In this document: piece by piece, positions 1-64,000 of the stretch
Layout: each line of letters starts with the position of its first letter
Numbering within the stretch: the stretch's first letter is position 1
Assembly (NCBI RefSeq): GCF_020382885.2
Contig: NC_058513.1
Coordinates: 8,527,774-8,591,773 of the forward strand
Direction: 5' to 3'
Origin: Scatophagus argus
Lineage: Eukaryota; Chordata; Actinopteri; Scatophagidae
Length of the DNA stretch: 64,000 bases
The notes under the pieces: model-generated
Databases searched by the model: none
What the model saw: only the letters and a program-made list of their open reading frames with translations
What the model was told of the DNA's origin: nothing
Position numbers and translations under genes: made by a program

Positions 1-3000
1 ATTTATCTGTGTAGAGTCTTTTTATGATTGTGATCCTACCAAATGTGGATCCCTCTGGCTCTACGTCAGAAGTTCCCTGTGTTTGAGGAGAGCCATCTGT
101 CTTTGGCACTGCTTTGGCTTCTTTTTCCATCACATTTCCAGCATCTGGTGAAAGAAAAGTACTTAAATGTATTAGTAAATCTGATCTGAAGTCCTTTAAC
201 ATCAAAATCAATCGACTCGCCACACCACCACCTACCACCACACAAAGTTGAACATATTTGCAAGTGCATGGATTTCAAAGTTATTTTTATGTTTCTCCTT
301 CAAAAAGGAGAGATTCTTAAACTTGAGGTATTTACATTACAAGGATGTCAAACATTTTTGCATAATAAAATCAAAGGTGTAATGTCTGTCTGCCTTTTCT
401 TACTCTTCCACATGCTTTATTGGTCAGTCGCTTAAATTTGTAAACTGCTCTTATTTAGTCCTAGCTGCATTAACCCTTGTATTATGTTACGGGTCAATTT
501 GACCCATTTCAGTTTTCATGTTGACCAAAGTACTGGTTATCCTTTCTTTTTCTTCCTGCAATTTTGTGACTTTTCCTCATCTTGGGTCATGAACTGGTGT
601 GTAAAATCTGGACTCTTTGATGTGTAGTAAAATGTCTGTGCAGAGTTTGTATACGAAGATGATGTTGCGGGTCATTTTGACCCGGACACTTTAATGTGGG
701 TAAATAGCTGTTTAGATCCAAATTAAACACTTTGATCTCTTTGATATACTTTGTTTAGATTGCCAAATTATTTGTATTTTGAAACAGAGGCCCAGGTGTG
801 AATGGAGGAGGAACTTTCTCACCCTTGTGCTTGTCACTGTTCTCATGTCATCTCTTTGACAAACACACCAAAATGAGCTCCAGAAGTTTTACAGTTGAAG
901 AAACTGTGGCACTGATGTTGAACTGGGATAGTGATGCAGAGGAAGAGATTTCAGAGACAGAGGATCTTTCAGAGACTGAGGACAATGTTATTGATGATCC
1001 AGATTGTCAATTTTCTTCCGATGAGGATTCAGAGGACGAGTCTGCCGTTGGATCTCCATCAGCTGAAAACCAAGGAATGCAGCAATCATCATCCACAGAG
1101 GGGACATGGACATCAAAAGATGGTAATATAAAATGGTCAACATCACCACACCAAAGCCGAGGTAGACTGTCATCTTCCAATGTCATCAAAATGACTCCCG
1201 GTCCTACACGATTTGCTGTCACACCAGTTGATGATATTCAATCAGCATTTCAGCTCTTCATATCGCCAATAGAGAAGATTATACTGGACATGACCAATTT
1301 GGAGGGGAGGCGTGTATTTCAAGAGAAATGGAAGCCACTGGATCAGACTGACTTGCATGCTTACATCGGAATTCTGGTATTAGCTGGAGTGTACAGGTCA
1401 AGGGGAGAAGCAACTGCAAGTTTGTGGAACGAAGAGAATGGAAGACCAATCTTTCGAGCAACAATGTCTCTGGAGACATTTCACATGATATCTCGTGTGA
1501 TCCGATTTGACAACTGCGACACAAGAGCTGGTCGACGTGAAAGAGACAAGTTAGCTGCGATCAGAGATGTATGGGATAAATGGGTTGAAATTCTGCCTTT
1601 GTTGTACAATCCTGGTCCCCATGTTACTGTTGTTCCATTCAGAGGGCGCTGTCCTTTCCGACAGTACATGCCCAACAAGCCCGCCAAGTATGGCATCAAA
1701 ATATGGGTAGCTTGTGATGCAAAACACAGCAACATACAGCTGCCAGCGCAAGACTGCCCGTTGGCCCTTGGTGATTTTCTATAACATTGTGGATGTGTCT
1801 GCTTACAATGCCTATGTCCTGTGGACTGAAATCAACCAACAATGGAATGCCGGAAAATTGTTCCGACGTCGGCTTTTCCTGGAACAACTCGGCAAAGCAC
1901 TTGTTACTCCTAAGATGCAGAGTCGAGCCAGGTCACCTAAAACCCCAGCAGCTGCGGCTGTCATTGAAAAGGTCAAGCTCACGTCACCCAACCAATCTGC
2001 AATGGATCCATTAGATACAGGTGTGAAGAAACGGAAGAGATGCCAGGTCTGTCCACCCCGAGATGACAGTAAAACAAGTACCTGTTGTGTGAAATGCAAG
2101 AATTACATCTGCAGAAAGCACACAATTACATTCTGTCCATCGTGTGGAGAACAATGAAAATGTTGAACATTGAAAATGGGGAAAGTCAAATGACAAACAA
2201 AAGTGTTCGTGAAGAGAGAAAATTAAAATAAAGATGTTATTGGTTTTAAAATTAAATAGTTCTTAAATATAGTGTTGGGATTAAAAATATATTGTATGTC
2301 TCTTTTCTATATGTTCCTATAATCTAAAATAAAGATGTTATTGGTTTAACCTGTTTTTGTTTTACTGTTTTTAGTTGATTTACACAGTACGGGTCAAAAT
2401 GACCCGCAACATAATCAATGTCATTTTTTTTCAACATAATACAAGGGTTAAAAAAAACTTTTGAACATGTTCCTTACTACCAAGAACAATTGTGTGTCTA
2501 AATCTTCTGATGACGGTATGTAATTGTTACCTGGAGAAGAAGATTCGTGATTGGTAGGTTCATCCTGGTCTGGGATCCCAGAATAAGTCAAAGATAAATC
2601 AAGTTTTGCCTGTGAAAACAAAGTAATATTTCAAAGCCCGTTATTTTCTCCAGATGTATTTTCACTGGACAGCAGTGACAGCAGAACTTGGTCAAATCCA
2701 TTTGTGCAAAATAACTAATTTCTGATTCATACCTGTGGAGTGAAAATATATTTGTAGAGTTTGTAATGTCTCACATAGCTTTTATGGATGTACTCTAAGA
2801 TACAGTTCACCTCCTCAGAGCTGAAGAGGTTGATGCTAAAGGGAGGTCGCTGTAGTGGACAAATGTGACAATCATGAAAATGTACAGATGTGAAATGATA
2901 TTATGAATTTAAAAAAAAACTTCTAAATGCTTTACAAACCCTGACAGAGTGACAAAGAAGCAGCTCCTTGCAGTATTTGAAACAGTATTCTATATTGTTG

Positions 3001-3981
3001 ACTGGAGTTTCTGCAAGAAAAGAGTTGCAAGCATTCAGCAAAAAGTTAAGGACCATTTAAATTAATTGAACTGTATTTTGTCTTACCATCTAAATACTGA
3101 AAAATACTATTATTAAATAGATAAATACTATTAGTAAATAGACCTGACAGGCAATATCACAGTGTACTGTAAATATACACTGTCAGCTGTCATTTAAGTA
3201 TCTTTGATTTTTCAAAGCTTTTGAAAGCCTGTTCCATTTCAAATTTCTAACTACACAAGAGTGATAATGATAAAATCACTAAATAACCAGTAATAATAAT
3301 AAGTTCTCATACCTACGTTAGCCTCATGGATGGACTTGATGATGGACAGGAGAGCAGAAGTTTGTTCCTTTTTGAATCTGCGTCCTCTACAAAACAGCAC
3401 TGTGTGCACATACAACTCCAGCAGAACTCCTCTTTTTGGTTCAGGGAGGTCAACTCCAAACACACTGCATAAAACACTGTCACAGAGGAGAACAAGTGTG
3501 ACTCGAAAATATGTCAGTGATATGTGTGATTGTACATAACTACATAGATGTGTTTGTGATGGGGGGGGGGGGACCTCTCCAGATCAGGAATGGACCTCCT
3601 TTTGTCGATCTCCTCCATGTCATGGTAGCTTACATCTGTCCTGAAAACAGCCCAGGAATGGATTCAGTTTTCAACGTGGTATGTTTATGTAAGGGTTAAA
3701 CACAGCAGCAAGAAATAAAGTGAACATTATCTGGATTGTGGACACAGCTCTCACCATAGCATCACTTTAGCTTTCCGCGTCTCCGGTGCCTACAGAACAA
3801 AACAATGTTTGCTTTAGATGCAAAACATTGCAAGGGCAATACTGAAAGCATATGAATCTTTACGTTTTAATTACATGATTAAAAACCCAAAACAAGTTAA
3901 TCGAGTAGGTCCAAGTGAGCCCAGCACCAGCCTAACTACTCGAACTAAACTTGTAAAGCCTACCGTCAGTTTCGTATCCAT
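1..3981 (-). CDS. cfap119: CFAP119 (CCDC189)-like cilia and flagella protein, 3' part outside window
   Basis: The exons read on the minus strand are 3964-3981, 3755-3789, 3575-3640, 3313-3464, 2940-3010, 2733-2849, 2531-2609 and 1-144 (open at the window edge), and they stay in phase. They give about 227 residues starting MDTKLTAPETRKAKVMLW. The central part, with FSSEEVNCILEYIHKSY followed by RHYKLYKYIFTPQ and LDLSLTYSGIP, is what I recognise from CFAP119, formerly CCDC189 or C16orf93, an axonemal or sperm flagellum protein. An earlier stretch, EQTSALLSIIKSIHEANV, also fits. The start is the only ATG of the first exon and has a good donor behind it. The donor of the 3575-3640 exon is weak and runs straight into a G/C homopolymer. 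The seventh intron (145-2530) holds a piggyBac element. The last visible exon could end at a donor-like GTAGGA near 37 instead of running to base 1. Identity is from memory of the family, not from a search. Confidence 0.8.
474..2447 (+). mobile_element. piggyBac-family DNA transposon, internally deleted copy
   Basis: The element is bounded by TTAA at 470-473 and 2448-2451, the target duplication typical of piggyBac, and its ends read CCCTTGTATTATGTT on both strands. The inner palindrome GGGTCAATTTGACCC (491-505) recurs as a variant at 668-682 and as GGGTCAAAATGACCC (2391-2405), so the terminal repeats are composite and unequal. It lies inside an intron of the CFAP119 homologue, in the opposite orientation to that gene. 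It carries a transposase gene that has lost its catalytic core, so it is non-autonomous. The near-intact ends and the still readable reading frames suggest that it is not very old. Confidence 0.92.
873..2157 (+). pseudogene. piggyBac transposase (PGBD4-like), catalytic core deleted
   Basis: The first reading frame starts at the ATG at 873 (MSSRSFTVEETVALML) and runs to 1784. It has an acidic N-terminal region and then the conserved part ending VVPFRGRCPFRQYMPNKPAKYGIK. A second frame, used from about 1725 to 2157, carries the family's RKTARWPLVIFYNIVDVSAY segment and the cysteine-rich C-terminal domain (CQVC, CVKC, CRKH, CPSC). Between the two, roughly 200 residues of the usual transposase are missing and the frame changes. 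Family members read VDEQLVPFRG or similar where this copy reads VTVVPFRG, so the first catalytic aspartate is gone too. The second and third catalytic aspartates fall in the deleted block. The C-terminal zinc-binding domain looks complete. No active enzyme can come from this copy. An upstream in-frame GTG at 798 is not a credible start. Confidence 0.9.
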
Positions 3982-4242
3982 CCCTTAATTCTTCAGCCGT
4001 GTTACAAGCTGAGCAAACTGCAGAAGTTAACAGAAAAACAAGTGCGATCGATTTGGTTTTACGCTGTCATAAAATAACACACATTTGAAAAAAAAAATCC
4101 AAACAAATAAATAAGTAATAAAAAACAGATGCTGTCTTTAAAAAAATCACCGGTTGATGTAAAAGTATTTGGTGAAACCTTATCCAGACAAAAACGGGCT
4201 TCGATGATATGATGAACCTGGGTCATTTCCTGTTTGGCTGCC

Positions 4243-5378
4243 GCGGTGTATCCTAGCAACACTACCTTTATTTTTTCTTCTTCTTTTTCCGGTTTAGTGC
4301 AGGGTACAGAATCGTGTAAGCAAATTTAATATACACATGCAAAAATCTAGTAAACATATGTCGGAAAATGTTGGAATTCACTATTGATGGCATGTCATCA
4401 CTCACAGATTATTTTAATTCACATAGAAGTCGAAAATTGTCTTCAACTGGCAAATAAACCACAAGTATTACAATGACGAGGTCAAAACGTAACGTAACTA
4501 GACTATACCACTACGTTAACTGTTAGTGATAATGTTTGTATATTACAACTATTGCAAACTTAGTTGACTTAGTTGATATTAGGCTAAAGCACAGAAAGCT
4601 ACAAATTCTGCTACTAATAATAAAAATATAAATGATAATAAACAACGCAACACAGTGACCCAAACAAGCCAGGTTAAATAGTTAAAAAAAAAGAAACTCC
4701 TCTTACAAATTATTATCAGTGTGTGAATTGCACGGCTCTCTGTCGCTGCTGCATGGCAGCTGTATCCATGGCGACAAGATAAAGCTGCCTGAGTGTTCAC
4801 GTTTTGTTTATGTTTTCGGGGTCATTTTGGTCATTTTTAACACTCTAGGTGATAAGTTGGGTGTCGTTACAGCCTTGTGAGACACATTGTGTGATACTGG
4901 AAAGCTTTTGGGTAATTTATGGTTACCACTGCGACTTCCGTGTTTGCCTGTTTACGCCTGGGTAAGTGATGCAGACTGCTGATTTGTACTATGGAGTGAC
5001 AGGAGCCGGGCTTCACCTTCCTATTCCCCTGGGTTCATGTTTCAGCAGTAACATTAGGCCACAGCATCTCCCTAAAGTAGTCGTGGAAAGCTCGCACTGG
5101 CCCCGAGAGTGCTTGTCCACACTGACTGAGCTGTGCAGCGCAGTTTAAGAACATTATCCCCTTCTAATCCACTTTGCCTTCTGCTGCATGCAGGTGGACA
5201 GACTGTCAGATGGAGCAGTGGGGTACAATCCAACGGCCGCTTCCATATTTAATTGCTCTTTCATTCTGGAAACTGAACCATTTCTTGCGCTGATCTTGGA
5301 TACTGGATTTCATCTGTTGTTTTTCAATATCCTTAATTACCTACTGTCCAATTTGTAATCAGCAGTGTGTCTTTAGAC
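4243..5378. promoter_or_regulatory. Divergent promoter region between CFAP119 and the tubby-family gene
   Basis: This stretch lies between the CFAP119 start codon (3981, minus) and the tubby-family start codon (5379, plus). It has two candidate RFX X-box sites: GTATCCTAGCAAC at 4248-4260 and GTATCCATGGCGAC at 4762-4775. A likely 5'UTR exon of the tubby gene ends at the strong donor G|GTAAGTG at 4961. The next exon probably begins after TGCATGCAG at 5193 and runs through the start codon to 5420. Exact transcription starts cannot be seen. The rest of the stretch is AT-rich and shows nothing else. Confidence 0.5.
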
Positions 5379-8300
5379 ATGGAGGACTCAGACATCCGAC
5401 AACAGAAGCTGGAAAACCAGGTAAAGAAACAAGGGTTACTGTGGTATGTGACATCATTTACACATGCATTATCACAGGTATGTTTTGATTTATTTTTAAT
5501 CTAGTACAAGAATTACAATTTGATTTGTACAATACACAACAATTTACAACTAGTAGGTTAAGCTGTTTTCCTTTATCAATATTTATGTAGGATAAATATC
5601 ATTTCATAGTCCATGCTGACGGTGGAGCAAAGGTTGTAACATATTCCTTGTTTAAATGGCTAACGAGTGATTAAAAGTGAGGATGAGCTTTGAAAAGAAA
5701 TAAAGCTTTCTTGAGTCTCATGAGGTCATGGCTACCTGTGTCAGAACCACCTGCTGTTTGGAGCCACTGCTCAACTTTAAGTCACAGACCTTTTACACCC
5801 TTCAGTGTGTGGGCCCAAAACACTATTACATAAATATCTTACACCAGGAAAATCAGTATAGTAATATCTGCACATAATCCGTGGGAAACGTATTGATATT
5901 AATATTAATAGTAACTGTAACAATCTAACAGTGTAAATCCTAAATTAATACTAATAGTAGAAGTAGTAAATAGTAACAATGATGCACTGAAAGTGAGATA
6001 ACATTAAGAATACCTTTTTCTGTTGTATGTTGAGAGGAAAAAATAATTCAAGCTATTACTGGGCTCCTGACTGTAAAGAGATAAGAACTACTTTTTTTTT
6101 TTTCATGGCTGTATACTCATATATGAACACTGACAGATAAATTAAAAGTCTAAAACTCAATCATCCCACAGCGAACCCTTTTGATGAAAAAGCAGCAAAA
6201 GAAGAGGGCTGATTGTCAGATGGTGGTAGCCAATCGGGACACTCGCCAAAAGCCAAAAAACCGAAAGCATAAAGCTACGCACTCTGATGAAACACCTCTG
6301 CTGATCAGCCAATCCCTGAGCAACACTTCACTTAGTGGTTAGTACCGGCATAATTTATTATTTTAGGTAACAGAATAACTGGCATTAATACAGAATAATG
6401 TGATTATATTCAGTTTCTTAAATAATATTAAATACAAGTTGTATTTGTTTGTTTTTTTTCTGGAGATCAAGTTGAACATGCCCATGATAACCCCTTGGAT
6501 GAGATCACATTGGGTGAATGCGACATGACAATGAACATGACGTTGGATGAGCCTTTAGAGAAGCATGTTGCTCCCAAGAAAATGAACTTGGAAATCGACA
6601 AGGAGCCCGAGGTGAAGTGTGAAGTGGAGAGTGATGCTCATGTGGAGGAAAAAAAGACAAGGAAGAAAGAAGTGAAAAAAGAAAAAGCCAAACGTGAGCA
6701 TATGCAAAGCAGAATGTTTACTCTAAACCGAATGTATTTCTATGTTGTTTGGAGCCTGGGTTGTGTACTCGTGTATGCACATGTAAAGCGAGTAAACTCT
6801 TTGCTTTAGTGAATGATTCACTGCTTTTACAGAGATGGAACAGACTGATGAAAAGGATATGGAGAAGGAAAAATACAAGGAGAAAAAAGCTAAGAAGAAA
6901 GACAAAGTGAAAGAATCTGAAGACCCACAGAAGACAAACAAGACAACAAAACAAGAGCGTAAAAGTAACATTGATGTTCAGTTTGTAATTAACATAACAC
7001 TACTCTGCCTAATAGTCTGTGCATGTTGTGTATATGGAGTAAAAACCTTTCCACTAACTCACAGTATTCAGTATTAAGCTTGAATATTTGACACACTTCA
7101 GTTTTTAACATACAAGCTGTACAAGCTTTTACAGCACTGAAGCGTCTTGTCTTTTGCAGAAAAGAACTCAACCCAGGAGAAAGAGTCAGTGGCAGAGGTG
7201 GCAAGTCCAAAGAAGAATAAACGTGATGACAGTGACATTGAGGAGGAAGAGGAGTCCCAGACACCTGTCCCACAGTCACCTAAGAGGAAAAAACAACTGG
7301 ACACATGTGAGCAATAATCTGTCTGCTTATGATCAACAATACCTTGAAGTTGCTGCATGGAATCACGTTGCATGTGTCACCTCAACAGCCAGGTGCCAAA
7401 TAAGTGACGAGAGCAAAGAGGAGGAAACCCAGGACAAGGAACAAAAAGGAAAAAAGACAAACAAAGAAGAGAAAACTACCCCAAGTCTGGCCTCCCTTAA
7501 CTCCAACTACAGGGAGGGTTCATCCTCAGGCAGCGAATCTAATGAAAGAGTGAGACATTACAAACTCTCCGTTGAATTGAACTCATTTGTCACAGAAAGC
7601 ATATAAAAATGTGATGTAATCATTTATTATCATTGCAGTCATCATCTCCGATGTCAGTGGAGGATCTTGAGAAATTTGCTTTGCGTCCAGCTCCCAGAGA
7701 TGTGACGATCCAGTGTCGAGTGACCAGGGACAGGAGAGGCATGGAGAAAGGCATTTACCCGACTTACTACCTCCACATGGAGAAGGAGGATGGCAAGAGG
7801 GTTGGCACTTATGCAAAAAAAATTGAATCCAGTCATTGATTTTGGATCCAATCTGTCTATGTTTGCTCCAACATTTGTTTTGTTATCGTGCCATCCAAGG
7901 TGTTTCTAATGGCAGGCAGGAAAAGGAAGAAGTGCAAAACATCCAACTACCTCATTTCCACCGACCCAACAAATCTGTCCAGAGACACAAGCTGCTACAT
8001 AGGAAAACTAAGGTATAACACTCTTTTATTTCCACCTTGTTAATGCATACTGCACCAATACGTTCAGCTCCTCTTTTTAATTCTCTGATGTCTTTTTTTA
8101 AGATCTCAAACCTGGACCTGATGTACTTATTTATGGCAGCCACACTGACGTGTCATAGCAGGAAAAAAAATAACAACCTTAATGAAAACTGCATTTCATT
8201 TAGGTGTCTCAGTCTCTTAGCTTGTGCCCACTGGCTCAGCGGTAAGGCTAATGGGGTGCTCACATTGTTAACGACATTAGAAACACATGTGCTTTTGCTG

Positions 8301-9496
8301 AGAAGTAAAAACATCAGCTGCAAAAAAAAGGGTCTATAAAAGAAAGTGTTGCTGAAATTAAAATAGCAAGATTTTAGGAATCTCTTTTTTTTCACTTCCA
8401 CCTGTCCACGATGCAGCATGACAAAAGACAAGTGACTTACATTTATACATTTTCATACTTCACCTACATCTGTTTTGTGGATTGCACTTCATACTAATAA
8501 TATAATAAAAACTATTATATGGAGGGATTTTGGAGACAGTCATTTTATAGAGAAGAAAGAAGAGAATGCACCCTATGGCTGTTATTCTTCATTTTGGCAA
8601 AGCTGACATTTTCATTTTCCACCTAAGACAGGATTTCCTACCATGTATCTGATGAGACTCTTCTGTGTCAGGTCCAATGTTCTGGGTACAAAGTTCACAG
8701 TCTATGATGGGGGTGAAAACCCAGAGAAAAAGCCTTTCATCAAAGAGTGTGAATCGGTGCGGCAAGAGCTGGCAGCAATTTGCTATGTGAGTCTGAACCT
8801 TCTCTATACGACTAGCATCCCACATAACACAGCATATCCAGAGATAAAAATCTGCAATGCAATTGGCTTTCATTTTGCAGGAGACAAATGTGCTGGGTTT
8901 TAAGGGCCCCAGGAAAATGATGGTGATCATCCCAGGCATGTTGGAGAACGACGAAAGAGTGGCGATTCGTCCAAAAAATGTATGTTTAAAAAATAAAACC
9001 TGGGATGGTGTAGATTAAGTGTGGAATATTTCAGAGGAATGACATTTTGGCCTTATTGTAGGACCTCGAGACTCTGCTGGTTCGCCATGCGAACGGCAAC
9101 ACAGACAAACTGGTCACCCTGGTGAACAAATCCCCAAGCTGGAACGAACAGACTCAGTCATACGTGCTTAACTTCCACGGACGTGTCACCCAGGCCTCCG
9201 TCAAGAACTTCCAGATCATCCACCCTGACAACGGTAAACTGAAACTGACTTATTGTCTGTTTTGGCCATTTCAACAAACAACTAACAAATAACTAGGAAA
9301 AAGTTTGACTTTATAACATCACCGTCATCCATCACCTCCCTTTGTGCTGATGTCTTTTCCAGACGATTACATAGTGATGCAGTTTGGTCGTGTAGCTGAG
9401 GACGTCTTCTCCATGGATTACAGCTTCCCTTTGTGTGCCCTGCAAGCCTTTGCCATCACCTTGTCGTCCTTTGATGGCAAACTGGCCTGTGAGTGA
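5379..9496 (+). CDS. Tubby-family protein (TUB/TULP-like), 554 aa
   Basis: The twelve coding exons are 5379-5420, 6172-6337, 6466-6693, 6833-6958, 7160-7306, 7389-7549, 7639-7800, 7900-8012, 8672-8786, 8881-8979, 9062-9233 and 9363-9496. They are in phase throughout. The N-terminus ([21 protein letters not shown]) matches the helix that in TUB and TULP3 binds IFT-A. Residues about 80-290 are lysine and glutamate rich and low complexity, as in TULP1. The C-terminal tubby domain (about 299-554) has [15 protein letters not shown] (phosphoinositide-binding face), [38 protein letters not shown], and the family's invariant end FDGKLACE. Tubby proteins deliver membrane receptors into cilia and bind PI(4,5)P2. 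The mix of a TUB/TULP3-like N-terminus and a TULP1-like middle prevents a confident paralogue name. Part of the domain is unusual ([21 protein letters not shown] in place of the common RWQNK version). Confidence 0.93.
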
Positions 9497-9545
9497 CTCA
9501 TGCTGGTGTGCCTCAAGTGCTTAACTAGATCCCTGATCTAGATTG

Positions 9546-9583
9546 GAAACAAACAAACAAACAAACAAACAAAATAAAATAAA
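9546..9583 (+). repeat. (AAAC)n / AAAAT simple repeat
   Basis: Six tandem AAAC-type units are followed by AAAAT-type units just after the tubby-family stop codon. The run includes AATAAA words that could serve as the polyadenylation signal of that gene. Confidence 0.85.
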
Positions 9584-11269
9584 GAGCACCCATAATTTTC
9601 CACAGGGTTATTTATCATGTTTTGCATCCTGGTGGATTGAAACACTTCATATAAAACAAATATGGACAAAAACGAATCGCCACAGTCTTAGACTTGTTTT
9701 ATAGATCCAGTCATATTTTACCACTGATTTTATATGGAAGCAATGTTTTTCGAGTCAGTACAAGTTCATTTAATGGTCTCTCTTTTTATATTTGCCAGAT
9801 GTATAAAGAACTCATGCAATTAAAAGTTTGAGGATGATTATGTAAACACTGTGAGTGAAATATTAAGTGGTGATACTACAAGGTCTGCAAAGTTGTTTTT
9901 TTTTTTGGTTTTTTTTTTCGTTAAATAGAAATATGGTTCTGAACTGCATGCACTTCACTGTCCATCAGAGTGTTACATCTCTTGTTATTTTCAAAAGTTT
10001 GACTTATGTGTGCTTCGACAATCATCCCCTCACATCTCCACATGGTCAGATTACATGTTATTTTCCACTTGAGGTCACATCTTAAGAGTCTTTATCACAA
10101 AGAAGGAAACATTTTTATCAAAGTATAAAAATCTGAAAAAACTGCAACAAGTTGCAGGTAGGGCCGACCGTGCCAGGGCTTGTGCTGTTGCGCAATATTT
10201 TCAGACTCAAACACATTTCTTTCTCACGAGAACTTCGTTGCTGATCTGAAGCTCTCACTGCTTCATTTGAGGGACAGAAAGTCGGTCTCTTCAAATAAAA
10301 ATAGGCCTCCGCTATGCTCTGTGGAACAGTAAGATGATCAGAAGTGCACAGATATTTTTGATAGCGTAAAATGCCCAAATTAAACATCACGTTGACCTGA
10401 TTATCTGTGTGGTAATGTGCTGTGTGCTTGTTTCCTGTTCAAAGGCTTAACAAGACTAGACAAGTATAAAAACAGAGTCTTGCAGGTGTTGTTAACTTGC
10501 TAACTTTTAGCCCTTGGTAGTTCTTGCTGCAATAATTCACTTGTGATGAAAATGGCACATATTGCCCCTTTGGACCACAATTTAACAGTCTGGTAAAATG
10601 CACCTAAATACAAATCATCTTTTGTCCTAATCGGACTGAAAACAAACATTTTCAGTTGACCAAGGTTTGCTGGCGATGACTTCCTCTTGATCTACTGCAG
10701 ATTACCACATGCACTACTGTTAGAACTACCCAACACAGTGAGACACAGCACATGTCTGTATCACTGTGTGTGAGCTCGTTTGTTCACAGACTTTAAATCT
10801 ACAAAATCAACTCAGAGGAAGACAGCTCGTATCTTTTAGAGAATCACTGGAGCATATGACCAACATTCAGATGATCTCCTTCCACTGCTCGACACGTTGC
10901 ACAACATTCTCATATGTTGCACGACTGATATATCCTAATTTCAATTTACTCCACCTAGAATTTAAAATGTGTTTTGTCTTTTTAGAGCATAAATAGTGCA
11001 ACTTGGACAATTTTTTTTTTACAGGAATAAAAAGAAAATCTCTCTGCTAAAAGCAGCCCATTATCTATTCTAATTTACTATGCTAGATGTGGGACGTGTT
11101 AGTGTAAAAATTGATGTTCAGTACAAACAAAATTCAATACACGTTGGTAATAGTTTATGGAAAAACAAATGTGGGTTGTGTGAAGGATGACTGTGGGTTT
11201 TGTGTGAATGGAATGAGAGTATTTATTCATTTATTTATGATTTATTTTAGAGAACCTTTTTTTTTACAT

Positions 11270-11350
11270 ACTGAGCCCGATTCTTGAGTGCACCTGAAAT
11301 TTCGTCTTCTGTAATCTTCTGTACAATGACAATAAAGAATCTTAATCTTA
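11270..11350 (+). repeat. LINE (L2/CR1-type) 3' tail fragment
   Basis: The words TGAAATTTCGTCTTCTG and ACAATGACAATAAAGAATCT, followed by a short TCTTAA/TTAATCT repeat, match the 3' ends of fish L2-type LINEs as I know them. No reverse-transcriptase sequence is present, so this is a heavily 5'-truncated insertion. The exact 5' limit cannot be set by eye. Confidence 0.65.
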
Positions 11351-12050
11351 ATAATAAAAGCATGGATCAAGCACATCAACTTAGAACAGATGCACAGATG
11401 TCACTGGATAGTTGGTTAAACAAGATTTCAAATCCTTTGGATAATCAATCTAAGGGTGGGAACTCGCGGGACAAGTTTGTGCAATAAGTTGTTGTTGTGA
11501 AAAGCTGAATTTCACCATTGCGTGTAAAATTTTGCTGTCTTATCAACTCCTCAATCAAAGTGAGAGGCACAGAGCTGATGTGAAATTTCTCCCAGCTTTG
11601 TGCCTGTTCAGTAAGGCACCATGAGTAAGAACTTCTCTTGCATTTAGATACACCTCAGTTCACTATGAAGGGTACATTAACAGACTTACAGAGCATTTCA
11701 GATTTTGCATTGTAACACAAAGCAAGTAAAATAGGGTCTGATCATTAAAAAAACAATGAAACAGAGTTTTATGAAAAGCCATACTAAAGTCAGCGTGATA
11801 GATTATGTTGTTGTGACACGAGATTCAAGCTCTACCCCTTTCACACACTTACCAGTCCTCTTGTGAAAGCACATCCTCTCCCACCTGTGGCATTTGAGCG
11901 ATAGTGATCAGTGTGAGAAGACTGACTGAAACCTCCCTCCCTCAGTCTACATTAAGAACGTTTCAGGGCAGCATAACTCGATCAAGACCTCTCTGGGCTG
12001 AGCTGATGTATGGACCATCTGGTGTGATGGACTGGTGCTCTCCACCGAGG

Positions 12051-15000
12051 ATGAAGCTGATGACCGTGTTTCTGATTGTGTCTACCAACATTGTCTGTCT
12101 GCATGGAAATCCTGTCACAGGTTATGTCTCTGCCAGTGTTTTCGGGTTGGGATCGTACCTCATTTGTCGCTTGCTCTTCATGTTTTGTTTACTAATAGTG
12201 CACATGTGCAATGAAAAAATGACTGGTCACTGTAATTGTTCCTCCTCTCAGTATTTGGCTTCAAAGAAATCCCCTCATGAAGCCATTTTATTGAAAGTGA
12301 TAGGGTAGGGCACAAAATCAAAAAATGACTTCAGCTGAATGTAAGGCTCCACAGTCTGACTCACGCAAATGTATGTATTTGTTACTAAAAACACTGTTAG
12401 TTTAGGAAATGCCCACAGTTTTTGCTCAAAACGAGGGATGTGTTTTTCATCCCCCATTTCCATTTTCATCTTCCACTGAATTTTTTTAAAGAAGCAATTG
12501 CTTTGCATCTGGACAGGCGGAATAATTAGAGTGACCAGTAACGCTTTCGAAAATCTGGACGTGAGATTACTTTCAAGATAGACTTAAATATGTGAGCCTG
12601 TCTTTGGGAAATCAAACCAAATGAAGAAAAAAAAAACCCTAAAAATTCAAAGATAATAATTCAACCAAGGGGATCCATAGCTTAAATGAGGGCTCAGAAA
12701 ACATTTTTACCTTTGTGCATAATAACTTATTACAAACAATCTGTTTCAACTCTTCTGACACTCCTGTATATTTTTTCTTTCTTAGATGTAAAGCACAGTC
12801 TTCGCTGCGTCAACGACTACCTTTTAACCATCAACTGCTCCCTGAGCATCACCCCGTCAGCGCACACCTCAGGCAACAATAGCTCGTACTGGCTCACTTT
12901 CACAGAAACATTTGAACTGTGAGGCACTTCTTTTTTTTTTTACTGGGGTAAATTAATCATGGAAGACGTTAAATGTGATGATGAGAGTGCGTCTCATGAG
13001 TGTTTCCCTTCTTCTCATTGTGCAGAGAGGAATTTGTGTGTACGCTGACTAACACCAAAGAGGACTACTTCTGTTCTGTCAAAAAGCCCATTCTAGTGCC
13101 CGATCACCATTATGCAGAGACCTTTGTGGATTTAGACACCTTTGAAATCTCACTCTGCCACAACCAAAGTATTGGGTCTGAAACCTGTGAGGTGCTGGAT
13201 GAAGAATACACACCTGTGACAAACAGTAAGGAACATGCTGTTACGTCCTCGTGACAGAATAGAACACATTCATTCATATATTCAGAACAAATATGTCTGC
13301 CTCTTTACAAATCTGCCTTTGCTTTATCTTGATGTTTATTGTGTTTGTCTTGAATATGTCCTCTCATCAGTTAAACCAAACTCACCGTGCTGCCTCACAG
13401 TCAGCCACAACTCAAGTCAACACCACTTCACCTGGAAAAGTACCTACGAGGCATATAGTCCTTTCACCGGTCTGGTTGATAACCTGAAGTATCAGCTTGA
13501 TTACTACAAAAGAGGAGACAAGCATAATGTACGATTTGATCATGAAGAAGCAAGAATCGGGCGGTGGGGTTAAGAGATTTTGGGAGGTTTTTGGGAAACA
13601 GTTGTGGTCGGTTTGAGGTGAATCTATTGTCAAGTCAATGATCGATAACTGGATTCAGTCTAAAAAATGCAAATTGATGTGTTGAGCTGAAGAATAAAAC
13701 AGAAAATGTTTCAATGAACTTCAACTATAAAATGGACAAAAGTGTCTCGGTTAACCTGGCTGGATCAAGCTGTTAGGGGTTAAAGTCTGCATTTGTGCCC
13801 CCATCGAACATGTCTCTAGTTTACTCCAAAACTATTAAAGCACCCCTTAAACAGATTTTGACACAGGATCCCTCTTCAAAACAGCAAAAAAGATGAGAAT
13901 AAAATAAAAATGCAGGTGGACTGACCCTATTGATGTTGATAATAATACTATATTTCTCAAAAAAAAAAAAGAAAGAAAGAAATTAATCATATGACCAAAA
14001 CTCAGTTGACACCCACTGAAACAGGGGCTTTCAGGGCCCCTGGGGGTCAGCCAAGACACGAGAGTGCTGAACCTGGCACAGCTATGTGAAATGAAGCTGT
14101 TATTGGTTACCTCTAAGGTATGATAGGGTTTGTATGTCAGGAATAACTGAACACTTACAGCATGGGAATCAAAATCTTCTAAGACAGTTGAAAAGTTGAT
14201 TTGAAATTAATTGAACTGATTTGTTGATTGAGCACACACAGGACATTTCACTCCCTTTTACTTTCTACTTTCATGACATGCTACCTGTTTATTTCTTTCA
14301 GGTGATATCATGTGAAATTAATACCAACAGCATGAGCTTTTCTGTGGATGATGAAAAACTCGTACCAGACAGTGAATATGCTGCCAGAGTGCGGTCCAGT
14401 CCTAATCAGGCTTTTTACAAGGGAAACTGGAGCGACTGGTCCTCTGAGTTTCACTGGAAGACTCCAAAACAACCAGCTGAGAAAGCAGGTACTTCCAAAT
14501 GATCCACATCTATCATGTGTATTCCAAAGTTCACCCCCGACCCTAACCACTGTTTTTTTCCTCTCCTGGATTCAAGTCCATACCAATCTCCCTTCAAACC
14601 CATTTGTTTCAGGACTGGCCCAAGTGTTCATCCCCTTATGCGTGATGGTGCCGCTTGTCTTACTTCTGTGCTACGTTCCAGTTAAAAAGTAAGGCCCTCC
14701 TCCAGCTTTTCACTTCTCAGCAAATGCCAATTCGCAGTACTTCCAATTCCATTTCCTCCAAACTAAATGTTATCTTTATATTCCTGGCAATTACAGATGG
14801 AGGCAAAGTGCCTTCATACCAACACCGGCACCCTATTTCCACACCCTGTACAATGAATGCCAGGGAGATTTCAAGGTAAGTTGAGCTTGTCACATAATGA
14901 AAAGGTCTCACAGCAATGTCCCTAAACAATGGTTGTATTTACAGAGTTGGGTAGTCACACTTGGTAAAACGGCTGACGTGCTGGAGGCAGAGGAAACACT

Positions 15001-15361
15001 CCAAATCGACACACTGACCAAATGCACAGAAATCCAGAAAGACTGTCAGCCCCAGTTTCACCACCAATTATCAGAGGGCAGTACGTACACCAATGTATCT
15101 GACCCAGGCTGCGATACCTTTCTCATGGGCACCCCGTATGCCGTGAGCACCATGGCTCCTCCATCAGCTGCAGGGAGCTCACTGAACAGCCTGATCCTCA
15201 GCTCACAGTCAGGGAGCCCTGCTGAGGGAGACTCGGGGTGCTGGCTCTGCAGCCCCACATCCCTGGGGAGGGACCAACCCTTTTACTGTAATGAGTACTG
15301 CACCCTGAGCGCCTTCCAGCAGAGCAGTCCAGACACCGCAGAGCACCACAGGAGCCTGTAA
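12051..15361 (+). CDS. il21r: Interleukin-21 receptor, 439 aa
   Basis: Eight exons join in phase: 12051-12120, 12786-12918, 13026-13225, 13371-13528, 14302-14488, 14613-14688, 14797-14875 and 14945-15361. The start MKLMTVFLIVSTNIVCLHG is a signal peptide; the earlier in-frame ATGs at 12006 and 12027 lack one. The ectodomain has two fibronectin III-like modules with paired cysteines and the class I cytokine receptor motif WSDWS (residues 230-234). One transmembrane helix follows at about 252-270. The cytoplasmic start IPTPAPYFHTLYNECQGDFKSWV matches IL21R box 1 (282-289) closely, which separates it from IL4R and IL2RB. The tail has tyrosines in YTNVS, YAVST and NEYCTL (Tyr419). In mammals the protein pairs with the common gamma chain and signals through JAK1 and STAT3 in lymphocytes. 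Exons follow the family pattern of two per module, then a membrane exon, a box 1 exon and a long last exon. Confidence 0.93.
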
Positions 15362-15834
15362 ATGAAATCCTGCCTCACAGGGATGATCGGCGTGGATGCC
15401 ATCACCGAAGCATAAGCTGTGTGTGCATTTGTATGTAGTAATTACACAGTAAAATAGTTTGAAGTTGAATTTTACATAATGTTGGGCCTAAAAATTTGAA
15501 TTTACAAATAAACAAAGGGAAACGTAATGCATCAAAACACTCCAACTGCTTTAAATGAGACAACTACAGTAAATGATATTTGTGTTGACAGTGCATAGAG
15601 ATATTTGACCTTTGTTGTTATGTAGGGACCTCTTTTATTTGTAAACTCTTTCCATAGCATTATGCATAATAGACAATATTAATTGTATCAATTCTTGCTT
15701 GCGTAAAACAAATTGTGTAAAGAAATTGCAAAAAAAAATAAATAAAATAAAATAAAAAAAATTCTGACTTAAAAATCTAGTTTGCTTTGTTACTGAAAAG
15801 ATGAAGCTAAATTTTGTATATATTTTACTCATTT

Positions 15835-15872
15835 AATAAAGAATATGCAAACATTTTGTAGAAAGTTTTATT
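15835..15872. terminator. Convergent polyadenylation signals of il21r (+) and ube2i (-)
   Basis: AATAAA on the plus strand at 15835-15840 would serve il21r. TTTATT at 15867-15872 is AATAAA on the minus strand and would serve ube2i. The two signals face each other across 26 bases, so the mature 3' ends are expected to overlap by some tens of bases. Confidence 0.65.
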
Positions 15873-16563
15873 TACGCCAACACATACATGAACAAAGCAC
15901 CATATAACCTTAAAGTCTGATACAGAAGTAAGCCTACTTGCCTCAGTCATCATGGCCATTTTTATTTATTCCATAGCAAACACTCTGAATAACAAAAAGA
16001 CAGCCAAGGCAGCAGATTCTATCATATATTACAGCATGCTGAATAGAAAACCTGGGAAAGAATTAGACAGAGCCATCTAGAGACACTAGTGAGATACAAC
16101 AGTATAAAAGTGCCATTCATTATACAGCAGTTGAAATACTGACAATGAAATAAGCTAATTTTACATTAGGGAAAATAAAGGGGGAAACAAAGGAATAGAC
16201 CCTGTGAAAGAGCAAAATAAAACAAAGACATTTTCTTCCTTGAACATTGATGACAGCCAGCTTGCATGGAGTTGATGAAACTGGTACCGAGCTGTGTCCC
16301 TTGCACCACATAAGACAATGTTTAAAAAGAAATGACCAGGGTGCTGAAGCACCCACCCTCTCCCAGTATTATGCGCCAACTGGCAATTAAGAACAAAAAA
16401 ATGATAGGTCAAAGGAGAACGGATGGCACAGAATGTGTGGAGTTTAAATAGAAGTCTTTAAGCAAGTCCTGATGTGAGAGGAGCACATTCATTGAGAGAC
16501 TGAGCGGGGAGGTGATTCTTGTTAAACCCATTCCTTCTGCCGCAGAGGAGCGAGTCTTTGCTC
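15873..16563 (-). other. ube2i: ube2i 3'UTR
   Basis: This sequence lies between the ube2i stop codon and its likely polyadenylation signal. No exon or repeat was recognised in it. Short minus-strand open frames here show no family motif. Confidence 0.6.
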
Positions 16564-21070
<4,507 letters not shown>

Positions 21071-22022
21071 CGTCTTTGCTTAAATAGCCCTAGGAAGATC
21101 AGGCTGCGCGTTTGTTCTTAATAGTCTGTGTTTTCAGTGTTCTTTTAACTGAAGATGATTCCGCCGAAAGATTTGGCTGGCTGAATTGGCTGTTTGTTAG
21201 GTTCCATTTCACTCGAGCAGGAAAAGCTCTGCTGTTAGTACATCACAAGCACATTTAATTTAATTCTTGCATTGGTGAAGATCATCTTTACTTTGTGGTT
21301 GGTTCTCTTCGCTCATGCGCTGTTCCGGTTTGAAAACAAACGAATGTCTCGTTATTTCATGCGAAAGGCGCATTTTATTACGAGGATTATCTGCTATCTG
21401 ACATCCGGTCATTTAAACCGTTTGCAGATGTATAAAATGAAACGTAGTTTTCTCGTTTCATATATCGCCAATGCCCAAGCACGAGCTATCATTCTAGCAA
21501 ACGCAGATGGATTTCTATCTTCTACAATATAACATCTTTGCCGAGACGAAAGACCGTTAACTCAAATGATTACGTTTGACAAAACTCATGTTACAACGTG
21601 TGCAATTGGCAAAAGATTTAGGGTCAGTCGAACTTGACATTTTGGCTGATAACCATATATTCATAAACTGTTTTATTTTACCGTGTAAATGAACGAAAAA
21701 AAATATCGTCTACATTTAGACAGGCATTTTGAAAGGCGACTATGCCACAGCAACATGTTTTGAGCAGACAGCACAAGAGGGCGCTATTTATCAAAAATAA
21801 TAGGAATTTGTCACCATGTCTTAACCATGTATTGTTATGGTCCGACGAGGGTAGAGACACTTCAGTTTGACCTGAGTGTCTGATGTGAATACTGATCATT
21901 ACAAAAAGCTAATTGTATCTATACTATTGTGTAGGAGAAGAGAGTGTAAAATTAAAATAAATAATTTACTTTCTGGCAGAGCCGTGGATACAAAACACAC
22001 AAAACAGATAAGCACACATGAA
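21071..22022. other. Intergenic stretch between ube2i and the KCTD5 3' end
   Basis: No coding exon is convincing on either strand. An open frame at 21272-21532 begins with GTG and shows no family motif. A possible divergent transcript from the ube2i promoter cannot be judged by eye. Confidence 0.5.
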
Positions 22023-25000
22023 TGACAACATTTTTATTGAGTTTACTTTGCAAGACCATATAGATCTATCCCCTTAACCTCATACTTACTTTGTATATTT
22101 TTAACATTGCATAAGATCATATAGAAGTGATCTATGTAGTGATATGAGAACCATATTCATTGATGTAATTGCTAGATTGAGGAAAAATGACACATTCTTT
22201 CCCTCTGATTACAAGTGTGATCATCTTCAATCATGCATTACAGTGGTCTGTGGCTTATGACTTGAATGCAAAACAAACTGGGCACTTAAGTATTAGGCTA
22301 CAGATTTGATAAGTTTGTCCATCACATGAAATGATTATCAATGCCAAATGCTCAACCAGACAACATGTGTGTGAAGGGCATCAAGGTAATGTAGCTGCTA
22401 AAGTGGAAAGGTTAAACACCTCAGACCAGAGTATATCAAATGAGCTCTCAACTGAACCAAGCAAATCAAACACAAAAACATATTAAAACTCATTGCAGAA
22501 AAAGTCTCAAAAGAAGACTCAAATAAATTTTTGCTCTGAGCCAACGTAGGTAAGTTTCATCCTATTAAAAGTGAGCATGCCACGAGAAAGGGCGGAAAGC
22601 AAGATTGTCTGCAACGCTCAAGCATAGGCCGTCAGAAACGGATGGAGTATCTCATCGGTCGGCATGTCTGTGAATATCAGTTCATGTGGAGTGGGGAGTG
22701 CTAGTTTCCATTTGTGCAGTCACACAGGTTAGGTGAATGTTAACGTGTGCGAGGGAGTGCAAGACAGTACATAATTGGAAGGCTTCAGAATACTATAGCA
22801 AATGTAAACATAGCCTAGCTCTGGCAGGAAATCCAGTCTACTTTGAGTGAACCTCTTTGCAGATGTCAAATTTTGCACTTTAAAAGCCCTTGTGTGTGCT
22901 TGTGTGTATATATATGTGTATATCTATATCAAAACATGCATCCATACTTGTTTTCCAGACAATATAAAAATTGTTTTAGTCAAGTGTACATGTGAGTAAA
23001 TGGAGGTTTGTGTGTCGTTAACAAGTCTGTATGTACAAAGTGTGCCAGCATTAAGAAAAGTTTACTCATCCCTGACACTAAGATTAATGTGTACAATACA
23101 CATAAGACATTGGATTTTGGTCATTGGGAAAAAGGCAACACTAAATGATTACTTGTGAATGAAATATCCAACCTATCAAAACCACACATCAAACCTGAAA
23201 ACAACTTTCTATAAAAAAAAAAAGTGTTCTAAAATGCAGTATTTACATTAACAACATTACAGGCTTATAAGCAATGTGCACAGTGTTGTTTTCCACTGTA
23301 GTGCTTGTAATGCTGTGTACGAAATTTCAACAAGTCAAAATGCTTAGTAGAATCTATCACAATGCAGGAAAAAATACATTTGTTTTTTGTTTTTTTTTTT
23401 GAATGTAACAGTCAACTTCATAGCCAGCCAAGTATAGCTTTGTTATTAGTTATCAAAACATGTTCCAGGCATGTTCTCAGTGAAAGACACCATATTCAGC
23501 ATCAGCTGTTTCAAACCTAACTCAGAAACCTCTAGAGTCCTGTACAAACAATGTAAAACACAAGTTAACATTGTCAAGATTTTCTCATTTTTAAAGATCC
23601 AGTAATAAACAACTTCCATTCAAAGTTGTGTTTTCTATACAGTGTACAAAACGTGCAGTTTTTTTTAAGAGTTAAATATTAATATTGAATTTGGATTATT
23701 TACATCAAAACAAAATCCTCTGGATATGAACAGAAAGCACTTCATCACTGCCTTCAAACAGTTCCCATTCCCAAACCTCCCACAACACAAAAACTTACCC
23801 TAACAAAAAAAACAAACAACTTCAAAACAAGATGTTCCCTCAAGCATTCAAAATAAACTAATTCAAGAAAACTGAGAAGTCAGTGGGGAAAATAAAATAA
23901 TAAAAAAAGATGTCACTGTCTCATGGATGTCTTTTCCGACAGGAAACAGTATGCCACTGGAGGACACAGATGTTTAAAAAAAATAATGTCACTGTAAAAC
24001 AGAATTCACATTTGAAACATCTTTGATGATTTGGCAGTTAACTTTAGACTTATGAACATGAGGAGATCCCAAACTACATTAGAAGATAAAAAACAAAAAA
24101 AATCTGGCAGATTAAACGAGCACTTAACAAAATTTAGATGGCAATTTTACTTTTATTTCATAACTAAAAATAAGCGTTTGCAGAAGCAGCAGATATCTTA
24201 CTTTGAAACAATATTTTAAATGAACCTGTGCGGTTATAGGCGTGTCTAATACTTCAAAGTTCCATTCTTATAGAAAAGTAAGTGAACTTCCTGAATATAT
24301 AATTACTTGATCCCAGAGCACACAATGGCTGTATCTGTTGTTTCGTGCATTACACTAAGGTTGTAAGATAGAGTACACGATTCAGCAAGAAGCTACACAA
24401 GCAACACATTTACTTCTCAAGCCATGAAAGCGAACAGTAAAGTATGTTGCATTGTGACATTTCTGTTAGGTAGTTATTTCTGCTGCTTCTCTGAAGGTAG
24501 TGTACTTAGTGAAAATTCATACTTCTGTTCATTACTGGTATCTTCCTCAGCACTGATAAGGGTTTTGTAAAAGTGATAAATTACCTAATGCCCCTTTATT
24601 TACAGTATCAAATAACTGACATTTTTGTTCACATAGTTTTCAACCTTGTCTGAGAGTGTGATTGTTCCTCTTAGAAACAGTTTACTTTGAAACATATTTT
24701 CAGAAGCTGTTCACTGTTTCAAAAACCATCAGAAAAGTATAGCTGGGATCCTCATGATCACAAATCTCGACGTAACTGTTTGAAATCTTTGGGAAAATAT
24801 TTAATCGATTTGTTTTTTGTTTTTTTTTAGGGTGAATTTCACATTTAATAGCCTCTCTCTTAATAAATGCATGATTCCCTTCTTAACATCTCTACAGAAT
24901 GATTTTTAGTTTGATACTTCTGAGTTACAAAGACCACACTGATCCCTTACCAGACCCTTGAGTTGGAGGATATAAGAATTAACTCGATAGATGACCCTGA

Positions 25001-25308
25001 GTGAATCATTGGCCTTGTATGATGATGGCCATATTTTATAGCATAAAACATATGTAGATTGCAATTTCTTACTTTCAATTACAAAAAAAAAAATTGCCGC
25101 TAATTAAAAAAAAAAAGGTCCAGTTCAAATCTACAGGCACAAATTGTCAGTAAACAGACTTATTTACATCAAGAAATAAAAACAAAAACGGAGGGAAAAC
25201 ACAAAAAAATGCACACCCCCCCTTTAAATCTCCATTGTGCCAAACGTTCTTTCACAAAGATGATATGTTTGCATCATAACACCTGGAGCTCATAATACTG
25301 AGTCCTCT
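22023..25308 (-). other. kctd5: Long KCTD5 3'UTR (about 3.3 kb)
   Basis: The region follows the stop codon of the standard KCTD5 last exon. A minus-strand AATAAA (TTTATT on the plus strand, near 22031) lies at its far end. It is AT-rich and free of coding signal. A long, AU-rich 3'UTR suggests post-transcriptional control, but no specific microRNA site is claimed. Several A-runs and TG-runs are present, for example near 22895-22930. Confidence 0.55.
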
Positions 25309-28300
25309 TCACATTCGGGAACCCCTTTCCTGAAGAATCTGCAGAGACCAGAAAATAAGCGAATAAAGCAACACATTAAAAACAAAAGTCATCTTGTACC
25401 TGACTCTGTACAGTCCTCTTTATTTCACTACTTACAGTCAGTGTATACATTTTTTGACCAAAGCACTTACTCCTGCCACAGTACACGTTCTCCCAGGCAG
25501 GGGAACGCATACATGTACTGTACGTGCAGGATGAATCAAACATGCTGAACAGGGTGCAGAGACAAAGGGAAAAGCTTGCATAAGTGTGGAAAATAAAGCG
25601 TTGCGCCAGAGACTATGCAGTATGTGGTTGTAAGGCCAATTCTGGGTAAGCTCATGGAGCAGAAATGCTTGTCTGTTGCGATCAACCTTGGTACTGGGAA
25701 GACATGCTGCTGAAACTAACCACAGCTCCCCCAGGAGTTACGAATTGCCAAAGAGATGAAGGGCAAAATTCAAACTGAGAGCCTTATCAAGGTTACAGAA
25801 CTAATAATAGTCAAAATTACCAACCATTTTCTATATCAAGTACATTCAGCATGTCACTGAAAAGTATGAGAGATGAACCTCACTCAGAAGCTAAAGAAAT
25901 GTAACTGAGAACAATAGTTTGCAAAAAGAAGTCTGATTGTATTTAAGTTTATTGGAATGTTAGCTTATTATCATTTGATTTATTACTCACTGGTTGACAG
26001 CTCCTTTAGTCCAAATATGGTCAAGGAGAAAATACCAAATTTGAGGCTTCAAAATGGCCAAGGAACCAATGAGTAACGTTGTGTGGGCTACGTCCAGTTC
26101 TTTTATACAGTGTATGGATTGATATCAAGTTTTGTCTTCAGGCCACCTTGCATTAATGATTTGACCTTTTTCTCAAATCGGTGCTCTTTAAGCAACACTT
26201 CAACTGCTACTACCTTTTGACAATGAAATGGACAAAGGGAGCACAGAAACCCTTCTACACTTAAAATGTCATTGAATGAGGGACAATGAGTCAAACTGCA
26301 GCAGCTGATGATTCAGCATGCCCTCCATTAACCAAGGCTGTGATCATGACAATAATTACAAGGGTCTTATTTACACTACTGAAACAAATGGAGCTCTTCC
26401 ATCTGGTTTCAAAGACAGCTTCACCTGCAAGGAAAGCTCCACCAGTCTCAGCACGAACCATCTGGTTTTTGATCTAGCTTTGGCTTGTAGGAGGCCAAAG
26501 CTGATTTTCAACCTGTCTTCAGTCACTTCACCCTGGTTTAAGCATATTATCAGCTCAGGCAGTCTTTGAAAGCAAATGTGAACAAAGTTTTCAGCAGTGT
26601 AAACTGCATCAAAGGGGCACAGGGAAGAAAGAGAGGGACAAACTAAGGAGGCGTGGTGGAGGGACTACGAGCACTTGAGTGCTCACCAGTGAGTCATAAG
26701 TGCTCAACTCTAATCAGAGTCATTCATTTCATAATCCGTCTCTTCGTCCTCGCTCTGAGCAACATGCAGCATGCAGACAGCACAGAAGAAGACAAGAAAG
26801 GCATGGTGTAAAATAACGGAAATGAATGCAGGTGTAAAAATGTTGGAAAGGAGAAAAATAAAACCAATGGGTTATGTTCACGGGGATTCACATTAATCAA
26901 ACTACATTTAGAGTCTATGGAAAAATCCAAGCAAACAAGAACAAATGTTATCCAAGGACACCTTGTTCCTACCACCCTTAATTCAGATGTGACAATTGAT
27001 TTCTACAAAAAGGACCCATAATTTTAGATTTCAGCTCTTAATAGTAACATTAAATCAATCATACTCAAGGATAAGGTGCCCCTGGAAACAACAGCAACCA
27101 AGAGCCTGCTCCCTCTATACACATGCTTGAAAGATGCACTGGTAGTGTTTAATCTTCCTACTGAAGCAAACAACAACAGGAATATAAGTTTAACAATGTG
27201 CTTTTTCACGTGCAGTTGCCTTTAAGGAGTGGAGGCACCCATGGAGAGTAGGTGTTGGGAGTTTGAATTCCTCAGGGCATGCCTACTGCTTCGCTCCCAA
27301 AGCCCTTGAGAAAATGACAGACCTTGCCAATGGCAGCACTAATCTGCAGACCTGTGCTTTCTTAAAGCCCCTCACAAGGATGATAGATAGATAGAAAGAT
27401 ATCCTTTATTAATCCCAGCCTGGGAAATTTCACAAAATGATGCTGTTTAGAGAATTTTTTTTCTCATTTCAGGTCAAACATAAGATAAATTTCAACAACT
27501 GGTTAGTTTGGTTAGAGATATATCGAAATGAATGCCTAATTGTCTTTATTTCTACATTTTTCTACAGACATCTACATTTACTCTGACTAACTCTCTATAA
27601 CTTGTGGTTATAGACGAGTCCTGTTTTTTTTTTTTTCTTTTTGAAAACACTGGAGGACTGAATATTCACAATGTTCTCCTTCATAGAGGTTTCTCATCAA
27701 TAAATCAGAGGTGCTTTCAGTCCCCTGGTGGTATGTTCATAAATGCAGTGCATTTAAAACATCCACAGGCCATCACTCACAGATGTTTGCTATGGACGGC
27801 TTTTCAACCCCTCCCCCTCCCAACACACACACACACACACACACACTCTTACCTTAGCCTTCTCACTAGGCTCACTGTTTGTCCCGTATGATTGATTATG
27901 CAGCTCCTTGGAGACTACGCACAGGAACTCGGCTTGGTCTTCGTTTCCGTAGTTGTAAGAGGAGCCTATGCTGACCAGCTAGAAAGACATGAGAGCAGAG
28001 CACAGAGGAAGAACAAGCCTTAGACTGATGAATAAGTAGAGGCGAAAACTTGTTTACTCATGGTGGGGAAAACAGAGGTAGGGAGACACTAAAAGTAATG
28101 TTGAAAAAAAAAAAAAAGAAAAAAAGATTGACAACAAATCAAAAAGCACAGAGTCTACAGGTTCCTGCAATTAAACCAGCTCAAAATACCTCATACAGAC
28201 AAATTTAACTATGGCTTGTTTAATTCTTACTCTTAACTTGCTGAACTTAACTTTGATTAATTATCTTTTTTGGCAGGTGGGAGTAACACAAAAGTGCGCT

Positions 28301-31300
28301 TAGATTTAAACTCAAGAAGTCACGGTTGCACAATCACATGGTACACTGAGGCCAGTAGGACAAAAGGACACCCCACTTTAAAAAGCAATACTCCTGGAGA
28401 GGATAGAAGTTAGAGGCTTCAAAGACAACTGCGAGACTTTAAGGCTACACTGAAATGTGTCACTTTTTGGTCATGACATTTCTAAAATGCATTGCAAACA
28501 GTATTTTTAGGCAATGCAGACACACCAGCACTGAAAACCCAAAATAAAACATTCACGAAGATCAAAGGGCAAACAGAAAGCCAACATATTAAAAGAAAAT
28601 ACAAAGAAATAAAGTAATGTTGGTCCATAAAACAAGGTAATGATAATGGAATAAATAGCATGAAGATGTCACAGACAGAAAATAACCAGCTCATAGTCAA
28701 TTCAAGTGCAGGGACTCGACCACAGGAAGCAAACATGCTGGTTGAAAATCAATGGGGAGCGGTGGACTTGATTTGATAGGACCAGGCTTGTTTTCAGTGA
28801 ACAGCTGGAATTAAATCAATGCAATCAAGTGTTTAAAACTACAGTATCAACTACTTAAGATGTGAACATTAGAAAAGACAGACTAAACAGACATGTAGGA
28901 TTTTGTCAAGTGCTTCAACTAACACATTAATCAAAATCAGTACCATTAAGATAAGATGTTTGAGAGGTTAGAGAGTGTAAGACACCCCCGTTTCAACCAA
29001 AGTTATGTCACCAAAGCTGGCACAATTAACTGGAAAACTATGAAGGCACTTGTACAATTCACTTTATGAACGATTCGTGTACATGTTCATGTCGTCTCCA
29101 CACGCGTGAAACGTATCCTTCTACAATTAATATGTGGTGTTTGATTTCTTTCTTTCTTATTTCTTTCTCATTTATTTAATATTAATATGTTTATCTTTTC
29201 AAGCTGCAGGGCTGTAACAAATATGGTAATATTATTATTAAAGTTGAAAAATAACAACATTTTATTATGAAGCTATGGAAATTGAGTATATCACGGTCAT
29301 TTCAAACGCTCCTCTTTCCAGTCCTGTCAGTTTCAATAAAAAACAAAAAAGGAAACAAGAAGACAAAAAAAAAAAATGGGACAACATCTTTATAAACAAA
29401 CTGCATGCATGCCTCGAAAAACATGTAAAAAGAAAGAGCAGCTCTCATTCCACAATGACTGCTTTTACTGCTGAATGTTAAGTTTGTGTATACTGCAGGC
29501 TACATGTATACGGTCTGTACCCAGGTGTGCATGTTCAGACATGCATCGCCTCATTAGCCACTGCTGCTGGAGACTTGTTGTTGTTAAGCATTCTCTCTTA
29601 CATTAGGCATAAACACTGCAAAACTCACACAGCTACCATGGTTTCTACTTATCACACTGCTAAAGACTCAGCATGCACCAAATCCTAAGGCACCCAGTGC
29701 AAAATGCACTTCAAAACACAGCCTATGTTCACGGATTCTTAAAGACGACAGTAGGTCATTAAAGCTCATCTCCCCAACATTCTCCTGGGCTGACGACTGA
29801 GATTTAGGCTTTGCATAAGGATTGTTTCTAGTAGTTTCCCATCTGACCTGTGTGAAGAGATTAGAGAGATTTCAACTCTAATGGGAAAGCCAGTGATTCC
29901 TCATCTCGGGAAGATTCATTTACACATAATACACACTCCCAACACCCAAACGTGTGGTTTCTCATTAAAAAAAACTTGCCTTTGGCATTCCCAGCCGAAC
30001 ACAAACGCTCATGTAAACTTGGATTATTCTGTCTTAATGTTTGAAACAATTTCAATTACCCGCTGGGAAGATAGAACAACATTTTTTTTTTTAAAGAAAA
30101 CAAAAGTTTCACCTCTAAATCAACCAGCATTAGATTACAGCATAGCCCCCAAAACAGCCAAGTAGCTACATCAAAGCAAAACACAGAAGGCTGCTGACAA
30201 GCTTACAAACTGTGAATGCAATATGAAGAAAAGAACAGTATAATAAAATAAAATCACATACACGAAAAGGTGTCATGTTGTCTTAGTCTCACTGGTGAGC
30301 AAGCAGCACAAATAAACACTTAAAAGAATCAACTAAAAAAATATGACCAACAGCTATGTGTCTACTTGGGACAAACAATGGCCAACGGGGTGTGTATGGA
30401 CAACATAGGGACCATGCAGTGACCAGCCCGTGGACAGAAATTTGTGGGACACACCTCTCCGCTGTTGTTTGGCAAAGCAGACTCCTCTCCCTTCACCTCC
30501 CTTGACACAATCAGCAGAAACTCTGACTGGTGGGCCCGCCCGTAACCTATACTGACAAGCTGCAACAACCAATCAGAGCACAGAAGGGATGCCCGGATCA
30601 TGTATGCGGACATTGAGAAAGATGTGATTTGCTGGTTCGGCTTTTAGCCATTTCCAGTATTGAGGATTGGACTTTTTGGGTCAATGTGAGCATAGCGGGG
30701 TGGGTGAAGCACATGAAAGGAGGATTACTGCTGTGACCCTGCAGGTGGAGATTTACCTGCTCAAACTTCCAGCCGTCAGACATGGTCGACACCATCTGTG
30801 TCAGCTCCTCCTCCTGGCACTGCAGCACCCGGTACACATGCTTAACCGGAACCTGATAGAAGGATGAGCAAAAGTAGGGTGGGAATGCAGAGACAACAGT
30901 TTACCATATTAATTAAACAGAAATGTCTCATAAATGAAGAGATTTCTCTCGATAGAACGTCATATACCTGTGATGTTTTACAGTCACGTTCCCTGATCTT
31001 GTCCTTGATGAGTTTTATTAACGATGTGATGTTGTAGAATTCGGCTTCTTCTAGCACACCTAAATCAGTGAGTAAAAAAAACAAACAAACAACAACAACA
31101 ACAAAAAAAAAAACAACAAAGAAAAGAGCTATTGAAGGCAATCTTATTCTACATGTTGAAGTATAATGTAATGATGAAATATTCACAAGTATGCTAACAC
31201 ACATATTGATATAATGTATTTTAATTTGGAAAACATTTCTTAAAGTTCATCTCAGGGTTCTTTCACATCTAACCTGTTTGTTTTGATTAAAACAAACTCA

Positions 31301-34300
31301 GAGGGGTATATTAGGACATTCTCATAATGGAGAACTATGAAGAATACAAAAAAAACCACAGTAAAAGGCAACACGGTTGTGGCAAATAAGGCTACAGAGA
31401 AACACTAGCAGAAAAATGCTAATTGAAGACTCCATTTATTTCACTATTAAATTCCATCTTAAATGTGCCATTTATTTATAATGTGACAACAGTACACTGA
31501 AGAACTGAAGAATAAACTTTAAAATTGGTACAGCAAATGTATACATTATACTGAAGAACTGCATTCAGATCTGACACTGTCCCATAATGAAGGATGTGTG
31601 GAAATCAATTAAGCTCATGTTCAAGTTACAGGCAATTAATCAGTGATCTTTTAGGTGCAGCAGTGTAAAACTGACTTGGTAGCAATGCAGGACCAAACAC
31701 TGGGACCAGGTTAGGTGTAACCAATACATTTGTATTAATGTTAGTATCTGTGCAGCAGTGGGTTGAAAATCTGATCTAGAAATGTAGTTTTTTTGTTCTT
31801 CAAAAAAGCACTAAAATATAGACATCAGAAGCACTGTAGTACCGCATGAACTTCTTTCAGACATCAGATTCATCAAGATTCAACACGTGGATCCTGATGA
31901 ATGTGATGATCAGCTTCCCATCAGTTTAAGTAACTTCATGTCAATTCTGTTGGCTCGTTTGTAAAAGTCAGTGTGAACCAGATCAGAACTAAAATTCAAG
32001 AATGTATAATGTCCCCCCTTGGTCCAGACTAAATAAACTACAAGTGTGAATTCACCCTCATATTCCACAGAGAAATTACCTTCCTCTGCCAGGTCCCTGT
32101 TGAGCACCAGTTTACCATGCCTCAAGTAGTTAAGCACTGGCCCAAAGTATGTGGGGTCTCTGTCTATGAGATAGGCACCGGTTTCATCCTGAAAAGCAGA
32201 AGTATAGGAAACATGAAAATGGTATTTTTCTCAAAATGTAAGCATTCTTTAAAAAAAGAGACAATCAATGAGCAGGCATATACCTTAATCGAAATATAAT
32301 CTTTGGGGGAAAAAACATTGTGCATCAGTGGATAAAACTCAAGGGATGAGAATTATGAGGTCAACTCCTGTGTTGATAATCTCTACAGGGTTTGGACATG
32401 CGCAGAAAGAGCATATAAAACAGCTTTGGGATGTCACTTCACTATTCCCAAAGGCCTTGGGTTTGATCCCGATTCCTTCACAACCGCTGGGTATTCCCCT
32501 ATTTCTGTAAGTACTGTGATTAGACTGTCATTTTCTCAGGGGGGAAAAGGAAGCTAAAACAATTAGAGCAGAACAGAAAAAGATTTGAAACAGAACGCTG
32601 AATCCACCAAGGGGACTGGGAGAAAGCACCTTGGCTTGCAACTGACAATTAGCCTAGTCTGGTCTGTTACATAGTTGGCCTAACACAATATATGAAAGTC
32701 AAATTGGACAGCTGTTTAAAGTACTGCAGCCAACGCCAGTTTACTGATAAAACTTGTTTAATATGATGTGACATTTAGTGAGTCAAACGTGCATGACATT
32801 TACACACGGCACGGAGGAAAGGCCTCAAGCAAATTCTGTGCTAATCCTCAAATGCTGCAGGATGTTTGACTTTACATCAGTGGAGCATATGGCTTCAGGG
32901 GCAATTTTGCAAATTACCGGCCCTGCCAGTCGTGCAACGATGTAGCAATCGTCACACGCCAGGCCATGACCAAACTCAAACATACAGCCAAGTGTACACG
33001 AAAGAAGACGTGCACATTCACATTTACCTCGTCTTCACATATTCAGACACAGATTCAGCTCAAAAAAACCCATTAATCTTTCCAATAATGAGGAAAGGTC
33101 CCAGTGCATTTTCTTTTTGTAATGAATCTCCAAACCCTGTTAGCTGGCTGACCTCCTTTCCAAAGCAAAAATATTCCACAGGAGCCCAGTGGAACTCTAT
33201 TCTGGTCTTACTGCCCTGTGTCAGTTCCTTACATTTCCATAGTCACTGAAATTTAAGCACAAGCACAGGTGCACCTGCATAGAGGTACTGACTTTGCCAA
33301 AGCTGTGCAACTCAGCATAACCAAACAAGCTGTACATAATGTTTGATTTTAACTTTGAGCTACCATGCACCCCATTTAGATTTCTTTCCACTACACAGCC
33401 AGCTGTATCCACTGGTAATGATTTCACAAGTACCCCTACCCAGTGATGACTCAAATATGGCAAAACACAAACTGTATTACTGTCCCAATGCAACTTATTT
33501 TCATATCCAGAAGTGCAAAATGATGGTATTAGGACTGCAACCCACAACTATTTTCATACCGATTAATCTGCACATTAGTTGTAATTAAACGATGAATCAT
33601 CAGTCTATAAAATTTTAAGGAACATTTTTTAATCAATTTTCTGAGACCCAAGTGACATATATAGTGCAAAACCCAAAGACTCGAGTTTTTCAAGAATTTC
33701 CCTCCAGGGATTAATAAAGGAATTCTGATTCTGATTTACCTAAAAAAAAAAAAAAAAAAAAAAAAAAATCACTAAAATGATTAATCAGTTATCAATATAG
33801 TAGGTGGTTGTCTATTTAATTAACTTGCTACTGTCACCTGATCAATCAAACCTGGCTAACTGTTGCAGCTCTAGATTATATGCTTAATGCTTACCATGTT
33901 TTCATGTGACATGAGGAGAATAACTGGAATAAATGGAAGAATAATTAGCAAGTCATAAAACCACTTTTTATGGTGGAATGTGGAGGATGAATTAAGGAGA
34001 CACTCAGGCTGAGGAAAGAAGCCCCTCCGGGTAAAGTGAAATCCACACTACAGTAGCTCTGTGAGAGGACTTTTTGAGGTCCAGGCAGAAAATATCCACA
34101 TTAGTGCTTGACAAATAAATAATTTTAAAATAATTGAGTTTCTAAGTTTGACTGACTAATAATGACTAAGAAAAAATGTTTAACTTAAAGTCAGGTGGTG
34201 CTCAAGCTAGGACTGTACGACGCTTGCATGCACAGGCAAAGCCACACGCAGGGGAATTATCTAACTTCTAACGTGCATCCTTCGCATTAGACAGTTCATT

Positions 34301-37300
34301 TTTTCCAAACAGAGCTAGTCAAGTCATCCTGTGGAAATTCCTGTATTTTTTCATATTATTATCATTATATGTAATAAAATGAAATCACAGAAAACAAAAT
34401 ATGACAATGCCAGTGTTTTACAACATTGTACAGGCCTACTTTAAGCTTTCTCCCCTCAATTTCCTTCTGGCTCTACATTGTCACCTACCCAATGAAAAAC
34501 CAGTGACATGTTTTAGATTTTTTGTAAACATTTTCTTTATCTGAATCAATTAAACTTGGCATATGGAGGCGCTATGAGGTCACCTATGTGATATAAGCCT
34601 TCTTCTCAGAAGTCATTTTGACAAAGAAGGAAAAGCACAAGAGTAAACAAAATTAATTACTACTGGCTTCCATTTAGCTGCTTTGGTTTCAAGGTTCCAG
34701 GTATTGTGTGTGCTTGCTCGGTGTAACACTGGGATAATAGAATAACAGAGCCATTGTTAATGTTATAGCAACACCTGCGCTCATCCTACTATGACTATAC
34801 TACTAAATGAAAAAGGCCTATTACACTATACAAATAAACTATTGTATACTACCTCTAAAAACACCCACTGATCAAACACTCAAAGCTACCATATGTGTAC
34901 TCTTGTGTAAACTTTCTGCTTCCTGAAATGCTGCGTTGACAAGCCTTTTGCAGGTCCTCTGTGTATATGCATCTATGGGGGACACAGGATGACGATGACC
35001 CAGTTCAGATGATTATGGGGGCCCTGATATGGGCCCGAGTACACAAAGGGGACATTGTTTTTAATTAAAAACAAAAGGCTGTGTCTCTAGGGGCCCACGC
35101 TGGGGAGCACCGGGCAACAAACAGAGGGGTGGGGACTGTCGGGGAATAAGAGGAGGGCTGCTGGGACGTAATATAGGCAGGAAGGAAAAAGAAGGAAAAG
35201 TGAAGAAATTTGTTGAATTTTAAAGACAGATAAATATCCCAATCTCTTTGGAATACTATAAGCATGATGATGAACCTTATCGTTAAGGTTGTGAAGAGTA
35301 AGAGAACAGGTCAACCTTGGCTGTGAAAAGCAACAAATTATCTTCAAAGACACAAAATCTTTATTCATACCTCATACTTGTTGATTGAATAAATACACTA
35401 CACCACTATAACTACAACTGCTTAACCCAAAGAGATCAGATGATACCAATAAATAAACTGACAAGCATCAATACCGCCTACAATAACCACCAGAAATAGG
35501 TCAGTTCAGTGTAGATCAAGCATGCTGCACGGCTACGTTGAGATTTGCCCTTGCAAAAACACTAAAACTGCAAAGCCTTTTGCACATACAGCGTCAAGAA
35601 CAAAGTCAAAGTCAGCCTAACCGTGACTGCATTCACGCTGTAGACAACTGAACATTGAGGGGAAAAAAGGGTAATTAGAAGGGTGGATTTCATAGCAGAG
35701 ACAAGTGTAGAGTATTAATCTTATCATTCTTCTCCTATACACAATACATATCCTCCCACAGGAAATACCATGGTGACCCACCCTTCAAGTGCATGATGTC
35801 CAATAAGGATTTCTGCAGACACATCAACACTGAAAGTCTACAAAATGAACAAGTCAATGCATTCTTGCTTCAGTGGTCAATAGTAGGTGTATAACAAAAC
35901 TTTGCATGCACCCATTCATGAAATTCAAGCCAGACAGGTGTATGAATCATGACTGCTTAATTTCATTGAGGTTTACAAATAATATACCAGATGGTTGCCG
36001 GTAATTACCAAAGAAATAAATAGCAATCCTAGACAGTGACCAAAACAATTAACACTATGACGTGAAGCCATTCCAATTTGTTCTTGCCAAGACTAAAAAG
36101 AATGGAAGCATTATTAAACGCTGCTCGGCATCCACTGCAGTTGAGCTGAAGTACAAGCCCACTGCAGAAATAGTACTTAAAGATGTTGCAGTAGATCTTC
36201 TCAGTCACATGACTAGAGATACTTAGCCAAGTGGAATCCTGATCCTTAAAGAGTAGGAGTCAGGAGTCCCTCTGGAGTACAAGCAGTAATGGCATAGTAA
36301 AATAGGCCTTCATCTTCTAAATAATACACACATTGCATCAAGGCTATATCATGTGAAACTATCACATATTTCAAGATATTTAACACTGTCATTTGAATGC
36401 AAGTTTAACCTTTCACCAAGGCTGGGAGGAACTTCTCGCCTTTCTGACACTTTCAACTGTGCAAGGCAACACCATCAATGCATTTTGCAGAACAATTTAT
36501 GACGGTAGAGTGCTTCAGGCAGTAAATGAACGGCTCCTTTAAAAGTCCCCTAAAAGCTTTGCTGTCATGATGAGAGGCAGTTAAGTAGCTCCACAGCTAA
36601 GCTGACTAGCCAGGAAATCACTGCAACCTGGAGTTTTCTCTAGGAAAAATGGGAGATGTGTACTGCAATTTAAAAAGAGAGACTGGATGTGGACACAGGC
36701 ACCGTGCTGATGACTGGGTTTGGTGCAAAATAAAATTCAAACTGATTTCAACATTTTAAATGTACTGCAAGACAGGCTATAAACAATAATGGCTACCCAG
36801 CTTTTGTGAATAAAGTTGCTTTAGACTGATAAAGCCAACAGACAGCCTTGAGGCACACCTTATTTGCCAATAGCACCCTGCAGGGTCCTTCTGAGCACTT
36901 ACTGCAAGAAGCAGAAAGAGACGAGATATCACGGTTAAATATTCACGTTGCCTCCCACAGTGTACTTAGGCATGACACAGAACCTGAATCCAGCATTAAA
37001 TGTGGCCATATTTTTCTCACACATGCAGCAGAGAAAACTTCTCCAAGCAGCAAATGGATATGAATATGAAAAGAATAAAGATGTTGAAGGAACAAGAATC
37101 CTTTGTGATGGGGTGCTTGAAAAATGTATGCACCTCTCAAAGCTAGAAAGCCGTTTCTCTATTTGAGTGGTCCTGAGCTGAGCAGCTTTAGAGCAAGAAT
37201 ATATCAGAGGGAGAGATTCAACACTGATGTGCATCTCTTGCTTACTGACTGGGCAATTGACAATTTCAAAAGCAGCCCTTGCTTATAATCTCACAGCATG

Positions 37301-39488
37301 AATTCAATAAATGCCCATTAATCCTACAAACCTAGTAACAACAGTAATGAAAGCAATGCACGGAAAACTATATTTTGGTATAAACCATCTTGGAAAAAAT
37401 ACTTATAAATACAAGACTATCAGCTGTTATGGCTCTGTACTTCACAGCACTTCCTCCACTTTCTCCCTGATCTGCCCCAATGTGCAAAACAGGCTCCAGT
37501 CAACAACATGAATAATGCAGTTCTCCTCAAGAGTCCTGCTGAAGCACGTCAGCCTGCGTGACTGAGAACTGAACCACTCATTTTCTTGGCTGGAAAACAC
37601 AATACTGCATTCGTCCAAAAACAGCTCTTCGCTGATCTGTCACTCTGCTGGGCTTCCTTTCACATGCACAAAAAAACAAGAACATTGTTAGCTCAGTTGC
37701 AAACAAGATGAAATCAATTCATCAGTGTCAGTGTATATAGTTTGAGACATGTTAGTAAGTGTAATAATAGCTATTAATAACCTGCCCTTTACTGGGAGCT
37801 GCCTCAAACTAGATCGCCTGCAGGAGAGAGGTACAGTAATGACATGAGAGTCTGATACACATTTAAGACAGGGGATTGTGATGGACTGATCCTTTGCTCA
37901 TGGGAGGATAAACTGACAAAAAAGCAAGCTGATTATTCAGAGATTAAGATATTTGCATGAATATACGAGATGAGCCATGGTCTCAGCTTAGTATAAAGGA
38001 GGACAGAGGTGAAGATTAAAATGTGCAAGTGGACGATAACAATGCGTAATGGGGCAGTAAAATGAGCAATGAAAAACGGAGCACATTACACTATGTATAC
38101 AGACACTAATACATTGTGTTTGACAGTGCTGGGGGCCTTAAAGCACACACTGCTGTTAAAACTGGCAGATGGACAAACAGAGAAAAGGCTGCATCTGGAG
38201 CAATGAGGCCATTCAGGGAGGTGAGTGACTTCATCCTGAGCTCTCAGTTGTCAGCAGCACCTCACCCCACTTGGCATTGACTTATGTGCTCATTAGGGGA
38301 GCCTCACCACCAGCATAGAGGCTGATTACAGCAGAGCAAACAGAGCCAAGTAACAGACTAACCTCAGGAGAGGGAGGAGAAAAACACAAATTGATCGAGC
38401 AATAAAGTCTTATATGTGTAGATCATTTGCCAAGTTAATAATCGCACATGACGCTTGCGAACATTACAATCATTGTATGGACCAGAAAAGAGCTAGAGAA
38501 GGATAGTTTGTCAATAGCTCACCAATATAATCTAAACTCAGAATCTGATTATGCCACAGTCAATTCAGGTTATGACTATATGCTAACATTTTTACAATTA
38601 TTTAGTTGTTAAAGAGGAGTTGAACAACTCATCTAAGTTTAGATTAAATATTAGCTACAGTATATTCAGTCATACACAAAATTGAGCTACATTAGTTACA
38701 GCTAGGTTCTACATACAATGTTATATAAAAATAGTGAGAGTAGTAGCAGGAACAATAGAAAATTAGGTTGCTGTCACTTTTTGACACCTCTGTGAGTGCA
38801 ACGCAATGCCACGGCCCCAGATGGACAAAGTTTCCAACTACTTAGGTGACTTGATATTTTAACTCGAAGACCTGTGCGGACAGTTAAAACCACGCGCTAT
38901 TTTAATCGGCACACTTAGGCAACCACAAGACCCGGCAACTTATCTTGCTGAAGACGGAACGAGTTAGCTATATACTCATGCTAGCATCAAGATCATATGT
39001 CATGTGGTGACTGTCGGAATCTAGCTAGTTTAATAGGCTAATGCTAGCTAGCCAAAAAATCGAGTTAGCAGTAAGTACGAATAAACACTGACTTTTTACC
39101 AAGTCGAGAATCTGGTTAAGCGGGTCGATAAGCGCAGACACCAGCAAACATGACTGCTTAACAATGCAGCTAGTAAATATGAGCTAATTCGTTGGAAAAT
39201 TATATTTGGTTAACCAACTGCGCTCATACCTACAACGCTAACTAGCTGGACTAGCTTAGCTTTTACCTTGTCGGAGTCGAGTTCGGGGTCAGCTTGGCTC
39301 AGTCTGTACAGAAACGATTTTGGATCCCGACACAACGTCTGTCTCGTTGTTAAAAAATACGTCCCCCCGACGTTTAGCCGAATCCATTTCGATGCCCCGA
39401 CACCGGCTGAATGGTTTCTTTCCGCTGGAGAATGGGCCAAACATCTCCGATGAACGGAGCTACTCGTCTCAGAACTGTTCTCTGCCAT
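25309..39488 (-). CDS. kctd5: BTB/POZ protein KCTD5, 224 aa in the standard form
   Basis: Minus-strand exons are 39267-39488, 32080-32188, 30968-31059, 30757-30852, 27853-27978 and 25309-25338; all join in phase. The start MAENSS matches human MAEN; an upstream in-frame GTG is not used. The BTB/T1 domain ([19 protein letters not shown] at about 34-52, on to [16 protein letters not shown]) is followed by [20 protein letters not shown] and DGWKFEQ, and the last exon gives the family end [13 protein letters not shown]5 forms a pentamer and serves as a substrate adaptor for cullin-3 ubiquitin ligase; in mammals it acts on G-beta-gamma. The gene spans 14 kb because of a 7-kb first intron. A homologous alternative exon (30455-30559) and a possible alternative last exon (26710-26754) are listed separately. 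PDPK1 lies upstream on the same strand, as in mammals. Confidence 0.96.
26710..26754 (-). CDS. kctd5: Possible alternative acidic terminal exon of KCTD5
   Basis: An acceptor TGTTGCTCAG with a pyrimidine-rich tract precedes a phase-0 frame reading [14 protein letters not shown] and then stop. Joined to the 27853-27978 exon it would replace the usual ILQERGSRM tail by a strongly acidic one. The case rests only on splice-site shape, phase and composition. I know of no such KCTD5 isoform, and a chance frame this short is possible. Confidence 0.35.
   Translation of the reverse strand, partial: SEDEETDYEMNDSD
27384..27445 (-). repeat. LINE 3' tail with GATA microsatellite
   Basis: On the minus strand it reads GAAATTTCCCAGGCTGGGAT and then TAATAAAGG, followed by a run of ATCT units. 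This is the 3' end common to many fish L2-type insertions. It sits in a KCTD5 intron and has no coding part. Confidence 0.65.
27823..27846. repeat. (AC)n microsatellite
   Basis: About eleven AC units lie immediately beside the donor of the KCTD5 exon 27853-27978, separated from it by only a few bases. On the transcribed strand this is a GT repeat just inside the intron. Confidence 0.9.
30455..30559 (-). CDS. kctd5: Duplicated alternative exon of KCTD5
   Basis: A canonical acceptor (TTGGTTGTTGCAG) and donor (GAG|GTGTGT) bound 35 in-frame codons. They begin [20 protein letters not shown], clearly homologous to the start of the standard exon at 27853-27978 ([20 protein letters not shown]). Both exons are phase 0 at each end, so either can follow the 30757-30852 exon. 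The second half ([15 protein letters not shown]) differs from the standard [18 protein letters not shown]. Purifying selection is suggested because the frame is open, the splice sites are intact and the matching positions are the structural ones. It could also be a decayed duplicate. Confidence 0.75.
31080..31122 (+). repeat. (AAC)n / A-rich simple repeat
   Basis: AAAC and AAC units are interrupted by an A-run, located just upstream of the KCTD5 exon at 30968-31059. On the transcribed strand this is a T/G-rich tract ending about 20 bases before the acceptor. Confidence 0.8.
33530..33873 (+). mobile_element. hAT-like non-autonomous element with nested LINE tail
   Basis: The ends are TAGGACTGCAAC and GTTGCAGCTCTA, imperfect inverted repeats of the fish hAT-like type. 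They are flanked by GATGGTAT (33522-33529) and GATTATAT (33874-33881), 8-bp duplications differing at two positions. Inside, at about 33694-33765, sits a LINE 3' tail (CCAGGGATTAATAAAGGAAT, then TCTGATTCTGATT and a long A-run). There is no open reading frame. The mismatched duplication suggests an old insertion. Confidence 0.7.
35055..35074. promoter_or_regulatory. 20-bp perfect palindrome with TAATTA core
   Basis: TTGTTTTTAATTAAAAACAA is its own reverse complement. It contains a homeodomain-type TAATTA core and lies in a G+C-richer patch (34960-35160) of the KCTD5 first intron. A regulatory role is only inferred. Confidence 0.35.
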
Positions 39489-42119
39489 CCCTCTCCTCGT
39501 CTCCTCCACCCTCGGCTCGGCTCTTTCTGTACGGCTGACGGGAAATATCTAGCAGCAGCCACTAACTTCGAGCCCTCGATTCATGCAAAGCAGGCTGCCA
39601 GCGCCTCAGCCACTCCTACTAACTCACTCTACCAGCGCTGACGGACACTTGCATAAATTATTCCAGAGAAAAGAGGTCCTCCCCAGCTTCACCTACTAAC
39701 GCTTCAATAGAGAGCCATGTTTTGTTGATGCCGAGAGCCTGAGAATGTCATAGGCTTCGGAAAAGTAACATTAAGATTTAGAGGGACAACCCACCTGTTC
39801 GTATATTTAAGTAGCCTACAGCATTTCATGATTGTTAGATAGAAAATGTGGTTTTTAAGTATTCAAGATCAGCCAGTTTGAGGGTTTCTCCTGTGATGTT
39901 TGCATTGCAGTGTGTATTTTAAGTAATTTTCACAACACAAAAAATAATTATAATGGACCAGTACTTTATTTACATGCTGCAAAATGTGAGGTGCCATTGC
40001 CACTGAATGCTGCTGCTTTTATTGTGTCATGACTAGTTGTTAACAGAAGACAGGACACATGGCTTTATTTGTATGCCTAAATCCCTACATGCTTTAATTA
40101 CTGGACTACCAAGCATTAAGTGGAAAATTCATCATTCAACATCTACTGACCTAGCGCACAAATAATCAGAGAGAGAATGAACAGATTCATTAAATTATCA
40201 GAATATGATTAAATCACTGAGCAAATAGAAAATGTATGATATAGTAAGAAAAAAGCTGTAAAATATTATAGTTTACAATAATTATTCACATTCAAAGGCT
40301 TTACATCTCAATACATACACAACATGGCCCCTGAACATGACTTCAATCCAAATATGATTCATATATTAGAATTTAAATAACACAGAATGAACTAGAGGCT
40401 AAACAATAGCCATCAAATAACCTTATACAAGAATAAAAATACAAAAACTGTATCCTAATATCATTGCATTACTTGCTTCAGATTTTAATAATACATCATC
40501 TGTACATCACAGTTCTAGTCAGTTACAAGCCAGGTAGAGTATTTCATACACAATGTAACCGACTGCCATCGACTTGATTCAAACTATTTTTACAGGAGAA
40601 CACTTCTCTAGTGTTTCCTCAACTTAATAGACAGATACAGCAATTTCATCGGTTATTTGGATCAGATAGATATCCTTTAACTGACATCCAACCACATTGA
40701 ACCCCAGGCCCCAGGGCCAGAGGTTCCTACTCACCTATACTCCAGTCACACACTGCACACACAGACTCAGCTGAAGGAAGAGGACCTCTTGAAAGGTAAT
40801 ATGTCAAAATTAAAAGCATTATGATAATACATATTGCTAAAACAAGAGCACAAGTTAAATCAATCGCTGTAATTTCTATTGGGCCAAACGTCATGAATGA
40901 AAAACAAAAAGACAGGCCAATAAGCCTGATGAGGCAGTTCTGCCATCTTGTCCAGGGACAACAGCTTTACTGTGATTGCTTCTGTGAATGATAGTATGTG
41001 TATGTATCTCTGTTGAAGGGTTTCTATTCAGCATGGGGTGGTCAGCACATAAGATTTTGTTTTTAACAGGACATACTGAAGATGAGCCAACTTTCCTACC
41101 AAAAAGGATATTGAAGAATTCACACCACAAAGAAATAGCCAGTGAATGGTACAGAACAGCCAAATCATCCAATAATATTCGCTATGGTTGCCAATGCAGT
41201 CAAAAATACCCACCCTTAAACTTGAATAAACTATATCTCCAGTGCCCTAGGAGAGAGAAGCAGACAAGGCGGAGCTACAAAACTGGCCATGCAGGAAAGA
41301 TAAGCAAGTTATGATCAGGAAGTACAAGCTAGTGGCATGTTTACCCGCCCCCTGTTAGCAATGCATCCTCAGTAACGGCAATGGAAGGCTCACACTTAAA
41401 CAGAGACTGATTCAGACCCATGTCTCACTGCAGAACACCACTCTGCTTTGTTACATCAAGACCTTAATGAAACTGCAACAAGCAAGTACCAAGAGATTTT
41501 TAAAAAACAACTCAAATACCATGGGGACATTCGGGCTTTGACAAAAATATATATAGGATCTGAGTTTGGTAAACATGTGAGACTGAATCAGCTTATAGTA
41601 TCTGTTACAACTATGGAGTATATGCATTATGAGCTGGGCCTGACTACAGCTTGTATGTATGGTGTAGAATTAGGATATGGTTTAATTAAGATATCAGGAT
41701 AGGCTCTGGTTCATAAAAGCTAGATTTTGAGTTATGGTATCATTGAAGCAGGAAACCAGTCCTTGCATCTGAGATCATCCTAGCGGTACCCAAGTTTGTG
41801 TCACTCTTCAGGACAAGCTCCCCCACCCCCAACCCCCCAGAATGTACAAAAAGCAGATGTGCATGGTGGCAGTCTTATCATCCATACATGGAGAAATGCA
41901 ATAGAAGCCTCAAAGAGCACAAAGAACAAGCAAAGCAACCCTGAATCCAAAGTTGTATTTTTCCCATGGTTCTACTCAGGAAAACAAACAAGGTCTAGAT
42001 GCCAGCGTCTCTAAGAGTCTGTTTACATTGCGGTGATGAAGGGCACTAAAGAGGGTGTTACTCTGCTCAGTGATTGGCCTCAGAGCTAAAGAGGAGTGAC
42101 CACAGGAGAAACTGTGCTC
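39489..42119 (-). other. KCTD5 promoter/5'UTR and PDPK1 3'UTR
   Basis: Bases 39489-39640 are relatively G+C-rich and should hold the KCTD5 5'UTR and promoter. A minus-strand AATAAA (TTTATT on the plus strand, about 39965-39972) probably ends PDPK1, giving it a 3'UTR of about 2.1 kb up to 42119. No other gene is convincing in between. Confidence 0.55.
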
Positions 42120-45100
42120 CTATAGGCCAGGGTTTTGGTGCCTTTGATAGATCTTTCTCCACACTTCCTGGATCTTCTTGCACCATCTGTCAGCATTTCC
42201 GCTGGGGTCCATCAAATAGTATGTTCGGTTAGGCTGCAAACATCACAGGAGATTAAAATTAGGAAAAAAAATTGAAAGAGTTTCTAAACTTTAGGCAAGT
42301 ATCAACATCAACCACAGACATCTAAAATAAAAAGTAATGTACCGTGTGAACAAAGAAGGTTTTAAAGTTCTTGGCCTCAGGGCGTAGCTCTAGGGACCAA
42401 GGAATCTCCCCTTTCAGGACCTTGTTGACAGGATCCACATAGTACAGGTGTGGTCCTTCAGTGAGAAGCAGCTGTCTCCGTCGAGCAAACAGACCCTGCA
42501 ATGGAATGCCACATCTCGAAACGTTAACTCACCAACAGAGGGCACTATGAGCCCAGTGAGACTTTCCTAACAACAGCAGGGAATTCCCCAGTACTTCCTA
42601 TATGCTAGAAGTCAAAGAAATACCATGGGAAGTGACTTCATTTATGCTGAGCCAACTAAGAAAACCTGTTCATGTTTTACTTTCAAACTATTCCAAAACA
42701 AGTTACTGTATAGTGTAGTTGGCAGAAAATGCTTCATCTATGAAAACAGTTTAAATAAAGAAAAGATTAGTTCTTATATATTTTCTAAATATTTAACAAA
42801 TCTGCATAATATTAATACAATCTAATCTAATACATGGTCTAGAATTCACACACCTTTCGTTTATCCACTGGGCCCATTTTCAGAATCAGATTATTCTCCA
42901 CAAACTGGTGCCTGTGAAAATAAACAACAACTGAATACTGACACCTCCTCCCTTCCACTTGAACATACATCTATATATCTATATCTATATCTATCTATAT
43001 GTATATGTATATATAAGTTAAAATTAGTTAAAATCAGTTCAATTCTAATATTATGTTTTTTAGATGAGTATTTATTTGACTGTAATACACATACAGATTA
43101 CTATGATAACAAGGTTGAAACATTGCAGGGGTTTACCAGGGGTTTCCAGTGGTCTGCTTGTCCAGCAATAGCTGCTTCTCTTCTTCAGTGAACTGCAGGT
43201 CCAGCTCAAAAGAGTTATTGTCTAAATCGTGGATGTACTGCTCAATGTTGCTGCTGGACCTCTGTGGGGGTGTGGATTCATGTGGTGACAGGGAGTGTGA
43301 TGAGCTGGACTGGGCCACCTGCATGTTGCTGAACTGGCTCAGGAGATCATCATACTGAGACAGGAAATGAGATAGGAGGGGAGAAAAGTTATGGTGATGT
43401 TTAGCTGAGGATTTATGGTTTGTTCAGGGATTGGCTGAATCTATACCTTTGCGTAAGACATCACATCTACATTTTATCACAAATCAGCAAACTCTCGACA
43501 AACAAAATGAGACATGGACTTAAATGACTTGTCTTACATTTCCATAGCAGTCCTCATCATCCTCAGACATTGCTGGCAGGTAGGGTGTGAGCTTGGGGGG
43601 TGTCTGTAGGTGTAGGTCGCTCCAGGAGATAGTGTCAAAGAAGGGGTGCTGCTTCAACGGGTCGTATCCTCCCATCTCTTCACACCCAATCCTCTTTGAA
43701 GGGTCCAGTGACTAAGACAAATAACAGAAACAGATACAACATATGTACAACTTGTGTTTTCATTCAGTAGAAAAGCACTGGTCTAAAAATAACCAACACC
43801 AACATATACAACTAATATACTGTATTAAAGTGCCCACAGGTAAACATTTACTTAATGGTAATGGTACATGATGATTTACCAAAAGCTGTTTGACGAGATC
43901 CTTGGCTTTGGGGAAGAATTTCTCTGGGAATTCATACTCCAGCTTTATTATCTTCTGGAATATTAAGTACTCATTCCTACAATATATGAAACACAAAAGA
44001 AGAAAATATCATAAATAAAGTGTACCACAACTGAAATGTTGTTTGCTAAATTACTATTACTGGGACAAGATTATTCTCAGGTCTAGAATTTGTTGCACTT
44101 GAAATAACCATAACCTTTTCCTGGGAAAATAGCAATGCAATATGATCAGTCACTGTTGAAGAATGAATTAATGAGGATTAACTGAGCTGTGACAACAACA
44201 ACCCTTAGTACTTACCCAGCTCTGAATGGTGGTAAACCAGCCACCAGCTGATAGATAATACATCCCAAGGCCCAGAGGTCAGAGCTTAAAAAACATAAAA
44301 ACACAGAACTCAAATTAAAGATGTGATGCCACTCTTATCTGACAAACTTTAGCAATATTTAGCAAGTGTATCAGTTGCATGATGACCAAAGTTCATTACC
44401 TCTTGCAGGCTGATTTGTCTGTTAGCAGCTCTGGAGACACGTACTGTGCTGTTCCAACAAAGGAGTTGGCTCTCGCTGCCAAATATCACAAATAAATGGT
44501 TAAAAGAGATTAACAATTTCAAATGGTCCACACAAAATAAAATCCTACATTTATGTCCCTTAACATTATACTTTACGCTGAGAAGTACACATCAGAACGT
44601 GTACTTCTCACGTCAAAATCAGCATTGTGGTTGCACCTTGTTTACTGTCTGATGATAACTGTTTTGCTGTCCCAAAATCTGTTATCTGGATGTGCATATC
44701 TTCACTCAGAAGAATATTCTCTGGTTTCAGATCTCTGAAATGAAAATAAATAAATAAATAAATCTGTGACATACAGGGAAAATGAAAATTTAAAAAAATG
44801 ACTGAAATATCAAGTGGCTAAAACAAGGTCTTACCTGTGTATTATCCCCTTATTGTGTAAGTATTCTAGAGCACAAACTATTTCAGCTGAGTAGAATCTA
44901 GTACAGGTCTCATCAAATGAACCAATTTTGCGAATGTATTTCAGGAGCTCTCCATTCTTAGCATAGCTGAGACCAAAATCTGTGAAACAATAGTTAAGGA
45001 ACACTGTGTTTCCTAGAAATAAATTGTTCCTACTTATTACCACATAATTTTACATTTATGGGCACACAAACACTCACCAACAAAAAAAAGGTAAATTATT

Positions 45101-47993
45101 GATACAACTGTCTAGACAAACTGAAACTGTTAAAGGATACACAACTTCTCATCATCTTGAAATGTGAAGTAGAGCTTGACGAAGAATGGATGATCTAGAT
45201 TTGACATCAAATCCCTTTCTCTTTTCACATACTGCGCTTTGTTCTCCTTCATAATATGGCGCTTCTCTAAAATCTTAACTGGAAGATAAAAAAGAAAATT
45301 TTAAGTATACAATAGGATAATACCAACAACTTTTCCATTATGATAAAGTGTAATTCACCAAAACTGGTGAATTAAGACTTACTTGCATATTCTTTTCCTG
45401 TTACCTGCTCTCTTGCCAGGACAACCTTTTGATAAAAGAACAAAAGAAAAACACATAACATGGCAACTTACCTTCTTGTCAGACTTAAGAGAAATTGAAG
45501 TAATTCTTAGAGCCTGCTCTGTCAATTCACCTCAAATGAACTGAAGATGACTCATCCAAGCACATTAATCAAAAGAATGCTAGCATGTAGCAACACCTAC
45601 CCAGTTATAATTCAAAACTGGAATGCTAGTTACATACCGTCGAGAAGGAACCCTCTCCCAGGATCTTGCCGAATTTGAAGTCCTCTGGCTTCTTCTTGCG
45701 TGGCGGGGGAGCCTGTACAGCTGGCTGTGTGCGAAGGTCTGAGCCCTGGCTGCTGGCAGACGCTCCTACAGCACGGGCTTCTGAGGCTGAACCCTCCATG
45801 CTGGGACAGTGGCTACTGCTTGCGCCTGGGATAGCAAGTGGCGAGCAGGAGTCAGGGTGGTTTCTTACCATCGATGGATGCGAGCAGGAACAAATGACAA
45901 CGCTGGGCTGAATGGGCACAACATCATACTGGAACAAGAGATGAAACATTGAGAATATATCAGTCAGCAGGGTGATGTAGCTGTAGTCCTTTTGTTCTCT
46001 GAAAGAAAAAAGAATGTCAACATGCCCTTTAATAAAAAGGCCATGTTCACGTATGATTTACATACTGTACCTTCACTTAAGAAATATGGACTGAAAAACG
46101 TACCGTTTAAAACACTCAACAACTACTGTTGAATAGTGCTGACTGATAAATATTCTCATAATCAACATATGTACATGTGCAATAATACATCGCAAAAGAC
46201 TGAAATAAGATGAGGTGGATCAGGTGGAGCCTTGATACATGGTCCATCAGGTCATTTGGCCAAATAGATGAAGCCCCAACTATCAACAGCTAACCTCAGA
46301 TTAACCGGTGTCAAGCTGGTGGTGTCTGAAAGGTTAGCTAGCAGGATGGCTGAGAAAGGAAACAAAATTAGGGTGCATCATATTTTTATCATATATGTTT
46401 ATGTGTATTGTACCAGTCCGGATTAATACATACAATTTGTTGAATTTTCTGCTGCAGGAAAATGGACTATATAATAAAAACAATGATGTACAATTACCCA
46501 AACTATTCCTAAAACGTATAAGACTTGAAGAGATGGTTTGAAGGGTCTGGATCACACAGAGTACTCCCATGTTAAAGGTCCCCCACTAAAACATTCATAA
46601 TAGGACATCATCCAATTTCAAATGAGACCACTTGAGGAGCAATGTCTATTTGATAAGGACGTGCAACGACTACTGATGTCTTCTGGGCGGGTGGTCCCCC
46701 ACCACCACTCGACCCCAGTGCTAAAGTTGTCAAAAGAAGAAAGAAAGAAAAAAAACTACGACAAAGTTAATGCTTTCGTGTGACGGCTTTACATACTACC
46801 ACAGCCACACTGAGCTAATCAAATTCGTATGTACATGATCAAAATGACATGGCAACTAACACACACCAACAATGACGACAAACCCACTAAATGAGTAGTG
46901 AAAATTCATAGATAACATAGAGCGACAGGTTGTGCTTTCCAGCAAACTCTTTGGTTCAACTGCCAAAGTTAGTTATTTTTGACTTACTGAACTACTGTGA
47001 CACTCGGTGCATATGTTTTTCAGCTAACATCTCAGTTGACGTTAGTTTGTTCAGTTAGCCTAGCTTCTTCCCATTCAAATCCAAGGTGTGGCCATTTAGC
47101 TGCCTTATCCGGACATGACTGTATAGTTACCAATTGGACGTGTAACAATCTAGAGACCCATTACTATTGGTCAACCACGTAATGGTTGATAGAAAATGTC
47201 AGCTAACGTTAACCTAAACCCAAGTACTTGGGTAATAACAGGCCTGTGCGAACTTTCCCTGCTAACTAACGCTTGCTAGCAAGCTAATGTTAGCTCTTAC
47301 TGCCTTGTCAAATAATGCCGGCCATCACTGACAGCGAGTTATAAACTTAACGCTAAGAGCCAGTCAATTAGCTAACGCTAGCAAATCAGGTAACATAAGT
47401 AACTTCAAAACCTTATACCATTTTCACGCAACGTCATTCAATCCTGCTCAAAGTTAGTGTGCCAACGTTAATGTAAAAATGTGCAAGTTAACAGGTTGAC
47501 AAGTAAGCTACACAATGTTTACCTTAAAAATCTATCTTCTAACCAAAGGTGGAACGCAATAAAGCTAATGTTAGCTTGTTAGCAAGCAGGAGCATCGCTC
47601 GAAAGCGCGAACATGTTTAGCTAACGTAAGCCAACAGATAATGCTACCGACCAAGGGGAAATGGTCATACATCATATAAAATAGCAAGCACTGGTAAATG
47701 CTAAATCAGCACCGTGTAGTTCGACGAACCATTAATCGTGACTCAAGCCAGGCGTTGGACAACCTTAACGTGGCAAACATTAGGTGTTGTGTTAGCCAAC
47801 ATTAGCGAGCTAGCGTTGCTAGTGAGACGTAACGTTAGACAATCTTTGCGGCTAGCACCGCTCTTCAAATGAAGGCCCGACGTAACTATTTGTTGTCAAA
47901 CAGCCGCCACGCTGTACATTTTGAGTGCCGGCTTCGAACTGCAATTCATGTTAAACTTAGAACACTTACCAGCTGACTTGTAGCTCTTGCCAT
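42120..47993 (-). CDS. pdpk1: 3-phosphoinositide-dependent protein kinase 1, 565 aa
   Basis: Fourteen minus-strand exons join in phase: 47970-47993, 45638-45928, 45383-45425, 45141-45278, 44835-44979, 44637-44734, 44400-44475, 44216-44284, 43880-43976, 43538-43711, 43137-43354, 42854-42911, 42343-42495 and 42120-42233. The protein starts [15 protein letters not shown], as in human. The kinase domain has GEGSFST (glycine loop), Lys121 in AIKILEKRH, HRDLKPEN (Asp215), DFGTAK (Asp233) and the autophosphorylated serine of [14 protein letters not shown] (Ser251, human 241). The C-terminal PH domain spans the last three exons ([18 protein letters not shown] to [20 protein letters not shown]). PDK1 activates AKT, S6K, SGK and PKC by phosphorylating their activation loops, at membranes through PIP3. 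The gene is upstream of KCTD5 on the same strand, as on human chromosome 16. A CRE-like TGACGTCG at about 48078 lies before the start. Confidence 0.98.
42968..43016. repeat. (TATATC)n / (TATATG)n microsatellite
   Basis: Imperfect ATATCT and ATATGT units lie in a PDPK1 intron close to the exon at 42854-42911. Confidence 0.85.
44579..44610. other. Perfect 12-bp inverted repeat in a short PDPK1 intron
   Basis: TGAGAAGTACAC (44579-44590) and GTGTACTTCTCA (44599-44610) are exact reverse complements separated by 8 bases. The hairpin would form about 26 bases inside the intron from the donor of exon 44637-44734. The intron is only about 160 bases long. Confidence 0.6.
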
Positions 47994-48473
47994 GGGAGTT
48001 TTCCGCGAGTATTTATTTGGAATAAAATAATTAGAGAAGCTCCAGTAATGGCTGCCTCTGCGCCTTCATTTTCGAGCTGTGACGTCGTTCCACAACAATG
48101 TTACCGCAGGACAGCAGAGGAGAGTCCCGCTGTGTCCGCCCCCCTCGCCACATTTACAACCTACTGAACTTCATGTTAATGATAGGGATTCAGTCAGACG
48201 GCAGCAGTTGTTGATATCCAAAAACCGCAGTAAACGTGGCCCCCCAAACTATCTATGCACCACTCTGTTTTAGTCTGAATAAATACGCGTTGTAGCGTAA
48301 TTTGTATCATTTATTTGCTCTGTTTACATGAAAAATACACACATTTTATTGTCTCATTTTTTGGATACTTGTACAAAACTCAATATCCCCAAATGGCCTG
48401 AAGTGTGAAGGAGTCCTGAATGTAGAAAAAGTTTTCGAGTCCTTGTAGTAAAGGAGTTCATAGTAGAAATGCT
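47994..48473 (-). promoter_or_regulatory. PDPK1 promoter and TSR3 3' end
   Basis: Bases 48000-48120 are CpG-richer and include TGACGTCG, a CRE-like site, near 48078. Two minus-strand AATAAA signals (TTTATT at 48310-48315 and 48345-48350) would end TSR3, leaving roughly 250-300 bases between the TSR3 3' end and the PDPK1 start codon. Confidence 0.55.
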
Positions 48474-51292
48474 TTATTGTGATGGCTTTGATTCATCCTC
48501 TTCCTCTTCTTCATCCTCTGCCTCATCTTTGTTATCGTCTGAGCTGTTCGTGTCCTCACTAGAATCATCATCCTCAGGTGCACTGAACACAGAAATGAGT
48601 TTGGTAACCATATTCGTCAAAAATAAGCTTGCAAAGCACAGACGGGTTTTAAGAATAGCTGGTATTTTCCCAGCAAGAATGTATGGGTTTTTGAATTTTA
48701 AAAGTTGTATAAAAAAGCACTTAAAACTTAAAAACTTAAAAAGCAAACTAAAAAAATGCTGTGAGCAATAACATTACTGAATCCACATTGACAATCCATT
48801 TATTAATATATGCATCAATATAAGATTTGCAAACAGTGTGTCTTAGGGATTACCTCATTCATTAAAGTTAATTGCTTACCACTGACGTCTGTTCAGATTT
48901 CTACATTCTACTCCGGCGTTAACATCAAACGGATCTGTGAATGAAACGATTAGGTTTCATTAAGAAGAAATCTGCTTCAGCAACTGACATCATAACTCAG
49001 CAACAAAACGTGTCCTTCTCAGTGTACGGGGCAAATTACAAGAGATACTGGAATCAATTATCCTTTTTCCAGACTTTTGAATCACTGAAATTATTTTTCA
49101 ACTTGTTCAGGGATTCAAATAGAAGAAAAATCATCAGATCAAATGAATAAAATAAAGAAAAATAGCAACTGCATCTGGTTATTGGCTACCAGTTTAGGAA
49201 TCAAGGAACAAGCAACAAACAACTTTTAGAGACCCCTATTTCTTGATTAATTATAATACTCATGGGTAATTCATAGCTTAAACATCTTAAGAACTGTTTC
49301 ATGGTATTCATATCCAGAAAAGAGGCACTGAATGCCTGCCCAGTAACAGTTCAACACAACGAGACACTGTTGGAGCAACTATAAAATACAAATGATCAAA
49401 TTATTATACTTCAGTCTCCCTAAAATGCTACTCAAGATTCTGCCATTTTGATGGAGAGTTTTGTCCATAATAAAGTTTAATAAATATGATTCATTTTAGG
49501 ATTGTAAGTTTTATATGAAGCCAAACCAAGACTAAAATAAGGACAGATGTGGGACTACAACCCTAATGACCCCAACCACTCCGCAAAAATATGAAGGGAA
49601 AACACTGCACTGGCCCCCAGTTTATTTCTGCCCCAGTTTTACCAAACTCCTCCTCCTCTGGTTTAGACATGAGAAAATCCTTTTCCACAGAAAGCAGATC
49701 CTCCTCTGACTGGCAAGCAGCATAGCGGTCCAGCAGAACTTTATTGAGATCCAAGAAGACTGTCCCCCACTTGAATTTCTTCAACAAGAGCACTGCTAGT
49801 TCTTCAAAACCTGCAAAATCAGATGCGTTATATTATAATGCCACTGCTGTAACTAAGGCAGTCACAAAGACAATGTGGTGCACATTTCCAGAATAACCAG
49901 AGCTAAAGCCTTACCTACAATGCAGAATGTGGCAGCAAAAGCCTCAACACAAGACAATTTGCAAGGCTTGCCGTAGTTGACGGGGTTTGCAGCAATGAGG
50001 TACGGCAGTAACCTGGGATGAGTTCCAACCATCTTACTGAAGGGAGTCTCCTCCAGTTTGGCCCAGGAGCAATCAATCACTGCTAACCCATTTTGAGCTA
50101 CTATCTCTCTGTATATACACAAAAAGTTTCCTATCAAAAAATCTCACTTCATTATCATTTGCAATAACAGAGTCATAAAGTAAAATTTACACAAAAACAT
50201 TTGTTATGGTTTAATGGTAATATAGCATTCACAATCAATTAACTATTTTTGTGTGCTATAATATTACATTTTAAAAAGTTATTAATGTTTCCTCATTCGG
50301 CCTATAGATTTAAAAATGATAAAATAAGACTGTTATGTTATGTTTAATATGCTTTTTTGGCTACTAATTAAATTAAATTCATTAAATTATTAACTGTGCA
50401 ATCAACTAATAATTACTGGCTAAACTGTTAAATGTAGCAGTTTATGGTTTTGACTTATCATCTGTTGTAGGGCAAAAAAGCAGATGGAAAAACAGCTACA
50501 CACCTGTCTGCTGGTGTCACATACTTTGTACCCATTGGACTAAGTATGAGTCCGTTAAATCTCTGATTGAGGCGCAGGTTGCGTACAAAGCCTTTGCGTA
50601 CCAACTTTCTGCCAGTACAACGTTTGGGATCACAGTGACCCAACTCCCACATGGCAAGTGGACAAGGCAGTTTGACATGAGGGGCCTCTGCTCCCTCCTC
50701 TACATGAAGACTTGCTGGAAAAAAAAAGAAAAGAAAAAAAACAGTGAATAAGGACAGAGTGTACATTATGATGGGAGTGTAAACAATCTCACACTTACAG
50801 GGTATTCATGCACCAAATTTTCCCCAATGACATTTTTCATCAACCAAACAAATACTGTTTACTTATCTATCTATTTATCCATCTCTATATGGTAGTTAAG
50901 AGAGGTGGGGTCCTTTCAAATCAACACTATTTCACTCATGAAATTATAACCCATGGTTAATACACCAAGACCTCATGGCCCCGTACCAAAATACTGGAAT
51001 CATCTAAACCTTGTATTTTTATTTTAGACAAAAGTGTAAATTTCTCCTTTCTAGAATGGTTAACATTTAGACAGTAGAATTATATTGAAATAAAACTTTG
51101 TCTTGTACTATGTTATGAATGAGTTGAACAGTTGAAACACATTTCTGGATTACACGTAGTCAATGCATTATTACCTTCAAAAGCAGTGTGCATTTCCTCT
51201 GTAAAGGCCGCTAATGTTTTCCCCTTCACTTTATGCCTTTTGTCTTTGCCCTTGTCGGGACGCACAAACCTGTCCTGTTTCTTTCGTCCCAT
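48474..51292 (-). CDS. tsr3: 18S rRNA aminocarboxypropyltransferase TSR3, 284 aa
   Basis: Minus-strand exons 51175-51292, 50504-50714, 49915-50108, 49643-49810, 48880-48934 and 48474-48582 join in phase. The start MGRKKQDRF matches the family; the longer frame upstream begins with TTG. Conserved blocks are [19 protein letters not shown] (N-terminal RLI-like region), [58 protein letters not shown] and DPFDVNAG. The enzyme adds the acp group to the hypermodified pseudouridine of 18S rRNA, using S-adenosylmethionine, late in small-subunit maturation in the cytoplasm. The fold is of the SPOUT type. The last exon encodes a nearly pure aspartate/glutamate/serine tail, common at this protein's C-terminus. 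The gene is head to head with gnptg, 434 bases between start codons. Confidence 0.96.
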
Positions 51293-51726
51293 GTTGAAAC
51301 CAGTGGGCAATTAGTTAGCTACCGTCAGATTACAGTTTGTATTAAAACCAACTAGCACCTGTTTACGTACTTTACTCTGACATTAGTTAGCTAGCTGACA
51401 CCAGAATGTCCAAAGGATTTATCTCGCAAAAAGCAGACGTTTCGTGTTTTTCATACGCGTACACAGTTCACAAGTTCTATTACATTATCGCACTACAATT
51501 CGTTTTAGCGCCCCTTTACTCTGCACTGCTCTTTATACAATTTAAAATACAGTTTACTTGGCTTTGGTTGCTTTGCATCGTGTAAAGCACGTCGTAATCC
51601 AAGAGGTAAAAGCGCATGCTCGTGTTTTATTTTGATCACGTGATCTGTCACCTGACAAACGATCGTCAAAGCAGGAAATGTAGCTAGAAAACGAGCGAGT
51701 GTATTTTCACCAATCAAAAATACATC
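51293..51726. promoter_or_regulatory. Bidirectional TSR3/GNPTG promoter with palindromic CACGTG site
   Basis: The start codons of tsr3 (minus) and gnptg (plus) are 434 bases apart, with no other gene between. GATCACGTGATC at 51634-51645 is a perfect 12-bp palindrome around the E-box CACGTG. It resembles the CLEAR element (GTCACGTGAC) read by TFEB at lysosomal genes. A partial second site, GTCACCTGAC, lies just after it at 51647-51656. Confidence 0.55.
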
Positions 51727-53794
<2,068 letters not shown>

Positions 53795-55031
53795 AAATCT
53801 ACGAGTCACCTTCTCCATTTGTGTGGATTGAGTAGCTCTGACAAATTTGTTGGTCAGTGTCTTCAAACTCCTACTCCATATTTTTCACCTTTCCACTTTT
53901 GAAGTGGATGCCTTGTGCTAGGCAGGGGCCACTACTAGAAAATGGCTACAAGATACGGACTCCAGACGGATCTAACTGGATTTTAAAATATGGACAGGAT
54001 ATAAAGCTTTATTGTATTAAATAACTCAAAAGTGATGTAAAATACAGGCTCATGGTGTTATTTATGAGTGTGGTTTGATACAGCGAGAGTAACACCTTAA
54101 ACTGTATTTGGAATATTATGTGTACTGTATATGGGTGTATTTTTATAAATACAGGAAATGATGTCACCAGCCTTTACCCATACATTTGGAGACTCAGGTT
54201 CCTTCCTGAAAAGTCTGTAACCTAAGTTAAGAGTCAAAGCATGTGTCTTTGTAGTGCAGGAGGCCTACGCTCACCCTGGTCCTGCAGCCAGAACTATCAG
54301 CTACTCCCACTCCTACTGTATCTCTGCAATGGGTATAGACAAGATTAATTATAATTAACAGATAAATACAAACACACATGTAAGGAATATGAATGTTGAA
54401 TGTTATGTCTGCCCTGGGCCGGAGGGACTTATAATGACAAGTTAGTTGTAAAACAAAACATGTCTATCACGCTCATCCACCTTCAGTGGATAAGAAAAGT
54501 TATTCTCATCAGTGACTTCACAGATTATGGGCTTTGACAGGTACAAACATGTCTCGACTACAGCATTCCAGAGACATTTAACTCTGACAGTCTGTCAGCT
54601 TTCTCCTCTCCTCACCTGTGCATAATGGTAAAACTGGACTCAGGAATCCGAACTCTTTACATTTGGAGTTGGAAATGGGTGTGAAAAATCAGTTACTGTC
54701 CCCAGGATACGCTCAGTGTAACTGCAGCCAGAATAATTTAAGAAAATAACTTAAGATTTCATATTTTCTAAAATGTTCTTGCTGATTGATCCTGCCTGGT
54801 AATATCATCAAGAAATGGTGAAGAAAAAGTAACTTAGGCACATTGCAATTAAAAATTGTTACCAATACTGATCAAAAATAATCAAGTCAAAAGTCATCCT
54901 TTTTCTCAAAGGAAAACTCCAAAAAACTACATATACAACATGTGAAACAGTTTTAGTCCTTGAGACCAGGGGCAATAATCCAGTCCACCGATCATCAAAC
55001 ATCTCAACGTCTTTCTTTGATGGTGCTGGGC
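53795..55031. other. Converging 3' ends of gnptg and C7orf50 homologue
   Basis: The stretch lies between the gnptg stop codon and the C7orf50 stop codon, which are on opposite strands and converge. No coding exon is visible. Both 3'UTRs must share this 1.2 kb; ATTAAA/AATAAA-like words near 54000-54020 are candidates for gnptg. No family repeat was recognised. Confidence 0.5.
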
Positions 55032-58000
55032 TCAAGAGAGCAGCTGAATAACTTCTCTGGCTCTGTGCGCCCTCTGCTGGGCAGTCTTGTCCTCTCCTGC
55101 TTGTCCTGACTCTTCAACCATGGCCAAGGCCTTTGTCACTGTGGTGTCCCTGGCTCCACCACAAAGCCCCTCCAGGTACTGCAGCAGCACTGAGAACTTC
55201 TCATCTGGAATCTGAGCACAAGTTATTTTAAATGGTTACACTGATTGAATGTTGTCACTGCCCACTAATTCACATACTATGATTGTCTATGTCCAATAAA
55301 AGAGCGAGTATGTAAATAAATACTTACTGATAGAGAATATACATTATAATGTACATCAAAATCAGTAAGTAAGTAATTTTAAAAGGTAGCACAAGAGAAC
55401 ATTTTTATATATATCTTCAGGGTAGCTCATAAAGATTGATATTACAAGAATTACATAAATTCATTGAAATCATTCAGGAATACTTCAATTAACTATTCAA
55501 AAACTCAAATGACAATAGCTCAACTGTGAGTTTCGTTTTGTTTCTTTAGAGAGTGGGTGTAACTCACAAACTAATCAAAACAGGAAGGCAGCTCTGAGGT
55601 CAACAACTTCCTCAGCTTAAAAAAAAAAGAATAAAAAAAAAAAATCCACCATCACAAAGAGCCCACGCAGGTTAGTTTTTACCTTTTCAAGGTCAAACAT
55701 GTGCTGCAGTAACCATGTCTGTCTGGTCTTCTGGAACTTCCACTCTGTGCGGTTTTCAGCCCAGCTACAAAGAGAAAACCAGTGCAAGACCATTCAACGT
55801 CTGAGCTAGAAAACTGGGTTGTTTTATAGTGTGTTTTGTCCTCCCACATACATAACACAGGCCTGGACAAAAGAGTGATCTTGTTCTAAAGAACAAGCAT
55901 AGTCAAAATCAAAGCAGTATAGGATATGGATCAACGAGCATACATTTCCCACCATACAATGTGACAGCATCTTTCATTAGAACCTGCCTGATTGGTCAGC
56001 ACAAACAGATTTTTGATTCAGTGCCTCAAGTTTATAGCACAATCTTTCTCTTCTGTCTAAAGCCTTGTAGAGCTGCAACAATTAGTTGATTAATTGACGA
56101 GCTGATCAAAAGAAAATTAGTGGCCTACTATTCTGATAACTAATTAATGGTTACAATGATATTTCAAGCAAAAACATCTGCTTTTCTTTGTCATTTATGA
56201 CAGTGAATGAGGACTCTGGGTTTTGGACTATTGGTGACTAGTGAATATAAATATTGTATATGTGCACTGATATGAGCCATCTACTCCTTCCTTCTTGGTT
56301 AAGTACAACACAAATGGGGCAATTTTGGTTTTCTTCATAAGCCGGGGGCCTGTCCTGTACAAAATAAAACTGGCTCTTACCAGGTGAGGTAATCCAAGGC
56401 CTGTTGAGGTGCAGTGGGTGCAGATGCTTCTGTTTTTTTTAAAGGTTCTCCCTCTGCTTTAAGCCTCTTCTTCTCTTCCTTTTTGAGGATCTTCTTCATC
56501 TTCCTTTCCAGGACCCGCCTCTCCTCGGGGCTCAAGTCCTCCTCTCCCTCCGGCCCTTGTGGCCCCTCTGGGTGACAGGGTGGATCTGAAATCTGGCACA
56601 ACAAGGCAAAACAAAAGCCCATGAGAGTTATCTATGTTAACAGACCTTCCTTTATAGACCCTTATCATTTTCTGTGTTCGTGTGAACTAAATGGCTTGTA
56701 CTGACTGTGATTGAACGATAAGAAAAATGTTAAAACAATCATCTCACTGTTGTGTACATTCAGAGCTGTTTCTTGCCAATGTTCAATTATGTGACAGTTT
56801 TCTGGGTCAGTGCAGAGCTCCTCTTTCATGAGCCTCAAATATCTTAAGTTTGAAGTCTTCTGACTGAACACTAAATGTGACATTTTGTTGTTCTGCAGTG
56901 TAAAGATGAATGAAAGCTAAATGCACTTTTTGGGTCCGGATCACTTCCTGTTGCGCTGCAGCTCAGAGGGACGTTTCCTGTTTCTACAGCCTTGTGAGGT
57001 TATGAGCATTATAGGCATTTATACTGTGTGGTAAAGTTCACTGTGGTGCTGCAACACCCCTTCACATTGCATTTTGACACAGCTGCACTGTTTAAAAATA
57101 GCCACATGTTTAGTCAGGTTTTTAACAAGTGATACAAAGGCAACACAAAAAACAAGTGTTACGTGAGTGAACTTTGAATCGAAACAAAAGCTGGATTTCA
57201 GTTTCATGACAGAGAAACAGCACTAACAGCGAGAAAAAGAAAGAAATGTTTTACTTTATTACAAGATGAAACAAAATTCTAGCTCCCCATGTGCCTGCAG
57301 AATAACTGATATTTGGTAAAAAAAAAAAAACTCTAAAGTCTAAAGAAAACTGAATTAAAACCATTTCACCGCCTTAGCCAGAAACCACAGCACAACTTAA
57401 AGGCTGCATTTAACTCTCAGAGGAAGTTAAACAAGGGACTCAGTATGCTCTTTGATTTAACGGAGCTCAGTCTGCACCGTGATGAAAAAAAGGGGAGGGG
57501 AGGAAAAGATTCTGATCACATGACAACAAAGTAATTCTGAAAGTATGCTGGCAGTGCATTGCCCACAGCCACAGAAATATAAACGTCCTTCACTGCGAGT
57601 GATCGTGTCCATGTAACGAGCGTCATTTTCAGAGCTTTGAGTCGCTCCGCAGCATCGGACTGGTGGATACAAACAGAAGACGAGCGGGTGACGAAAGCAA
57701 AAAAAAAAAATGGTGAGTGAAAACATGTGTTTTAAACGAGCAGACAGTTCCTCAAAGGAAAACATACAAAAACTGGCCAACAGGGACATGCGGTTACAGA
57801 AAAGATTTTAGTAATAAAACATTTATTAAATCTAGTCAGCGCTGTGTATACTTAGAGATTTATAATGACTTCCCAGTTAAGTTCAAATTTTTTGCTCAAC
57901 TCCGAGTTAATTTAGGAAGGAAATGTTCGCACCTCATGTGGTAAGAGTATGTTCCTGTGGAAATGTATGATACACAGGCTGAGTAAAACTAAACACTGTT

Positions 58001-61000
58001 TAAAATGCATGAACAGCTGATAAAATAGGTTAATTACGCAAACAAGGTTGCTCCACACAATGCATTTCCAACTTATTTCTATGCACTAAAAGAGCAGCTG
58101 ATTTGGAGAAGAAAGGTGATGAATACTTGGACACAAATTATTTGAACTATTTGCTGATAGTTAAGTAGATTTCAGCTCTCAACAAAGAGGGGAGGGTGAT
58201 GCTACAGAGGACGGGATCTCATCAGTGGGTGTTTTCTCTTTCCATTTTCAGTCTAATCACACTGCAGACTTGTTCAACACTGAGAGGAGCACCACACCTC
58301 CATTTAATGACAGCTCAACCATCATGGCCACTTCCATTTCAACAGTCTTGCATACCAATGAGTTAGATGTAATTGCAGCCAATGATATGACCTCCAGAGC
58401 AAACTATGTCTACAGTTTCTTGGCTGGGCTGGGCTTCATTGCGGGATGCTTCCTGCTCTACAGCTTCATTCAGACCTACAGAGCCCAAAGACGGCTAGCC
58501 TGGCTCGACTGCCTGCTCTGGGCCTACTGTGGCCTGCAGATGCTACTCCTACTCTTGTCTCTCCATGCTGTGGCTTATAGGCCTGGCTACCTGCGGACCA
58601 CAGGTTTGGGCTGTGCCATTCTCTCCTTCAATATCAACGCAATCTCTCTATGCAGCCTGTTGGTCTTAGTGCTGGTGGCTCACGTCCTAACTCTGGATCC
58701 GCCATCCCACGCCCTGCTGAGGAAGCCTAGGATCTGCGTGGCTCTGGTAACCCTGACTTCCATCCTTATTTCTGTGCTGCTGGCTGGGCTTCGCGGACCC
58801 TGCCATGGTCTGCAGGAAGAGAGCACTTGTTTTATGGATCTAGTTAGTGCTGGTGTTTTGTATCCAGCTACTAGGTTGTGCTTAGTTTTTCTGATTCCCT
58901 ACATCGTCCAACTGGGACTTTTGATAGGTGGCTGCTTCCGTCAGTGGAAATCTAAAGGACGTTTTCTCTCCGGCTCTGAAGAGGGTCCTATGTTCCTGAC
59001 AGTCACAGTGGTTGTGTTTTTCTGCCAGCTCTTTTACAGCGTGGTGCTGGTGAGAGGAGCACAACTTGGGAAGGAGGAGCTGAGCCCTCATGAGCGAGCA
59101 TTTGTGAGCGTGGCCGAGTTTGTGCTGTTCTCGGGGAGCAGCACCAGCCTGCTGCTCGTGCTGCTCATGCACAGGCCGTTTCGAGAGAGTCTCTACGGAG
59201 CGCTTAGGCAGCTGAGAGATTGCTGTCGAAGTCCAGGGCGCACGCAGCCCAACAGAAACATCATAGCTCCCCACATCGAGATCACGGACACCCTGCAGGA
59301 CATAGAGTCATAGAGGACAAAAACACTCCTCTTTGACAAGAGAACTCTTCTGATGCAGTCAATTAAAGACTTTGAACATCTGATAGATTAGACATATTCT
59401 TACTATATTTTTTTAAACACTTTAGCTGGTTATTTTGCTCTTAGGTGACAATGTACATGTTTTTACATATACGCATTCTAATTTTTAATGTCTCCAGTAG
59501 CTGAAAGCTGGCAAAACTATTTGGGAAACATTTGCTAAAATATTTTTGTTTTGGTTTATTGTGTATTTTTACTATACAATAAGTAAGTGAATATTCTGCT
59601 GTACATCATCACATCTGTGCAACATACTGGTACAGTCCGTAATGTTCCTATAATAACAATATGTTTATATATGAATTAGGCAGTCAAAAATGACTTACTG
59701 TTTGTATGATGTACAGTCTTATATGTCTTTTACCTGCTCTTGAACACACCTCTCTTCTATGAGAACAAACTCTCTTTCCAAGAAAAGATCTGCACAGAAC
59801 CTCATTGAGACTAAATGCCTGGAAAAACCTCTGCAATTCCCAAAATGCCAAATAGGAAACATTCAGTAGAGGAAAATATAAGCCAGATTCCAAGTTTAGT
59901 ACCACAGTGTCAATGTTCTTCATGTCATTACTGTTAAAGCTGTAAAAGAACCAAAACAAGTGACCAACTTTCCAACTCCTTTCAAGAAAGTGATGGGCAC
60001 CAGTTCTAGGAATAACTGACTTGCATGGATCATGTAGTGCATTGGTGCCAAGACAAAATAGCACAAAACCAGGGACCAGTAGGAAAATTAACATAGGAAC
60101 CGGGTTGCACAAGATGTTGGCATCACGTGAAATGTCAGACCTCATTCACACAGTTAAAATCATAGTGGCATAGATATAACATATATACATATATATATAT
60201 ATATGTTTGTGTGTGTGTGAGAGAAAATCTTCAGATGCTACAGCAATAACATGGTAAATCTTCTACAGTCTCAAACAGGTGTATGAAATCCAAAACACAA
60301 AGCAAAAGCTAATTTAACTTTCTTTTGGTGCTAAGTACTCTGAATCCAGAAAAAATATTCCCGTCTGTCCTTCATCTTGTTTAGTGTAAATATGCTGTCA
60401 GCCTGTCTTCACTATAAGTGCCGCAATTCCCATATTTATATATTTCAACTTTCCACAATCATAGTCGCATTCACACTTCAGTGCCAGTGTTGACAAGTTG
60501 GTTTGAGGTTCTAACATGACATAATTACTTTTGCAGTATAATAATTTCTTAGAAAAACACATACCAGTGTACAATATGATCAATTACTGTATTGCTAATA
60601 AAGTGAAGCCAAAGTCATGATATTTTCATGTTGGGCTAAAGAGATCTGATTTGTGTGTGTGTGTGAGAGAGAGTGTGTCAGCATTGTGCATTTGTGTACC
60701 TTACTGTAAGTGGTGGGTGGTACCACAACACGTCTCTAGATTTACTGTAACACCTGATATAGTCACAACCACAAGGACGGGGAGGATTAGACAATGCAAC
60801 CCAAGAACACTACAGTTAAAGGTAAGTTTGAGTTATATGATATTAATGTCAAAGTGTACGTATAACAAATTGATTTAGGCCAAAGATAATTGACTTATAG
60901 TGTCTTATAGTTTTATAAATTAAAGTCGCTGTATCTTTCAGTTGTACCATTTTTAACCCAATGTAACCTGAATGTAATCTAAAAGCAGCTGTAACTTAAC

Positions 61001-63278
61001 AAGAATTAAAGGCTTTTAGTCAGACAGTTGATGTCAGAAAACAAGGAGGGAGAGAGAGAGAGAAAATGGGGACAGTGTGTGATAAATGTTCCTGCTCTGG
61101 TTGTCGCCTTAAACTTCTAGACTTCCAGGGTGCCCCACTATGACATTTTTGCCATTTTACTCACAAGGAGGACACATCATACTTTGAAGGACCCTTTATT
61201 AATCTTCACTCCGAAATAAATTTCAAAACTGCCGGAAATCTGACATATTTTCAAGACAAGAGCTTGTTTTGGAACTGATCATGTATGATAATACTGAATG
61301 GCATGGTATATAAAGGAAGTCTGGTCTGATATGACATTTAGTCAGAGTGGGTATAATCACTCACATCTAAACAAGAAACAACCCTTAATCCAAAATTGCT
61401 CAAAGTAATTTCCAAAGTGCCCATCAACTTTTGTGTGCAATCTACTATCATTCACTGATAATGTATCTGTTCATTCATACTAAATCTAAGTTTTGAGAAG
61501 CTGGAAACAAACTTTTGACTGCCTGCACTAATCTTTTCTGTTTAGAAGAAAGTGTGGCCATCAACACCACTGTACATCTAGAAGACCACTGTGCAGAAAG
61601 AGGAAACGGATGGCAACACAGACTTCTCAGGGGCTAAAAACCTGTGGGAAACTAAGAACTACAGCAACTTAAAAGATCAACACAATAGTGGAATGTGGAC
61701 ATGACCATGCAAGTGGACTACAGACTCATAACTGAATATAACTTGACTGCTCAACTAAATGACACACAAACAGCAGTTGTCTCTGATTTCCTGCATGCGG
61801 CTTTAGAGAGCCATCAGCATTATAATATTAGTCTCCTGTTCTCCAGTCTCTACACTATAATCCTGTTCCCTGTTGGCTTCATTGGGAACATCCTCATCTT
61901 GGTGGTCAACCTGGACCACAAAGGCCGTTTGTCAGCCCCAGATCTCTACTTTGTGAACCTGGCCATGGCCGACCTCATCCTTGTGGCTGACTCTCTAATT
62001 GAAGTGTTCAACCTGAAGCAGGGCTACTACGAAATTGCCAGCCTCTGCACCTTCATGAATCTTTTCCAGCAGGTCAACATGTATAGCAGCATCTTCTTCT
62101 TAACCTGGATGAGCTTTGACCGGTTTGTAGCACTGACTGGCTTCATGGGTCGCAGCATGCCACGCGCACGCCTCAGCTGCTGCCTTATATGGACGTCTTC
62201 GTCTTTGCTGACCATGCTTCCTTTTGCTATAGCTCAAAGTCAGCACGCTGGTGAACTCCATTTCTGTTTCGCTAACGTGACCCAGATTCAGTGGCTGGAG
62301 GTGATGCTGGGTTTCTTGCTGCCTTTCTGCATCTTGGGTGTGTGCTACTGGAGGATAGCACAGGTGCTCCAGCAGAGCCAGAGGCAGCAAGGAGGCCCGC
62401 ATCAGAGGCCTCGCAGACAGAAAGCCCTGCGGATGATTTCAGCAGCTGTGTGCATCTTCTTCCTCTGCTGGCTCCCAGAAAATGTGTTTGTAAGTGTTCA
62501 CCTTCTAAGAGGTGACACAGACGGTGGCACTCTGTGGGAGGACTACCCCCTGACAGGTCATGTGGTCAGGCTGGCTGCATTTTCCAACAGCTGCCTGAAC
62601 CCACTCATCTATGGTTTCCTTGGGGAGACCTTTCAGGATAAACTGAGGATTTTTCTCCAGCAGAGAAGCAGATGGACCAAGCTGTACAGGTCAACCTCCA
62701 GAAAACCTATCTACGTATCAGCTGCAAGCACCAGCATACATGAAACACACGATAGACCAAGCCAGTCCACAAATTTAAGCTCAAACATCCCTCCACAAAC
62801 TGTTTTACTCCCCTCAAATAAATACAGTGGGTCACACAGATAATAGATAGCAACATGTCTGTGCTATGAGCGTAAAGACGGTTATTATTAATAACAATTC
62901 AAATGTTGTGGAAGCTTTTCTGAATACATTAATTGCAACATTCTTACCTCAATTGGCTTTGCCTTCTGCAGTTGATCTGTCATTTGTTTCTTTTTTCGTT
63001 TCTTTTCCTGTTTTTTATCATCTGTTGTGATCTGTACAGGAGCCTCCTGAATTGAATAAAAATTTTATATTATTATTATTATTATTTTGGTATTTTCAGG
63101 TGGCGTAATCTAAAACAGTACAAAGAACTGTGCTACTTACCTCCACTTCCATCTTTTTCCTTTTCTTTTGTATTTTAGTGTCCATCATTTCTTCCATATT
63201 AAAGTCACTGCCAACTGAATTCAACTTCTTCCTTTTAGGTGTATTTTTGTCTGATTTAAAAGATTTGTCTTTGGCCAT
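55032..63278 (-). CDS. C7orf50 homologue (WKF-domain protein), 236 aa
   Basis: Minus-strand exons 63141-63278, 62948-63046, 56381-56592, 55683-55764 and 55032-55211 join in phase to 236 residues. The N-terminal third is lysine-rich with nuclear-localisation-like runs ([18 protein letters not shown]). A glutamate/lysine-rich helical stretch ([15 protein letters not shown]) follows. The C-terminal domain has the signature that names the family: [21 protein letters not shown] (WKF at 157-159), then [16 protein letters not shown] and a terminal helix. The protein is widely conserved and largely uncharacterised; the basic runs suggest a nuclear or nucleolar place. The second intron (56593-62947) encloses two receptor genes on the other strand, as GPR146 and GPER1 are associated with C7orf50 in human. 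Start codon context CCATGG is good. Confidence 0.93.
56068..56240 (+). repeat. Second, truncated copy of the hAT-like element
   Basis: It begins TAGAGCTGCAAC, the same end as the 33530-33873 element seen on its minus strand. It then shares GATAACTAATTAATGG-type sequence and the AAAACCC-AGACTC block (here GACTCTGGGTTTTGGAC) with that copy. The far end is missing. Unlike the first copy it lacks the nested LINE tail, which shows that the LINE insertion came after the family spread. It lies between the C7orf50 exons 55683-55764 and 56381-56592. Confidence 0.65.
56593..57709. other. C7orf50 intron 2, left part, with receptor promoter
   Basis: No coding exon was found in the left portion. The stretch 57590-57709 on the plus strand, with CpG-bearing sequence ahead of the ATG|GTGAGT junction at 57710, is the likely first exon and promoter of the nested seven-helix receptor gene. 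An A-run of 12 immediately precedes the ATG. Confidence 0.5.
57710..59313 (+). CDS. Atypical seven-transmembrane receptor, 354 aa, unrecognised family
   Basis: The main exon is 58252-59313. The frame upstream (58225-58251) begins with GTG and is a pyrimidine tract ending in TTTTCAG, so it is intron. The only nearby in-phase start is ATG at 57710-57712, immediately followed by GTGAGTG, giving [10 protein letters not shown]. An internal ATG at 58324 is the alternative. Hydrophobic helices fall at about 52-74, 84-108, 119-148, 161-182, 204-229, 247-270 and 284-307. Cys122 (start of helix 3) and Cys194 (second loop) fit the class A disulfide, and N3 and N20 are glycosylation sites. Helix 3 ends LVAHVLTLD with no DRY, helix 6 lacks CWxP, and helix 7 reads [18 protein letters not shown] with no NPxxY, though an F-R-x-x-L helix 8 follows. 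Its position is that of human GPR146, but the sequence does not look like GPR146 to me. Confidence 0.8.
59314..61700 (+). other. C7orf50 intron 2 between the two receptor genes
   Basis: Contents are the 3'UTR of the seven-helix receptor (an ATTAAA word near 59362), a TATATA repeat near 60185-60205, a (TG)n(AG)n repeat near 60652-60672, a GA repeat near 61048-61065, and the gper1 upstream region. The splice-like boundary GGTAAGT at about 60821 follows a short frame that could belong to a gper1 5'UTR exon. A minus-strand frame at 59684-60145 was considered and rejected. Confidence 0.5.
60640..60680. repeat. (TG)n(AG)n compound microsatellite
   Basis: TG units followed by AG units lie in the spacer between the two nested receptor genes. 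Confidence 0.85.
61701..62843 (+). CDS. gper1: G-protein coupled estrogen receptor 1, 380 aa
   Basis: A single-exon frame encodes a class A receptor. The frame is open from a GTG at 61695, but the first ATG is at 61701 ([16 protein letters not shown]). Diagnostic blocks are [11 protein letters not shown] (helix 1), [19 protein letters not shown] followed by IEVFNL (helix 2), [19 protein letters not shown] (helix 3, with DRF replacing DRY), RRQKALRMI and [14 protein letters not shown] (helix 6), and [20 protein letters not shown] (helix 7 and 8). These match human GPER1 closely. The N-terminus has NLT, NDT and NIS glycosylation sites. The receptor answers estrogens quickly through adenylyl cyclase and is studied in fish oocyte maturation. 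It lies on the opposite strand inside intron 2 of the C7orf50 homologue. The nearest polyadenylation signal after the stop is at 63055-63060. Confidence 0.97.
63055..63060 (+). terminator. gper1: Candidate gper1 polyadenylation signal
   Basis: AATAAA lies 212 bases after the gper1 stop and immediately beyond exon 2 of the C7orf50 homologue. An earlier AATAAA at 62817-62822 falls inside the gper1 coding sequence. Confidence 0.45.
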
Positions 63279-64000
63279 GGCTTAGTTTGCTCCTACAAAC
63301 AAAAACACAAACATATTCTTAAAAGACAGAAACGCAGACATACTGTATACTGTATTAAATGGAAAGACAATCCGAGATGGAAGGGGATGCACGCATTTTT
63401 CTTTAGCCGTATTAAACATTTCACGACACTAATACAGACAAACATAATGACTATACTGGACAACGCGTTTAATGGCATGGAAATTTCTTTATTCCCAACT
63501 TTAGCCTACTATTGCCGACAGCCTGGTGTCCTTATGACATAAGAACACGCAAACTAATATGCTTCGTTTCACTGGAAAAATGTAAAGTTTTTCATAGGAC
63601 AAAATAAGAACACTGGGCACCAAGACTTCTACGGCCGTCGCATAAAAATACAATAAACACAGAAACTCATTCACTCGTGAACCAAACCGTTCTTATATAA
63701 AAACATACTTACTTGGCCAGCACAAAACGTGTTAACCTGTGGAAGGCACACAAGAAGCATGGAAATTCAACCAGGAAGTGATATAGCTAAAGCAAAGCGT
63801 GATTGGACGAAATCTTTCTTTGTTCTGTGATTGGTCGACAGGGTGGCCGCTTCAAAAACCCTTGCAGTACTAAAAACGGGTGATAATGTAAAGCAGATTC
63901 GACTAATGACTGAAATTTCATCCAATACAAAATACCATTGAGATTCATTAAGTTGAGTTATTATTTTTTTTTTTTACCTTTTACCAGTTAGTTAGCAGTT
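63279..64000 (-). promoter_or_regulatory. C7orf50 5'UTR, upstream intron and promoter
   Basis: The sequence upstream of the ATG at 63278 contains an acceptor-like TTTGTAG at about 63293 and a G+C-richer patch with CCAAT-type words (CCAATCA, read on the minus strand, near 63800-63835). These suggest a non-coding first exon near 63700-63760. No other gene is visible before the window ends. Confidence 0.45.

Follow-up and report, generated by a model that had tools for sequence, protein, structure and literature searches.

A predicted seven-helix receptor of probable class A descent, and probably not gpr146, beside gper1 within C7orf50 of Scatophagus argus

Introduction

In mammals, GPR146 sits inside C7orf50, upstream of GPER1. 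In the window (the whole stretch of 64,000 nucleotides of Scatophagus argus DNA analysed here) a gene for a predicted seven-helix protein, hereafter the candidate, lies within C7orf50 and upstream of gper1, i.e., where the mammalian arrangement would place gpr146. This raises the question of whether the candidate is a strongly diverged gpr146, a receptor of some other origin or a gene in decay. We lean towards an intact receptor gene of class A descent that is different from gpr146, that is probably an old member or neighbor of the GPR146-GPER1 cluster in C7orf50, and whose likeliest mode would be scavenger-like.

Genomic Context and Gene Model

The coordinates of the locus are collected in Table 1. 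The host gene, which we take to be C7orf50 (cholesin) from the match of its later exons to human C7orf50, has an exon 2 that most likely starts at 56592 (reverse strand), several in-frame acceptors being possible. Since exon 1 lies at 63278-63141 on the same strand, the candidate and gper1 are both contained in intron 1, between 56592 and 63141, which bears out the placement inside C7orf50 and beside gper1 made by the first-pass annotation.

The true gpr146 of this genome is located on another chromosome (C16:16352608-16353603, reverse strand), and it is 61% identical to human GPR146. It is adjoined by a second gper copy (L003), which shares 63% identity over 304 columns with the gper1 of the window (L004, on C21). 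Order and orientation are alike in the two regions, gpr146 being followed by gper on C16 and the candidate by gper1 on C21. The candidate fills the slot on the duplicate region that matches that of gpr146.

Table 1. Features of the candidate gene and of its neighbors (positions in the window).
Feature	Position	Strand	Remarks
Putative coding exon 1	57710..57712	+	Start codon only, followed by consensus donor GTGAGT
Putative intron 1	57713..58251	+	GT...AG, pyrimidine-rich acceptor
Coding exon 2	58252..59313	+	Codes for residues 2-354, with the entire seven-helix region, and ends in the stop codon
Alternative in-frame start codon	58324..58326	+	ATCATGG context; 329 aa
Cys122, in the C3.25 column (one cysteine of the predicted class A disulfide)	58612..58614	+	
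Cys194, extracellular loop 2, aligned to C45.50	58828..58830	+	
gper1 (the other gper copy found is on C16)	61701..62843	+	Downstream neighbor, in the candidate's orientation
C7orf50 (cholesin) coding exon 1	63141..63278	-	Donor GAG/GTAAGT
C7orf50 exon 2	56386..56592	-	Edges inferred
C7orf50 exon 3	55680..55772	-	Edges approximate
C7orf50 last exon	55035..55214	-	WKF domain, Pfam PF10180, E 1.1e-6

Exon 2 of the candidate comprises 353 codons, and with the ATG at 57710 spliced on, the joined reading translates, as previously noticed, into a 354-residue protein with seven hydrophobic segments. Both splice sites, the donor ATG/GTGAGT and the acceptor TTTCCATTTTCAG/TCT, are of good consensus. Translation could start either at 57710 or at 58324; a start at the latter would leave out both N-glycosylation sequons of the protein, which are at residues 3 and 20. 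The surrounding stop-free frame runs for 382 codons, a length that none of 500 simulations with the trinucleotide make-up of the region attained (simulated maximum 294), and the codon use in this frame fits that of gper1 better (0.174) than in any other of the six frames (next best 0.022).

These observations bear on the possibility that the candidate is a decaying gene or a recent pseudogene on its way out. Its extreme divergence would suit such a fate, as would the searches for relatives: within its own genome (E up to 1; a permissive prefilter passed four candidates on to scoring) the only match was the gene itself, and the viral and prokaryote contig collections, in a search reaching close relatives only, gave none. 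However, when the coding sequence of the gper1 of the window was left to drift neutrally to 25% identity by point changes only, at least five stops appeared in all of the 200 runs, and thus, the intact frame of the candidate argues for long constraint. The length of the frame and the consensus splice sites also speak against decay, which we consider very unlikely.

Probable Descent From Class A Receptors

The candidate was compared with a set of 58 receptors from its own genome. This set is not random: 8 receptors came from the gpr146 search, 30 were the best PF00001 places and 20 were hand-picked from the rest of the 148 matches listed, leaving out the C19 cluster; one of them (L042) has internal stops and was entered as one open piece. 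Using hhalign, the candidate aligned end to end over 309 columns with a profile built from 57 class A receptors of this genome; the match had a Prob of 89.8 and, taken as one single comparison, an E of 1.8e-6. The controls, i.e., the reversed candidate, five shuffles and five hydropathy-keeping shuffles, did not exceed Prob 0.62, and a null of 58 reversed receptors stayed at or below 7.03. For comparison, gpr146 reached Prob 99.4 and its reversed sequence 0.63, while six profiles, each built from 20 randomly chosen receptors, gave values for the candidate from 49 to 94. This end-to-end match, with controls far below it, suggests that the protein is a class A descendant without being a canonical member. 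Judged from its sequence, the candidate very probably descends from class A (rhodopsin-like) receptors.

The class A profile aligns the candidate, but the Pfam receptor models do not match it: the Pfam search found no receptor family, 7tm_1 included, and returned only prepro-orexin at E 1.1. A PDB sequence search (E up to 10) and a PHROGs search gave no match. The two AlphaFold2 models were poor (mean pLDDT 53.4 and 45.0), and fold searches with them yielded no significant GPCR match, the best Foldseek hit being a designed protein at E 0.58. The silence of Pfam 7tm_1 and the want of a usable structure model would be compatible with a seven-helix membrane protein of other origin whose likeness to class A is convergent, but such a protein would hardly align end to end with the profile while its reversed and hydropathy-preserving controls score far lower, nor carry both cysteines, P5.50 and F8.50 in register. 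We regard convergence as most improbable.

The residues retained by the candidate are C3.25, C45.50, P5.50, S3.39, C6.47, and F8.50. The cysteine pair typical of class A, noticed before, falls in the C3.25 and C45.50 columns in two alignments, the bond itself being predicted, and a helix 8 is plausible, as had also been proposed, given F8.50 followed by a basic stretch and then CC. The lack of DRY, CWxP, and NPxxY was confirmed as well: TM6 reads CQLF, TM7 reads SLLLV and TM3 (taken as residues 119-147) contains no K or R. The candidate is devoid of N1.50, D2.50, R3.50, W4.50, W6.48, P6.50, and NPxxY, and six of the seven X.50 anchors are lost. N1.50, D2.50, R3.50, W4.50, P6.50, P7.50, and Y7.53, all absent here, are nearly universal in the set, each occurring in 57 or 58 receptors out of 58. 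With these motifs absent and P5.50 as the sole X.50 anchor left, the candidate is filed as a class A descendant and not as a canonical member. The class A activation pathway has been described as a series of layers with key residues (PMC6954041), and in each of the layers compared, namely 1, 3, and 4, the candidate has lost key residues.

Relation to GPR146

The first-pass annotation had stated that the sequence is unlike GPR146, and the scores uphold it, being no better than chance: among the own-genome receptors, fish gpr146 ranked 33rd of 58 with BLOSUM62 and 53rd of 58 with BLOSUM45 (z 0.72 and 0.03), and the score against human GPR146 was reached by 90 of 300 shuffles. There is no recognizable sequence match between the two proteins. 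A profile of the gpr146 pair gave Prob 0.37, and the best match of the candidate in 40 kb around gpr146 on C16 had an E of 0.97. In addition, gpr146 (the fish sequence and the human one) is missing C3.25, S3.39, and C6.47, where the candidate has C, S, and C, which argues against the candidate as a fast-diverged gpr146 duplicate. Conversely, gpr146 has N1.50, W4.50, W6.48, P6.50, P7.50, and Y7.53, none of which is found in the candidate.

A tree was built by a quick search from 60 rows (the 58 receptors, human GPR146 and residues 46-335 of the candidate). It did not place the candidate, which has a long end branch and an odd composition: the AU test rejected neither the candidate with gpr146 (p 0.363) nor the candidate with gper (p 0.265). 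The end branch measures 8.03 changes per column, whereas the tips of gpr146 and gper measure 0.01-0.62; the stem of gpr146 has 3.5.

The candidate could still be a gpr146b, the partner from the teleost duplication kept in intron 1 of C7orf50, diverged beyond recognition and stripped of its activation core. The order and orientation shared by C16 and C21, the identity between the two gper copies and the slot in C7orf50, which is that of mammalian GPR146, would all agree with it; so would the AU test, which does not reject this grouping, the absence of D2.50 and R3.50 from both proteins, and the long stem of gpr146 itself. On the other hand, the ranks of gpr146 and its pair profile speak against this reading, the three residues C3.25, S3.39, and C6.47 would require three reversals or chance matches, and the end branch of the candidate far exceeds those of the gpr146 and gper tips. 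A gpr146b appears doubtful to us. Thus, of the earlier suggestion of a very diverged GPR146, the matching slot and the AU result stand, but the true gpr146 elsewhere, the chance-level score and the three residues count against it, and the candidate, from its sequence, is probably not gpr146.

Relation to GPER1 and Other Receptors

The highest pairwise z-scores of the candidate were obtained not with gpr146 but with the gper copies and with bradykinin/angiotensin/chemokine-like receptors. The gper copies rank first and third of 58 by z with BLOSUM62, and sixth and seventh with BLOSUM45. GPER1 is also adjacent to the candidate and on the same strand, and they have C3.25, S3.39, C45.50, P5.50, C6.47, and F8.50 in common, although both gper copies retain the class A motifs. 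The profile of the two gper copies gave only Prob 0.88 against the candidate. An old common origin of the candidate and gper is not rejected by the AU test. An orthologue or recent duplicate of gper1 was discarded, the BLASTP of the candidate against the gper1 of the window having an E of 4.4 and the recognizable gper duplicate being the copy on C16.

Four receptors (L005, L006, L049, and L055), which we take to be bradykinin/angiotensin/chemokine-like class A receptors, gave BLOSUM45 z-scores near the top of the set (up to 10.3; 60 shuffles). In L006, the segment YCSIYFLVLV resembles the TM3 segment of the candidate, but unlike the candidate this receptor has the class A motifs. Bradykinin-like and chemokine-like receptors were rejected as the nearest subfamily (Prob 6.9 and 7.2, at null level). 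No single subfamily profile rose above Prob 7.2, about what the reversed receptors of the null reach, and thus, the candidate is assigned to none of these subfamilies.

Predicted Function

The candidate would fold as a seven-helix protein with its N-terminus outside, and its extracellular face, pinned by the predicted disulfide, may be able to bind a ligand. The usual chain of sodium pocket, W6.48 toggle, NPxxY and R3.50 release would not be usable to swing helix 6 open and admit a G protein. The likeliest mode may be that of a binding, internalizing or partner receptor, either one that scavenges or acts as a decoy or one that pairs with gper1 or gpr146, and any output would go through another switch. 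A scavenger-like function is tentatively predicted. The earlier idea of an orphan with a different mode of signaling fits the candidate.

The atypical chemokine receptors ACKR1-4 and GPR182, comparable to the candidate by description, have an altered DRY region but, unlike the candidate, retain most of the other class A anchors. These receptors are homologous to chemokine GPCRs and lack classical signaling (PMC3072526).

Alternatively, the candidate might signal, coupling to G proteins or arrestin via different contacts, and have no scavenger role. Its frame is intact and its C-terminal region has helix-8 features, and gpr146, which is also without R3.50 and D2.50, is nevertheless reported to signal, with cholesin acting through it on the phosphorylation of ERK (PMC11749842). 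Nevertheless, the candidate has losses beyond those of gpr146 (N1.50, W4.50, W6.48, P6.50, P7.50, and Y7.53), and we consider such coupling possible but rather unlikely. Returning to the scavenger-like receptor that we prefer, one could speculate, with still more reserve, about an unnamed vertebrate family that would be the third in the GPR146-GPER1 cluster within the cholesin gene, with its disulfide-pinned extracellular face kept and its activation core dismantled. Such a receptor would trap a ligand or serve as a partner at the cholesin/GPR146/GPER locus, and in this fish it would have survived on the duplicate from which gpr146 was lost.

Among the open-access papers listed (titles and the beginnings of abstracts, teleosts and zebrafish included), none pointed to such a receptor at the GPR146/C7orf50/gper1 locus. 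A cartography of vertebrate class A receptors mentions a fish GPER1 subtype, and gpr146 does not occur in it (PMC6504862). The candidate represents a receptor-like gene that is missed by the Pfam class A model, yet visible to profile comparison. Orthologues, if they exist, would show in a natural setting which of the class A residues serve folding (the disulfide, P5.50, F8.50) and which only activation. The candidate would then also be a further receptor encoded at the locus of cholesin, a recently described hormone whose receptor is GPR146.

Searches with Rfam and for tRNAs gave nothing within the window. Outside it, within the 20 kb that follow downstream, one weak match to the candidate (E 0.008, 28% over 70 residues) is interrupted by a stop.

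Genomic locus and coding capacity of the candidate receptor

The window corresponds to C21:8527774-8591773 and, judging by its genes, comes from a teleost fish. The candidate receptor frame runs without a stop across 382 codons, a length exceeded in the window only by the gper1 frame and reached by none of 500 simulated sequences with the regional make-up (longest 294). The GC content of the gene is 0.53 and 0.47 (GC3 of 0.61), against 0.34-0.40 in most flanking 500-base stretches, and among the six frames it fits gper1 codon use best (0.174; runner-up 0.022). Splicing of the putative ATG exon (donor GTGAGT) to the main exon yields 354 aa with seven hydrophobic segments, in agreement with the first-pass annotation. 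An alternative start at 58324 would give 329 aa, but both N-glycosylation sequons fall within residues 1-25, and thus the longer form is slightly preferred. When gper1 was drifted neutrally, by point changes only, to 25% identity, at least five stops appeared in 200 of 200 runs (mean 13.7); the intact candidate frame is thus indirect evidence that its protein remained in use during most of its divergence.

Features of the C21 locus and related loci (bare positions, window)
Feature	Position	Strand
Candidate, putative ATG	57710-57712	+
Candidate, main exon	58252-59313	+
Candidate, open frame	58165-59313	+
gper1	61701-62843	+
C7orf50 exon	63278-63141	-
C7orf50 exon	from 56592	-
C7orf50 exon	about 55772-55680	-
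C7orf50 exon	55214-55035	-
C7orf50 intron holding candidate and gper1	56592-63141	-
Transposase, both frames	783-2157	+
DDE_Tnp_1_7 frame	783-1784	+
Overlapping Cys-rich frame	1711-2157	+
PDPK1-like frame	45626-46057	-
Candidate-like match (L014, downstream of the window)	L014:2562-2771; C21 about 8594335-8594544	-
gpr146	C16:16352608-16353603	-
Class A tandem cluster	C19:15609165-15835801	

The C7orf50 gene, in which a WKF domain was detected, has exons that enclose the candidate and gper1, and therefore both are nested antisense within its intron 1, as had been proposed. In mammals, GPR146 is nested in C7orf50. The product of C7orf50 has been described as the hormone cholesin, with GPR146 as its reported receptor (PMC11749842).

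Relationship to gpr146

A search of the fish's own genome (570.7 Mb, 48 contigs) with a human GPR146 sequence located the true gpr146 on C16 (61% identity, E 2.1e-133). This gene is itself unusual for class A, being the sole member of 58 class A receptors from this genome without C3.25. Its further losses are D2.50, R3.50, S3.39, C6.47, and N7.49, and human GPR146 has lost the same residues. About 12 kb downstream lies a gper-like receptor, 63% identical to gper1 across 304 columns, and order and strand match those of the candidate and gper1 on C21. This arrangement is the pattern of teleost genome duplication, and therefore the candidate occupies the place expected for a duplicate of gpr146. 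No C7orf50 match (E up to 1) was found within 40 kb around gpr146, so the C16 region may have lost the host gene. The C21 flank carries what we take to be WDR24, giving a linkage with gper1 like that of Senegalese sole, where a single BAC is reported to hold both genes (PMC6579814). A zebrafish report describes a duplicated UNCX region with one copy lacking gper (PMC6543554).

Despite this position, a duplicate of gpr146 is disfavoured by the sequence. Among the 58 receptors compared (8 from the gpr146 search, 30 from a PF00001 search listing 148 matches, and 20 chosen), gpr146 ranked only 33rd and 53rd against the candidate, in line with the initial impression of dissimilarity. Moreover, C3.25, S3.39, and C6.47 are present in the candidate and absent from both fish gpr146 and human GPR146, so this origin needs three reversals or chance matches. 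The tree speaks against this argument, as the AU test rejects neither a grouping of the candidate with gpr146 (p 0.363) nor one with gper (p 0.265); the terminal branch of the candidate measures 8.03 changes per column. A very diverged GPR146, as once suggested, is thus compatible with the tree and disfavoured by rank and residues.

Probable class A descent

The candidate gave no 7tm_1 match in Pfam, where gper1 (E 2.4e-46), the second gper (E 1.1e-49), and gpr146 (E 6.5e-16) did, and BLASTP against gper1 alone was not significant (E 4.4), although the unadjusted local score was equalled by none of 300 shuffles. By contrast, when 57 class A receptors from this genome, without gpr146, were combined into a profile, the candidate aligned to it across 309 columns (Prob 89.8; E 1.8e-6 for a single comparison). 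The reversed candidate, five shuffles, and five hydropathy-keeping shuffles reached at most Prob 0.62, and 58 reversed receptors at most 7.03. Six profiles of 20 random receptors each gave 49, 80, 80, 88, 93, and 94; no single-subfamily profile exceeded 7.2, the null level. The profile check proposed earlier was positive for class A as a whole, but not for Pfam 7tm_1 or any subfamily profile. Pairwise scores lean toward gper and bradykinin/chemokine-like receptors. The best description is a motif-stripped receptor, class A by descent, which may represent either a new vertebrate family or a peculiarity of its own lineage.

Retained and lost residues and proposed function

The candidate retains C3.25, S3.39, C45.50, P5.50, C6.47, and F8.50. 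It lacks N1.50, W4.50, and P6.50 (each in 58/58 receptors), D2.50, R3.50, P7.50, and Y7.53 (57/58 each), N7.49 (54/58), W6.48 (52/58), and N7.45 (43/58). Position 2.50 is G as aligned and Q in a shifted register; D3.49/R3.50 fall in an alignment gap, where ungapped counting from C3.25 reads VLT, and TM3 has no basic residue. The reported absence of DRY, CWxP, and NPxxY is thus correct. As for the helix 3-to-loop 2 cysteine pair, both residues are present, and the disulfide and the fold are predicted; loop charges are consistent with an N-outside topology.

The lost positions fall in layers 1, 3, and 4 of the described common activation pathway (PMC6954041), where they are part of the sodium pocket, the toggle, and the NPxxY and DRY motifs; the comparison covered these three layers, layer 2 being the hydrophobic lock. 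By its residues, the candidate would lack the canonical path, and hence we tentatively guess that it might bind a ligand without classical G-protein opening, as atypical chemokine receptors are described to do. Signalling by a non-canonical route appears less probable, yet it is a serious rival, since gpr146, also without R3.50, reportedly acts on ERK phosphorylation (PMC11749842).

Other features

Downstream of gper1, one translated stretch resembles the candidate weakly (28% identity across 70 residues, E 0.008, internal stop), probably by chance. The frame that we take to resemble the N-terminal part of PDPK1 had no Pfam match. The C19 tandem cluster holds 31 of the class A matches listed in the PF00001 search, with open frames of 279-364 aa, and is likely, at a guess, an amine-type olfactory family. 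The transposase frame (DDE_Tnp_1_7, E 9.8e-29), presumably piggyBac-like, is followed by an overlapping frame with a Cys-rich end, and the whole is probably a frame-broken copy.
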